Shown: piece after piece, positions 1 through 64,000 of the stretch
Layout of the letters: each line of letters opens with the position of its first letter
Numbering within the stretch: position 1 is the first letter of the stretch
Assembly (NCBI GenBank): GCA_016783945.1
Contig: JADHVP010000001.1
Span: 1 to 64,000 of the forward strand
Source: Ignavibacteria bacterium
GTDB taxonomy: Bacteria > Bacteroidota > Ignavibacteria > Tepidaquicellales > Tepidaquicellaceae
Reading direction: 5' to 3'
DNA: 64,000 bases
Position numbers and translations under genes: made by a program
The notes under the pieces: model-generated
What the model was told of the DNA's origin: nothing
The model's database searches: none
What the model saw: only the letters and a program-made list of their open reading frames with translations

Positions 1-2
1 TT

Positions 3-488
3 GCTAACGTTTTAAAAGAACTTAAATCAGACAAACGGATTTATGCATTTGATTCATTTGAAGGTATGCCAGAGGCAACTGAACTGGATAATATAAAAGA
101 TGGCGATGTGTTTTATAAAAAAGGAGTCCTGTCAAGCACCAGTCTTGAATATGTTAAATCAAAAGCAAAACATTACAAAGTTGATAATTATATAACTTTT
201 GTGAAGGGCTACTTCGAAAATACACTGAGTGAAACAATCAAACCTGAACATAAATTCTGCGTTGTTATTATTGATCCGGACCAATACGCAGGAACAAAAT
301 ATTGTTTGGAATTTTTTTATGATAAAGTTATACTGGGAGGACATATCTTTATTGATGATTACGATATAGAGGATAAGCAAAGAATTGATACACCAGGAGT
401 GAAAGTTGCTACGGATGAGTTTTTAGAAAATAAAAAAGAAAAGCCTGTTCATCTGGCTGATTCAATGTATTATTTTAAGAAATTATAG
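3..488 (+). CDS. TylF/macrocin-O-methyltransferase-like protein, 5'-truncated by window edge
   Basis: Frame 3 is open from the first base (ANVLKELKSDKRIYAFDSFEGMPE...); AFDSFEGMP and VVIIDPDQYAGTKYCLEFFYDKVILGGHIFIDDYD resemble TylF-family motifs. Confidence 0.75.
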   Translation, partial: ANVLKELKSDKRIYAFDSFEGMPEATELDNIKDGDVFYKKGVLSSTSLEYVKSKAKHYKVDNYITFVKGYFENTLSETIKPEHKFCVVIIDPDQYAGTKYCLEFFYDKVILGGHIFIDDYDIEDKQRIDTPGVKVATDEFLENKKEKPVHLADSMYYFKKL

Positions 489-509
489 AAAGGTTGTAAT
501 AAGTCTTAC

Positions 510-1460
510 ATGAAAAATAAAATTTTAATTACTGGTGGTGCTGGAAACATTGGTTCGTTCATTGTTGATCAATGTGTTGAACTCGGACATGATGTAGTAG
601 TAGTTGATAATTTTTATAACGGTAAGTTCAGAAATATTGAAAAGCATTTGTCCTCGAAAAGAATCGAATTAGAAACTATTGATATTGGCAATTGGGAAAT
701 GGTGAAATATGCTTTCGATAAGCACAAACCGGAATATGTTTCTCACCAGGCATCACTTATGATAATGGATTCAAATAAGTTTCCCAGAAAATCAATCGAA
801 ACAAATATACAGGGGACATTTAATATAATACAGGCATGTTCCGACTATGGTGTTAAAAAACTAACTTATGGTTCTTCAGCATCTGTGTATGGTAACCCAA
901 GGGTTGTCCCGGTTACGGAGGATCATCCTTTTGATAATCAAACGCTTTACGGGGCTACAAAAATTGCAAAAGAAGCACTAATGCATTCATGGGCTTTTTC
1001 GCATAACGTCCCGTTTGTTGGTTTCCGTTATTTTAATATTTACAGTGAAAGGCAGGGTTTGGGAGCATTTTATACACAGGTGTTTCAAAAATGGATTCAT
1101 GCTATTCATGAAGGCGGGGAAATAATTATGTACGGTGATGGGGAGCAAACAATGGATCTTGTACATTCGTACGATGCAGCAAAGGCTAACGTACTTGCTA
1201 TGTTCAATGATAATGTGAAGAATGAACATTTTAATGTTGGGACGGGTAAAGAAACAAGTTTGAAGGAGTTGCTTTCAATAATAGAAAATCTTATGGATAA
1301 AAAAGCCAATGTAAAGCATGTTGAAAGTGATCCTCATCTTGTTAGAAGGAGATGTGCAGCTATAGAAAAAATAACAAATCAATTAGGTTTTAAACCAACA
1401 GTAACAGTTGAGGATGGTACAAAAAGATATATCGATAATCTAATAAAAGGTAAAATCTAA
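510..1460 (+). CDS. NAD-dependent epimerase/dehydratase (UDP-glucose 4-epimerase-like)
   Basis: GGAGNIGSFIVD Rossmann motif, YGATKIAKE YxxxK motif. Confidence 0.9.
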   Translation: MKNKILITGGAGNIGSFIVDQCVELGHDVVVVDNFYNGKFRNIEKHLSSKRIELETIDIGNWEMVKYAFDKHKPEYVSHQASLMIMDSNKFPRKSIETNIQGTFNIIQACSDYGVKKLTYGSSASVYGNPRVVPVTEDHPFDNQTLYGATKIAKEALMHSWAFSHNVPFVGFRYFNIYSERQGLGAFYTQVFQKWIHAIHEGGEIIMYGDGEQTMDLVHSYDAAKANVLAMFNDNVKNEHFNVGTGKETSLKELLSIIENLMDKKANVKHVESDPHLVRRRCAAIEKITNQLGFKPTVTVEDGTKRYIDNLIKGKI

Positions 1461-2470
1461 TGCTTTTCAATAAAAAACATATTTATTTAAGATCACCTTT
1501 AAGGATTAGCTTTGTGGGCGGTGGAACTGACCTTGAATCATTTTACGAGAAGGGTGTTCCCGGACATGTAATATCATCTACAACGGACTTGTATGTCTAT
1601 GTATCACTAAAAGACATGTTCGATTCAAACGTGAGAGTACATCATTCGGAGATTGAAACAGAACCGATCACGAGTCGCATACGCCACATTTACTCAAAGA
1701 CTGCTCTCGAACATTATGGAATGTTCAAAGGCTCGGAGGTTGTGATCACATCGGATGTAATGACAACTGGTAGCGGACTCGGAGCTTCTTCTTCAATGAT
1801 GAGTGCATTATTAAGAGGTTGTTCGGAAATGAGAGGTAAGAAGATTAAAGATAATTATAAACTCGCAGAGCTAACTTATAAATTAGAGCACGAAGCAGGC
1901 AATGTAGGCGGTCGTCAGGATCAATATGCAGCAGCTTTTGGAGGATTGAATTCTATTACTTTTTCCAAAGAAAAAATAAAAGTTACTCCTGTAAAAATAT
2001 CTAACCCTAAACTTAAAGATTTTGAGGATAGACTGTTTCTCATATTTACAAACATAGCAAGAGCTTCAAAAGATATTCAGATACAGTTACAAGATAACAG
2101 CAGGGATGATAACAAAAACTATTACTTCGAGAACTTGTTAAATCTATCGTATGAATTTCTTAAAACACTTCAATCTAAAAATTCTAAAATAGACGATATT
2201 GGTAGAATACTACACGAAGCATGGCTTTTAAAAAAGAGAACTAATAAAAGCTCCACCAATCCTTACATCGATCAACTTTATGATAGTTTGCGAAAGAAAG
2301 GAGTTACGGGCGGTAAGATTCTTGGTGCCGGAGGTGGAGGTTTCTTTCTTGCTTTTGCGAAGGATCCAGATATTAAAAAGAAGATTAAGTATACTCTTTA
2401 TCCAAATTTTATAACTCTTGATGTTAAATTCAGTAAAAAAGGTACTGAGTTGCTATGGAAGAATTTTTAG
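1460..2470 (+). CDS. GHMP kinase, D-glycero-D-manno-heptose 7-phosphate kinase-like (HddA family)
   Basis: RSPLRISFVGGGTDL, GSGLGASSSMMSALL, GGKILGAGGGGFFL motifs; start overlaps previous stop. Confidence 0.85.
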   Translation: MLFNKKHIYLRSPLRISFVGGGTDLESFYEKGVPGHVISSTTDLYVYVSLKDMFDSNVRVHHSEIETEPITSRIRHIYSKTALEHYGMFKGSEVVITSDVMTTGSGLGASSSMMSALLRGCSEMRGKKIKDNYKLAELTYKLEHEAGNVGGRQDQYAAAFGGLNSITFSKEKIKVTPVKISNPKLKDFEDRLFLIFTNIARASKDIQIQLQDNSRDDNKNYYFENLLNLSYEFLKTLQSKNSKIDDIGRILHEAWLLKKRTNKSSTNPYIDQLYDSLRKKGVTGGKILGAGGGGFFLAFAKDPDIKKKIKYTLYPNFITLDVKFSKKGTELLWKNF

Positions 2471-3126
2471 GGATTTTGTTCTGCGGAGGCAGAGGAACGA
2501 GATTAGGTGAGCTTACAAATTATATCTCGAAATCATTTATACCAATTTATGATAAACCGGTTTTTAAATATGGGTTGGAGCTTTTAGAAAGATCGAAAGT
2601 TGTCGAAGAAATTGTTTTATTAACAAACACAGAAAATGATGAAAGGTTGAACACATTAGGTTATAAAACTATTATACAGGATGCCGATTTTGTTACGGAT
2701 ATGTTTTCAGGTTGGGAGTATATCAAAGAAAAAACAAAAACAAAAAAGAATGGTGTTCTTGTGCCGAGCGATAATATTTCAAATGTCAAAACGGATGGAC
2801 TTATAAATGATTTCGTAAAGCATAAAGCAGATATTGGTTTTTCACTTTTTATAATAAATGATAAGGTAAAACTTTCCCAGATGGGTTGTTACAATGTTGA
2901 TGAGGGTAAGTATTATTATAAAAGTAATTTTCTTAAAACTAACAAAGGTGTTATTGCACCATTCATAGTTAGGAATAATATCAGAGTTACAGACTTTAGT
3001 CATGCAGTAGTTGATACAAAGGTTATATACAGAGAACACAATGGCTATTGGTTTGATATAGGAGATAAGGACAGTATCTTAGAAGCTTCAAAGTGGAGAG
3101 AGCAACGTGTGAAAGGCAAAAGATAA
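2455..3126 (+). CDS. sugar-phosphate nucleotidyltransferase
   Basis: GILFCGGRGTRLGELT...SKSFIPIYDKP signature; overlaps upstream kinase. Confidence 0.85.
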   Translation: MEEFLGILFCGGRGTRLGELTNYISKSFIPIYDKPVFKYGLELLERSKVVEEIVLLTNTENDERLNTLGYKTIIQDADFVTDMFSGWEYIKEKTKTKKNGVLVPSDNISNVKTDGLINDFVKHKADIGFSLFIINDKVKLSQMGCYNVDEGKYYYKSNFLKTNKGVIAPFIVRNNIRVTDFSHAVVDTKVIYREHNGYWFDIGDKDSILEASKWREQRVKGKR

Positions 3127-3179
3127 AATCTAAAATGAATTTATTAAATGTTTGATCGCATAAAAAATTAAATTATTGT

Positions 3180-4490
3180 TTGAGATATATAATCAATTTT
3201 TTTTCAAAGTTAGGTATAGATTCAATATCGAAGTTATTGAGTCTAATAACTTTGCCAATTATTACAAGAAGTTTAGGACCTGATGGGTATGGACAGTTTG
3301 TTTATTTAACTATAGTTCTTTCTTATTTCGGTTTTTTTGTAGACTTCGGATATATTAATTATGGAACGAATGAGATATTTAACAGGAAAAGCTCAAGTGA
3401 AGTTGTCAATAATATTGTGGCTTTGCGATTGATAACTGCTTTGATCTCAATACTATTTATATTTGTCGCAGGATATTTTTTATTCCCTGATTCCTTTTAT
3501 GTTTTGCTATTGATTTATTCTGCAAGTTTTTTCTTTCAGGCATTTTCGATCAAGTATTATTATCTTGCACATCAAAGATTATATTATAACTCTTTATCCG
3601 AATTAGTTAGTCAGGTTATTTTTGTGATTTCTATTTTGATAATATTTATTTATTCGGCTACTATTCAGACGTTGGTTTTACTGACTTTGCTGCAGACACT
3701 GATAAGTTCTTTAATGCTGGTAATTCCATATTATAGAAAGTATAAGTTTAAATTTAATTTTAGTTTAAAAGAAAACCTTATAATTTTTAAGAACTCTTCG
3801 AAGCTTGGTTTCGCAGCGAAGTTTGAAGGATTAACAGTATCATTTATACCGTTTCTTTTAGGATTACTTGTATCTGAGGAAGCAGTCGGTATCTTTGGTG
3901 TTCCTTTAAAAATATTCTTAGCATTACTCGCAGTTGTTCAGGGTATAAGCATGACATTAATGCCGGATATTTTTAAAAATTTTAAAAGTGATATAAAATT
4001 GCAAAAGAGTAGAATTGGATTGTTCTTTTATTCTTTTCTTACGACGGGAATAGTTCTTGCGTTTATTATTTACTTTGGTTCAGATATAATAGTATCACTT
4101 TTTTTTGGTACTAAGTTCATCGAGTCTGTAAGTATATTAAAGATTTTTTCAATTACAATTATTTTATGGTCAGTACTGATGTTCTTGGGTCTTATAATCA
4201 TAGCGTTGAACAGATATACTTATTATTTGTATTTAACGGCAAGCTCAGCAATTCTTTCGGTGTCACTTTCAATCGTTTTAATAAACCTGTTCGGTTTAAC
4301 TGGTGCTGGATTCGTTCTTCCATTAACAGCTTTCGGATCAATTGTTTTAGCATTTTACTTTTTATCAGGTTCTTTTAAAAATATTGATTATTCATTTTCT
4401 AAAATGTTTTCTTTTAGTAATGCCTTTGCAGAATTAAAAAGTTTGGTATTCCAAAGATCGGTCAGCAAGCAAAAAAGTGATAGAAATTAA
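3180..4490 (+). CDS. Wzx-like flippase/polysaccharide biosynthesis transporter (copy 1)
   Basis: Polytopic 436 aa, N-terminus SKLLSLITLPIITRSLGPDGYGQFVYLT typical of MATE/Wzx family. Confidence 0.85.
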   Translation: MRYIINFFSKLGIDSISKLLSLITLPIITRSLGPDGYGQFVYLTIVLSYFGFFVDFGYINYGTNEIFNRKSSSEVVNNIVALRLITALISILFIFVAGYFLFPDSFYVLLLIYSASFFFQAFSIKYYYLAHQRLYYNSLSELVSQVIFVISILIIFIYSATIQTLVLLTLLQTLISSLMLVIPYYRKYKFKFNFSLKENLIIFKNSSKLGFAAKFEGLTVSFIPFLLGLLVSEEAVGIFGVPLKIFLALLAVVQGISMTLMPDIFKNFKSDIKLQKSRIGLFFYSFLTTGIVLAFIIYFGSDIIVSLFFGTKFIESVSILKIFSITIILWSVLMFLGLIIIALNRYTYYLYLTASSAILSVSLSIVLINLFGLTGAGFVLPLTAFGSIVLAFYFLSGSFKNIDYSFSKMFSFSNAFAELKSLVFQRSVSKQKSDRN

Positions 4491-4495
4491 AATAA

Positions 4496-5371
4496 TTGCA
4501 TAAAGCATTGAATAATAGTAAATCGATAATGATATTAGGTGCGAGCGGGATAACAGGAGCTGCGATAGCTAAAAGAACGAAATCAGATTACAACGTATCG
4601 GGAACATACTTTCAGAATGACTATGCTGTAGGAATTAAATTGTTTAAAAATAATTTAAAGAATAAAGAAGAATTAAAAAATCTTTTTGATTTTGTAAAAC
4701 CAAATGTAGTTATTAATTGCGCAGGTGCAACTTCAATACCCGAATGTGAAAAAAATCCTGAAGAAGCATACTTGTTGAATGTTAAAGCTGTTGAAGATAT
4801 TTGTATGCTAGTAGATAAGTTTAAAGCTAAAGGAATTTTTTTATCAACTGATTCGATTTTTTCCGGAGTAAATAAAAACAGAGATTATGTTGAAGAGGAT
4901 GTTGCAAAACCCAGAACGGTTTATGGAAAAACGAAGTTGGAGGGTGAAGCTCTCGTAAAAAAGTATCATAACAATCACCTGATTCTTAGAATATCGCTTG
5001 TGTATGGAAACAGCCCTTCAGGGATTAGAGGTGCGGATGAAAAAGTGATAAACAGTATTAAAAGAAATGAAAATTATAAAGCTTTCACAGATGAGTTCAG
5101 ATGCCCGACATCAGTTGATGATATTGCTGAAGTAGTTGTTAGATTACTCGAAGGAAATCATCAAGGTATATATAATGTATGCGGTCCAGTGAAGGTAAGC
5201 AGGTATGAGTTTGCTTGCGGTGTTGCTGTAAGGAATGGATATTCTGAAAATAATGTAACGCCTGTTCTACTTGTGGAGAGTTCCGATAGAGATATTAGAT
5301 CACCTGATTTGGGAATGAGTTGTGAAAAGCTTATTAAAGTAATAAACTACAAGTTGAACTATCATTATTAA
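4496..5371 (+). CDS. RmlD-like SDR sugar nucleotide reductase
   Basis: ILGASGITGAAIAKR, VINCAGATSIPECEKNPEEAYLLN, STDSIFSG, YGKTKLEGE. Confidence 0.85.
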   Translation: MHKALNNSKSIMILGASGITGAAIAKRTKSDYNVSGTYFQNDYAVGIKLFKNNLKNKEELKNLFDFVKPNVVINCAGATSIPECEKNPEEAYLLNVKAVEDICMLVDKFKAKGIFLSTDSIFSGVNKNRDYVEEDVAKPRTVYGKTKLEGEALVKKYHNNHLILRISLVYGNSPSGIRGADEKVINSIKRNENYKAFTDEFRCPTSVDDIAEVVVRLLEGNHQGIYNVCGPVKVSRYEFACGVAVRNGYSENNVTPVLLVESSDRDIRSPDLGMSCEKLIKVINYKLNYHY

Positions 5372-5404
5372 GGAAACTGATTTTTTATATCTGATTTTTA
5401 AAAC

Positions 5405-6022
5405 TTGATGAAAAAGATTATTAGAAAAATTAAGTTTATAATTAAAAATACTAGTTTTCAATTTGATAAGCTGTATATATATAGAATTAATTTAATTGGA
5501 ATTAAAAGAACAAGTAATAATTTTAAAATAGTGCAAACAAATTCGATTGATGATCTTAAGGAAATTATTCAAGAACGAGAAGATTCTTTTCAAAAGAGGT
5601 ATATGAATTGGTTTTCAAAAGGATTGATATGTTTTATTATAAAAGAAGAAAAATCTACTATTGGTATTTTATGGTTAGCAAATAAAAAAGAGGTTCCATT
5701 AGAATTTGGTTTTAAACAAAGATTAAAAAACGATAGCGAAGCTGGTTTAATTGATGCGTATGTGTTAAAAGAAAAAAGAGGAAAAGGGGTATACAAAACC
5801 ATCTGGAATAAAGCAGTGGAAGAAGCCAAAAAATTAGGGATTAAAACACTATATGGCTATGTTCTGCATAATAACATGCAATCAATTAAAGCACATTACA
5901 AATTGGGTATGAAGGATGTTTATCAAATATTATATTACATTAGAATACTTTGGTTCAATTTCTATTTTAAAAAAACATTTAAAAATTATAAAGACATTTC
6001 CTCTCTAAAAAAATTGAATTGA
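5405..6022 (+). CDS. GNAT-family N-acetyltransferase
   Basis: LIDAYVLKEKRGKGVYKTIWNKAVEEAKKLGIKTLYGYVLHNNMQSIKAHYKLGM. Confidence 0.7.
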   Translation: MMKKIIRKIKFIIKNTSFQFDKLYIYRINLIGIKRTSNNFKIVQTNSIDDLKEIIQEREDSFQKRYMNWFSKGLICFIIKEEKSTIGILWLANKKEVPLEFGFKQRLKNDSEAGLIDAYVLKEKRGKGVYKTIWNKAVEEAKKLGIKTLYGYVLHNNMQSIKAHYKLGMKDVYQILYYIRILWFNFYFKKTFKNYKDISSLKKLN

Positions 6023-6073
6023 AATAATTTTTGGATAGAGCATTAAATCAAAATAAGGATCTTGCTATAATCA

Positions 6074-6808
6074 GTGTTTTCTCAGAGGATTTTAAAAGAA
6101 TGTTTGAGTAGTTATATGAACGTTGTTATAATGCAGCCGTTTTATCTTTTTTTAAGAAAACATTTTCACCAGGTGAAGAGGGCTGATTTGTATATATTTA
6201 TGGATGATACTCAGTTCGTAAAGAATTCCCATCATAACAGGAACAGGATTAAATCGCAAAATGGTTTGCTGTGGTTGACTGTTCCGGTATATCACAAGGG
6301 TAAGTTTGGACAAAGGATAATGGATGTTGAAATAGACAATAACAAAAATTGGAGACAAAAACATTGGCAGAGTATAAAGATGTGCTATTCAAAAGCTCCT
6401 TACTTCAAATGCTATGAAGATTTTTTCGAAAATGTATATCAAAAAGATTGGGATAACTTAGCAAATTTGAATATTTATTTAATTGAAAACATTTCTAAGT
6501 TACTTGGAATAGATGACACTGAGTTTAAAAAATTATCTGAGCTTAATATTGATAATGATAACCCAACACAACGATTAATTGACATCTGTGAAAGTGTTGG
6601 AGCGGATAGGTATATTATAGGTACACGAGCAAAAGATTACATGGAAGAATGGAGATGGAAGAAAACTAATGTCGAGCTGGAATATTTCGAACCGGAATAT
6701 TTTCCTTATCCTCAGCTTTGGGGCGAGTTTCAAGAACATTGTGCAATAATTGATTTGTTGTTTAACTGTGGAGAAAAATCCGGGGAATATATATGGAGAA
6801 AGAGTTAA
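6074..6808 (+). CDS. WbqC-like family protein
   Basis: VVIMQPFYLFLRKHFHQVKRADLYIFMDDTQFVKNSHHNRNRIKSQNGLLWLTVPV; the true start is probably the internal ATG (MNVVIMQP). Confidence 0.85.
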   Translation: MFSQRILKECLSSYMNVVIMQPFYLFLRKHFHQVKRADLYIFMDDTQFVKNSHHNRNRIKSQNGLLWLTVPVYHKGKFGQRIMDVEIDNNKNWRQKHWQSIKMCYSKAPYFKCYEDFFENVYQKDWDNLANLNIYLIENISKLLGIDDTEFKKLSELNIDNDNPTQRLIDICESVGADRYIIGTRAKDYMEEWRWKKTNVELEYFEPEYFPYPQLWGEFQEHCAIIDLLFNCGEKSGEYIWRKS

Positions 6809-6924
6809 GCTTAAAAGTTTTCTTAAAGGAAATCAGAAGAAAAAATTGAAATGAATGCTATGAGTTATCTTTTTATTAAAACGAAAATATGTATTTTTAA
6901 GATAGCGAATACTTTTGGTGTTGA

Positions 6925-7920
6925 ATGAATAAAGACATAAAAAAAAATATTCCCGACATAAAGGAAAGGATTTCTATTCTTATTCCTACATATAATGTCA
7001 TCAAGTATCTTGGAGAATGTCTTGATAGCATTGTTTCGCAATCATATAAGAATTTCGAGATAATAATTTGTGACGATCATTCAAAAGAAGATGAGTTTGA
7101 CAGGATAAAATCGATTGTTAGTAAGTACAACGAAAAATGTGAGTCCATATCCCTGCATAGAAATGAGACTAATCTGGGCTATCAAAGAAATTGGAATAAG
7201 TGTATTGAGTTAGCAAATACAGAAATGATTCATATATTACATGCTGATGATGTTTTTCATGATAGTGAAGTGATCTCAAAGCTCGTAAGATTTTTAAATG
7301 ATAATAAAGATTTTGCTTTAGTGGGAGGTCTTGTTGATATTATCGATGCTAAAGGTAAGCTGATTAGTGAGTCCAAAGGCAATAGTGATAAGGTCTGGCA
7401 AAAAGGACAGGTATACGAATTTGTAACACAAAAGAATTCGCACATTTATTGTTCTACAGTAATGATGAGGAAGTCTTTCGTAAAGCAGGTAGGATGGTTC
7501 GATCCGGAAATTGAGGGTGCTGATGAAGAGTTATGGCCTAGGGTTTTAACAAAGTTTTCAATTGCTGAATTAGGAGAACCTCTGGTTTTTCACAGGATTC
7601 ATCCTGAACAAGCCGAATCAAAATTCTGGTTTAATAAAAGACTTGCTAAAGATGTCTGGAATATGTTCGAGGTTGTTATTAATTATGAAAAAAGAAAACA
7701 CTTAAAGAAGAGAATGAAAAAGCATTTCAAGAAGAAATTTTCGAGGAGTGCTTTACATGTTGCAGATAGGGTTCTTAATGAGTTTCAGTCGAAAAAAATG
7801 TCATTGTGGCATTTATGGGTTTCGCTGCGATTTGATCCATTAATAGTTTTGAAACGTAAAGCGTACTGGGTAGTTTTGGTACGTAATTTAAGATCGAAAA
7901 AATCCTTAGCAAAAAAATAA
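6925..7920 (+). CDS. glycosyltransferase family 2
   Basis: ISILIPTYNVIKYLGECLDSIVSQSYKNFEIIICDDHS, HADDV. Confidence 0.9.
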   Translation: MNKDIKKNIPDIKERISILIPTYNVIKYLGECLDSIVSQSYKNFEIIICDDHSKEDEFDRIKSIVSKYNEKCESISLHRNETNLGYQRNWNKCIELANTEMIHILHADDVFHDSEVISKLVRFLNDNKDFALVGGLVDIIDAKGKLISESKGNSDKVWQKGQVYEFVTQKNSHIYCSTVMMRKSFVKQVGWFDPEIEGADEELWPRVLTKFSIAELGEPLVFHRIHPEQAESKFWFNKRLAKDVWNMFEVVINYEKRKHLKKRMKKHFKKKFSRSALHVADRVLNEFQSKKMSLWHLWVSLRFDPLIVLKRKAYWVVLVRNLRSKKSLAKK

Positions 7921-7933
7921 AAGACAATCAATT

Positions 7934-8596
7934 TTGAGTAAATATAAGAATTTTTTAAAAGCGATTTTTTTTGAAAAGTTATTTAGTGATTTACTGTTTT
8001 TAAATTTATTAAAGAAAAATTTCGATGACGTTAAGACAGTCTTAGAATTAGGTGCTGGAGAGGATAGCTATATAAATTTTGTTGATCGTAAGTTTAAAAT
8101 TACAGCTTTAGATCTTCACAAGGCTTCCATAGAGATGTCTAAAGAACATAATAATTTTGATGAGTATATTCCTCGGAGATGCGAGAGAAATAACAACTAT
8201 TTTCGATCGTGATTTATTCGATGTCGTAACGTCCTTTGACCTTATTGAACATTTTGAAAAAAACGAAGGCTTAAGGTTGTTAGAGGATATGACTATAATT
8301 GCGAAAAAAAAGTTGTTGTATATACACCGAACGGTTACGTCCCGCAGAAAGCGACTGTAGACAATCCATTTCAGGAACATAAATCAGGTTGGACGTTACA
8401 AGAGATGGAAAAGTTAGGATTTAAAGTTTTCGGTGTTAACGGTTTCAAAAAACTACGCGGTATTTATGCTGTTCCTAAGATAAAACCTCGTGAGTTAGGA
8501 AATTTTGTGTGCAGTATAAGTCAGGTTTTATTAAAACTGATGGGATTAAACAAATTCTCTTATGGAATATTATGTGTTAAAGAAGTTAGTCAGTGA
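7934..8596 (+). pseudogene. class I SAM methyltransferase interrupted by two compensating frameshifts
   Basis: Three consecutive ORFs (7934-8212, 8157-8360, 8405-8596) read as one protein after removing one C near 8172 and adding one A at the A8 run near 8295: VLELGAGED...DEYILGDAREI...VVTSFDLIEHFE...KVVVYTPNGYVPQ...HKSGWTLQEMEKLGF. Confidence 0.8.
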
Positions 8597-8775
8597 GTGG
8601 TATAATCTTTTCACCTAAAGGAAATTATATTCCAAGACAGTTGTTTTCTTTATTAAATATTGAAGTCCACCACGAAAACCTTTCACTTGGACCATTTCCC
8701 CCAAAGTCAATTATCTTTTTTGAATCATATTATACATTGATATTACTATACAAATTATATACTTTTTTCGCTTAA
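8593..8775 (+). CDS. short hypothetical ORF, possibly a truncated gene start
   Basis: GTG start overlaps the upstream TGA (GTGA); 60 aa; no family recognised. Confidence 0.3.
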   Translation: MSGIIFSPKGNYIPRQLFSLLNIEVHHENLSLGPFPPKSIIFFESYYTLILLYKLYTFFA

Positions 8776-8790
8776 TTTGAACAAATTGAT

Positions 8791-9012
8791 ATGTACAAAA
8801 CGTTTCCGGAAAATATTAAATTACCTGATTTAGAGGAAGAAATATTAGCTTATTGGAAAGATAATAACGTTTCTAAAAAAAGTATTTCTTCCCAAACCTA
8901 TAGCAAGACATTTACATTTTATGGAGTTCCCCCCACAACCAATGGACTGTCGGGAATTCATCATGTCATTTCAAGAGCGGTAAGAAAATTTAAAGTAAAT
9001 AAGGAAATATAA
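8791..9012 (+). pseudogene. N-terminal fragment of isoleucyl-tRNA synthetase
   Basis: MYKTFPENIKLPDLEEEILAYWKDNNVSKKS...FTFYGVPPTTNGLSGIHHVISRAVRKF matches the IleRS N-terminus pattern (PPxxNGxxGIHHV, class I HIGH region); ends after 73 aa. Confidence 0.8.
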
Positions 9013-9015
9013 CCC

Positions 9016-9723
9016 ATGCTAAAGAGAATTGTTAAATGGTTCTTTGCGATATTTGGTCTTGATGTTAAAAGAACTTCTACCATAATTCGAGACAAGAGCC
9101 AATGTTATACGCTTTATAAATATTTAAATAAAGATGGAACATTTGATTTCGAAACTTATCGGCAAATACAAGAAGCTGGTAACAAAGTCAAGATTGAGTT
9201 GGTTTGGGCGATCGAAGAAAATATTGCTTTCCTTTCAGACTACATCAAAAAACTAATAGGAACACCGGAATTTGGAATCTGCCATGGAACACGAAGGGGA
9301 AAGGAACAGGAATGGTTCAGGAAATACCTTGAATGTGAAGTAATCGGCACCGAGATATCAGAAACTGCAGAACAATTTCCATATACAATTCAATGGGATT
9401 TTAATGAAACAAAACATGAATGGATAAATGCAACGGACTTCATTTACAGTAATTCATTCGATCATAGTTATGACCCAGAAAAGTGCCTTGATGCATGGAT
9501 GAGCTGTATTAAAACAGGAGGTATTTGTATTATTGAGCATGGTTCATCCCACGAACCTTACGGAGCAAATCAACTTGATCCGTTTGGTGCTCATATTGTT
9601 CAGATGCCTTACCTGATAACAACTTGGGGAAAAGGTAAATACGGTGTACGTGAAATCCTTAAAGCCCCAAAAAAATTTGAGGGAGTAGATTATCTTTACT
9701 TTATAGTTGTTCAAAAGTATTAA
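9016..9723 (+). CDS. SAM-dependent methyltransferase-like protein
   Basis: GICHGTRRGKEQEWFRKYL..EVIGTEISETA..FIYSNSFDHSYDPEKCLDAWMSCIKTGGICIIEHG. Confidence 0.7.
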   Translation: MLKRIVKWFFAIFGLDVKRTSTIIRDKSQCYTLYKYLNKDGTFDFETYRQIQEAGNKVKIELVWAIEENIAFLSDYIKKLIGTPEFGICHGTRRGKEQEWFRKYLECEVIGTEISETAEQFPYTIQWDFNETKHEWINATDFIYSNSFDHSYDPEKCLDAWMSCIKTGGICIIEHGSSHEPYGANQLDPFGAHIVQMPYLITTWGKGKYGVREILKAPKKFEGVDYLYFIVVQKY

Positions 9724-10018
9724 ACTGCAAGAAGCATTGAAAAAAGTTTCTTTTAATATCCTAAATTCACACTCCTGTTTGTATTCGGTTTAATTAGATG
9801 AACCTAACACCAGTAGTTCAATAACAATTCATCGACCAATCAGTGTGTTTATTGAGATTTCGAATTTCAAGACGATATGGTCTGGATCCTTTTTACCTAT
9901 CTGAGTCATTGCAAATGGTCAATATGATTTCCGCTTCGTTTGATTTGATAAATCAAGAACCTCTGAAAAACAATGCAAAAAAACGCCAAAAATTTGGCAA
10001 TCGAGTGTTGTAAATAAT

Positions 10019-10783
10019 TTACCATTGGTTGTTGACAACAACATTTGATTCCTCATTATTATCACCTTTATAAATAAATATCAAATTATGATAGAAATGC
10101 ATAGATATGATTTTTTTGTCAAAATAACTTTGTTTATAACCGGGTATTATGAATTCTTTATTGTTTAAGGTATCTGTCAAGCTTTTAAAAAAGTTCATCA
10201 GCGTTTTAGAGTTGTCTAAGTCCTGACTATCACCACCAAAGTCATCCCAATATGAAGTTTGTGTATCCTCAATAACATAAATTCCTCCATCTTTCAATTT
10301 TGGAAATAACAGATTAAATGTTTTAATAACGTGCTCATTAATATGGCTACCATCATCAATAATGATATCTAAGTCCCCTATTTCGTTAATTACTTCGTTC
10401 AAAAAGTTTTCATCTGCCTGATGTCCTTTGAAAATTTTTATGCGTTTCTCTTGAAGAATAGATTTGTCATAAATATCTATAGAAAATATCCTACCAAATG
10501 GAAAATAATTTTTTCACATTCTTAAGGAATTACCGCCTTTGGCAGGTTTTTTGTAACCTCCAACACCAATTTCCAGCAGTTTGACTCTTCTGTATTTGAA
10601 TCTCCCCAAATGTAACTTATAATGAGGTGTATAAAAATGACTTCCCCATGTTTCGCTTCCATATATTTCTGCTATTCTATTTAAATTATTCCAGGAGCCA
10701 ATTGCTTTAATATTATTAATAAGTTGCCGTATTTTGCGTCTTTGCTTATAAGAAAAATTCTTTTTAATAGATTCTCTAAGCAT
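10019..10783 (-). pseudogene. class I SAM methyltransferase with one in-frame TGA
   Basis: ORFs 10514-10783 and 10019-10402 are in the same frame; readthrough gives LLEIGVGGYKKPAKGGNSLRM*KNYFPFGRIFSIDIYDKS...LDIIIDDGSHINEHVIKTF...GGIYVIEDTQTSYW; TGA at 10514-10516 lies where a Trp (TGG) is expected. Confidence 0.85.
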
Positions 10784-10972
10784 AATGCTTTCCTGTTTTT
10801 AATTTACAAATAACCAATGATTAATCCGCGAATTAATTATTGTTAAATAAAATAATATACTGCTTTATAAAATAATATAAGATAAAAGTTTTTTTACCGA
10901 TTATCAATTATCTTATTGTAATGTTGTTTTTGTATCAGATATTCCCCCGTGGGGGGTGCTACGTGCTAACCT

Positions 10973-10995
10973 AACACCTGCAGCAGGCAGGTGTT
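10973..10995. repeat. Perfect 9-bp inverted repeat/hairpin (aacacctgc-agcag-gcaggtgtt)
   Basis: Direct reading; followed by gttcc-ttc-ggaac at 10993-11005. Confidence 0.8.
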
Positions 10996-11219
10996 CCTTC
11001 GGAACATTTGATATAACAGTCAAAGGAAGACGTGATCTTTCGAGACCTCTGAATGTTCTATACTCATCTATCATACTCCGTACTCTTGGGTTAAAATGAT
11101 TTTGCCTGATGGTTGGGTTCAAACGCATTGCAGAGTGCAACATAGCAACATTGGCTGCAACCCGTTGTTAGTCAGTCTTTTGCCTTATGGAAAGAAAGTG
11201 TTGTTGCCATTCTCAATGG

Positions 11220-12044
11220 TTACTTAACTATCATAAAAGCAAGAGAACCGCCAGGGACTGAATATATTTTCTGCGTTTTAGATAGTTCTAAAATCCATTT
11301 TGTTACACCATTAATTCCTACTCGCCCGAAATCGTGCCATGCTATCACGCTTCCGGGATGGCAACACTTTAACGCATTCAACGTATCAGAACGGACATAT
11401 TCATATGAATGAGCACCATCAATAAAAAAGAGATCAACCTTTTCGTAGAAGGGTGAGAAATCAAAAACAGCACTATCACCGAACAAACAGGTTATCTTTT
11501 TAGCAATAGTTCTACTTTCAACACAATAACTTTCCATTTTAGCGTAAGAGTTTATGTGAAGATCGTCTAAATGGGTAGTGTGTAAAGTCAGTTGAATGCT
11601 TTCGTCCTTTGGTAAGTCCAGAGTATAGATTTTTCCGTCATCTGGCGTATTTAGTGCAAACTGATAAGCAGTGTAACCTCTTAAAGTTCCAATTTCAAAC
11701 ACGACTTTTGGGCTGATTATTTGACAGATCAGACACAAATTGAGTATATCAGCTGTGTATGACGCTTGTGCTCCGAACCAACTTCCACCGGATGTGAGAT
11801 TTCCCAATTTAACATTAACAGAATCATTGGATGGTAACACTTCAAATACGTTTCTTAGAGGTATGCCCCTTTTTGAGTTAAGAGCCTTGTATAAGAATAA
11901 AATTTCCGAAATATATTCAATCATTCTTCTCGGACTTTTTGCAAGGGTAAGAGAAATTAAGTTACCGCCCAAAATAATATTTCTGATTACTACTGCGGTA
12001 ATCTTGATGGCTTGTTTAAGTTTCATTGTATGCTCCTCGTTCAC
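11220..12044 (-). CDS. class I SAM methyltransferase
   Basis: VVFEIGTLRGYTAYQFALNTPDDGKIYTLDLP...VDLFFIDGAHSYEYVRSDTLNALKCCHPGSVIAWHDFG; probable start at internal ATG (MKLKQAIK) after a GAGG ribosome-binding site. Confidence 0.85.
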   Translation of the reverse strand: MNEEHTMKLKQAIKITAVVIRNIILGGNLISLTLAKSPRRMIEYISEILFLYKALNSKRGIPLRNVFEVLPSNDSVNVKLGNLTSGGSWFGAQASYTADILNLCLICQIISPKVVFEIGTLRGYTAYQFALNTPDDGKIYTLDLPKDESIQLTLHTTHLDDLHINSYAKMESYCVESRTIAKKITCLFGDSAVFDFSPFYEKVDLFFIDGAHSYEYVRSDTLNALKCCHPGSVIAWHDFGRVGINGVTKWILELSKTQKIYSVPGGSLAFMIVK

Positions 12045-12559
12045 AGAGTACGCTAAGCTAATCGCCGCTTTTGCGTTGTAGTGGGCTAACTATAGAATAT
12101 ACTGCAATATTGAAGTATTATACTTATTATTATTTTAGTTAGTTAATTATGTATAAATAAATTAGAATATATTGATGAGTAAAAACGTTACATCCTAAAA
12201 AAATTATCGAACGTAAAAATATATTATATATTATAAGAAAAGGAAATGTAAAAAAACTAAATGATTGACTCACTTCACTTTCTATTCTGTAATTCTTGTG
12301 TTTTATCATATCTATATTAACATTTTATTTTACTTATATTTTATTCATTGCTGAACTTCTTTAAAGTAATATTTTTCAATAGATTTTAAGAAAAAAGTAA
12401 AATATATTACTAAAATAATTAGAGTTTGTAACCTATATCATTCGGTTAGCTTCTTTTTAGAATGTAATAAAAATATCTTTGATTAGCTAATTGTTAGTAT
12501 CTTAAAGCAACTATAAACCTGGAAAAAATTCATTGTAAGTAATCGAAGTAAGTAAAATA

Positions 12560-13393
12560 ATGAAAAATGAATGTAAACTTTGCGGTGCAATAAATTTCTT
12601 AAAATATTTAGAAGATAGGGGGTATAAATATTTTCGATGTAAGAATTGTTCTCTTGTTCAATTAGTACCGATGCCTACTGATGAAGAACTCGAAGAAGCA
12701 TATTCTAAAAAATACTATAATGAAGAAAAAAACTTTGTTAAGAAGTTTTACTGGAACTTAAGGGAATCCTATGAAAAACTATTAACAATTGAAAAAAGAA
12801 AGGGAAAAATCAAGGGTCTTAAATTACTCGATGTTGGAGCTGGAAAAGGTCATTTTCTTGATGTTGCTAGAGAATTTGAAGCAGTAACCTATGGTAGTGA
12901 AATCTCGGAGTATGGAAAAAAAGAAATTATTAAAAAGGGTCTTAACTTCGTAAACAATGTATCGGAATATAAAAACTATTTCGATATTATTACATTATGG
13001 GATGTTGCTGAGCATTTAAATGAACCCTCGAAGGAGTATCAAAACTATTTCGATGCTTTAAAAACAAACGGTCATATATTCATTGCTACTTCATGGATTG
13101 ATGATTTAATAGATAAAATTATGTTTGGATATACTATGTGGTCTGATCCACCTTATCATACCTTATTATATAATAAATCTACATTACAAGATTTCTTAAA
13201 CAATGCAGGATTCAAAAATATCTTAAGGGAAAAGACACATCAGTCTGGAAATTACTATCATTATACGAAGAGTTTTTGGTTAGCGAAGCAGATAGTTAAA
13301 AAATATTTGAGATATGGTGAATGGAAAAGAGCAAGACGAGATATACAGGCAGGAGTCGGCAGTTATTTATTTGTATCTGCACAAAAATCATAA
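12560..13393 (+). CDS. class I SAM methyltransferase with N-terminal Cys-rich zinc-ribbon-like region
   Basis: CKLCGAINFLKYLEDRGYKYFRCKNCSLVQLVPMP; LLDVGAGKGHFLDVA; ITLWDVAEHLNEP. Confidence 0.85.
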   Translation: MKNECKLCGAINFLKYLEDRGYKYFRCKNCSLVQLVPMPTDEELEEAYSKKYYNEEKNFVKKFYWNLRESYEKLLTIEKRKGKIKGLKLLDVGAGKGHFLDVAREFEAVTYGSEISEYGKKEIIKKGLNFVNNVSEYKNYFDIITLWDVAEHLNEPSKEYQNYFDALKTNGHIFIATSWIDDLIDKIMFGYTMWSDPPYHTLLYNKSTLQDFLNNAGFKNILREKTHQSGNYYHYTKSFWLAKQIVKKYLRYGEWKRARRDIQAGVGSYLFVSAQKS

Positions 13394-13435
13394 GAGAGAA
13401 GGTCAACTTAATATTTGTGTTAAGAATTATCCAAT

Positions 13436-14635
13436 ATGACAGAGTCTACCAAAAATAGGAAGGAAACATTTGTTACAATATTTCTCTGTTTCGAAAATGT
13501 ACATGTTATGAAAGAACCTGGTCAGATTGGATACAGGTTTTCAAAATTGTTTGGATTCGATAGTGAAGTTGTTTCGTATAAAAATGGTGAGTATATGAAT
13601 TTAAAATATACTCCCGGTCTTCGACTGAGTTTTATGAAGAAAAGTATCAACTTCAAATTCATTGATTTAAACTGCATAAGATATGTGATAAAAAACGCAT
13701 CCCGCATCAATGTTTTACATATGCAGCATTTTAAGCTGGATACTTTGGCGGTTGGCTTCGTTTATAAAATTATAAATCCAAAGGGCTTCTTTTTTGTGAG
13801 ATTAAATTTCGGACCAAGTGATTATTTTGGTCTGCAACCAGATATACAATCTTGGTTCAAGAATGATGGTAGGTTCAGAACAAAAATAAAAAATTTCCTT
13901 CAGAAGAAATTTGCGAGATATGTTGATCTTTGGAGTGAAGAAGATATTGAATCATCAAATTTTGTTACTCGTAAATATTCTTTTTTTAGAGATAAATTAA
14001 TTGAAGTTCATAATGGAGTTGATATTGATTTTATCAAAAAATATTGTTCAAGCTTAAAGAACTTTGGAGAGAAGGAAAATATTATACTTTGTTCTGTTGC
14101 CCGGGTCGGGAGTTTTCAAAAAGCTACGGATGTTCTTCTAGATACTTTTGCACTATTACCTAAGGATATTAATTGGGAACTTCATATTGCAGGTGCAATA
14201 GAGAAGGATTTCAATATTTTCATTAACTATTATTTCAGTAAGAATCCGGAGCTAAAATCAAAAGTTCATTTTCATGGTATGTTAAATAAAAAGGATTTGT
14301 ATGAGCTTTACAATAGATCGAAAATCTTTTGCTTGTTATCACGGTATGAATCATTTCCCAATGTATTACCCGAGGCGATGTATTTTAATAATTCTTTGAT
14401 TGTAACAAATTTTGACGGTGCAAAAATAATGGTTGATTCCAATAAATCAGGTTGTATAGTTGTGAGAGATGATCCGCAGCAAACGGTAAAGGTCTTAATA
14501 AAATATATAAGTAATGATAAACTCTTAGAAGAGACTGGTAGTCATGCTCATGATTTTGCAGTGAATAATCTTGGCTGGGATAAAATTGCTAAGGATTTGT
14601 TAGGAGAAATGGAAACACATGGGTATCAAAGATAA
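13436..14635 (+). CDS. glycosyltransferase family 4-like
   Basis: SVARVGSFQKATDVLLDTF...KIFCLLSRYESFPNVLPEAMYFNN. Confidence 0.8.
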   Translation: MTESTKNRKETFVTIFLCFENVHVMKEPGQIGYRFSKLFGFDSEVVSYKNGEYMNLKYTPGLRLSFMKKSINFKFIDLNCIRYVIKNASRINVLHMQHFKLDTLAVGFVYKIINPKGFFFVRLNFGPSDYFGLQPDIQSWFKNDGRFRTKIKNFLQKKFARYVDLWSEEDIESSNFVTRKYSFFRDKLIEVHNGVDIDFIKKYCSSLKNFGEKENIILCSVARVGSFQKATDVLLDTFALLPKDINWELHIAGAIEKDFNIFINYYFSKNPELKSKVHFHGMLNKKDLYELYNRSKIFCLLSRYESFPNVLPEAMYFNNSLIVTNFDGAKIMVDSNKSGCIVVRDDPQQTVKVLIKYISNDKLLEETGSHAHDFAVNNLGWDKIAKDLLGEMETHGYQR

Positions 14636-16058
14636 GATTAGAATCCCAAAATTGGCTAAAAACAGCCTTATGGTGTCAGTGTCTAATGGGCTGAATTATT
14701 TGGTGGGTGCTTTCTGGGGTGTACTGCTTGCAAGATGGTTGGGCACGGATTTTTTTGGGATTTACATATTTTGGTATTCTGTTTCCATGATAGTTTTTGC
14801 TATTGGTGAATTTGGACTAACGAATTACCTGACAAGAGAATTAAGCAAAAGAAAAGGTCAAAGGGATCTCATTTGTAACTATTTTAAACTGATTTTAATT
14901 GTCAATTCAATACTATTAATTGGTTTATTATTTTACGTTAAATATTCAGAAAATTTCTTCCCTTATATAATTGTTGGAATTACTACTTCAGTAATTATCT
15001 TTTCGGATAGATTATCTACGATTTTTTCCTCATGGCATTATGCTCACCAGAAGGCATTTTTTATCTCAAACTTATCTGTACTGAGAAATATTCTTGTCTT
15101 AGGAATTGGTTTTCTGTTTTACCTATCCGAGTTTAATTATTTTTATATACTGATCATTCCTGCGTTCTTTTCAGTAGTAAGGTTCTTAATAGTATTCATA
15201 ATAATTTTGCGGAGAGAAAAAATTTCTTTTACCGATATAGTCTTTTATAAAATTAATAGTAATAAATTAAAAGAAAGTTTTTCTGCAATCTGGATATTTG
15301 GTGCAATAGCTATAATTACTACAATACAATTAAACAGTGATGCCCCTATTCTCAAATTATTAGGCTTTTCGGAACACGATTTCGCTGTTATAGGTGCTGC
15401 AAACAGAATCAAAAGTGTTGTTGCTTTAACTGGGAGTTCAATTCTCTCAGTAATTTTTCCTCGTTTATCAAAAGATTTTAGTATTTCGAAAGTTAGATTT
15501 ACAGAAACATATCTAAAGGTCTTCAAACCTGTTTTTGTTTCTTCAATTATACTTTGTTCTTTCTTAATAATTTTTTCGGCTAAAATAATATTATTTTTGT
15601 TTGGGCAGGCTTATGCTGATTCTGTACCTTATATGATATTGTTTTCTTTTGGTTCAATCAGTACTATTCTTATTTTGTTCGGTCATTCAATTATCGTTTT
15701 AAACAAACAGAATTTCAGTCTAAAAATTGGTATTATTTTATTTACTTTAATACCTTTGCTGAAAATTCTTCTTATACCAAAATACGGGAGTATTGTTATA
15801 GGTTGGATAGGTGCAATAGGACCATGGGCTGGGTTTATCATTAACTTCGCTTTCATTATGAAATATCTTGACCCAAAGATTAATATTGCATTCATTCTTA
15901 AAATGACTGTAATTATTCTTATTGGACTTGTATTACCAATATTTGCAAATTATTATAATGTAAACGAGTTTGTAACTTTTATTGTTATATTTGTGATTAT
16001 TATTATATTCAGTGAAGTATTTAAAGTGTTATCCATTAAATCACTTGTAACAACCTAA
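14619..16058 (+). CDS. Wzx-like flippase (copy 2)
   Basis: Polytopic 479 aa; LVGAFWGVLLARWLGTDFFGIYIFW; overlaps upstream GT. Confidence 0.85.
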   Translation: MGIKDKIRIPKLAKNSLMVSVSNGLNYLVGAFWGVLLARWLGTDFFGIYIFWYSVSMIVFAIGEFGLTNYLTRELSKRKGQRDLICNYFKLILIVNSILLIGLLFYVKYSENFFPYIIVGITTSVIIFSDRLSTIFSSWHYAHQKAFFISNLSVLRNILVLGIGFLFYLSEFNYFYILIIPAFFSVVRFLIVFIIILRREKISFTDIVFYKINSNKLKESFSAIWIFGAIAIITTIQLNSDAPILKLLGFSEHDFAVIGAANRIKSVVALTGSSILSVIFPRLSKDFSISKVRFTETYLKVFKPVFVSSIILCSFLIIFSAKIILFLFGQAYADSVPYMILFSFGSISTILILFGHSIIVLNKQNFSLKIGIILFTLIPLLKILLIPKYGSIVIGWIGAIGPWAGFIINFAFIMKYLDPKINIAFILKMTVIILIGLVLPIFANYYNVNEFVTFIVIFVIIIIFSEVFKVLSIKSLVTT

Positions 16059-16222
16059 TTAATATCTGAAGCAAAAGTCAATTTAGGTAAATTTAATTTA
16101 TTGCTTTTAAAAAAATTAATGATTTATTTTGACTGCAAAATAACAAAGGAAGTCTCCTAAGCTATTTTTCGATATGTTTTTTGAAATAAGTTCTTTGTTT
16201 TAATGATTAAGTTGTTCCCAGT

Positions 16223-16296
16223 AGTCATTGATGGGAACCCAACAGTCATTGATGGGAACCCGGCAGTCATTAATGGGAACCCAGCAGTCATTAATA
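16223..16296. repeat. 21-bp tandem repeat, about 3.5 copies
   Basis: agtcattgatgggaacccaac / agtcattgatgggaacccggc / agtcattaatgggaacccagc / agtcattaata. Confidence 0.95.
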
Positions 16297-16451
16297 CAAA
16301 CAATTTAATCGTTGATTCAAACTAAAAAATGCCTTTTTTGAATAAAAACAGCACATTTTAAATAAAGTAATTAATAAACAAATTTAAAGGATAGAAATTT
16401 GTATTCAACAACAATTGCGTAACTACAGATTATTTACTAAATGAATTAACA

Positions 16452-17504
16452 ATGAAATATCTAATTACCGGGACAGCAGGTTTTATTGGTTTTCACGTAG
16501 CGAAAAAAATACTTCAAAATGGTGATTATGTTTTAGGATTAGATAATATTAATGATTATTACGATGTAGAGATGAAATATGCGAGACTAAATGAACTTGG
16601 GTTAGAAAAAAAAGGAATTAAACACAATAAAATTCTTAACAGCAAGATTTTTGAAAATCATCAATTCATTAATATTGACCTTGAAGATCGAATTAATGTT
16701 GAAAAAGTTTTTAAGAAAATAAAATTCGATATTGTAATTAATCTTGCTGCCCAACCAGGAGTGAGATACAGTTTAGTGAATCCTTATAGATATGTTAACA
16801 GTAATCTGAATGGTTTTTTAAATATTTTAGAATCATGCAGGCACAATCCTGTTAAGCATTTAATCTTTGCAAGTAGTTCAAGTGTTTATGGTTTAAACAA
16901 AAAAATGCCATTTTCTGTACAGGATAACGTTGATCACCCGATAAGTTTGTATGCAGCAAGTAAGAAAAGTAATGAATTGATGGCACATACTTATAGCTAT
17001 TTATTTAATTTTCCGGTAACCGGTTTAAGGTTTTTCACAGTGTATGGACCGTGGAACAGACCGGATATGGCAGTTTATCTTTTTTCCAGGGCTATAATGG
17101 AAAATAAAACGATAAATGTTTATAATTTTGGAAATATGTGGAGAGATTTCACTTATGTTGCTGATATTGTTGATTGTATCCTTAAAGTAGTTGAACACCC
17201 TCCAAAAGGAAATAGCAAATGGTTAGAAAAAGACCCCGATCCGTCTAGTTCAATAGCTTCTTATAAAATCTATAATGTAGGGAATAATACTCCAGTAAAG
17301 ATAACAGACGTGATTGAACTAATTGAAAAAGGTTTAGGGAAAAAAGCCAAAATAAATTTCCAGCCATTGCAGCCTGGTGAGGTAACAAAAACTTTTGCAG
17401 ATATAGACGATCTAAAAAAAGATTTCGATTTTATACCTAAAGTCTCCTTTCAAGAAGGAATCAAGCAATTTATCAGCTGGTTTAAATCATATCACATCAC
17501 ATGA
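16452..17504 (+). CDS. NAD-dependent epimerase, UDP-glucuronate 4-epimerase-like
   Basis: YLITGTAGFIGFHVAKKIL...INLAAQPGVRYSLVNPYRYVNSN...FFTVYGPWNRPDMAVYLFSRAI. Confidence 0.9.
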   Translation: MKYLITGTAGFIGFHVAKKILQNGDYVLGLDNINDYYDVEMKYARLNELGLEKKGIKHNKILNSKIFENHQFINIDLEDRINVEKVFKKIKFDIVINLAAQPGVRYSLVNPYRYVNSNLNGFLNILESCRHNPVKHLIFASSSSVYGLNKKMPFSVQDNVDHPISLYAASKKSNELMAHTYSYLFNFPVTGLRFFTVYGPWNRPDMAVYLFSRAIMENKTINVYNFGNMWRDFTYVADIVDCILKVVEHPPKGNSKWLEKDPDPSSSIASYKIYNVGNNTPVKITDVIELIEKGLGKKAKINFQPLQPGEVTKTFADIDDLKKDFDFIPKVSFQEGIKQFISWFKSYHIT

Positions 17505-17670
17505 ATTCTTAATATCTTTATTAAATTAATTTTTCTCGATTTGATATTACAGATTTGTGTAGAAAATAAATGTAATAACTGATATGAAAAGAAACATGAA
17601 AATGAAATGAATAAATAATATATTTGAGTATAATAATAAAGTTAAATTGAATAACTACTTTTAGAAAGCA

Positions 17671-19011
17671 TTGATACTTGTTATATTAATATTGCTTCCG
17701 CTTCTTTTAAGAAACAAATATACTTTTCCGTTAACTTTTATATTACTTAACACAAGGGTCCTTCAGTTCGGTTATGGTTTGCAGTATGAAGTATTCAGAT
17801 TTGGTGCTGGTGCAATATTACTATCGGATTATTATTTCGTAATATTATTCTTCCTGATTTTAGGAAAGATTAATGACGTTAAATTGGATTATATATATAA
17901 TCGTATTTTTTTTATTTTTGGTTTTATAACTTTAATATCATTGTTTTCTTCTATAATCTTTGGATTTGATGTTAACGTTTTTGTGAAAATAGTTAGATAT
18001 TTTACATATTACATTGCTTACGTTTATCTTGCAATTTATTTATATGAATCCCGGGAAAACACTATCCGATTTGTCAGAGTTATTTTTATTTTAATTATAT
18101 TAGCGTTTATACTTCAGATTTATGAAATGACTACACAAAAAAGGGTGGTGATTGATTTAATTGCCAATCCGAATAATACATATTATGTTGCAGGAACATA
18201 CATAAATATACCATATTTTGGATGGGTATTATATAATTGGAACAGGATGTTAGCGTTTATGCCTCTTGCTTTATTCTTTTCTTTTTATTTTTTATTAAGA
18301 AATATCAGAGTTATACCTGTGAGTAATATTATTATGATATTAATTTGTCTTTTATCAGTTTTATTTGGTCTATCCAGAACCGGTATTTTTATTTATTCTC
18401 TTGCATTAATTTTCTTTTTTTTATTGAATCTCAGAACGGAGTCAACAAGGAAATTTGTGTTTCTTGGAGTAACCGCCGTTCTTGCAATGATAATTTATTT
18501 CTACTATTTTCAGGGTACTGCATTAGAAGCATTCTCTCTCCGCTTGCAGTCAGTGGAACAATTGCAATCTGGAGAAGAAAGTAGTGCTTCTGGGCGTATT
18601 GTTTTCTGGCAAGATCAGCTTGATAATGTTCTTGAATCACCTTTAATTGGTAAGGGATTTAATCTGGAATCGTTTTCAACATTTACTGGAGATGTTGGAA
18701 TGTCTAATTTAATTTCTCTTTTTGGGATTTCAGGTCTTTTACTTCCATTTTTTATTTTTTATACTTCTTTTAAATACACGAATAGAATTGCACAGGAAGA
18801 TTTATTTTTTCAGAATTCTTTTTTAAGTGTTTTTCTTGCATATTTTATAGGAAGTATAATAACGGCTGATATTTATTTGGCTGGATCAATTATGATTATA
18901 CCTCTGATTTCTATTGTTACTGTAAAAGCGAATGATCTTAGCTGGCCAATTGAAAAAGAAGAGGAAATAGAGGGTGAAGCTGTAGATAAAGATATGAAAA
19001 AAATCGAATGA
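17671..19011 (+). CDS. O-antigen ligase/polymerase-like (Wzy candidate)
   Basis: Polytopic 446 aa with large loop; SGRIVFWQDQLDNVLESPLIGKGFNLESF typical of Wzy/WaaL family. Confidence 0.75.
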   Translation: MILVILILLPLLLRNKYTFPLTFILLNTRVLQFGYGLQYEVFRFGAGAILLSDYYFVILFFLILGKINDVKLDYIYNRIFFIFGFITLISLFSSIIFGFDVNVFVKIVRYFTYYIAYVYLAIYLYESRENTIRFVRVIFILIILAFILQIYEMTTQKRVVIDLIANPNNTYYVAGTYINIPYFGWVLYNWNRMLAFMPLALFFSFYFLLRNIRVIPVSNIIMILICLLSVLFGLSRTGIFIYSLALIFFFLLNLRTESTRKFVFLGVTAVLAMIIYFYYFQGTALEAFSLRLQSVEQLQSGEESSASGRIVFWQDQLDNVLESPLIGKGFNLESFSTFTGDVGMSNLISLFGISGLLLPFFIFYTSFKYTNRIAQEDLFFQNSFLSVFLAYFIGSIITADIYLAGSIMIIPLISIVTVKANDLSWPIEKEEEIEGEAVDKDMKKIE

Positions 19012-19035
19012 ACTTTTTTTATTAATATTAATTCA

Positions 19036-20097
19036 ATGATGACACTTAATGACCTTTATTGGGTACTGGGTGAACAAAGACTCGGTCCTTTCGAAAAATA
19101 TTTCGCAAAGGCGTTGAAAAAAGCAGGAAAGAATGTATCTTATACTAATATATATGATGCTTTTCCAGAATATATTCATAAATTAAGCGGATACATTCAC
19201 CGGCTGCCGAGGAAATTGGGAAACGCTGCCGAGAGAAAATATCTTAGTTATGTTAATTCGGTATTCATAAAAAAATATTACAAGGAAAAGCCTTCGAATA
19301 TAATGATATATAATGACTGCCGGATCCTTCCAGAAACACTTCAGCTCTTTAAAAAGAATGGAACGAAAATAACTGTGTTTCTCGGTGATGATCCTAATTA
19401 TTATATACATGGGATGAAGTTCTTTTTGTTTACTGTAATGTTTGCGGATTATGTGATAACAGATGACACGGGCTGGATAGATGGATTAAAATTAGTTGGG
19501 GTTAAGAATATAATATATTCACCAATGGGAACAGATCCGGAAACATTTTTCCCAATGAATCCTTCTCAAGAAGATATAGATAAATATGGTTGTGATGTTT
19601 TGTTTGTGGGAAAAGGTTATTACCTGAATGGCAACGGTATAAGAAGAGCTACTATACTGAATGAACTGACGGATTTTAATATGAAGATTTTCGGGGGGAA
19701 TGACTGGAAAGATTTATTTTATCATTTCCCAAAACTAAAAAAGCATCATGTACCTGGCTGGCTTACGGCTGACAAAGTAAATGTAGCGTGTAATTGTGCG
19801 AAGTTATATCCTGTCTTAATGCAGGCAGGTGTGAAAAATGGGGTTTCGACGAGAGTCTATGATTGTACAGCGTCGGGGATTTTTATTATTTCAGAGTACA
19901 AGAAAGATATTGAGACACTGTTTCCGAATGGAGAGGTTGTTATGTTTAAATCGAAGTATGAGTTAAAAGATTTGGTAAAATATTTTCTGGCTCATGAAGA
20001 TGAAATGAAAGAACATGTTAATAAAGCGAGGGAGATAGTTTTATCAAAATATAACATAGAGCGTTCTGTTAAAGAAATTTTAGAACAATTGAAATAG
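19036..20097 (+). CDS. glycosyltransferase family 1-like (CgeB-type)
   Basis: ITVFLGDDPNYY...YSPMGTDPETFFP...GVSTRVYDCTASGIFIISEYKKDIETLFPNGEVVMF. Confidence 0.75.
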   Translation: MMTLNDLYWVLGEQRLGPFEKYFAKALKKAGKNVSYTNIYDAFPEYIHKLSGYIHRLPRKLGNAAERKYLSYVNSVFIKKYYKEKPSNIMIYNDCRILPETLQLFKKNGTKITVFLGDDPNYYIHGMKFFLFTVMFADYVITDDTGWIDGLKLVGVKNIIYSPMGTDPETFFPMNPSQEDIDKYGCDVLFVGKGYYLNGNGIRRATILNELTDFNMKIFGGNDWKDLFYHFPKLKKHHVPGWLTADKVNVACNCAKLYPVLMQAGVKNGVSTRVYDCTASGIFIISEYKKDIETLFPNGEVVMFKSKYELKDLVKYFLAHEDEMKEHVNKAREIVLSKYNIERSVKEILEQLK

Positions 20098-20386
20098 AAT
20101 AAACTTCAACCTTTTTAAGATTTTTTGAGGTTTATATTGAGAAGTTATTCATATTCATTTTTTTAAATCTGTATTCTTTTTTATTCAATGCGGCGATTTA
20201 TCTTAAAGTTTCAATCAGGTGTTATTACCGATTTGTTTTTATTGTTTTACATCTTTTTTAACATTTATAAATATTACTTTACTTATATAGCAAAGTATAC
20301 AATTCTTTGACAGTGGAAAGCGTTTTCCTGAGAAGTTTTATTAACGAAATTAAGAAATTTGATTTTTTCAAAGTTTAGAATCTAAA

Positions 20387-21670
20387 ATGACTTTAAAGAG
20401 TTTTTGTGTTGAGAATAAGATATTACTACTGATTCTGATATTATCTTTCTTGATAAGGTTTGTTGGTGGTTTTATAATGCTTGATGAAATTCCACAGTCA
20501 TACGAATGGTATCCAACTGCTAAGAATATTGTTGAGGGTAAAGGTACTTTATTGGAATTTACACCTAATGTTGATAATGGTAATGATAAGTTATACATGC
20601 AGTATTATTCTGTAAGACCTCCGATCTACTTACTCTTTTATATAATACTAATTAAGTTTTTCAATAGCTCTTTATTTGTATACTTATTATTACAATCTCT
20701 TTTTTCAGTTTTGTTGATAATAATTTCTTACAAATTATTCCTATTAATATTCTCTAAAAAAATATCTGTAATTGGTGCTGCAATTGTTGGATTTTATCCG
20801 CATTTCATAACCAGAGTATGGAATGCTTCAGAGGACATTGCGTATTTGATATTTATTTTATTATCATTTTATTTTTTGATTTTGTTCTTGAAAAATAAAA
20901 AAAATAAAAACATTTACATAGCCGGATTATTTCTTGGTTGTGCTTTTTTAACTCGCAGTACAATTTTATTCTTTATAATACTTTTATTACCATTCTTATT
21001 TCTAATTATTAAAAATAACCGTTTATTAATTATATCTAAATTTTTAGGAGTTGTTTTACTAACAATTTCTCCTATAATTGTACATAATTTTTTTATATAC
21101 AATAAAGTATTACTATCTGATCATGGTGGTAATCTATTTTGGGTAGGTAATAATAAATATGTCTATGATCAATATCCTGAAGTTACTGTCGATTTAATTC
21201 AAAAACAGTTGTTTAATGATTTATCAAAGGAAGATGTTCGAAAAATGAGAAGTATGAATCATATGGAACAAGAGAATTTTATGTTTAACAAAGCAATTAC
21301 TTTTATCCGGGAAAACCCGTTGTTATATACGAAATCAATAATTAAAAAGGCGGTATCATCGTTTTCTTTTTATTATCACCCAATTGATCTTAAGGAGTCT
21401 CCAAACAGGAAATTTGTAAAAGAATTAATTCATAAATTATTTTACATGCCGCTGTTTATTTTGGGAATGTTAGGTATTATCTTATATTCTAAAAACAAAA
21501 GAAGTGAAAGTATGATTTTCATTTTGTTTTATATTTCATTGATTTGTATGGCTATTATTTATTGGTCACAATCGAGGCATACAATAGTATATCACATCAC
21601 TTTTATATACGGTGTTCTTTTATTATTTTCATATAATAAAAGAATAAGAAATTTTCTAAAATTGGAGTGA
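20387..21670 (+). CDS. ArnT/PMT-like membrane glycosyltransferase (GT39-type)
   Basis: Polytopic 427 aa; FLIRFVGGFIMLDEIPQSYEWYPTAKNIVEGKG...AFLTRSTILFF. Confidence 0.75.
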   Translation: MTLKSFCVENKILLLILILSFLIRFVGGFIMLDEIPQSYEWYPTAKNIVEGKGTLLEFTPNVDNGNDKLYMQYYSVRPPIYLLFYIILIKFFNSSLFVYLLLQSLFSVLLIIISYKLFLLIFSKKISVIGAAIVGFYPHFITRVWNASEDIAYLIFILLSFYFLILFLKNKKNKNIYIAGLFLGCAFLTRSTILFFIILLLPFLFLIIKNNRLLIISKFLGVVLLTISPIIVHNFFIYNKVLLSDHGGNLFWVGNNKYVYDQYPEVTVDLIQKQLFNDLSKEDVRKMRSMNHMEQENFMFNKAITFIRENPLLYTKSIIKKAVSSFSFYYHPIDLKESPNRKFVKELIHKLFYMPLFILGMLGIILYSKNKRSESMIFILFYISLICMAIIYWSQSRHTIVYHITFIYGVLLLFSYNKRIRNFLKLE

Positions 21671-21873
21671 TGCTCCTGAAGGATAATATGCTATTAACAT
21701 TTAGAGTTTAGTTTCATTTGAGAATAAAAGTGATAACTGGTAACAATTAAAACATTTGCTTTTATGATTTGGTATTCAATTTCTTAAAATTCTTACAAAA
21801 TGAAAATATCAGAGTTCATATCCAAATGCCTCGTTAAGAGAAGTCTCAGTGAATTTCAATAAAACAGATATAA

Positions 21874-22986
21874 ATGAAACAAGATAAAATATTCGTAACC
21901 CAACCTTCTTTACCAGATTTAGATGAGTTTATAAATTCTCTTAAAGAGATTTGGGATAGTAAGTGGATAACAAACATGGGAAAGTTTCATAAGGAGTTTG
22001 AAAACCAGCTTACTAATTACCTTGGTGTAAAATATGTTTCATTATTTGCAAATGGTACTATGGCTCTCATTTCTGCTTTGCAGGTTCTAAGGATTACCGG
22101 TGAGGTAATTACAACTCCTTATAGTTTTGTTGCAACCACTCATGCTTTATGGTGGAATGGTATAAAACCAGTTTTTGTGGATATTGAAAATGGCTATTGT
22201 AATTTAAATCCTGAAAAAATTGAAGCTGCTATTACACCTAATACAACTGCAATAATGCCAGTTCACATTTATGGTAATCCGTGTGACGTTAACAGAATAC
22301 AGGAAATAGCAGACGTCTATGGACTGAAGACTATTTATGATGCCGCTCATGCTTTTAGGGTCGAGAGAGATGGAAATTCTATTTTAAATTTTGGTGATCT
22401 ATCTGTACTAAGTTTTCATGCGACAAAGACCTTTAATACAATTGAGGGTGGTGCTATTGTTTGTCAGGACGAGAAAACCAAAAAACGCATTGATTTTTTA
22501 AAGAACTTTGGCTTTGCCGATGAAGTAACTGTGGTAGCTCCAGGAATTAATGCCAAGATGAATGAATTACAGGCAGCTTATGGCTTATTGCAATTGAAAA
22601 CATTTGATGAACAAATAAAGAAACGTGAGGAGATTACTAAAGTATATCGTGATTCGTTAATAGGTGTTAATGGTATTAGATTATTAAAAGACATTGAATA
22701 TATAAAACACAATTATTCATATTTCCCAATTTTTATAGATGATACAATATATCCTATCAGCCGTGATAATTTATATGAGAAACTAAAAGAAAAAAATATT
22801 TTCGGAAGACGTTACTTCTATCCCTTAATTAGTGAGTTCCCTGCATACAGGGGTTTAGCCTCGTCAAAGCCCGCTAATTTACCTGTTGCAAATAAAATAG
22901 CAAACCAGGTTTTGTGTCTTCCAATTTATCCTGATTTATCTGTCAAGAATGTTTTATTAATAATTGACATAATAAAAAATGTGTAA
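21874..22986 (+). CDS. DegT/DnrJ/EryC1/StrS aminotransferase (copy 1)
   Basis: GEVITTPYSFVATTHALWW...FVDIENGYCNLNPEKIEAAITPNT...SFHATKTFNTIEGGAI. Confidence 0.9.
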   Translation: MKQDKIFVTQPSLPDLDEFINSLKEIWDSKWITNMGKFHKEFENQLTNYLGVKYVSLFANGTMALISALQVLRITGEVITTPYSFVATTHALWWNGIKPVFVDIENGYCNLNPEKIEAAITPNTTAIMPVHIYGNPCDVNRIQEIADVYGLKTIYDAAHAFRVERDGNSILNFGDLSVLSFHATKTFNTIEGGAIVCQDEKTKKRIDFLKNFGFADEVTVVAPGINAKMNELQAAYGLLQLKTFDEQIKKREEITKVYRDSLIGVNGIRLLKDIEYIKHNYSYFPIFIDDTIYPISRDNLYEKLKEKNIFGRRYFYPLISEFPAYRGLASSKPANLPVANKIANQVLCLPIYPDLSVKNVLLIIDIIKNV

Positions 22987-23005
22987 ACAATAAATTGTAT
23001 TCTAA

Positions 23006-23677
23006 ATGAAAAATATTGTACTTTTTGGCGGCGGGCTTCATGTACAGTATTGTATTGATATTATTGAAAAAGAAGGAAAATATAACATTGTTGGAATTGC
23101 TGACACAAAAAAGCAAATTGGCTCAGAAATATATGGTTACAAAATAATAGGCAGGCAGGAAAACCTTCAGAAATTAATTAAAGATTTCAACATTGATGCA
23201 GGGATAATAACTATCGGGGATAATTGGTCTCGAAAATATGTTTATGACATAATAAAAAAAATAAAAGATGATTTCATTTTTGTAAATGCAATTCACCCTT
23301 CTGTTGTCATAGGGAAAAATGTTGTATTAGGTCAAGGTTTCGTTGCAATGGCAGGTTGTATTATTAATCCCGGTTCCAGGATTGGCGATTTTTGCTTTCT
23401 TGCAACTGGGGCACAAGTAGAACACAACAATTACTTGGGAGATTTTTCAAGTATTTCTGCAGGATCAATTACGGGAGGGAAAGTAAAAATTGGAAATTTT
23501 TCTGCAATAACGCTCGGTGTTACTATTGTCGATAGAATAACAATTGGAGAGAATTGTGTTGTCGGAAGCGGTGCGCTTGTATTAAATGACCTTCCTGACA
23601 ATGTACTTGCGTATGGAAATCCAGCTAAAGTAATCAGATATAGGAATCCTGGTGAACAATTTTTAGTGTCACAGTAA
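23006..23677 (+). CDS. hexapeptide-repeat acetyltransferase (NeuD/PglD-like)
   Basis: NIVLFGGGLHVQYCIDIIEKEG...left-handed beta-helix repeats...NDLPDNVLAYGNPAKVIRYR. Confidence 0.85.
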   Translation: MKNIVLFGGGLHVQYCIDIIEKEGKYNIVGIADTKKQIGSEIYGYKIIGRQENLQKLIKDFNIDAGIITIGDNWSRKYVYDIIKKIKDDFIFVNAIHPSVVIGKNVVLGQGFVAMAGCIINPGSRIGDFCFLATGAQVEHNNYLGDFSSISAGSITGGKVKIGNFSAITLGVTIVDRITIGENCVVGSGALVLNDLPDNVLAYGNPAKVIRYRNPGEQFLVSQ

Positions 23678-23943
23678 TATTTTTATTCATATTACTTTTT
23701 TCGAATGGACGATAAACGATTCTTTATGTCTGGTCATTTATAAGTAAGAAAAAATAGTTGAACAGGAAAAAATATTACAATGCAAGTCCGAGTTCTCTTT
23801 TAAGGCTGTAAGAGTTGAAGAATATTTATCAGGTTATGTAGTGAAATCATTTTATTATATAGAAGGATAGCTAATTATGACATCAGCGGTCTACTTAAAA
23901 GTGCAACCTTCAGAATTTTATTAATGAGAAGAATATTTATCCA

Positions 23944-24894
23944 ATGAAGATTAACGATAAAAGAAAAATTAATTGCTCTATCATCATTCCAGTATTTCAT
24001 AATGAAGGTTCTATAAATTTTGCATTCAACGAAATTTATTCAAAGGTAATAAATAACTCGAGTTATTCTTTTGAAATTATTTTTATTGATGATGGTTCAA
24101 AGGATAATTCATTAAATGTCCTATTAAACTTACAGCAACAATTCCCGGAGTTAATAAAAGTAATTAAACTTTCGCGGAATTTTGGACAGCTAAGTGCCAT
24201 ATTGGCTGGATTTTCTATAGCAAAGGGAGAGACTTTAGTTAATATATCTGCGGATTTGCAAGACCCACCTGAATTAATAAATGAGTTTTTAAATTATTCA
24301 TACAAAGACAAACATGATATTGTTGTTGCCTGCAGGGATGGCAGAGACGAAGGATTTTATAGAAAATGTACTTCAAGATTTTTTTATTGGTTAATGCGAA
24401 AACTCACTTTAAAAAATATGCCCTTAGGAGGTTTTGATTTCTTCTTAATAAGCTCAAGAATTAAAGAGATAATTCTGTCGAAAAATGAAGCCAATTCATT
24501 TTTACAGGGTCAAATTCTTTGGACAGGATTTAAAACAAAGTTTATTTCTTATGAAAGAAGAAAAAGGCAGCACGGAAAATCTCGCTGGACTTTCGCTGGA
24601 AAGATCAAAATGCTTATTGATGGAGTTATGGCTTATTCATATTTTCCTATAAGGTTAACATCAGTATTGGGGGGATTAGTTTCTCTTTTAGGTTTTATTT
24701 ATGCATTTATAGTTTTCATAGGAAGATTTACTGGTAATTATCCATTTAAAGGTTATGCCCCAATAATTATTTTAATTTTAGTTTTATCTGGCTTTCAAAT
24801 GTTAATGCTTGGTGTTATTGGGGAATACTTATGGAGGACTTTAGATCAGGTTCGTAATAGAACTCCCTATGTCATTGAGAAAATTTACGATTAA
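23944..24894 (+). CDS. DPM1/GtrB-like glycosyltransferase family 2 with C-terminal TM helices
   Basis: CSIIIPVFHNEGSINFAF...IDDGSKDNSLNVL...SADLQDPPELI...YERRKRQHGKSRWTFAGKIKMLIDG. Confidence 0.9.
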   Translation: MKINDKRKINCSIIIPVFHNEGSINFAFNEIYSKVINNSSYSFEIIFIDDGSKDNSLNVLLNLQQQFPELIKVIKLSRNFGQLSAILAGFSIAKGETLVNISADLQDPPELINEFLNYSYKDKHDIVVACRDGRDEGFYRKCTSRFFYWLMRKLTLKNMPLGGFDFFLISSRIKEIILSKNEANSFLQGQILWTGFKTKFISYERRKRQHGKSRWTFAGKIKMLIDGVMAYSYFPIRLTSVLGGLVSLLGFIYAFIVFIGRFTGNYPFKGYAPIIILILVLSGFQMLMLGVIGEYLWRTLDQVRNRTPYVIEKIYD

Positions 24895-24933
24895 TCAGCT
24901 TAAAATTTATTGATTTCGAAAATTATTTGAACT

Positions 24934-25686
24934 ATGAAACAAGACAAATATATACATAGTATGGATTGGGTTGAGGGAAACAATATAATTTTTTCAAATA
25001 ATAGCAATTACAGAAAATATCAATATGATCTTATTGCAAAATATATTGGGAAGAATATTTTAGAAGTAGGTACCGGTGATGGAAGTTTTACCAGTCAGAT
25101 GGTAAATCATAATGATAATATTACGAGAATCATTTCAATAGAGCCTTCGGATACTTTATTAAAACTGCATAGAGATAAATATAAATTTCCCAATATAGTA
25201 TCTGTTTGTAATTTTGATTTGTTTGGTGTTCACCCAGATAGTTTTGGTCTTTTTGATACAGTAATCTTTATTCATGTCTTAGAACATATTGAAAATGATG
25301 AAGAGGTTTTAAATCATACATATAATCTTTTAGAAAAATCTGGACACGTATTAATAGAGGTGCCGGCATTACCGATGTTGTTTTCTGAACACGATAAATC
25401 ATTAGGACACTTTAGAAGATACAACAAGAAATTGTTAAACTCTATTATTGATAACGAAAAATACAAAATAAAAAAAATATGGTATCAGGACCCTATTGGT
25501 GTTTTAGGTTCGCTATATTTTTTTAAATTGAAGAAAATAAAATTGAAATCAAATGAAGGCGACCAGTTAGTAAAAAATCAAGGTTCAGTATATGATAAAT
25601 ATGTTATCCCGTTTGAAAAGTATGTTGAGAAATTTATAAAGTTTCCTTTCGGATTAAGTTTAACAGCTATATTGCAGAAACGTTGA
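24934..25686 (+). CDS. class I SAM methyltransferase
   Basis: ILEVGTGDGSFTSQMV...DTVIFIHVLEHIENDEEVLNHTYNLLEKSGHVLIEVPALPMLFSEHD. Confidence 0.85.
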   Translation: MKQDKYIHSMDWVEGNNIIFSNNSNYRKYQYDLIAKYIGKNILEVGTGDGSFTSQMVNHNDNITRIISIEPSDTLLKLHRDKYKFPNIVSVCNFDLFGVHPDSFGLFDTVIFIHVLEHIENDEEVLNHTYNLLEKSGHVLIEVPALPMLFSEHDKSLGHFRRYNKKLLNSIIDNEKYKIKKIWYQDPIGVLGSLYFFKLKKIKLKSNEGDQLVKNQGSVYDKYVIPFEKYVEKFIKFPFGLSLTAILQKR

Positions 25687-25810
25687 TTAATCAAAAAAGA
25701 TCGATAAACTTGAACAAGTAAATATTAATATTAATAAGTTGTATTCCATTATGGCTGCAAGTAATGTATCTTACAGATTTGGAGTCAAACCATTACATTT
25801 TTAAGCATAA

Positions 25811-27052
25811 ATGAAAGTTATAGAATTTTCCGAATGTTTTCCCAATGGATATGAACCTTTTTCTGGTGAGTTCGTCTATCAGCACTTAGTTCATTTCTCG
25901 AAGTATGCTTCTATTAAAGCTATAGTGCCTTTGCGATATGTTCCTCCTAAAGAATTGTTTTCTCTTAATCCGTTTAAGAGCCTTAGTGAGATTTCAAAGT
26001 GGATTAAAGTTTTAAATAGAACAAAAGATATCCGTCAAAAAAATCTTGAGGTGATAAACTTTAGATATTTCTCACTTCCCAGACCATATTTTGATTATCA
26101 GGATTTGTTTTTATTTAGGAAATTATTTTTCAAAAGAATAAAGAAGTTATTAGGTAACAAGAAAATTGACCTGATATATTGTCATTGGTTCAGACCCGGT
26201 TTATTATTGTGTAAGAAATTATCAGAGCACTATAATGTTCCTTTAGTATTAGATCATCACGAAGATATTAGATCATTAAACAAAGCTTTTCCCGAAAAGT
26301 ATTATAAAATGTTTAAGCTATTTGAATTAGCCGATAAAATAGTTGTGCACAGTGAGCAGAATAGACAAGTTTTAATTGAGGAAGCAGCAAAGCGAGGATT
26401 AAATTTACCAGAAGTTCTGAAGATCTATTTGGGACAAAATTTTATAGTTAATAATAAGGATAAAGAATTTTCAAAAGATGATTTAAAGCTAATTTGTGTT
26501 TCACATTTAACCCATGCAAGAAAAAGGATAGAAATGCTGATAAAAGCTGTAAGTTTAATAAAGAACAATTCTTATTTCAAAAAGAAACTGTCATTGAAAA
26601 TAGTTGGTGATGGTGTATTAAGAAACCAGTATGAGAAATTAGCTGATGAATTATTATTGAATAATAATGTTGAGTTCGTAGGAGGAAAGAATCACACAGA
26701 AATAGAGGAGTTATTAGAAGAGTCAGATTTGTTTATACTTCCGAGTGATTATGAACCATTCGGAGTAGTTTTTATAGAAGCTCTATCTAAGGGAGTTCCT
26801 GTGGTTACGTGCAAGGGAAACGGTGGAGGAGAAGAATTAGCAAATCTTGGTGGTGGGGTTGAATTAGTAGCTCCCAATTCAGAAAGTGAATTATCTAAGA
26901 AAATTATTGAACTTGGGAATGATCATGAAAAGTTAATGACTATGTCAAAGGTAGGGAAAGATATTGTTAGAGAAAACTTTACGTGGGATAAGAACGCATT
27001 GAGCACTTATAAAACTTTTAAGGAAATCATTGCTTCGTATAAACCTAATTGA
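25811..27052 (+). CDS. glycosyltransferase family 4
   Basis: VELVAPNSES; SDLFILPSDYEPFGVVFIEALSKGVPVVTCKGNGGGEEL. Confidence 0.85.
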   Translation: MKVIEFSECFPNGYEPFSGEFVYQHLVHFSKYASIKAIVPLRYVPPKELFSLNPFKSLSEISKWIKVLNRTKDIRQKNLEVINFRYFSLPRPYFDYQDLFLFRKLFFKRIKKLLGNKKIDLIYCHWFRPGLLLCKKLSEHYNVPLVLDHHEDIRSLNKAFPEKYYKMFKLFELADKIVVHSEQNRQVLIEEAAKRGLNLPEVLKIYLGQNFIVNNKDKEFSKDDLKLICVSHLTHARKRIEMLIKAVSLIKNNSYFKKKLSLKIVGDGVLRNQYEKLADELLLNNNVEFVGGKNHTEIEELLEESDLFILPSDYEPFGVVFIEALSKGVPVVTCKGNGGGEELANLGGGVELVAPNSESELSKKIIELGNDHEKLMTMSKVGKDIVRENFTWDKNALSTYKTFKEIIASYKPN

Positions 27053-27108
27053 CTTATGTTGATTATATCAATGCGATTGAAACATATTGTATTCTATTTT
27101 AATAAATT

Positions 27109-28179
27109 ATGAAAAAAATTTTAACAGTCATAGGTGCAAGACCGCAATTCATCAAGTGTGCTCCTGCTTCAAAAGTCATTAGAAAATATTTCAAAGAGGT
27201 ATTAGTCCATACAGGACAGCATTATGACCATGAGATGTCAAGAGCATTTTTCGAGGAGCTCAATATTCCTGAGCCGAATTTTGATTTAGGAATTGGATCT
27301 GATAGCCATTCAGCTCAGACTGCGAAAATGCTGATTGCATTAGAAAAGGTTGTTGAAAAGATCAAACCTGATTTGATGATGGTTTATGGTGATACGAACA
27401 GCACGTTAGCAGGTTCTTTGGTTGCTTCAAAGCTTATGATTCCTTTAGCTCACGTAGAAGCGGGATTGAGGAGTTATAACAGGAATATGCCGGAGGAGAT
27501 AAACAGAATTTGCTCGGATAGGATTTCTGATATATTGTTTTGTCCGACCAGAACAGCAAAAGAGAATTTAGAGAATGAAGGTATAAAGAAAAATGTTTAT
27601 ATGGTTGGTGATGTTATGAAAGATCTTATATTACATACTGTGAGAAGTAAAAATTTTAAGAAACGAATTTTAGAAAATACTCTATTCAACAAGGGACCCT
27701 TTTGTTATTTGACAATTCATCGGCAGGAAAACACAGACGATGTAGTACGCTTTAAAAAAATATTTAGTCTTATCGGTAATATTAAATACAAGGTCATCTT
27801 TCCTATGCATCCAAGGACCAGGAAGCAGATACATAAGAATAAAATTAAGATGCCCGCTAATGTTTGTATTACAAAACCTATAAGTTACTTTGAGAGCCTT
27901 GCATTTCAAATGAACGCTGAATTTGTAATAACTGATAGCGGAGGTATGCAAAAAGAAGCTTATATTCTTGGGACACCGTGTATCACTATAAGAGATGAAA
28001 CAGAGTGGACTGAAACATTAAAGAATGGTTTTAATAAATTAGTTGGGATAGATAAAAAAAAGTTTATGTCAACTGTCGATAAGTGTATAACTTTAAAACT
28101 CAAACCAAATGATAATCTTTTCGGTCATGGGGATGCTTCGGAAAAGATTACAAAAGTTATTAGGAAATATCTTTGTTAA
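27109..28179 (+). CDS. wecB: UDP-N-acetylglucosamine 2-epimerase (non-hydrolysing)
   Basis: VIGARPQFIKCAP...VHTGQHYDHEMS...VYGDTNSTLAGSLVA...HVEAGLRSYNRNMPEEINR...DSGGMQKEAY. Confidence 0.9.
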   Translation: MKKILTVIGARPQFIKCAPASKVIRKYFKEVLVHTGQHYDHEMSRAFFEELNIPEPNFDLGIGSDSHSAQTAKMLIALEKVVEKIKPDLMMVYGDTNSTLAGSLVASKLMIPLAHVEAGLRSYNRNMPEEINRICSDRISDILFCPTRTAKENLENEGIKKNVYMVGDVMKDLILHTVRSKNFKKRILENTLFNKGPFCYLTIHRQENTDDVVRFKKIFSLIGNIKYKVIFPMHPRTRKQIHKNKIKMPANVCITKPISYFESLAFQMNAEFVITDSGGMQKEAYILGTPCITIRDETEWTETLKNGFNKLVGIDKKKFMSTVDKCITLKLKPNDNLFGHGDASEKITKVIRKYLC

Positions 28180-28220
28180 TAGTAGATTTTTATTTTTTTG
28201 TTTTCCATTTATAGTTTTTA

Positions 28221-29387
28221 ATGAAAATACTCCACATTGAAGATAGGTTTCATCCGGGATTAGGACATCAGATAAATAATTTTGCAAAGTTACATGATCC
28301 TAGAATAGAATTTCATATTCTCAGTTCCAATTCATTCTATCCATGGAAAGGATCAAACCCAAAAGAAATAATCACTATTTCAGATAAGGATTTTGAAAAG
28401 AAATACAATGTTATAATTCACAGGACAAACATACTTTTTGAAATTCATAGCAGAGTCTGGATGAAGAAACTGAAAAAGATAATATTGGATATTAATCCGG
28501 ATGTTATTTATGCACATGGGATAGAAACTTTTTCGACTATTAGAGTAATTTTGAGTAAGCTTTCAAAGAAGTATACAACATTTACAGATACACATACTTT
28601 ATTAGGACAGTCGAAAAACAAATTCGTTGGCAGTTTGTTTTACTTTCTATTTAAAAGAACAGTTGTTCCTGTAATGAACAAAAGAAACATTGGAGTATTC
28701 TTTACAGCAGATGAGAATGGAATGATCCTGAAAGATATCTATAGAATTAGAGAAAATAATATCCACAGTTGTTTGATTGGTACCGATACATCGAAATTCT
28801 ATTTTGATGATATTCAAAGAAAATCATTAAGAGAACAATACAATATCAAGAATACTGATATTGCTATCATATACACCGGAAAACACAATGTTATAAAGCA
28901 GCCCCATCTTGTTCTGGAAGCGGTTAAAAACCTTGAAAGAAAAAACACTATAAAACTTTTTTTGTTTTTTATAGGAAGTAAAGATGAAAAATATTTTAAG
29001 AAACACTTTGGTGAACGATCCAATTACAAATTCGAATTAATTTACATTACTGAAATTGAAAATGATGAACTTTATAAATATTATTCAATGGCAGATATAG
29101 CTATTTTTCCAAAAGAAAATACTTTGAGCACACTCGATGTGCAAGCCTGTAAACTGCCTGTAATATTGGAGGACAATCAGACTAACAGGGATAGAATTAG
29201 AAACAGTGGTTTATTATATAAAAAAAATAATTTGAGTGATCTATCTGATAAAATTTATGAGCTGATTACAAATAATGAATTGAGAAAAAAACTTGGAGAG
29301 AACGGATTAGTCTTAATCGAAGAAGTTTATGATTATAAAAAAATAATTTCTGACATGGAAAATATTCTTACAAAGAATGAACCTTAA
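28221..29387 (+). CDS. glycosyltransferase family 4-like
   Basis: DVIYAHGIETF...IIYTGKHNVIKQPHLVLEAVKNL...MADIAIFPKENTLSTLDVQACKLPVI. Confidence 0.75.
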   Translation: MKILHIEDRFHPGLGHQINNFAKLHDPRIEFHILSSNSFYPWKGSNPKEIITISDKDFEKKYNVIIHRTNILFEIHSRVWMKKLKKIILDINPDVIYAHGIETFSTIRVILSKLSKKYTTFTDTHTLLGQSKNKFVGSLFYFLFKRTVVPVMNKRNIGVFFTADENGMILKDIYRIRENNIHSCLIGTDTSKFYFDDIQRKSLREQYNIKNTDIAIIYTGKHNVIKQPHLVLEAVKNLERKNTIKLFLFFIGSKDEKYFKKHFGERSNYKFELIYITEIENDELYKYYSMADIAIFPKENTLSTLDVQACKLPVILEDNQTNRDRIRNSGLLYKKNNLSDLSDKIYELITNNELRKKLGENGLVLIEEVYDYKKIISDMENILTKNEP

Positions 29388-30054
29388 ACGATTTTTAAAA
29401 ATACTTATAAGAAAAGATTTGTATACTAAAGTTCAGTATGGATGTTTAACTGAGACACTTGGCAATCCCGGAGCAGCTTTCACAATATGCACGGATAAAA
29501 TAGATGAGAACTCGGTTGTTTATTCTTTTGGTATAGGTACAGATATTTCATTCGATGTTTCATTAATTGACAAATACAAATTAAACGTTTGTGCTTTTGA
29601 TCCAACACCTCGTTCGTTAAAGTGGTTGGAGCAACAAGAGCTGCCTGAAAAATTTAAATACTATGATTATGGTTTGGCATCGTTCGATGGTACTGCAAGT
29701 TTTTTCTCACCAGGCAATCCCGATTATGTTTCGTTCAGTATGGAAAAGAATACTTCTGTGTCTTCAGATTCAGTCGAGGCAGAAGTTTTTAAACTTAATA
29801 CAATTATGGAAAGACTTGGTCACAATAAAATTGATATTTTAAAAATGGATATTGAGGGAGCAGAGTACGATGTTATAAGTGACATTACAAAGTCAAATAT
29901 AGAAATTGGACAATTATTGGTTGAATTCCACCATCGTTTAATATCGAATGGTATAAAAAAAACAAAACAATCTATACAAGATTTGAATGATGCAGATTAT
30001 AAAATATTCCATGTTTCAGATACGGGAGAGGAATTATCATTTATGAAAGTATAA
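29377..30054 (+). CDS. FkbM-family methyltransferase
   Basis: VYSFGIGTDISFDVSLIDKY...DILKMDIEGAEYDVISDI. Confidence 0.85.
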   Translation: MNLKRFLKILIRKDLYTKVQYGCLTETLGNPGAAFTICTDKIDENSVVYSFGIGTDISFDVSLIDKYKLNVCAFDPTPRSLKWLEQQELPEKFKYYDYGLASFDGTASFFSPGNPDYVSFSMEKNTSVSSDSVEAEVFKLNTIMERLGHNKIDILKMDIEGAEYDVISDITKSNIEIGQLLVEFHHRLISNGIKKTKQSIQDLNDADYKIFHVSDTGEELSFMKV

Positions 30055-30098
30055 ATTGTAATTAACAATCTTTAATTTTTTACTTTATTAACTTCTTT

Positions 30099-31217
30099 AT
30101 GAAAACAAAAAAAATATTAGTCATAGGTGGTTTACCCCCTCCTTTACATGGAGCTTCAGTATATTTTAAGAACATTGTTGATAATGAAAAGCTAAAAGAA
30201 GATTTCAAAGTTTTAAGTTTGAATATCTCAGTGAATGAAGATATTTCGACAATGACCAAATTTTCTATCAAGAAGGTTCTCTTGTCAATGGTATACTATA
30301 TTAAGCTTGTTTTCATACTTGTTTTTAACCGCATAGGGATTGTTTACATACAGGTTTCGTACCCGGTTTTTGCATTCTTGAAAGATTCAATTTTTATATT
30401 GATATTAAAACTGTTTCGCAAGAAAGTTGTCGGTGCTGTATTAGGGACTGGTTATAAAGAAATCATCGAAAGCAAAGGAAGATTACTATTGAAATATTAT
30501 GGATTCGTATTCAGAAAATTTAATGCATTTACTACACCAAGTATCTACATGCTTACAAACGATGGCTTCACAATGGAAATGCTAAAAAAATCAAAAGAGC
30601 TTCCGTTCGCAATTAATCCGATTAATCCATCAATGCAAAGTATAAAAGAAGTTAGTTTTCCATTTCAGATTCTTTTCATGGGAAATCTCCATCCCGGTAA
30701 AGGTGTCTTCGAATGTTTAGAAAGCATATCTACTGTTGTGAAAAAGTATAAGAGAGAAAAATTTATTTTTGCGGGTGAATGGTCTTCAAGTGAAGATGAA
30801 AATCGAGCAAATAAAATTATCAAAGAGAACGATATTTCATCTTATTGTGAAATCATTGGTACGATTTCAGGAGAGGAAAAGAAAAAATATTTTGAAGAAA
30901 GCCAAATATTCTTATTGCCAACTTATTATCACTCCGAGGGTTTACCGCTCGCGTTATTGGATGCAATGTCATTTGGGTTGTATATTATCACAACGAAGCA
31001 TGCAGCTATACCTTCAGTAATAATTGATTCTTTCAATGGTGTTTGCTGCAAACAAAGAGATTCGAAAGATCTTGCAGATAAAATTATTAATGCAATAAAA
31101 GAAAAAGTTGAAACAGATAGAATAAGACAACAGGCTATCAAGTGTTTTTATTCAAACTACACCTATCCAATATTCATTAACAGGTTTAAAGAATTTTTAA
31201 ATGAATTTATAAATTAA
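30099..31217 (+). CDS. glycosyltransferase family 4
   Basis: ILVIGGLPPPLHGASVYFKNIV...MGNLHPGKGVFECLES...SQIFLLPTYYHSEGLPLALLDAMSFG. Confidence 0.85.
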   Translation: MKTKKILVIGGLPPPLHGASVYFKNIVDNEKLKEDFKVLSLNISVNEDISTMTKFSIKKVLLSMVYYIKLVFILVFNRIGIVYIQVSYPVFAFLKDSIFILILKLFRKKVVGAVLGTGYKEIIESKGRLLLKYYGFVFRKFNAFTTPSIYMLTNDGFTMEMLKKSKELPFAINPINPSMQSIKEVSFPFQILFMGNLHPGKGVFECLESISTVVKKYKREKFIFAGEWSSSEDENRANKIIKENDISSYCEIIGTISGEEKKKYFEESQIFLLPTYYHSEGLPLALLDAMSFGLYIITTKHAAIPSVIIDSFNGVCCKQRDSKDLADKIINAIKEKVETDRIRQQAIKCFYSNYTYPIFINRFKEFLNEFIN

Positions 31218-31267
31218 ACAACTCAAGAATTTAATTATTCTCTCTATCATTTATTACGACTAACTTT

Positions 31268-33163
31268 ATGTGTGGAATAACCGGTTTGATAAATACAGGA
31301 AATGAAAATATTCTCAAGGAAATGACGAAGCTTATTTCTTATAGAGGTCCTGATGATGAGGGTGTGTTCTGGTCTGAGAAGTTTTGTTCTGGATTAGGGC
31401 ATAGAAGATTATCAATTATCGATCTTTCCAGTAGAGGGCACCAACCAATGTCGAATGAAAAAGGAAACATTCATATAACATATAACGGGGAGATTTATAA
31501 TTATTTGGATATTAAATCGTCGCTTGAAAATCTTGGATACAACTTCAATTCTAATTCCGATACAGAAGTTATTCTTAAATCATATGAGGAATGGGGAGAA
31601 GAATGCCTGTTGAAATTTAATGGAATGTTTGCATTTGCAATTTATAATTCTGATACAAATTTTCTATTTGCAGCGAGGGACAGAATTGGAGTAAAACCCT
31701 TTTACTATTATCAAAAGAATGGTTCATTTATTTTTTCTTCTGAAATTAAAGCTATTTTGAAATCCAATCTTGTTGAGGCTTCTCCCGATTATTTTTCTTT
31801 ACTAACTCCAACAAGATTTCAAATTTCTCCGTATACAGGCTTCCAGGATATTTTTAAACTTCCAACGGGCTATTCACTTAGATTTTTTGAAGGTAAGTTG
31901 GAACTAAAAAAATATTGGGACATAAATCCAATTGAAAAAGAAATCGGAGAAGATACTGCTATTAAACAATTGGATGATTTATTGAATGATTCGGTAAAAA
32001 GGCAGATGATATCCGATGTTCCGGTTGGAATTTTCTTAAGTGGTGGACTTGATTCCTCCATCATAGCTGCATTAATGAGAAAGAACACGCAAAAAGATAT
32101 TCATTCTTTTACAATAAAGTTTTCAGAAAAAGATCAAAAATATGAAAAGATGGCAAAGGATGAATTGTATGCCAGGAGAGTCGCTGAACAGTTTGATTTT
32201 AATTATAACGAAATTGAAGTTAGTCCTGATATAGAAAACTTGTTACCTAAAATAATCTGGCATCTCGATGAACCCCTTGCAGACCCTGCTGCGATTAACA
32301 CTTATTTAATTTCAAAAGCAGCAAGAGATATTGATATTGTTGTTCTTTTAAACGGAATGGGTGGAGACGAAATATTCGGAGGATATCGAAAACATCTTGC
32401 ATGTTTAAAAGCAAACGTCTACAATAAATATGTACCGGGTATTTTTAGAAATGTTATAAAGTCAACATTTGATCATATACCGGTTGCATCATCATCACAG
32501 GGATTCAAATATGCAAGATGGTTAAAGAGATTTTTAACAATAGCGTCACTTCCAGGGGTGGAAAGATTTCTTTCATCAGATCTGTCTTTAACTGGTGAAC
32601 AATTTGAAAATATGTTTGCCGGTGAGTTAACCTATGGTGATACACATTTCTTTAAATCTCAGATCATTAATTTTAAGTCGGTTGATTTATCGTATCTCAC
32701 AAAGATGTGTTTGAATGATACAAAAGTGATGCTATCTGAACATAATCTCAATTATTCGGACAAAGCATCAATGGCGGCAAGCATTGAAAGCAGACCCCCA
32801 TTAACTGATCACTTACTTGTTGAATTTATGTTTAACTTAACTCCCGATTACAGAATTAAAAAAAACACTCAAAAGTATCTTTTGAAAAAAGTTTCTGAGA
32901 AATATTTGCCGGATGAAATAGTAAACAGACCCAAAGCTCCTTTTGGTTCTCCGCTCCGCTCTTGGATAAGAGGACCTCTTGCTGTAATGGTTGATGATTA
33001 TCTTTCTGCGGAATCATTAGAGAAAAGAAATCTATATAATCCAAAATTTGTTGAAAGATTAATAAAATACGATAGGAACGGAAAGAAAGATAATGCGCAT
33101 ATTATTTGGACGTTACTGACAAATGAGATTTGGTTTAGAACTTTCTTTGATAAAAATTTATGA
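31268..33163 (+). CDS. asnB: asparagine synthase (glutamine-hydrolysing)-like amidotransferase
   Basis: MCGITGLINTGN N-terminal Cys GATase; VPVGIFLSGGLDSSIIAALM PP-loop; SRPPLTDHLLVEF. Confidence 0.92.
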   Translation: MCGITGLINTGNENILKEMTKLISYRGPDDEGVFWSEKFCSGLGHRRLSIIDLSSRGHQPMSNEKGNIHITYNGEIYNYLDIKSSLENLGYNFNSNSDTEVILKSYEEWGEECLLKFNGMFAFAIYNSDTNFLFAARDRIGVKPFYYYQKNGSFIFSSEIKAILKSNLVEASPDYFSLLTPTRFQISPYTGFQDIFKLPTGYSLRFFEGKLELKKYWDINPIEKEIGEDTAIKQLDDLLNDSVKRQMISDVPVGIFLSGGLDSSIIAALMRKNTQKDIHSFTIKFSEKDQKYEKMAKDELYARRVAEQFDFNYNEIEVSPDIENLLPKIIWHLDEPLADPAAINTYLISKAARDIDIVVLLNGMGGDEIFGGYRKHLACLKANVYNKYVPGIFRNVIKSTFDHIPVASSSQGFKYARWLKRFLTIASLPGVERFLSSDLSLTGEQFENMFAGELTYGDTHFFKSQIINFKSVDLSYLTKMCLNDTKVMLSEHNLNYSDKASMAASIESRPPLTDHLLVEFMFNLTPDYRIKKNTQKYLLKKVSEKYLPDEIVNRPKAPFGSPLRSWIRGPLAVMVDDYLSAESLEKRNLYNPKFVERLIKYDRNGKKDNAHIIWTLLTNEIWFRTFFDKNL

Positions 33164-34237
33164 TTGCGAGAATTAAAAAAATATTTAAGAGCGCCACGAA
33201 AAATACTTTTAGAAGGATATTGATGATCATAATTATTGTGTTTCCCGTATACAATCTTATACTATTAAATTTTCAGCATGAGTTCAGAATTAGTGTTAAT
33301 AGGGTAATCGAAAATGACAACAGAGAATTTTTCAAAAAAAAACCTGAATTAACTGGAGAAACTATTAGATGGGAAGATAGAAGTATGATCAAAGGTTTTG
33401 TATATCCCTTACCGGATTCTATTGTGCAAGATGAGAGATCCTTACAAAAGGTTATGGATATTATGACTGTAATTAGGAAAACTCTATTCCGAAAGACAAC
33501 TTGTTAATAAAAACATTCTCGAATCTCCTGAAAGCATCAGGGAGTTGTTTTTTCAAAAAAATTATCGGGGTAGTTGTTACAACGATGCAATTTTATTATC
33601 AACGTTAATGCAGAAGGAGTCTTACTTTGTGAGAATAATTGGTTTAAATGGAAATGATGGACTCGGAGGGACGGGACATAACATAGTTGAGGTTTGGATT
33701 GATTAACTTAACAAGTGGATAGCATTAGATCCTCAGAACAATGTATGTTTTAAGAATAAAGAGGATGTTTTTATATCTGTTCTTGAACTGAGGGAAGCTG
33801 TTGTTAAAAGTAATAACGCTGATGAATTTTTTAATAGAGTTGAAGTTGTTCATTTTTTAGACAATCCTAATCTTGCAAAATATGTTTTTAAATTGTATAA
33901 ACCTCTAATAGAAGATTTAGTTTTTTATTCCAATAATGATTTTTATACTGAATCACAAAACTCTTTTGTAAGAAAAATATCCGACATTGTTGAATCGCAG
34001 TTTGAAACTTTTGGTGTATTATCAATCTGGTCAGGGAGATGGATGAGATCGGTTTTAGGGACACAAATAAAGTTATACAGGTTCATGGATGAATATAACA
34101 GTGAAAGTTATCATCCCGAAGTTCGGTTTTATGTCTACTTAATATTTTTCTGGTTATGGATTATTAGTGTTTTTTTAATGATTATTATTTTTATTAACTT
34201 TATAATTGTAAAAGTATTCAAAAAGAAAATTGAATAA
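33160..34237 (+). pseudogene. membrane-anchored transglutaminase-like protein interrupted by one frameshift and one in-frame TAA
   Basis: Start overlaps asnB stop (ATGA). After a shift near 33470-33480 the frame reads ...KLYSERQLVNKNILESPESIRELFFQKNYRGSCYNDAILLSTLMQKESYFVRIIGLNGNDGLGGTGHNIVEVWID*LNKWIALDPQNN... and runs into the 33893-34237 ORF; TAA at 33704-33706. Confidence 0.8.
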
Positions 34238-34289
34238 TAATACTGTACGAATAATCTTAAGATAGAATTCAATACTAAATGACGAAATA

Positions 34290-36443
34290 ATGTATCAAAT
34301 AATACAATATCAAAAAACTGGCGAGCTTTTTATAGAAGAGCTTCCTGAACCAATATTAAAGGACGGTGGAATCTTAGTTCAAAATGTATATTCATTAATT
34401 AGTGCAGGAACGGAGAGAGCATCTGTGGAAACTGCTCAAGCATCTATGTTGGGGAAAGCAAAAAAGCGACCTGACCTTGTAAAGCAGGTTAAAGAGAGTG
34501 TTAAAAAAGAAGGCTTATTAGCAACTTACAAAAAAGTTAAAAACAGACTCGATAATTATAAAGAATTGGGGTATAGTTCATCCGGTATTGTTATAGAATC
34601 ATCAGTTAAAGATTTTAAACAAGGTGATAGAGTTGCTTGTGCGGGTGGAGGTTATGCTAACCATGCAGAAGTTATATTTGTACCTAAAAACCTCGCAATC
34701 AATATTCCCGATTCTGTATCGTTCCAGGAAGGAGCTTTTACAACAGTTGGAGCAATTGCACTACAGGGAGTAAGGCAGGCTGATGTAAAGATTGGTGAAA
34801 ATATTGTTGTAATAGGATTAGGGTTGATCGGACTTATTACAGTTCAGCTATTGAAAGCAAGTGGAGTCGGTATAATTGGTATAGATGTTTCTAAAGATAA
34901 TTTTCAATTAGCCAGTAAATTTGGATGTGATGTGTGTTTGTTAAGTGAAAATGTATCAGATGATAAAATTAACAGCTATACTAATGGCATTGGAGCGGAT
35001 GCAGTTATTATTACCGCATCTACAAAAAGTAATGAGCCCGTTGAGACAGCTATTTCTATTGCAAGAAGAAAAGCAAAAGTCGTAATAGTTGGTTCAGTTG
35101 GTATGGATATTCCGCGGTCACCATTTTATGAAAAGGAGCTTGATATAAAAATATCTTGCTCTTACGGTCCGGGGAGATATGATAATGATTATGAAAAAAA
35201 AGGTCTGGATTATCCGTATGATTATGTACGCTGGACAGAGAACAGGAATATGTCTGCCGTAGTAAGCCTTGTGTCACAAAAAAGACTGGATGTAAATTCT
35301 TTAATCACACATAAGTTTCCAATTCAGGAGGGTTTAAAAGCATATGACATTGTAACGGGAAAAGTTAAAGAAAAGCATCTCGGTATTTTATTACATTACT
35401 CATCTAAGGGAATTGCTGTTGAACAATTAGATAAGAAGATAGAGGTTGAGAAACCTGACACTGAGCAGGAATCTAAAATTGGTATTGGTTTTATTGGAGC
35501 AGGAAATTTTGCACAGTCTTATTTAATACCTAATTTGTTAACAAACGAAATTAGTTTAAAAGCTGTTGCAACTACTAATCCTGTTAATGCAAAAGCTACA
35601 GCGAAGAAATTTAAATTTGAGTATTGTACAACCGATACATCTGAATTATTGAATGATAATAACATCAATACAGTTTTTATTGCGACTCATCACGATTCTC
35701 ATGCTAAGTATGTTGTAAGTGCATTAGAAAAGGACAAACATGTTTTCGTAGAAAAGCCTCTCGCAATCACAGAAAAACAACTTAGAGAAATCAAAAAGGT
35801 TATTGAAAACACCGACACTAAAACTAATTTAATGGTTGGTTTCAATCGAAGGTTCTCAAAACCTTTCGTAGATATTAAGAAGTTTTTCCAGGATAGAAAT
35901 GAGCCTTTCGTAATAAATTACAGAGTCAATGCAGGATTTATTCCTAAAAGCAGCTGGATTCAGGATAAGGACCAGGGCGGTAGAATCATTGGTGAAGGAT
36001 GTCATTTTATAGATGTTATGAGTTTTTTAATAGAAGCTAAACCAGTAAGCGTTTTTGCAGAATCAATAGAATCAGATAACCAGCAGGTTGAGAATTTCGA
36101 TAATGTGAACATAATCGTTAAGTACTCAGATGGATCTATTGGAAACTTATTGTATTTAGCAAATGGTGATAGTTCCTTATCAAAAGAATATTGTGAGGTT
36201 TATTGTGGAGGGGATACAACTATCATGGATAATTTTAAAAGTGTTTCATTTTTTAGAAATGGAAAGAAAAATCGAAAATCTTATGATGGCTCTAAAGGTC
36301 ACAGGGAAGAGGTCAAGTATTTCCTGGAACGGATTAAAGGTGTTGTCCCGAATAAATTAAATTTTGAATCAATCTATCTTACGACACTTGTTACATTAAG
36401 AATAATGGAATCATTGAGGAAAAATTCACCAGTTAAAATTTGA
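34290..36443 (+). CDS. bi-domain oxidoreductase (zinc-type alcohol dehydrogenase + Gfo/Idh/MocA)
   Basis: N-terminal MDR fold (SLISAGTERASVE, GENIVVIGLGLIGLITVQLLK) fused to GIGFIGAGNFAQSYLIPNLL...HVFVEKPLAITEKQL...GGRIIGEGCHFIDVMSFL. Confidence 0.9.
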   Translation: MYQIIQYQKTGELFIEELPEPILKDGGILVQNVYSLISAGTERASVETAQASMLGKAKKRPDLVKQVKESVKKEGLLATYKKVKNRLDNYKELGYSSSGIVIESSVKDFKQGDRVACAGGGYANHAEVIFVPKNLAINIPDSVSFQEGAFTTVGAIALQGVRQADVKIGENIVVIGLGLIGLITVQLLKASGVGIIGIDVSKDNFQLASKFGCDVCLLSENVSDDKINSYTNGIGADAVIITASTKSNEPVETAISIARRKAKVVIVGSVGMDIPRSPFYEKELDIKISCSYGPGRYDNDYEKKGLDYPYDYVRWTENRNMSAVVSLVSQKRLDVNSLITHKFPIQEGLKAYDIVTGKVKEKHLGILLHYSSKGIAVEQLDKKIEVEKPDTEQESKIGIGFIGAGNFAQSYLIPNLLTNEISLKAVATTNPVNAKATAKKFKFEYCTTDTSELLNDNNINTVFIATHHDSHAKYVVSALEKDKHVFVEKPLAITEKQLREIKKVIENTDTKTNLMVGFNRRFSKPFVDIKKFFQDRNEPFVINYRVNAGFIPKSSWIQDKDQGGRIIGEGCHFIDVMSFLIEAKPVSVFAESIESDNQQVENFDNVNIIVKYSDGSIGNLLYLANGDSSLSKEYCEVYCGGDTTIMDNFKSVSFFRNGKKNRKSYDGSKGHREEVKYFLERIKGVVPNKLNFESIYLTTLVTLRIMESLRKNSPVKI

Positions 36444-37618
36444 GCAAGAGTTTTGATATAAAGTTAATTAGGGACTCTCTTTCAAAACTTGAGGAATATA
36501 TTGTTAAGGAAAGATACAAAGGTTATGATCCATTTGATGTTTTAACGTCTCCTCTTTTTAATTTTAGTTTACTAAAGAACTCAAAAATAATTAGATTAAC
36601 AGCCCAGCAGATTTTTAAAAGACTACCCCTTAATTTGAGGTTACTGTTAGCTGTTAAAAAGGGATTGAATCCTGTTACTTTAGGTTTATGTTTACAGGCT
36701 TATTGTAATTTGATTAAAGTAAATAGGGATAATAAAGATTTATATAAAACGGAGTTAGATTTTTGTATAAGCAGCTTGGTGGAGTTAAGCTCTCCGGGAT
36801 ACAGCGGCAGGTGTTGGGGTTATGATTTCGATTGGGAATCGAGGTACACAACGTTTCCTGCTTTTACGCCAACAGTAGTTGCAACAGGTTTTATAACGAA
36901 TTCACTTTTTACTTATTACAGGCTCAGCGCAAATGAAACCGCTCTTGATCTTTGCAAGAGTTCTGTAAATTTCGTTATGAATGATTTGAATAAATGCTAT
37001 GAAGAAGATAAATTTTGTTATTCTTATTCACCGTTAGATAAACAAAAGGTACTGAATGCCACAATGAAAGGTGCAAGATTGCTAATGCAGGTTTATTCTG
37101 TTACTAAGGATATTAAGCTCAGAGAGGAAGCGGAGAAAACGGTTATGTTCGTAATAAATCATCAGAAGGAAAACGGTTCGTGGCTTTATTCGGTCGATGA
37201 TGCACGCGATTGGAGCGATAATTTTCATACTGGTTATGTTTTAGATTGTCTCGATGAATACATAAGAATTTCCGGGGATAATAAATTTGTTCAAAATCTT
37301 AAAAGGGGCATTAATTATTATGTGAACAACTTCTTCACAGAAGATAGTATTCCAAAATATTTTAATGATTCAACATATCCAATTGATACGACTGCTGCTG
37401 CTCAGTCAATCTTAACGTTGACGAGATTTTCCTACATAGAAAAAGCAATAAAGGTTTCCGTTTGGATGATACAAAACATGCAGAGTAAAGAGGGTTATTT
37501 TTATTTTCAAAAGCACAGGTTTTATAAAAATAAAATAAGCTACATGAGATGGTCGAATGCATGGATGTACTTAGCTTTAACGGATTTGATTTTTAACGCT
37601 ACAATAAAAGAGTTTTAA
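36440..37618 (+). CDS. hypothetical alpha/alpha-toroid-like protein of polysaccharide clusters
   Basis: Helical repeats with GSWLYSVDDARDWSDNFHTGYVLDCLDEYI; start overlaps previous stop. Confidence 0.55.
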   Translation: MSKSFDIKLIRDSLSKLEEYIVKERYKGYDPFDVLTSPLFNFSLLKNSKIIRLTAQQIFKRLPLNLRLLLAVKKGLNPVTLGLCLQAYCNLIKVNRDNKDLYKTELDFCISSLVELSSPGYSGRCWGYDFDWESRYTTFPAFTPTVVATGFITNSLFTYYRLSANETALDLCKSSVNFVMNDLNKCYEEDKFCYSYSPLDKQKVLNATMKGARLLMQVYSVTKDIKLREEAEKTVMFVINHQKENGSWLYSVDDARDWSDNFHTGYVLDCLDEYIRISGDNKFVQNLKRGINYYVNNFFTEDSIPKYFNDSTYPIDTTAAAQSILTLTRFSYIEKAIKVSVWMIQNMQSKEGYFYFQKHRFYKNKISYMRWSNAWMYLALTDLIFNATIKEF

Positions 37619-37640
37619 TACTTAAATACTTTTTGCTCAA

Positions 37641-38672
37641 ATGATTTGGTTTGATCTCGATAATTCGCCGCATGTACCTCTTTTCCGTCCGATTTTTAAA
37701 GAATTGAGTAAGAGGAATCTTCAATATTTCATCACTGCGAGGAAATATGCTCAAACAGTTGACTTACTAAAATTGTGGGACATAGAATTTGAATTGGTTG
37801 GCAAACACGGTGGAAAAAGTAAAATTAAAAAAGTTGCAAATCTTTTCCATCGTGCTTATCAACTTGGAAAATGTATACGCGGAAAAGATATAAAATTAGC
37901 AGTTAGTCATGGTTCAAGATCACAACTCTTAACAGCAAAAGTAAAAGGTATTAATTCAATATTGATGATGGATTATGAGTACACTGAAAGAAGAATTTTT
38001 AATTTACTTTCGACTTACTTATTAATTCCTAAAATTATTCCGGATGAAAGGTTGAGGTTAGCGGGAATAAATCTTCAAAAAGTTATAAGATATAATGGAT
38101 TTAAAGAGGAGCTTTATGTAAATGACTTTATTCCCGAAAAAGATTTTCGAAAAAAAATTAGAGTAGAGGAAGAAGAGGTCCTTATTGTTATAAGACCACC
38201 CGGTATGTTGGGTAACTATCATGATAGGAAAAGTGAAAGACTTTTTTTGAGTGCAATACAGTATTTCCTGAATTTGAATAATACAGTGTGCCTTATTGTA
38301 AACCGGACAAAAAGTGAAAGGGAATTTTTAATCAATAATTTTGAATTAAGTAAAAAACTAAGATTCCTGGAAAAGCCTGTCGATGGTTTACAACTTTTAT
38401 ATTGTGCTGATATATGTTTGAGTGGTGGTGGTACTATGAACAGAGAATCCGCGTTGCTTGGTACTAAGACTTACAGCATTTTTACCGGCAGACGACCGTA
38501 TCTTGATGAATATTTGCAGAACTTAGGGAAGCTTAAATTTATAGAAACAGAAAGTGATATTGAAGAAATAGGTGTCTCTAAAATTGTAAAAACATATCAA
38601 CCATTTACGAAGAATATCTTAATTGAAGAAATTATCGATATTATTGAAAGTAAATATATACAGTCAAATTAA
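37641..38672 (+). CDS. DUF354 family protein (GT-B/UDP-GlcNAc epimerase-like fold)
   Basis: MIWFDLDNSPHVPLFRPIFKELSKRN...TARKYAQTVDLLKLWDIEFELVGKHGGKSK...SHGSRSQ. Confidence 0.85.
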   Translation: MIWFDLDNSPHVPLFRPIFKELSKRNLQYFITARKYAQTVDLLKLWDIEFELVGKHGGKSKIKKVANLFHRAYQLGKCIRGKDIKLAVSHGSRSQLLTAKVKGINSILMMDYEYTERRIFNLLSTYLLIPKIIPDERLRLAGINLQKVIRYNGFKEELYVNDFIPEKDFRKKIRVEEEEVLIVIRPPGMLGNYHDRKSERLFLSAIQYFLNLNNTVCLIVNRTKSEREFLINNFELSKKLRFLEKPVDGLQLLYCADICLSGGGTMNRESALLGTKTYSIFTGRRPYLDEYLQNLGKLKFIETESDIEEIGVSKIVKTYQPFTKNILIEEIIDIIESKYIQSN

Positions 38673-38728
38673 TATTTTAATTTTAAATGAAACACTGTAA
38701 CTTACTATTTGTAAGTACTAATTTTGAA

Positions 38729-38742
38729 ATTACGTACGTAAT
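38729..38742. promoter_or_regulatory. 14-bp perfect palindrome attacgtacgtaat, candidate operator
   Basis: Self-complementary; 20 bp upstream of the DegT gene; a second inverted repeat acttac-tattt-gtaagt lies at 38700-38716. Confidence 0.5.
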
Positions 38743-38762
38743 CCAATAATAACTAACCGAAT

Positions 38763-39872
38763 ATGAAAATACCCTTTTTAGATCTTAAACAACAATACAA
38801 GTCCATTAAAGAAGAGATCGATCCGGCTATACAAAATGTAATAGACAATACAGCATTTGTATTGGGTAAGCCAGTATCAGATTTCGAACAAGAGTTTGCG
38901 AAAGCTCATAATGTAAATCATTGTATTGGTGTGAGCTCGGGTACAGATGGTAACCATTTAGTGTTATGGACTCTGGGAATCGGGGCAGGTGACGAAGTTA
39001 TCGTTCCAGCGAATACATTCATTGCAACTGCAGAAGGTGTTACACTCTGCGGAGCTAAACCTGTATTTGTCGATTGCTGTTCGGATAGTTACAATATCGA
39101 TCCTGACAAAGTCGAAGAATTAATTAATTCAAAAACGAAAGCAATAGTAGCTGTTCATCTTTACGGGCAGCCTGTAGATATGGATGCTCTAAGAGAAATA
39201 GCAAAGAAGCATAAAATCTTTCTTGTTGAGGATGCTGCCCAGGCACATCTCTCGGAATATAAAGGAAAAAAAGTTGGAGGACTTTCTGATGCAGCTTCAT
39301 TTAGTTTCTATCCCGGAAAAAACTTAGGTGCTTATGGTGAGGCAGGTGCGGTGACAACAAATGATGATGAGTTGGCAAAAAAGTTTAAGATGTATAGAGA
39401 GCATGGACAGAGCGAGAAATACCATCATGAGACTTTTGGACACAATTACCGTATGGAGGGAATTCAGGGAGCAGTACTTGGAGTTAAACTAAAACATCTT
39501 AACGAATGGACCGAGAAACGAAGAGCTGTAGCAAAGAAGTACAAAGATTTATTAAAAGGTGTAGGAGATATCGTTTTACCGACAGAGATGCCTTATTCAA
39601 AACATGTTTATCATTTATTTGTAATAAAAACAAAGTGGAGAGATGAACTTCAGAATTATTTAAATGAAAATGATATTTCAAACGGACTTCATTATCCTAT
39701 ACCATTACATCTCCAAAACAGTTACAAACAGCTTGGCTATAAGAAGGGAGACTTTCCAAATACGGAAGACCTTGCATTTAATTGTCTGTCACTTCCTATG
39801 TTTCCTGAGTTATCCGAAGAACAGATTGATTACGTTGTTAAAAACATTAAAGATTTTTATAAGAGGAAATAG
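38763..39872 (+). CDS. DegT/DnrJ/EryC1/StrS aminotransferase (copy 2, WbpE-like)
   Basis: MKIPFLDLKQQYKSIKEEIDPAIQNVI...SSGTDGNHLVL...SFYPGKNLGAYGEAGAVTT. Confidence 0.9.
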   Translation: MKIPFLDLKQQYKSIKEEIDPAIQNVIDNTAFVLGKPVSDFEQEFAKAHNVNHCIGVSSGTDGNHLVLWTLGIGAGDEVIVPANTFIATAEGVTLCGAKPVFVDCCSDSYNIDPDKVEELINSKTKAIVAVHLYGQPVDMDALREIAKKHKIFLVEDAAQAHLSEYKGKKVGGLSDAASFSFYPGKNLGAYGEAGAVTTNDDELAKKFKMYREHGQSEKYHHETFGHNYRMEGIQGAVLGVKLKHLNEWTEKRRAVAKKYKDLLKGVGDIVLPTEMPYSKHVYHLFVIKTKWRDELQNYLNENDISNGLHYPIPLHLQNSYKQLGYKKGDFPNTEDLAFNCLSLPMFPELSEEQIDYVVKNIKDFYKRK

Positions 39873-41321
39873 TTGTTTATCTTAAACAAAATAATTAAAA
39901 GATTCTCTAAGATAAAAATCGTTTTTTTCTTAGGTGATTGCATAATATTATACTTTGCAATTTTTTTGACTCTAAGTTTTGAATTTAGAGATCACTTATA
40001 TTTCACAAATCCATTTTATAATATCCCCAAACTATTGCAGTTTGGCATAGTACAGATAATAACACTGATTTCATTTAGATATCTTAATCTTTATAAAGAG
40101 AAGAACTTCCTCACGTTTAATAATCAGATTATTCGAATAATTAAAGCTGTTCTTTTTTCTTCTTCAATTTTAATAGTGAGTACATTTTTTATAAAAGAAC
40201 CAGACCTCCAGATCAGTTCGAGATCTCACTTAATTGTCTTTATTGTATTAAGCATAGTTCTTGTATCAATACACCGGATTATCCTGATGAGGCTATATGT
40301 TAAGAATAAATCCGAGGGAATTTTCGATAGAAGAATCCTGGCAATTGGAGCGGGTGAAACCGGGAAAAGGTTTGTAAAAGAGATTAAGGAATTTACAAGT
40401 TTTTTCTACCTTGTAGGATTCTTAGATGAAGATAAAGATAAGGTTGGTTCTGAAATTGAAGGAGTTGAAGTTCTGGGAACAGGAGACGATTTGAGCAGAA
40501 TAATTAGGGAGTACAGGATTGAAGAAATATTTATTACAATTGAATATGTTTCTCATGATAAACTCTTAACCCTTATTGAAATCGCTAAAGATACAAAATG
40601 CCAGGTTAATCTGGTGTCTTCTCATTTTGGAATAGTGGAAAAGAAAGTTGATGTAGTAGAATATAAGGATTTAAAATCTGTACCAGTATATTCAACTATG
40701 ACCCCTGTGTATTCTATGTTTACAAAGAGAATTATTGATATACTTGCTGCTTTTATTGCTATTGTTATTTTATCTCCGTTGTTCGTAGTAATTTCTATTT
40801 TGATTAAGGTTACGTCGAAGGGTTCGATATTTTATAAAACACATGTGATCGGAAAAAATGGGAAGAATTTTGTTTGGTATAAATTTAGAACGATGAAGCA
40901 AGATGGAGATGAAAAAATTCATAAAGAATATCTGACAGAATTAATTACAGAAAATAAACCGGTTGAAAAAATAAAAGATGATCCTCGAATTACTTCAGCA
41001 GGAAAAGTACTACGTAAATATAGTCTGGATGAATTTCCACAACTTTTGAATGTGTTAAAAGGAGATATGAGTTTGATAGGTCCACGACCGTGTCTTCCCT
41101 ATGAATACGAACTTATGGATGATTGGCATAAGAGGAGAACAAAGGTAATTCCTGGATTGACCGGGTTATGGCAGGTTTTCGGGAGGAATAAGCCAGACGT
41201 AAGCTTTAATGATTCATTAATTCTGGATATTTATTATGCCGAAAATTTATCATTTTGGCTTGACCTTAGAATTTTTTTTAAAACAGTGCCCGTAGTCATT
41301 TTTGGTAAAGGCGGGAGCTAA
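39873..41321 (+). CDS. exopolysaccharide initiating sugar transferase (undecaprenyl-phosphate glycosylphosphotransferase)
   Basis: N-terminal TM helices; [38 protein letters not shown]...KFRTMK...[11 protein letters not shown]...[13 protein letters not shown]. Confidence 0.92.
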
Positions 41322-41333
41322 CTAAATAATAAT

Positions 41334-42329
41334 ATGATTAATGTAGGTGTTATAGGTGCCGGTTACTGGGGACCGAATCTGATTAGGAATTTTATCAAGC
41401 ATAATAATGCAAACTTAAAAAAGGTATGTGATCTAAAGGAGGGAAGGTTAGAGTTTATCCGCAAATCATATCCTGACCTTTCTCTTACAAAGGATTCAAA
41501 TGAAATAATAAATAATCCTGGCATAGATGCAGTTGTGATTGCAACCCCTGTAAATACTCACAAAGAGATTGCTATAAAAAGCATTGAAAAAGGCAAGCAT
41601 GTGTTTATAGAAAAGCCTTTGTCAGACAACTATAATGATGCACTTGAAGTTGTTAACTCAGCGGAAAAGAATGACAGGATTCTTGCCGTAGGTCACATAT
41701 TTCAGTTTGCTCCCGCAGTAACAGCGATTAAGAGAGAGATTGAAAACGGGCTTCTCGGAGAACTTTATCATTTTTCTTCTCAAAGAATTAATTTAGGACC
41801 TCCAGAGACAACTGTGGATGTTGTCTGGGATTTGGGATCGCACGATTTGTCCATATTGTTTTATTTGTTCGATGAATATCCTAACTGTGTGAATGCATTT
41901 GGAAGCAGTTATTGGTGGAATGGAATTATTGACAATGCCCATATCTTTCTTGATTTTCCGGGTAAAAGAACAGCTCATATACATCTCAGTTGGTTATCTT
42001 CTAACAAGATTAGGAGTACATCTATATTTGGCAGCGAAGGGAATATTGAATATGATGAGACAAAACCTGACGAGGAAAAGGTAATATTTTACGACAAAGG
42101 AATTGATAGCCGAATTAATGCAAAGGATAGTGATGTGAAAGATCTTAAATATGGAAAGGGTGAAACAAAAAATATTGTCTTTGATAAAGGAGAGCCGTTA
42201 TATCTTGAAGTGGATGCTTTTATTAATGCAATCTTAAAAAATGAGCAACCTATCAATAACGGCATTATCGGATGTGAGGTTGTAAAAGTTTTAGAACAAG
42301 CGAGTAAATCAATAAAATTTAAACAATGA
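41334..42329 (+). CDS. Gfo/Idh/MocA oxidoreductase (WbpB-like)
   Basis: VGVIGAGYWGPNLIRNF...HVFIEKPLSDNYNDALEVV...DLGSHDLSILFYLF. Confidence 0.88.
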   Translation: MINVGVIGAGYWGPNLIRNFIKHNNANLKKVCDLKEGRLEFIRKSYPDLSLTKDSNEIINNPGIDAVVIATPVNTHKEIAIKSIEKGKHVFIEKPLSDNYNDALEVVNSAEKNDRILAVGHIFQFAPAVTAIKREIENGLLGELYHFSSQRINLGPPETTVDVVWDLGSHDLSILFYLFDEYPNCVNAFGSSYWWNGIIDNAHIFLDFPGKRTAHIHLSWLSSNKIRSTSIFGSEGNIEYDETKPDEEKVIFYDKGIDSRINAKDSDVKDLKYGKGETKNIVFDKGEPLYLEVDAFINAILKNEQPINNGIIGCEVVKVLEQASKSIKFKQ

Positions 42330-42910
42330 GTGATAGAGAATACTTTGTTCATGAAAAAGCTCTTTGTGAAACTGGTTCGGTAGGTAAGGGAACAAGGATA
42401 TGGGCTTTTTCTCACGTAATGGAAAATGTTGTGATCGGAAAAGATTGCAATATAGGCGGGCATGTTTTTGTAGAGTCTGGCGTGAAGATCGGTAATAACG
42501 TAACTGTGAAGAACGGTATTTCAATATGGGAAGGTGTTGAAATAGAAGATGATGTGTTTTTAGGTCCTAACTGTGTTCTGACGAATGATCTTCTCCCAAG
42601 GAGTAAACTTTATCATGCTGAGAACGTGAAAACCTTTATTAAAAAAGGTTCAAGCATCGGAGCGAATGCAACTATTTTATGCGGTATAACATTAGGTGAA
42701 TATTGTATGATAGGAGCGGGTGCTGTTGTTACAAAAAGTGTATCACCTTTTTCACTCGTTGTGGGTAATCCGGCAAGGTTTAAATATTTTGTTTCGATTA
42801 AGGGGGATAAGCTTGTGTTCGATAAAGAAAATATTGCTTTAGATTCTGACAATAATAAGTATAAATTGGCAATGGATGGAACTGTTCAATTGCTATCTTA
42901 TACAACATAA
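42326..42910 (+). CDS. hexapeptide N-acetyltransferase (WbpD-like)
   Basis: GKGTRIWAFSHVMENVVIGKDCNIGGHVFVESGVKIGNNVTVKNGISIWEGVEIEDDVFLGPNCVLTND. Confidence 0.88.
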   Translation: MSDREYFVHEKALCETGSVGKGTRIWAFSHVMENVVIGKDCNIGGHVFVESGVKIGNNVTVKNGISIWEGVEIEDDVFLGPNCVLTNDLLPRSKLYHAENVKTFIKKGSSIGANATILCGITLGEYCMIGAGAVVTKSVSPFSLVVGNPARFKYFVSIKGDKLVFDKENIALDSDNNKYKLAMDGTVQLLSYTT

Positions 42911-42936
42911 TTTTTAATATCTCTTTAAAATAATAA

Positions 42937-44049
42937 ATGTCATTAGTATTAGTAACAGGTGGAGCCGGGTTTATCGGTTCTCACACAGTTGATAGATTAA
43001 TTGGCGAAGGTTTTGATGTAAGAATACTCGACAACCTGCAGAAGCCTGTACATTTAAAAGGTAAGCCGGAGTATCTTAATTCAAAAGCAGAATTCATTAA
43101 AGGAGACGTTCGCAACAAGGACATTCTCAAGAGTTCTCTGAAAGATGTCGAGTATGTTTATCATTTTGCGGCATACCAGGATTATTTAACAGACTTTTCA
43201 AACTTTTTTTATACAAATGCGGTAAGTACAGCCTTATTATTTGAAATTATTGTAGAGAACAAGCTACCTATTAAAAAGATTGTTGTTGCATCCTCACAGT
43301 TTGTACAGGGAGAAGGATTATATAAAAGAAAAGATAACACAATAGCTGCTCCTGATTTGAGGTCTGTATCCCAATTAGAAAAAGGTGATTGGGAATGGAA
43401 AGATGAATGCGATGAATTAATGCAATGGCAGTGGACTCCAGAATCTCACGCAAATCCTCCGAATGCTTATGCTATGTCAAAATATTCACAGGAAATGCAG
43501 ACTATTAAGTTTGGAAAACGTTATGAAATTCCGAGTGTTGCATTAAGATACTCTATTGTTCAAGGTTCAAGGCAGTCATTTTATAATGCATACAGTGGAG
43601 CCTGCCGTATTTTTTCATTGAGTTATTTTTTTAATAAAGCTCCTGTCATTTATGAAGATGGGAATCAGTTAAGAGATTTTGTAAATATTCATGATGTTGT
43701 TGATACAAACTTGTTGGTATTAAATGATGATAGAACAAGTTTTGATATCTTCAACGTTGGAGGGGGAAACGCTTATTCTATTAAAGAATTTGATAGAATA
43801 GTTGCAAAAGTTTTTAACAAGGAGCACCTTACACCCAATATCCCAGGTGAGTTTCGGCTTGGAGATACGAGGAATGCTTGTTCAGATATTTCTAAATTGA
43901 AGTCACTCGGATGGAGTCCGCATCACACTGCCGAAGAGAGTGTGAATGAATACAGAGAGTATCTTGAATCCCAATCAAATGTTGAAGACATTCTTGATTA
44001 TGTAAAAAAAACAATGAAGGAAATGAATGTAGTTAAGAAAGTAAAATGA
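42937..44049 (+). CDS. NAD-dependent epimerase/dehydratase
   Basis: VLVTGGAGFIGSHTVDRLI...YAMSKYSQEM...RDFVNIHDVVDTN. Confidence 0.9.
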   Translation: MSLVLVTGGAGFIGSHTVDRLIGEGFDVRILDNLQKPVHLKGKPEYLNSKAEFIKGDVRNKDILKSSLKDVEYVYHFAAYQDYLTDFSNFFYTNAVSTALLFEIIVENKLPIKKIVVASSQFVQGEGLYKRKDNTIAAPDLRSVSQLEKGDWEWKDECDELMQWQWTPESHANPPNAYAMSKYSQEMQTIKFGKRYEIPSVALRYSIVQGSRQSFYNAYSGACRIFSLSYFFNKAPVIYEDGNQLRDFVNIHDVVDTNLLVLNDDRTSFDIFNVGGGNAYSIKEFDRIVAKVFNKEHLTPNIPGEFRLGDTRNACSDISKLKSLGWSPHHTAEESVNEYREYLESQSNVEDILDYVKKTMKEMNVVKKVK

Positions 44050-44100
44050 TTGTATTAATAAAATTGTGTATCTTTATTTTTTATTTAAAACCATTCTAGA

Positions 44101-45090
44101 ATGATAATTTCACAAACTCCTTTACGGATAAGCTTATTGGGAGGGGGTACTGATTTAAAAGAATATTATAAAATAAGAGATGGCTTTGTTGTTAGCACAG
44201 CAATCGACAAATATGTATTTATAATTGTTAAAGAGAGATTCGATGACCTGATTTACGTTAATTATTCGAGCAAAGAAAGAACAGATTCGCCTTTAAAAAT
44301 AAAACACGATCTTGTAAAGGAAGCATTACTAAAAACAGGAGTGAATAAAGGCGTTGAGATAACTATGCTGGCTGATATTCCATCTGAAGGATCAGGTCTT
44401 GGGTCTTCAAGTAGTCTGTTAGTAGGTTTATTAAATGCTTTATATATGTATCAAGGTATACAGGTAACTGCTGAGAGACTTGCAAAAGAAGCATGCGATA
44501 TAGAAATTAATAAATGTAAAAAACCAATCGGTAAACAAGATCAATACATTGCAGCTTATGGAGGACTCTGCTCTTTTAAATTTAAAAAGACCGGACAAGT
44601 CGAAGCTAAAAGATTAAATCTAACAGAATCAGAAGGCAGAGTACTGGGATCTAACATGTTACTTTTTTATACAGGCATCACGAGGCAATCATCAGAAATA
44701 CTAACTGAACAGCGTGCTAAAACTAAAAATATGATTACGGAGTTGAATCTAATAAAATCATTAGCTGAACAAGCTGTTGTTGCGATCAATTCGAAAAAGT
44801 ATGATAAGATCGGTACACTATTAAGAAAAAATTGGAAATACAAAAAAAAATTATCTAAAAATATTTCCAATACGTTTATCGATGAAATGTATTCGAAAGC
44901 TTTGAAAGCCGGTGCACTCGGAGGGAAAATATCTGGAGCGGGTGGTGGTGGATTTTTACTTTTATATTGTAAAAGAGAGGATCAGAATAATATCAGAAAA
45001 GCTATGAAAGGTTATAGAGAAATGCCATTCTTATTAGAGAAGGATGGCTCAAAAATTATATTTAATTACAGGAGGTACTCATGGAAGTAA
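44101..45090 (+). CDS. GHMP kinase (HddA-like), second copy
   Basis: IISQTPLRISLLGGGTDLKEYY...PSEGSGLGSSSSLLVGLLNAL...GGKISGAGGGGFLLLY. Confidence 0.87.
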   Translation: MIISQTPLRISLLGGGTDLKEYYKIRDGFVVSTAIDKYVFIIVKERFDDLIYVNYSSKERTDSPLKIKHDLVKEALLKTGVNKGVEITMLADIPSEGSGLGSSSSLLVGLLNALYMYQGIQVTAERLAKEACDIEINKCKKPIGKQDQYIAAYGGLCSFKFKKTGQVEAKRLNLTESEGRVLGSNMLLFYTGITRQSSEILTEQRAKTKNMITELNLIKSLAEQAVVAINSKKYDKIGTLLRKNWKYKKKLSKNISNTFIDEMYSKALKAGALGGKISGAGGGGFLLLYCKREDQNNIRKAMKGYREMPFLLEKDGSKIIFNYRRYSWK

Positions 45091-45671
45091 AAGAATACCT
45101 GGGAAATGTTAAAAAGGTTTTTGATGAAATTGATAAGACGGAAGTCGAAACAATGCTCCATCATATTTTAGAAGCCTACAACAATAGAAAAATGATATTT
45201 GTAATAGGCAATGGCGGTTCTGCTGCTAATGCCTCTCATTTTGCCGAAGACCTTTCGAAAGGTGTTATAACCGATCAAAATGTTGAAAAGAGAATACGTG
45301 CAATCAGTCTTGCTGATAATGTCCCATTTATAACGGCATCAGCAAATGACAGCGGGTATGAAAACATTTTTGTTTCACAGTTGATTACTTTTGCTAATCC
45401 AGATGATTACTTGATAGCGATAAGTGGTTCAGGAAATAGCAAAAATATTATTAAGGCAGTAGAATATTCCAAGATAAGAAGAATTAATGTTATTGGTGTA
45501 ACCGGGTATGATGGGGGAAAACTTAAAGACTTATGTGATATATCAGTTCACGTTCCTTTGCATGAAATGTGCACCGTAGAAAGTATACATTCAATAATCT
45601 TTCATTATATCACAGGTCATCTGCGTGAAGTAATAACAGGTGAAAAATTCAGTGCACCAAGTTTTCATTAA
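45081..45671 (+). CDS. gmhA: SIS-domain phosphoheptose isomerase-like (GmhA family)
   Basis: FVIGNGGSAANASHFAEDLSKGV...ISGSGNSKNIIKAVEYSK. Confidence 0.82.
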   Translation: MEVKEYLGNVKKVFDEIDKTEVETMLHHILEAYNNRKMIFVIGNGGSAANASHFAEDLSKGVITDQNVEKRIRAISLADNVPFITASANDSGYENIFVSQLITFANPDDYLIAISGSGNSKNIIKAVEYSKIRRINVIGVTGYDGGKLKDLCDISVHVPLHEMCTVESIHSIIFHYITGHLREVITGEKFSAPSFH

Positions 45672-45688
45672 GAATTGAGGTTTAGAGT

Positions 45689-47491
45689 TTATCTAATAAA
45701 GAAATATCTTGCTTCTGGATGATGTAGAATGATCGCATTAGTTGATTGTTCAGGCACCATTTGAAATTCTTCTGTTAATGTTATACCAATCCTTTCGGGT
45801 TTTAAAATTTCAAACAACTGTTTGTTGTCTTCAAGATTAGGACATGCGGGGTAACCAAAGGAATACCTTGATCCCTGGTATCCCTGCTGGAACAACTTTT
45901 TAATATCTTCAGAATCCTTAGATTGAATGTTTAACTCTTTTCGAATTATTTTATGCCAGTACTCAGCGAGAGCTTCAGCCGTCTCGACAGAGAAGCCATG
46001 AAAATAAAGATATTCCTGGTATTTATTTTCTTCAAAAAGTTTTTGAGAATATGTTGTTGCATCTTCTCCCACAGTAACAATTTGAAAAGCCACGACGTCT
46101 ATCAAACCCGAGTCTTTTAATTTAAAGAAGTCGCTTATACATAGATGCTTTTCACTTTTTTGTCTTGGAAATTTAAACCTGTGCCATTCTTCAAATGCAT
46201 CTGCTTTAATGCTTTTGTTTAATTCTGTTGGTTGAATATTATTCCATTTTGAATGTAAGTATTCTTCATCTACGATTTTTGGTTTTAAAATAATCAAATC
46301 ATCTACGTCAGATTGACAGGGGAAATATCCGTAAATTAATTTTGGGACAAATAATTTTTCGCTTTCTGCTTTTAGTTTTAACTCTTCGAATTTAGGATAA
46401 ATTTCTTTTTTTAATAATTCTTTGTAAGTATTATCTGATTTTGATTTATCTTTGAATACTTTCCAACCCCCTTTAAACAAAGCTGTTTCGTTTATATAAG
46501 CATATACGTTTTCTAAGGAAATGCTATCAACTATTTTACTACCAAAGAATGGGGGAGTTGGTATTGGAGCATTTGTCGAAATAGTAGATTTAGTAATCGT
46601 TCTATGGGTATTAGCCTCTTCGGATACAGTTTGTTTTGACTTTGTATCCTTATCGTCTGAAATATCTACTCCTGTTTCTTTTGTTTGATTTCTGGGATCA
46701 GAATAAATTTTTAAATCGGGTTTTTCACCTTTCTTTTTAAAATCCAATATTTCTTCAATGTATTTGAGACCATCAAATGCATCGTTAGCATAATATACAT
46801 CTCCTTTAAAAATTTTTCTAAGGTCTCCTTCTACGTATCTTTTTGTTAAGGCTGCTCCACCGAGAATGACGGGTACATCGTAATTCCTTTGATTCATCAA
46901 TTCAAGATTATCCTTCATAATTGCGGTTGACTTAACGAGTAATCCACTCATTCCAATTGCATCTGCCTTTTGTTCGTCATAAGCGAAAAGCATCGTTTCG
47001 ATAGGACATTTGATGCCTAAATTTATTACATTGTATCCATTATTTGTTAAAATGATGTCAACAAGGTTTTTACCAATATCATGAACATCTCCCTTAACAG
47101 TTGCCAGTATGAGAGTTCCCTTTGAACTTTCTCCCTCAACTTTGTCTATGAATGGTTCAAGATGTTTTACAGCTGCTTTCATGCATTCAGCAGATTGAAG
47201 AACAAAAGGGAGTTGCATTTGCCCAGAGCCAAACAAAACTCCAACGACTTTCATACCCCCCAGCAGAATTTCATTTATTATGTTTAGAGCATCATATTTT
47301 TTTAAAGCTTCATCAAGATCTGATTCGATGCCAACTTTATCACCATCAATGATTCTATGTTTTAATTTGTCTTCAATTGATATAACTCTTTTTTTCTTTA
47401 TTACTTCATCAGTATCAATTTTCCCTTTATAATAAGACATTAACTCAATTAGTGGATCGTATGTGCATTTACGCTTTTTTTCTTCGGGCAT
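45689..47491 (-). CDS. methionine synthase C-terminal module (cap + B12-binding + AdoMet activation domains)
   Basis: TLILATVKGDVHDIGKNLVDIILTNNGYNVINLG (B12 DxHxxG) plus GSRYSFGYPACPNLEDNKQLFEIL (activation domain); no homocysteine or folate domains. Confidence 0.85.
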   Translation of the reverse strand: MPEEKKRKCTYDPLIELMSYYKGKIDTDEVIKKKRVISIEDKLKHRIIDGDKVGIESDLDEALKKYDALNIINEILLGGMKVVGVLFGSGQMQLPFVLQSAECMKAAVKHLEPFIDKVEGESSKGTLILATVKGDVHDIGKNLVDIILTNNGYNVINLGIKCPIETMLFAYDEQKADAIGMSGLLVKSTAIMKDNLELMNQRNYDVPVILGGAALTKRYVEGDLRKIFKGDVYYANDAFDGLKYIEEILDFKKKGEKPDLKIYSDPRNQTKETGVDISDDKDTKSKQTVSEEANTHRTITKSTISTNAPIPTPPFFGSKIVDSISLENVYAYINETALFKGGWKVFKDKSKSDNTYKELLKKEIYPKFEELKLKAESEKLFVPKLIYGYFPCQSDVDDLIILKPKIVDEEYLHSKWNNIQPTELNKSIKADAFEEWHRFKFPRQKSEKHLCISDFFKLKDSGLIDVVAFQIVTVGEDATTYSQKLFEENKYQEYLYFHGFSVETAEALAEYWHKIIRKELNIQSKDSEDIKKLFQQGYQGSRYSFGYPACPNLEDNKQLFEILKPERIGITLTEEFQMVPEQSTNAIILHHPEARYFFIR

Positions 47492-47577
47492 TAGTATTTT
47501 TTAATTAAAAAAAGCATAGATAAAATATTTAATCTATGCTTCAAATAAAATGGAAAATATACAAATCCTCTATAAAC

Positions 47578-50007
47578 TTAGCTCCTCATAAAAATATTTT
47601 CTCTAAGTTTTTGTAAAAAGAAAAGACTTAAGGAACCGATTATGCTGACTATAAAAATTATTAACCAGTATTCTGGAGAGACGTAATTAATTTCATAAAA
47701 GACTTTTATTAAATTAAAAATAGAAAAGTCAATTTTTATAAAAGCAAAAAACATATATAAAGAAATCAGCATAAGACCGTATATGAAATAGAATTTTGTT
47801 CTTTCAACCGCACTGATTGCCACTGTAATAAAATTTGCTACAGAGATAAAAATCATTATTGTAACCATAATCATTTCAAGGTCAAGCTCAGTTGGGTGAA
47901 AGAGTTTTTGCGTCAGGTAGTAACCGAAGTAACCACCCGATATAATTATCGCAGCGGAGATTGATATAAAAGAAAATATATCTTTTAGAAAATTTTTACA
48001 TTTGCTTATATCTTGGTTTTTTAAAGCTATAACCAATGCTGGTAGTCCTATAGCAAATATGTTAAGTAATGCGACTCTTCGTGGTGTAAGTGGGAAATCA
48101 AATAGAAATATTAGTGACACAAGACTCAAATATATAACCATAAAATTTTTGGTGAGAAATAGTTTTGCGACGGAATTGACAGTATTAACTATTTTGTTAC
48201 CTTCGTTAAATATTTGAGGTAGAAGTGAGAATTTATTTTTTAGTAGCACAATATCTGCAACTTCTTTTGTGATTGCGCTTCCCTCTTCCATAGCAATTCC
48301 CATGTCAGACTCTTTTATTGCCGGCAGGTCGTTCACACCATCGCCGATCATTGCTGTGTAAACTTTCTGTTTACGTAAAGATTTTATTATCCTTAGCTTG
48401 TGCTCGGGTTTCAATCTACCAAATATGGATTTATTATTTACGGCTGATTTAAACTCAGTATCGCTGAGTGAATCCAAATCATTTCCTGAAATAACATCAT
48501 CATTATTTATTTCCCACCCAATCTCTTTAACTACAGCCAATATAGACTCTGTAGAATCACCGGACAGAATTTTAAAATTAATTCCGTTATCCTTGAAGAG
48601 TTCGATTGCTTCGAAGACATCGCTTCTTATAGTATCAGAAATTGATACGATGCATACAGGTTCTATACTTATTGCTTTTGAATCTTTTCGAATGCTTTCA
48701 ATTGAATCTATGTTTTGAACTTTTCCAAAAAGAAGATTTCTGTATAAACTCAAATTACTTTCTTCATAATTATTAACTATATTTTCCGTTAAGTTATTTT
48801 TAACCTGATCAAGTAAAATATCGTAAGCTCCGAATACGAAATATTCTTCTTTATTATCAATTCTCATTTTAATGACACTCATCTTTGTAGAGGAATCGAA
48901 TGGCATTTCATCAATGTATTCCGCTGTTTCAAAATAATCAAAATTTTCTAATGCTCTTATGGTTGCGTTTTTTTCAGTTGACTGTTTGCAGTATGTTCCC
49001 AAAAGCTTTTCAATATTTGAATCTGAAAAATTATTTGAAAGATTTGTGACCTTGTGAACTTTTAATTTATTCTCTGTTAATGTTCCTGTTTTATCCATAC
49101 AAACAATCTGAACATTTGAAAAGGATTCGATTGCATTTAAACGTTGAACAATTGCTCCAATCTTACTAATCCTGTAAACCCCAAGAGCAAATGTAACTGA
49201 AGCAAATAATACGAGACCCTGAGGTACTAAAGAGATTAAAATGGTTGCAATTTTTCTAATGAAATCTACGTCTGTTAATCCGGTTACTCTTGATTGGTCA
49301 AATAAAACTTCCAGCAAAACTAGTATAAGAGCAACTCCGAACATTACTTTAAGAATTAAATTTATCTTCTTTTGTAATGGAGTAAGAATGAATTTAAATT
49401 TTTTTGCCAGGTTTGTTACTGAATATGCATAACTTTGTTCACCAATTTTTTCTGCTTTGAAATAACCTCCTCCAGAAACACAGAAACTTCCTGATAATAT
49501 TTCATCACCTGCAGCTTTGATAACCGGAATTGATTCACCCGTAAGTAAGGATTCATCTATTTCGAAATAATTAGCATAAATAACTTTTCCATCAACAACT
49601 GCCTGGTCTCCTCTGCTTAATTTGATAATATCATCTACCACAATATCTGCTTGCTCTATGAGTTCTTCATTATCTTCTCGAATAACACAAACCTGTCTTT
49701 TCAAGAGTAGATTGACTTTGTCAAGAGCTCTTTTAGATTTAATCTCCTGGAATATAGCAATAAATGTATTCGTAATACCGATTGTGAAAATACCGATTGA
49801 ATCTAATAATAATCTTACGTCGTTGTATTTAAAATAAAAGAAAAGAACGAACAAAATTATTCCAAATATTATGAAATTGAAGAGAGAGAAAATGTTCTCT
49901 ACGAATATTTCACTGAGAGTTTTTGTTTTAGGTTTGGAAGCTTTATTGCTTAGACCTTTAGAGATTCTTTCATCAACCTCTTTATTTGTTAATCCTTTTA
50001 TTTCCAA
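47578..50007 (-). CDS. HAD-IC family P-type cation ATPase
   Basis: DKTGTLTENKLKVHKV; LLTGESIPVIK; AMIGDGVNDLPAIKESDMGIAM. Confidence 0.92.
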   Translation of the reverse strand: MEIKGLTNKEVDERISKGLSNKASKPKTKTLSEIFVENIFSLFNFIIFGIILFVLFFYFKYNDVRLLLDSIGIFTIGITNTFIAIFQEIKSKRALDKVNLLLKRQVCVIREDNEELIEQADIVVDDIIKLSRGDQAVVDGKVIYANYFEIDESLLTGESIPVIKAAGDEILSGSFCVSGGGYFKAEKIGEQSYAYSVTNLAKKFKFILTPLQKKINLILKVMFGVALILVLLEVLFDQSRVTGLTDVDFIRKIATILISLVPQGLVLFASVTFALGVYRISKIGAIVQRLNAIESFSNVQIVCMDKTGTLTENKLKVHKVTNLSNNFSDSNIEKLLGTYCKQSTEKNATIRALENFDYFETAEYIDEMPFDSSTKMSVIKMRIDNKEEYFVFGAYDILLDQVKNNLTENIVNNYEESNLSLYRNLLFGKVQNIDSIESIRKDSKAISIEPVCIVSISDTIRSDVFEAIELFKDNGINFKILSGDSTESILAVVKEIGWEINNDDVISGNDLDSLSDTEFKSAVNNKSIFGRLKPEHKLRIIKSLRKQKVYTAMIGDGVNDLPAIKESDMGIAMEEGSAITKEVADIVLLKNKFSLLPQIFNEGNKIVNTVNSVAKLFLTKNFMVIYLSLVSLIFLFDFPLTPRRVALLNIFAIGLPALVIALKNQDISKCKNFLKDIFSFISISAAIIISGGYFGYYLTQKLFHPTELDLEMIMVTIMIFISVANFITVAISAVERTKFYFIYGLMLISLYMFFAFIKIDFSIFNLIKVFYEINYVSPEYWLIIFIVSIIGSLSLFFLQKLRENIFMRS

Positions 50008-50113
50008 ATTTATTTTGGAGATTTAAGTTATGATAAAATGTAACCTAAGGTAATAGTTTATAAAATGATTTTGAGAAATGAAATAAAAAATATAATCAGT
50101 CCATAATTGAAAA

Positions 50114-51736
<1,623 letters not shown>

Positions 51737-51770
51737 TTATTTTTTCTTTCTAAAAAGTTTGTTATCAATT

Positions 51771-52262
51771 TTATATAACCTTTGCATAAACCTTCGAATC
51801 AAAAAATTTATTTCCTTTTTTATGGCACTTTTTGAGAAGTCCTTCATACACAAACCCTGTTTTTATAAGTACATTCTGCGATTTAATGTTTTCTTCAAAT
51901 GCATAGGCAAATACTCTTGTTAGTTTTAAATCTTTGAAAGCAAATTCGATAATTTTATTGATTGCTTCAAACATATATCTTTTACCCCAATAAGGTTCAC
52001 CAAGCCAATAACCTAATTCAGCAGAATGTTCAAATTTTTTGTGTAAGCTTATTCCCCCAATATGTTCTTCTTCGTTTTCAATTGCAAACAAAAAATCTTT
52101 TTTATTATTCCTAACATCTTTACAATGATTTATCCACCATTTCGCATCTTTCTTTGTGTATGGATAGGGAACCATTACTAACCAATCTGAAACATTTTTG
52201 TTATTTAACAGATTTATCAGCGAATCAATGTGTTTATTGGAATAGTTTACAAGTTCGATCAA
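51771..52262 (-). CDS. GNAT acetyltransferase (RimJ/RimL-like)
   Basis: HIGGISLHKKFEHSAELGYWLGEPYWGKRYMFEAINKIIEFAFKDLKLTRVFAYAFEENIKSQNVLIKTGF. Confidence 0.85.
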   Translation of the reverse strand: MIELVNYSNKHIDSLINLLNNKNVSDWLVMVPYPYTKKDAKWWINHCKDVRNNKKDFLFAIENEEEHIGGISLHKKFEHSAELGYWLGEPYWGKRYMFEAINKIIEFAFKDLKLTRVFAYAFEENIKSQNVLIKTGFVYEGLLKKCHKKGNKFFDSKVYAKVI

Positions 52263-53035
52263 TGTTTTAGTAATGTTTTGATTTTCTTTAAATCGTCTTT
52301 AGTATCAATTGACAAGGAATCTTTATTAGTAAGAACGACTCTTATTCTTTCACCATTTTCAAGTATTCTTAATTGCTCAAGCTTTTCAGTCTTCTCTAAA
52401 TACGATTCTTTCATTTTTGCAAATTTTAATAAAAATCTTTTACTGTAAACGTACAAACCTATATGTTTATAAAATCTTTTATCTTTTGGGATTGTCTTTA
52501 ACTTTTTTAGATTGTTATGGCTATCTGTTCTTATAAATGGAATAACTGCTCTTGAAAAGTATAACGCATTGTAATCTTTATCGAAAACAACTTTAACATT
52601 TCCCTCATCGTACAAATCCTGTATGTTTGTGAATTTAATTGCTAATGTTGAAACATTGAGTGTATTGTCATCAGTTAATGGTTCTATAGCTTTATCTATA
52701 ATCTTTGGATCAATGAACGGTTCATCGCATTGTATGTTAACAACTATATCACATTTCTTACTTTTCACAACCTCAGCAATTCTGTCGGTTCCTGATTTAT
52801 GTTTTTTCAAGGTCATGACAGCATTTCCCCCAAAATTTATTACCTCGTTCAGAATTCTTTTATCATCAGTAGCAACGAATATTTCCGAAATATATTTTGA
52901 TTTCTCTGTTTGTTGATAAACTCTTTGGACCATACTTATGCCACCTATTTTGATTAGTGGCTTACCGGGAAGTCTCTTTGATTGATATCTCGCTGGTATT
53001 ATACCAAATATTATATTTCTATTTCTGTGTTTCAA
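52259..53035 (-). CDS. kdsB: 3-deoxy-manno-octulosonate cytidylyltransferase
   Basis: IIPARYQSKRLPGKPLIKIGGISMVQRVYQQ...VVNIQCDEPFIDPKIID. Confidence 0.93.
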   Translation of the reverse strand: MKHRNRNIIFGIIPARYQSKRLPGKPLIKIGGISMVQRVYQQTEKSKYISEIFVATDDKRILNEVINFGGNAVMTLKKHKSGTDRIAEVVKSKKCDIVVNIQCDEPFIDPKIIDKAIEPLTDDNTLNVSTLAIKFTNIQDLYDEGNVKVVFDKDYNALYFSRAVIPFIRTDSHNNLKKLKTIPKDKRFYKHIGLYVYSKRFLLKFAKMKESYLEKTEKLEQLRILENGERIRVVLTNKDSLSIDTKDDLKKIKTLLKH

Positions 53036-53714
53036 TTTTCACATTTGATTTGATCGTTTCTTTGATCTCATTAACAAAATTTTTATCTTTACTATATTCA
53101 ATCGGTTTATTAAAAACAACGTTAACTATTCCCGAGCTTATTTTAAATTTATTTCTTGGTAGAATTTTATAACTTCCTGTGATGGAGGTTGGAACCAATT
53201 TAACGTTGGCTTCCTCTGCTAATACAAACATACCTCTTTTAAAAACACCAAGTTCACCATCTGTACTCCTTGTTCCTTCCGGGAAAACTACAACCGAGAT
53301 TCCTTTTTTGATTTTTTCCGATGCCTTTCTTAAAGATTTAATTGCTTCACGGGGATTTTCTCGGTTAATTGGTATGTAACCCGATAAGTACATTCCCCAT
53401 CCGAATATTGGTATTCGTGTTAAAGAACTCCTGTAGATGAATCTTAAATTATTAGGCACTGCCTGCATTAAAATGGGAATATCAAAGTAACTTTGATGGT
53501 TGGAAATGAAAATGTAGTTTTCTTTTTTGTCTAATAATTCTTTACCATGAGTATTGACTCGAACTCCTGCAATTAGCAAGATTACTTTTGAAAATACTTT
53601 TGAAAAAACAAAGGTGATCTTGCCTCTGTAATCAATTGGACTCGTAATGATTACACCTGTGGCAATTATTATTGAAAATAAAGCAATTAAAATTGCTTTA
53701 ATATAGGTTAGCAT
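53019..53714 (-). CDS. plsC: 1-acyl-sn-glycerol-3-phosphate acyltransferase
   Basis: FISNHQSYFDIPILMQAVP (HX4D) and VVFPEGTRSTDGELG. Confidence 0.92.
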   Translation of the reverse strand: MLTYIKAILIALFSIIIATGVIITSPIDYRGKITFVFSKVFSKVILLIAGVRVNTHGKELLDKKENYIFISNHQSYFDIPILMQAVPNNLRFIYRSSLTRIPIFGWGMYLSGYIPINRENPREAIKSLRKASEKIKKGISVVVFPEGTRSTDGELGVFKRGMFVLAEEANVKLVPTSITGSYKILPRNKFKISSGIVNVVFNKPIEYSKDKNFVNEIKETIKSNVKIETQK

Positions 53715-53734
53715 TGATTAAAATAATTAATCAA
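53714..53734. promoter_or_regulatory. 8-bp inverted repeat ttgattaa-aataa-ttaatcaa at plsC start
   Basis: Direct reading; overlaps the first base of the start codon of the minus-strand plsC. Confidence 0.5.
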
Positions 53735-53793
53735 ACATTTATTTTAAAGATATATTGTTTTTAAAATGATTGATTGAATTGTGAGTTTAAATT

Positions 53794-54336
53794 CTACTTA
53801 ACTATTTTTGATATTGCTTTGAATGTCTCATTTCCGGATACTTCACACAATTCAAATAGAATTGATTCATAGGTCGAAATAATTGAGCCCGCATCTCTCA
53901 TTCTTTCGACTGCTATTCTTTTATCATTTGGATTCCTTGAGGAAACACAATCCTCGATCAACACCGGTTGATAATTGTTATCAAGTAAATCTAATACAGT
54001 TTGAAGAACACAAACATGAGATTCTATTCCAGCAATAATAATGTTTTTCTTCCCAGAATTTTTCATAGCCTCGTTAAAGTTGCTTACTCCACAGCAGCTA
54101 AACGTCATTTTTTCAAAGTGCGAGAATTTTTCTAAAACATCCTTAATAGGTTCAATCGTGCTTCCCAATCTCTTTGAATATTGCTCTGTTAATAATATTT
54201 CAATGTTCAAGGCTTTTAATCCTTTTATGAGCTTCAGTGTGTTAGATGCTAATTTTTCATTCTCAAATATATATGGATATAATTTTTCCTGCATGTCAAT
54301 AATGACAGCTAAGGAATCATCTTTTTTAATTCTCAT
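53794..54336 (-). CDS. isochorismatase-like cysteine hydrolase
   Basis: LAVIIDMQEKLYPYIF...ILLTEQYSKRLGSTI...IIIAGIESHVCVLQTVLDLL. Confidence 0.88.
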   Translation of the reverse strand: MRIKKDDSLAVIIDMQEKLYPYIFENEKLASNTLKLIKGLKALNIEILLTEQYSKRLGSTIEPIKDVLEKFSHFEKMTFSCCGVSNFNEAMKNSGKKNIIIAGIESHVCVLQTVLDLLDNNYQPVLIEDCVSSRNPNDKRIAVERMRDAGSIISTYESILFELCEVSGNETFKAISKIVK

Positions 54337-54358
54337 AGTAAAAAGTTCTTTTGTTTGA

Positions 54359-55786
54359 TTAAAATAATTTCCAGATTAATGCAACGAAGAAGCAAACTAT
54401 AAAACCAAGTAATATAGGTAAAACAGCAGAGATGGTTGTCCACTTTACACTTTTCGTTTCTCTATAAATTGTATACAGAGTTGTTGAACAAGGATTGTGG
54501 AGCAAGCTGAACAGCATAAGGTTTATACCTGTAAGAATTGTCCACCCTCCTGCTTGTAAGATTAATGCTGTATCTGCCGTTGAATTAAGTTCGAATATGA
54601 CACCAGTACCGCTTCCAATGCCCGCCATCCCGGTCACAAGTACAGTAAGCATCAGGACAGTTGGAATTACAATCTCATTTGCTGGTATAGCAATAATGTA
54701 AGCGAGGAGAATAACCCCATTTAAGCCGAGCAACAATCCAAATGGATTCATAAAACTAATTAAATACTGAGCAATGCTTTGATCTGCAATACTTATATTA
54801 GAAAGTAACCAGATAACCACACCGGCAGGTATCGCAAATATGACTGCACGCCAAAGTACTATGAGTGTGCGGTCAATAAGTGATGTATATAGTGTTCTTA
54901 AAATTCGTGGTGGTCTGTATGGTGGTAGTTCAAGGCTGAAAGCCGACGTTTCACCTTTAAGTATGGTTTTTGATAATCCAAAAGACACAATAAAAACAAA
55001 CGCAATCCCAATTAATACAACGCTAACAACAGCGGCAGCAGATATTATCCCGGCAAAATGAGCCGGTGCAAGAGTTCCGATAAATATTGAAGCAATTAAT
55101 ATTTGTGTGGGCCACCGTCCGTTGCACAATGAGAAATTGTTTGTAATGATTGCAATTAATCTTTCACGAGGGCTGTCTATAATGCGTGTTGCAACAATTC
55201 CAGCAGCATTACAACCATAACCCATTGCCATCGTAAGTGCCATCTTGCCATGAGCTCCAACCTTTCTAAAAAGGCTATCCATGTTAAATGCAACTCTTGG
55301 TAGATATCCGTAATCTTCCAGTAATGTAAAAATTGGGAAAAAGATTGCCATTGGTGGGAGCATAACACTGATAACCCAAGCCATTGCTAAATAGGCACCA
55401 TCAAAAAGAAATCCGTTTAACCACCAGGGAAAACCAACAGTTGTTCCAAAACTTTTTAGTGCCGGATGGAAAGTATCTATAAGTATAGAAAATAGAAAAG
55501 CGGAAGGGACATTAGCACCCTCTATAGTAACCCAAAAAATAATCGATAACAATAACAACATTATTGGAAAACCCCATAGGCGGCTCGTAACAATCCTGTC
55601 AATAGCCCTGTCAACGTTAAATCTTGGTTGTTTATCTGATTTGATTATGGATTTATCAGCGATTCTGTTTGCATCCTGGTAAAGAGCTTCTATTATCGAA
55701 TCATGAAAATCTTCGTCGATTTCCCACCTAAGATTATTCGCATTTTTTAAGATGGATTCTATACGATTTTCTTTTTCAATGTTCAT
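54359..55786 (-). CDS. feoB: FeoB transmembrane (permease) half
   Basis: Polytopic; [71 protein letters not shown] typical of FeoB C-terminus. Confidence 0.9.
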
Positions 55787-55798
55787 GTTATTCAGATT

Positions 55799-56593
55799 TC
55801 ATAATGTTTGATTCTGTTTAATGTTGTTTTCGTTTACAAATTTTTTGAATTCATCATTTTTTAATGCTGATATAATTCTACGGTCTCCTTCTAATAATCT
55901 CATAGCAATCCAGCGAGCATTTGGCAGATCATTGTATTCAGATTCTAATTGGGTTGAGAGTTTATCAATTGCTTTTTTTAATTTATTGGGTTCGTTTCTA
56001 ATTCTAAAAGGTTTACAAATATATTTTCCCGTAGCAACATCATGAATTGAATTTAATAAATCCTTCATCCCCGTATTTTGTCTTGCAGCCGTGAGTATGA
56101 CTGGAACACCCAATTCACGGGAAAGAGTTCTCTGGTCAATTACTATTCCTTTACGTTTTGCTTCATCAATGAGATTAACACAAATAACAACCCTATCAGT
56201 AATTTGCAGTACTTGCAAAGCAAGATTAAGATTTCTTTCTAATCTTGTAGCATCTATTACTACAACCGTAACATCCGGTCTTCCGAACAAGATAAAATCT
56301 CTTGCTACTTCTTCGTCAGTTGTTAAGGATAGAAGGGAATACGTTCCCGGGAGGTCGACAACTTTATATCGTTTTCCACTAAAAGAAAATCCTCCTTCAG
56401 CTCGAACAACTGTCTTACCGGGCCAATTACCGGTATGCTGTCTTAGACCGGTAATATTATTAAACACTGTACTTTTTCCTACGTTTGGATTTCCTGCTAA
56501 AGCAATAACGAAATCGTATGTGTTCATATTAACACCGAGCTTTCTAAGACTTTCTGTATTGTGTATTGGGCAAGTATCGCAATTGTTTGTCAT
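55799..56593 (-). CDS. feoB: FeoB N-terminal GTPase half
   Basis: ALAGNPNVGKSTVFNNITGLRQHTGNWPGKTV; VDLPGTYSL; CVNLIDEAKRKGI; N-terminal CDTCPIH. Confidence 0.92.
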   Translation of the reverse strand: MTNNCDTCPIHNTESLRKLGVNMNTYDFVIALAGNPNVGKSTVFNNITGLRQHTGNWPGKTVVRAEGGFSFSGKRYKVVDLPGTYSLLSLTTDEEVARDFILFGRPDVTVVVIDATRLERNLNLALQVLQITDRVVICVNLIDEAKRKGIVIDQRTLSRELGVPVILTAARQNTGMKDLLNSIHDVATGKYICKPFRIRNEPNKLKKAIDKLSTQLESEYNDLPNARWIAMRLLEGDRRIISALKNDEFKKFVNENNIKQNQTL

Positions 56594-56611
56594 GATTAAT
56601 TCTAATTAATC
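56594..56611. promoter_or_regulatory. Palindrome gattaatt-ct-aattaatc directly upstream of feoB GTPase gene
   Basis: Perfect 8-bp arms with 2-bp spacer in the 34-bp intergenic gap. Confidence 0.5.
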
Positions 56612-56627
56612 GGGTTCTTTTCTTTTT

Positions 56628-57653
56628 TTAATCTATAGAATTTTCAATATAAATTTTTTCCGCCTGTTGTTTCCGCAGTGCTATTATTGTATTACGAACT
56701 TTATATGCTGTTGGATCCCCTGTCGGACTTTTCATCTCTATAGATATTTCTGTCCCGGGAAGGAATCCTAAATCCATTAATCTTCTTCTTTGCTGTCCCC
56801 TGCAGTCCGTGGATAATACTTTAATAATTCCTATCTCTCCAGATTTTAATTTAGTAAGTGTTTTGTAATCTAAGGTTTCAGGTTCTTTGATTTTTAATAA
56901 TTTTAACACGGAAATATTTGCACTTAATAAAGGAGTCAGATTTATTTGATGACCATCTGCTTTTATGGTTATTTCTTCCGATGTATTTTTTATAATCTCA
57001 AATGTAAGACCAGACCTTATACCGCGTTTAACTAATTCAGAATAAATTTCATCAGGTTCATCTTCAACGTGTACGATTCGGGCTTTATCTCCAGCTTTTA
57101 AATTTGTTATTTGAATACCTTTGTCTTCAGGCAGGTTACCCGTTTCTGAGGGTATAGGATCACCGTGAGGATCAAAGAGTGGTTGTCCCAGATTTGCTGC
57201 AAGCTTATCTACATCCTCTCTCGAAAGAAAGTGCTCTTTCTTTTCTGCTTCGATATGCCACCTTGCTTCATTTACTGAAGTTTCATCGGCAAGATGTCTT
57301 TCCCAAATTCGGTGTGTTCTTATAACTTGTAATGCATATTTTCTGCCCTCTTCGCTTAGACGAATCTCTTCTCCTTTTGTCTCTATGAGCTTTTGTGTCT
57401 GAAGTTTTTGAACAAGAGCAACTGCTTTATTTAGTTTAATCGATAATGCTCCGGCAATACTCTTTATTGAGCTTGTAAGTTTTTTATATTCACAATCGTA
57501 TATGTGTTTTAAAGCATTTTCAACAAGTATACGGTTTGAAGTCTCTTTACTTTTTCTCCAAAGGTGTACCAATCCAAGGCGAGGTAAAAATAACAGTGAA
57601 AGTATAATTAAAAATAAAGAAAGAATAATGTATATGTATGATATGTTTTCCAT
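56628..57653 (-). CDS. membrane-anchored DtxR-family protein with two C-terminal FeoA-like domains
   Basis: N-terminal TM helix (YIYIILSLFLIILSLLFL), wHTH and dimerisation (HRIWERHLAD...EAEKKEHFLSREDVDKLAANLGQPLFDPHGDPIPSE), then ITNLKAGDKARIVHVEDEP... and LTKLKSGEIGIIKVLSTDCRGQQRRRLMDLGFLPGTEISI. Confidence 0.88.
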   Translation of the reverse strand: MENISYIYIILSLFLIILSLLFLPRLGLVHLWRKSKETSNRILVENALKHIYDCEYKKLTSSIKSIAGALSIKLNKAVALVQKLQTQKLIETKGEEIRLSEEGRKYALQVIRTHRIWERHLADETSVNEARWHIEAEKKEHFLSREDVDKLAANLGQPLFDPHGDPIPSETGNLPEDKGIQITNLKAGDKARIVHVEDEPDEIYSELVKRGIRSGLTFEIIKNTSEEITIKADGHQINLTPLLSANISVLKLLKIKEPETLDYKTLTKLKSGEIGIIKVLSTDCRGQQRRRLMDLGFLPGTEISIEMKSPTGDPTAYKVRNTIIALRKQQAEKIYIENSID

Positions 57654-57664
57654 TCGTTAGTAAT

Positions 57665-58324
57665 TTACTTGTAATCGACAAAGATACTGTTCGCTAATTT
57701 TTCGCTTAAAAAAATCTTATTCTTTTTTGCAAGAATCTGAATTGAGTTATCGAAATTTATTTTTTCTACCACTTTTACTTTATCATTCAGCTTTAATCCC
57801 ATTTTTGTCAGATGAAGCAAGACCTCTGGATTTTCATCCGGGACTCTTTTTATCGTTACGGATTCTCCAATGTCTATATTGGAGAGTGGTTTTAGCTCAT
57901 CATGAATAAACTTTCCATTTCTGTCCGGGATTGGATCGCCATGAGGATCGTATTTAGGAAATTCAAGAAAGTCTTCAAGTTTTAATATTAATTCATCAGA
58001 TGATGCATGCTCAAGATTTTCTGCTTCAGTGTGAACTTGTTCCCATGGATACTTAAGGTGTTTTAAGAGAAAAACCTCCCATATCCTGTGTTTACGGATT
58101 AGATTTATTGCTATACCCTGACCTTTCTTTGTTAGTTCAAATCCTTTATACGGTGTGTTTTTTATATATCCAGTTCTTGATAATTTTGATACCATATCAC
58201 TCACTGCAGCCGCTGAAATGCCAAGTTTTTCTGCAAGCAAACTGGTTGATACTTTACCGACAGAGAGTTTTATTGTATATATATTTTTAAGATAATCTTC
58301 GATGCTCTTATTAATCATAATCAA
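57665..58324 (-). CDS. DtxR/MntR-family metal-dependent regulator with FeoA/SH3-like domain
   Basis: SIEDYLKNIYTIKLSVGKVSTSLLAEKLGISAAAVSDMVSKLSRTGYI...HRIWEVFLLKHLKYPWEQVHTEAENLEHASSDEL. Confidence 0.92.
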   Translation of the reverse strand: MIMINKSIEDYLKNIYTIKLSVGKVSTSLLAEKLGISAAAVSDMVSKLSRTGYIKNTPYKGFELTKKGQGIAINLIRKHRIWEVFLLKHLKYPWEQVHTEAENLEHASSDELILKLEDFLEFPKYDPHGDPIPDRNGKFIHDELKPLSNIDIGESVTIKRVPDENPEVLLHLTKMGLKLNDKVKVVEKINFDNSIQILAKKNKIFLSEKLANSIFVDYK

Positions 58325-58342
58325 GGATGTTTGATTAATAAG

Positions 58343-58356
58343 TTAGGCAGGCTTAA
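58343..58356. promoter_or_regulatory. Candidate DtxR-type box ttaggc-ag-gcttaa
   Basis: Imperfect dyad (5/6 arm match) 19 bp upstream of the DtxR-family start codon, resembling TTAGGC..GCCTAA-type DtxR boxes. Confidence 0.4.
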
Positions 58357-58526
58357 AAATATAATCAAGTGCAAATAAAAATAAATTTCATAAATTAACA
58401 AGTAACACTTAAATTTATAGGGAATTGTATTTAATCTTACAACAAAAATATTAATTTTTCGTATGATTATTGTAGATTTAGTTTTCTAGGAAAAACCATC
58501 CATTTCATTAATTTAATTTTATAAAA

Positions 58527-60431
58527 ATGACAAAAAAATCATATCTTATAACGAGTTTTATTTTAGCTATTGGGATTCTTTTAACAATGAATTCCTATTG
58601 GCAGGAGGTAACAAAAATTCCCCTGAGAGATTTCTTTAAAAATCCTGATAAAACTTATTACCAGATATCACCTGATGGGGAATATCTTTCATATCTTGCA
58701 CCGTATGAGAGCAGGCTAAACATTTTTGTACAGAAAATCGGGTCAGATGAAATCGTAAGAGTAACGGATATTACAGACAGGGATTTAGGCGGTTATTACT
58801 GGGCAAATAACGACATGCTTCTTTTTGGAAAAGACAAGGATGGTGATGAGAATTACCATGTTTATGGTGTTGATAAGGAAGGGAAAAATCTTAAAGATCT
58901 TACACCTTTTGAAGATGTAACTGTTAGAATCATTGATGAACTTGAGGATTTTGATAGCGAAGTCTTAATTTCTATGAATAAAAGAAACAAAGAAATATTT
59001 GATGTGTACAGGTTGAACATTGAAACCGGAGAATTGAAAATGGTAGCAGAAAATCCCGGGAATGTTTCAGGTTGGGTAACTGATCACAATGGAAAAATCA
59101 GGATAGCACGAACTACAGACGGAGTTAATACAAGTCTTTTATATAGGGAAACAGAAGAAGATCCGTTTGAGACAATTCTAACAACGAATTTTAAAGAATC
59201 TATATATCCACTGTTCTTTACGTTTGATAACAAATATATTTATGCAGCATCAAATTTAGGAAGGGATAAATCTGCTATTGTAAAATATGATATTGCAGAT
59301 GGTAAAGAACTTGAGGTACTTTATGAACACCCCGAAGTAGATGTATATGGTTTACACTATTCAAAGAAAAGTAAGAAGCTCACGAGTATTTCTTATACAA
59401 CCTGGAAAAGACAGCGTGAATATCTGGATAAAGATGTGGAAGCTCTTTTCAAAAAACTTGAAAAAGAATTAGGAACTGATCTTGAAATTGTAATAACCGG
59501 TATGAACAAGAATGAAGATAAATTCCTTGTCAGAACATACAGCGACAGGTCACTCGGTGCTTATTATTTTTATGATTTGAATTCGGATAAATTAACAAAA
59601 CTTACAGATGTCAGTCCGTGGCTTAATGAAGATGATCTGGTCGAGATGAAACCAATATCTTACAAGTCAAGAGATGGGTTGACAATTAATGGTTACTTAA
59701 CATTGCCAAAAGGAAAAGAGCCGAAGAATTTACCGGTTGTGATTAATCCTCATGGAGGTCCGTGGGCAAGAGACAGCTGGGGATTTAATCCCGAAGTTCA
59801 GTTTCTTGCGAACAGAGGGTTTGCTGTATTGCAGATGAACTTCAGAGGTTCAACCGGTTACGGAAAAGCATTCTGGGAAGCTTCATTTAAAGAATGGGGT
59901 AAGAAAATGCAGGATGACATTACAGACGGTGTTCAGTGGTTAATCGAAGAAGGAATTGCTGACCCCGACAGGATTGGAATATACGGCGGGAGTTACGGTG
60001 GATATGCAACTTTGGCGGGATTAGCATTCACCCCTGATTTGTATACATGCGGTGTCGATTATGTTGGGGTGTCGAATTTATTTACATTTTATAAAGCGAT
60101 TCCTCCTTACTGGAAGCCGCACCTTGAAAATTGGTACGAGATGGTCGGGAGTCCTGAAAAAGACAGTCTGTTATTAGTAGAGATCTCCCCTGTATTTCAT
60201 GTTGATAAGATCAAAGCCCCCTTGTTTGTTGCACAGGGTAAACATGACCCAAGAGTTAACATCGAAGAATCAGACCAGATAGTTGAAGCATTAAAGAAAA
60301 AGGGTATCGATGTCCCTTACATGGTAAAGGAAGACGAGGGGCATGGTTTTAGAAATGAAGAAAACAGGTTCGACTTCTACGAAGCAATGGAGAAATTTCT
60401 TGTTAAGCATTTGAATTCGAAAGTAAATTAG
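58527..60431 (+). CDS. S9-family prolyl oligopeptidase-like peptidase
   Basis: VVINPHGGPWARDSWGF...RIGIYGGSYGGYATLAGLAF (GxSxGG)...HDPRVN...DEGHGF. Confidence 0.93.
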   Translation: MTKKSYLITSFILAIGILLTMNSYWQEVTKIPLRDFFKNPDKTYYQISPDGEYLSYLAPYESRLNIFVQKIGSDEIVRVTDITDRDLGGYYWANNDMLLFGKDKDGDENYHVYGVDKEGKNLKDLTPFEDVTVRIIDELEDFDSEVLISMNKRNKEIFDVYRLNIETGELKMVAENPGNVSGWVTDHNGKIRIARTTDGVNTSLLYRETEEDPFETILTTNFKESIYPLFFTFDNKYIYAASNLGRDKSAIVKYDIADGKELEVLYEHPEVDVYGLHYSKKSKKLTSISYTTWKRQREYLDKDVEALFKKLEKELGTDLEIVITGMNKNEDKFLVRTYSDRSLGAYYFYDLNSDKLTKLTDVSPWLNEDDLVEMKPISYKSRDGLTINGYLTLPKGKEPKNLPVVINPHGGPWARDSWGFNPEVQFLANRGFAVLQMNFRGSTGYGKAFWEASFKEWGKKMQDDITDGVQWLIEEGIADPDRIGIYGGSYGGYATLAGLAFTPDLYTCGVDYVGVSNLFTFYKAIPPYWKPHLENWYEMVGSPEKDSLLLVEISPVFHVDKIKAPLFVAQGKHDPRVNIEESDQIVEALKKKGIDVPYMVKEDEGHGFRNEENRFDFYEAMEKFLVKHLNSKVN

Positions 60432-60583
60432 AAAATGAAACTCTGCTGTTGGATGGTTTTTCTAATGAAACAAGAAAGTTTTATTGCCACGAAGACACTA
60501 AGACACAAAATAGCACAAAATTATTACCCTAATTAGTTAATCCTACGGAAGCAGGAAGCTATTAAACTCTTTGATTTTTTGCT

Positions 60584-60614
60584 CGTAGACAACCCCTGCT
60601 TGTCTACGTTTTTT
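60584..60614. terminator. Hairpin cgtagaca-acccctgct-tgtctacg followed by T6
   Basis: Perfect 8-bp stem, 9-nt loop, T run 60609-60614. Confidence 0.5.
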
Positions 60615-60650
60615 ATCGTACGAAACAGGGTTTCATTTCTAGAGAAAAAA

Positions 60651-60884
60651 TTATTGAGAATAATGAGAGGTATATCTATCGAGTAAATTTCTTATTACCT
60701 TTTGATATTGGCTTCCGTGTCTTTGAGCTATTTCTTTGAAAAACTCAATGCTTGATTTACTTAAATTAAGCGTGACTTTTACTGTATCTTCTTTAAATAC
60801 CAAATCTTCTGGTTTAGGCAAAAAGTCTTTTATTACTTCTACTTCTCCTATTTTCCCATTACGATATTTTATTTTCTTTTTCAT
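60651..60884 (-). CDS. BrnA/CopG-like ribbon-helix-helix antitoxin
   Basis: TVKVTLNLSKSSIEFFKEIAQRHGSQYQKVIRNLLDRYT; overlaps the toxin gene 3' end. Confidence 0.75.
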   Translation of the reverse strand: MKKKIKYRNGKIGEVEVIKDFLPKPEDLVFKEDTVKVTLNLSKSSIEFFKEIAQRHGSQYQKVIRNLLDRYTSHYSQ

Positions 60885-61149
60885 ATATTTGTTTTCCTTT
60901 CCTCCAAAATCCAGCTCCGATAATTCTAATTTTATTCTTTCTATATGTAAAACGAACGGTAACTATATTATCTCCGACTTTTCCAAAACAATAAAACCTT
61001 TCTTCAGTTTCACTATGTTCTAAATCTTTAGCGATGCTTCTTTTTGAATCAGAGAAAGCATATTGAGCTTCTTCAAAAGAAATATTATGTCTCTTCTGGT
61101 TATTTTTATTTTTGTTTTCATCCCATTCAAATGTTGTAGTCTCAGCCAA
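60859..61149 (-). CDS. BrnT-family toxin
   Basis: FEWDENKNKNNQKRHNISFEEAQYAFSD...ERFYCFGKVGDNIVTVRFTYRKNKIRIIGAGFWRKGKQIYE. Confidence 0.85.
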   Translation of the reverse strand: MAETTTFEWDENKNKNNQKRHNISFEEAQYAFSDSKRSIAKDLEHSETEERFYCFGKVGDNIVTVRFTYRKNKIRIIGAGFWRKGKQIYEKENKIS

Positions 61150-61219
61150 AATGTTTTCTCTTTTTTAACCGTATTAACATACATATTTTAATATGGCTTT
61201 TCAACCATATATTTTATCC

Positions 61220-61274
61220 GTAGAGACGCAAAACCCTGTACGCGGATGCTACAGGGTAAATATTGCGTCTCTAC
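61220..61274. repeat. REP-like nested palindrome (12-bp outer arms, 8-bp inner arms)
   Basis: gtagagacgcaa (61220-61231)/ttgcgtctctac (61263-61274); accctgta (61233-61240)/tacagggt (61250-61257). Confidence 0.9.
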
Positions 61275-61372
61275 AACTTTGCAACCTCAACAGCAGTGAA
61301 AAGGGATTTCTTTATGCATTATTTATTTAAACACGTGGGAACATTTTTGGAATAATTATTATTCTTAAGTTT

Positions 61373-62662
61373 ATGAGTATTTGGCAGAGGATACTGTTTT
61401 TCGTTATTGTATTCGGGATATTGTTTGGACTGCAATTTCTTACTTACATAACATTCCGGAGATTTCTTAAGCGGAAAAATTTGACAGGGAAGTTTTGGAA
61501 TGCGATTTCCATTTATCCGTACATACTTTTCTTACTTCCTTTTATTTACATTTTGATAGCCCGTACGAAGCTGACTGATTTGCCCGAGTGGTTCTATGAT
61601 ATTTATATTATTCCTTTTTTTGTTTTCCAGGCAGCAGTTTTCTTCATAGGTTTATATTTGCTTGTTGGAAAAATTATTAAGTCTCCTTTTTCAATTGCTA
61701 ATTTTGTGTTGAGTAAGATAAAGTATACGCGGGAAAAATTAGAGGATTTTAAAAAGAAGAAGGCTGTAGTCAAATTTGATAATTCGAGGAGACAGTTTAT
61801 TACAGCATCTGCGGTTTTAGTATCAGGATATGCTTTTATCGGAGCTGGAACAGGAGTATTAAAAAAAGATGATTATGAAATAACATATCGTGAGATTAAG
61901 ATCAAGAACCTGCCGCCTGAATTAAAAGGTTTTACAATCACTTTAGTTAGTGACTTTCACTGCGGTCCTTTTATGGAAGAAGATTTAATGAAGGATTACT
62001 GTGATGTAATTAACAATCTCAATTCAGATTTAATTCTAATACCGGGTGATTTAACAAATTCGGATAAGACAGAAGCTGTTTCGTTTGCAAATGCTTTCAA
62101 GAATCTTAAAGCCAAACACGGTGTATATGCCTCCCTTGGAAACCATGATTATTTTTCTGACCCGAATTATATTTCTGATGTGCTCAAGAATGAAACACCT
62201 ATAAAGTTATTAAGAAATGACTCGGAAGTAATCCAGGTAAACGGAAACGGATTATGCATAATGGGTATCGAAGATACGAGAGTGAGCGGTGCATCTTATG
62301 ATGAAGTTGTCATGGGATATTTTAACGAGACAATCGGTAAGACTAAAGAGAAATTACAAAACAGAAAATTGAATTATGAGAATGTTACGAAGATTCTTCT
62401 TTATCACAAACCATACTTATTCCCGGACATTAAAAATGAAAAAATAGACCTTATGTTAAGCGGACATACTCACGGTGGTCAGATAGTTTTAGCAAAATTT
62501 GGTAATGTGAATTTATCCATAGCAGCGTCTGTCAGTCGGTATATCAGCGGTCTGTATAGAGAAGGGGATTCACAAATGTATGTTTCGAGAGGTGTAGGAG
62601 TTGTGGGGCTTCCAATAAGACTAAACTGCCCCCCCGAAATTACAAAAATAACTTTAATCTAA
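61373..62662 (+). CDS. membrane metallophosphoesterase
   Basis: LVSDFHCGPF, LIPGDLTNS, SLGNHDYF, LSGHTHGGQ motifs; N-terminal TM helices and internal SRRQFI. Confidence 0.9.
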   Translation: MSIWQRILFFVIVFGILFGLQFLTYITFRRFLKRKNLTGKFWNAISIYPYILFLLPFIYILIARTKLTDLPEWFYDIYIIPFFVFQAAVFFIGLYLLVGKIIKSPFSIANFVLSKIKYTREKLEDFKKKKAVVKFDNSRRQFITASAVLVSGYAFIGAGTGVLKKDDYEITYREIKIKNLPPELKGFTITLVSDFHCGPFMEEDLMKDYCDVINNLNSDLILIPGDLTNSDKTEAVSFANAFKNLKAKHGVYASLGNHDYFSDPNYISDVLKNETPIKLLRNDSEVIQVNGNGLCIMGIEDTRVSGASYDEVVMGYFNETIGKTKEKLQNRKLNYENVTKILLYHKPYLFPDIKNEKIDLMLSGHTHGGQIVLAKFGNVNLSIAASVSRYISGLYREGDSQMYVSRGVGVVGLPIRLNCPPEITKITLI

Positions 62663-63307
62663 CTCCAGAATATTCTTTAACTCATCAAAGCTGTTGATTA
62701 TAAAATCAGGATTTTCATTTTCGAGTATTTCTGTCGTCCTGTGTCCATATAATGTCCCGCATGTAAAAGCACCTGCATTTTTTCCACATCTTATATCAAG
62801 TTCAGAGTCGCCGACCATTAATGTATTAACCGGGCTGATATTTAATTCTTTACAGATTAGTAAAAGAGGTTCGGCTGATGGTTTAAATTCTACCCCATCC
62901 CTTCTACCCATCAAAACATTAAAGTAAAAAGACATTTTAAAATGGTCGATTATTTTATCTGTTTGATCTTGTACTTTTGTTGTTAGAACAGCAAGTTTAA
63001 AACCATTTGCTTTTAATATCTCTAATGTATCTTTTACTCCGGGATATATTTTTGTTTCGTCTATGTAATCAAAATAATATTTCTTGTAAATGTTTATGAA
63101 TTCTTCAAAATCATCAATGGGAATGTTCAGTTCCTCAAAAAATGGTTTGAAGTGCATACCAATTCTCTTATCTAATTCTTCTTTTGGCAAGTCTACCCGT
63201 TGGTTTAAATGTTCAAAGGTCTTAATTACGGATTTATAAATTGTATTGCTTGACTCAAGAAGAGTACCATCTAAATCAAAAACTATGAGGTCTATTTTAT
63301 TTTTCAT
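62654..63307 (-). CDS. HAD hydrolase (phosphoglycolate phosphatase-like)
   Basis: DLIVFDLDGTLLESSNTIYKSV...VLTTKVQDQ...LMVGDSELDIRCGKNAGAFTCG. Confidence 0.9.
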   Translation of the reverse strand: MKNKIDLIVFDLDGTLLESSNTIYKSVIKTFEHLNQRVDLPKEELDKRIGMHFKPFFEELNIPIDDFEEFINIYKKYYFDYIDETKIYPGVKDTLEILKANGFKLAVLTTKVQDQTDKIIDHFKMSFYFNVLMGRRDGVEFKPSAEPLLLICKELNISPVNTLMVGDSELDIRCGKNAGAFTCGTLYGHRTTEILENENPDFIINSFDELKNILELD

Positions 63308-63480
63308 TAACGTTGAGCTTTGAAAATTTTATTTGCACAAATTAACATTATTAATGAAAACATGAAAGACTTATGTTTCAATTCTTTAATAAAATTTGAT
63401 ACTTCTGTCCAAGATAAGTTATAATTAACGGGAAAAGTTTAATTTTAAAATAATAATAACTCTTTTTGACTTTTGTTGAA

Positions 63481-63537
63481 CTCAACCCCCTAACCCCCTT
63501 CTCTTACAAAGAGATGGGGGAACCAAAGGGGGATGAG
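63481..63537. repeat. Imperfect palindromic C-run/G-run repeat
   Basis: ctcaaccccctaacccccttctcttacaaagagatgggggaaccaaagggggatgag; tctctt-aca-aagaga core. Confidence 0.8.
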
Positions 63538-63707
63538 TTAGTTTTCGGTGATTAATCAAGTTAAGTGCATCTTAATTCCAGTATTGCTTATAATACAAAT
63601 GAGAATATTTTAGAGAGGTGTGAAAATATGATAGAAAGTCGGGTACTATTCATCTTTACGAAAACACAATGCAGAAAAGATTGAAGGGTGTTTGGAAGTA
63701 TGGAATC

Positions 63708-64000
63708 TTATTTAATAAATACCATCTTCTTTGTATCGACGAAATTTCCATCTACAATCAAAGAATAAAAATACACTCCACTCGAGAGACTATTGGCGTT
63801 AAATTCTATTTCGTAAGAATCTGCTTCTTGCTTTTTATTAACTAAAGCAACTACTGACTTTCCCGTAATGTCATAGATTTTTATACTGACCTTGCCTGGA
63901 ACATGCAGTACGTATTTTATAGTTGTAGATGGATTGAACGGATTTGGGTAATTTTGAGAAAGTATAAATTTATCGGGAATATTCCCATGGATATTTGTTG
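63708..64000 (-). CDS. C-terminal T9SS-type sorting-domain protein, truncated by window edge
   Basis: Reverse translation ...NIPDKFILSQNYPNPFNPSTTIKYVLHVPGKVSIKIYDITGKSVVALVNKKQEADSYEIEFNANSLSSGVYFYSLIVDGNFVDTKKMVFIK*; missing from the ORF track because no start lies in the window. Confidence 0.9.
   Translation of the reverse strand, partial: TNIHGNIPDKFILSQNYPNPFNPSTTIKYVLHVPGKVSIKIYDITGKSVVALVNKKQEADSYEIEFNANSLSSGVYFYSLIVDGNFVDTKKMVFIK

Follow-up and report, generated by a model that had tools for sequence, protein, structure and literature searches.

The locus described here raises the question of how the start of a gene for isoleucyl-tRNA synthetase (IleRS), ileS, came to lie within a polysaccharide locus, and whether it still serves a purpose there. 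The original prediction allowed for a scar of recombination or for a retained fragment, acting as a decoy or representing the remains of an inhibitor-resistant second ileS. The window (the whole stretch of 64,000 nucleotides that was analyzed) comprises positions 1–64,000 of contig JADHVP010000001.1 from the Ignavibacteria bacterium MAG GCA_016783945.1. A literature search for orphan ileS pieces in polysaccharide loci yielded nothing.

Identity and extent of the open reading frame

The 73-aa open reading frame (ORF) at 8791..9012 on the plus strand has the predicted translation, and its assignment as an IleRS N-terminus was confirmed with the profile that had been proposed for this check, NCBIfam TIGR00392 (E=1.4e-9, 36.7 bits, ORF residues 5–65 against profile positions 2–62). 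The match to Pfam PF00133 (E=0.003) was under the gathering score of that model. Full-length ileS sequences of relatives aligned to ORF residues 1–66 far beyond chance (best E=1.9e-23), at 45–62% identity within the same family and 44–52% within the same order. Judged by these alignments, the ORF is homologous to the IleRS N-terminus. The class I HIGH region is present as GIHH, the stop codon (TAA, 9010–9012) comes just before a methyltransferase gene with its ATG at 9016, and polysaccharide genes are found on both sides, all as originally described.

The extent of the homology has to be corrected. Alignments with every family ileS end at codon 65–67 of the ORF, and residues 67–73 (FKVNKEI, followed by the stop) are read-through into unrelated DNA past the end of IleRS homology at about codon 66 (nt ~8988). 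The stretch homologous to family ileS codons 1–66 runs from 8791 to 8988 on the plus strand, with its right break point at approximately 8985–8990; the 27 bases after ~8988 separate the end of ileS similarity from the methyltransferase gene at 9016. A functional IleRS would be full-length, whereas homology here reaches only codon 66 of a 73-aa ORF. Compared to same-family IleS (TIGR00392, ~1045 residues), the piece lacks the catalytic core beyond HIGH, KMSKS, and the editing and anticodon domains; what the two share are the N-terminal 66 residues, the start codon, and a CATTGA box upstream.

Homologues in related and distant genomes

Matches to the 73-aa ORF were found in 33 of the 40 related genomes searched. 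Most lie in frames of ~1045–1100 aa, corresponding to full ileS, and the four shortest frames (245–478 aa) are probably cut by contig ends. Conserved stand-alone homologues of 73 aa, which the original prediction named, for a different family, as an outcome that would speak against it, were absent among these 33 relatives, all of whose matching frames are long. Similarly, none was noted among the 27 loci of a genome-collection scan of more distant bacteria, the frames of which were not each checked; identities there were at most 48%. Plasmid and phage matches were ileS, mupA, or unannotated records, all below 60% identity. By these identities, the donor was most likely the ileS of the organism's own lineage or of a near relative. 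In a tree built on 64 columns, the piece branched off close to the family's base, but support was weak and the tree uninformative.

The same searches bear on the inhibitor-resistant ileS, a second gene once present in the locus of which all but the 5' end would have been lost. Such an origin would fit the makeup of the piece, the upstream region of an ileS followed by the 5' end of the gene. Moreover, the piece shares its superfamily with the mupirocin-resistant enzymes MupA and MupB, and the profiles score similarly over the ORF (MupB 37.5, MupA 32.5, generic ileS 36.7 bits). With the MupB and MupA scores close to that of generic ileS, nothing in them points to a resistant type. The best matches, however, are housekeeping ileS genes of the family and not MupA or MupB, to which the piece is less close. 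Each relative has a single ileS; the lone second match (in genome G019) is 26% identical and probably a ValRS. In the source genome, no other ileS piece and no sign of a second complete ileS were found. A resistant remnant is very unlikely on these grounds, and this part of the original prediction gained no support.

Upstream sequence and left junction

A CATTGA box lies 48 to 64 bases before the ileS start (−48 to −64) in 14 of 18 relatives; it is found at about −105 in two and is missing in the other two. In the window, the box at 8735..8744 on the plus strand reads CATTGATATT and stands at −56 from the start of the 73-aa ORF, a position matching that of the box 5' of the relatives' ileS. 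The pattern CATTGAWATT occurs once in the 64-kb window, with 1.7 occurrences expected by chance on both strands, so the evidence for the box is its position and not its rarity. The box may be part of the ileS control region and of its presumed promoter, and the ileS-derived segment probably reaches upstream of the ORF start to about 8735.

The minus strand carries, at 8625..8729, the C-terminal stub of a SAM-dependent methyltransferase (35 codons including the stop), which ends where the ileS segment starts. Read as SKKIIDFGGNGPSERFSWWTSIFNKENNCLGI before its stop, the stub resembles the methyltransferase C-terminus in L069, FKKIDFWGMGPVTPINSCTSVFYRENNCLGI, likewise followed by a stop. From the stub end at 8729 and the box at 8735, the left junction can be placed within a few bases of 8730–8735. 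Homology over codons 1–66 together with the positioned upstream box points to an ileS 5' segment of ~255 bp that would include part of the presumed promoter. Direct repeats or target duplications of at least 14 bp bracketing the piece were not found at the junctions, and a search for RNA families in 7900–12600 returned one chance-level match, far below the gathering score. The plus-strand ORF at 8593–8775, considered as a truncated operon gene, was rejected as spurious; it matches methyltransferase C-termini in antisense.

Decay of conserved residues

Decay was assessed by aligning the piece to 18 ileS genes of the family; 26 of the first 66 columns are invariant. Six of these 26 positions are altered in the ileS piece, compared to none or one in the intact genes when each was left out in turn. 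The exchanges are E to G, G to V, A to T, P to S, K to R, and D to K, the last two at the junction. With this junction pair excluded, four changes remain, all within the motif that is best conserved in this region: FYEGPP near the HIGH motif has become FYGVPP, and within the context of functional IleRS (FYEGPPTANGxPGIHH) GIHH is kept, but all four exchanges from E to G through P to S hit family-invariant positions. On the evidence of this alignment, the piece is not under IleRS-type selection. As in a pseudogene, break points can be located (~8730–8735 and ~8988), and constraint is relaxed relative to the intact genes.

The altered invariant residues around the HIGH region also argue against a functional mini-IleRS peptide serving as decoy or regulator, for which the intact ATG and the open 73-codon frame could be cited. 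The ORF is too short for a catalytic domain, and stand-alone homologues were not found in the genomes searched. We consider such a peptide extremely unlikely; with the catalytic motif decayed and the mini-ORF not kept elsewhere, the proposed decoy is unsupported.

An artefact of assembly, i.e. a chimeric contig, might be suspected in a fragmented MAG (139 contigs, 77.8% complete). However, the piece is internal to its contig and flanked left and right by polysaccharide genes, and its codons show decay, unlike a clean duplicate of a functioning ileS. This explanation is highly improbable.

Working ileS in the source genome

Neither a full ileS nor another piece of the gene was found in the MAG (completeness 77.76%, 139 contigs). 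The remaining sequences that match the ileS model seem, judged by frame length and context, to be related synthetases (a ValRS of 888 aa and others). In most relatives whose regions were read, ileS, traR, lspA, and secA stand together, a neighborhood different from that of the piece with its changed invariant residues. The traR and lspA sequences taken from one relative had no match in the MAG, and the lspA Pfam model and the secA model were also empty, although both models match in control genomes. As SecA is essential, the organism most likely has the ileS-traR-lspA-secA block and the assembly lacks it.

A damaged neighborhood

Three damaged genes lie near the ileS piece, amid sugar and methyltransferase genes. 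Besides the stub at 8625–8729, these are a methyltransferase gene at 7934..8596 (plus strand) with two frameshifts, where consecutive parts of the profile are matched in different frames, and a methyltransferase gene at 10019..10783 (minus strand) with one in-frame stop at 10514–10516. The methyltransferase-like gene at 9016..9723 (plus strand, 235 aa, weak PF08241 match), which begins 3 bp past the stop of the 73-aa ORF, is apparently intact.

Some further features of the region were recorded. The glycosyltransferase at 6925–7920 is closely similar to one on contig C128 of the same genome (L085:3388-4389). This contig also bears a copy of an AT-rich element of ~100–125 bp, located at 10803–10927 in the window and dispersed in the genome, with further copies on C106 (four), C33 (two), C91, and C24 (73–88% identity, the C128 copy included). 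Most of the copies seen precede the start codons of unrelated genes by ~15–75 bp, each oriented the same way relative to its gene; the repeat may act as a promoter or leader element that spreads. An attC-like imperfect inverted repeat (GCCTAAC...GTTAGCT) was seen on C106 (L081:8495-8566) and in weaker form at 11020–11180 of the window; the folding was not significant. The small minus-strand ORF beside the C106 sequence presumably resembles DUF4177. An origin of the ileS piece from an integron cassette was not adopted, given that the window has only weak attC-like sequence and that no such sequence borders the piece.

Origin of the piece and its meaning

Truncated pseudogene fragments occur in rearranged polysaccharide loci of bacterial genomes. 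The ileS piece resembles them in being a short 5' remnant with defined junctions, decay, and broken genes alongside, and it differs in its donor, a housekeeping translation gene and not a transposase or sugar gene. We infer, with a probability of roughly 0.8, that it is a decayed 5' pseudogene fragment of ileS. Illegitimate recombination or unequal exchange would have copied or moved a segment of ~255 bp, comprising part of the control region and codons 1–66, into the polysaccharide locus, where its left end abuts a truncated methyltransferase gene and its right end lies shortly ahead of a second one. The piece has decayed since and probably lacks any IleRS-type function. The break points, the decayed invariant residues, the broken neighbors, and the absence of stand-alone homologues among the 33 matching relatives all support the recombination scar among the options first proposed.

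Some features run counter to a mere scar: the ORF is still open with its ATG, the box upstream is plausible, and the stop 3 bp before the next ATG may indicate use as a leader. They would agree with a putative promoter capture, in which the ileS upstream region and start drive the methyltransferase at 9016 on the same strand, the 73-aa ORF being a coupled, translated leader with codons free to decay while the CATTGA box is kept. The role of the box as a promoter is itself deduced, however, and no comparable locus was found in other genomes, so that we regard this capture as unlikely. In a reading slightly less likely still, the displaced ileS 5' end would act as promoter and translated leader, making expression of the surface-polysaccharide methyltransferase depend on the regulation of IleRS. 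Were the upstream region active, the locus would offer a case of promoter capture.

As a decayed pseudogene fragment, the piece leaves the view of IleRS biology unchanged. It suggests instead that this stretch of the locus takes up and discards DNA, with the 5' end of a housekeeping gene amid several broken genes.
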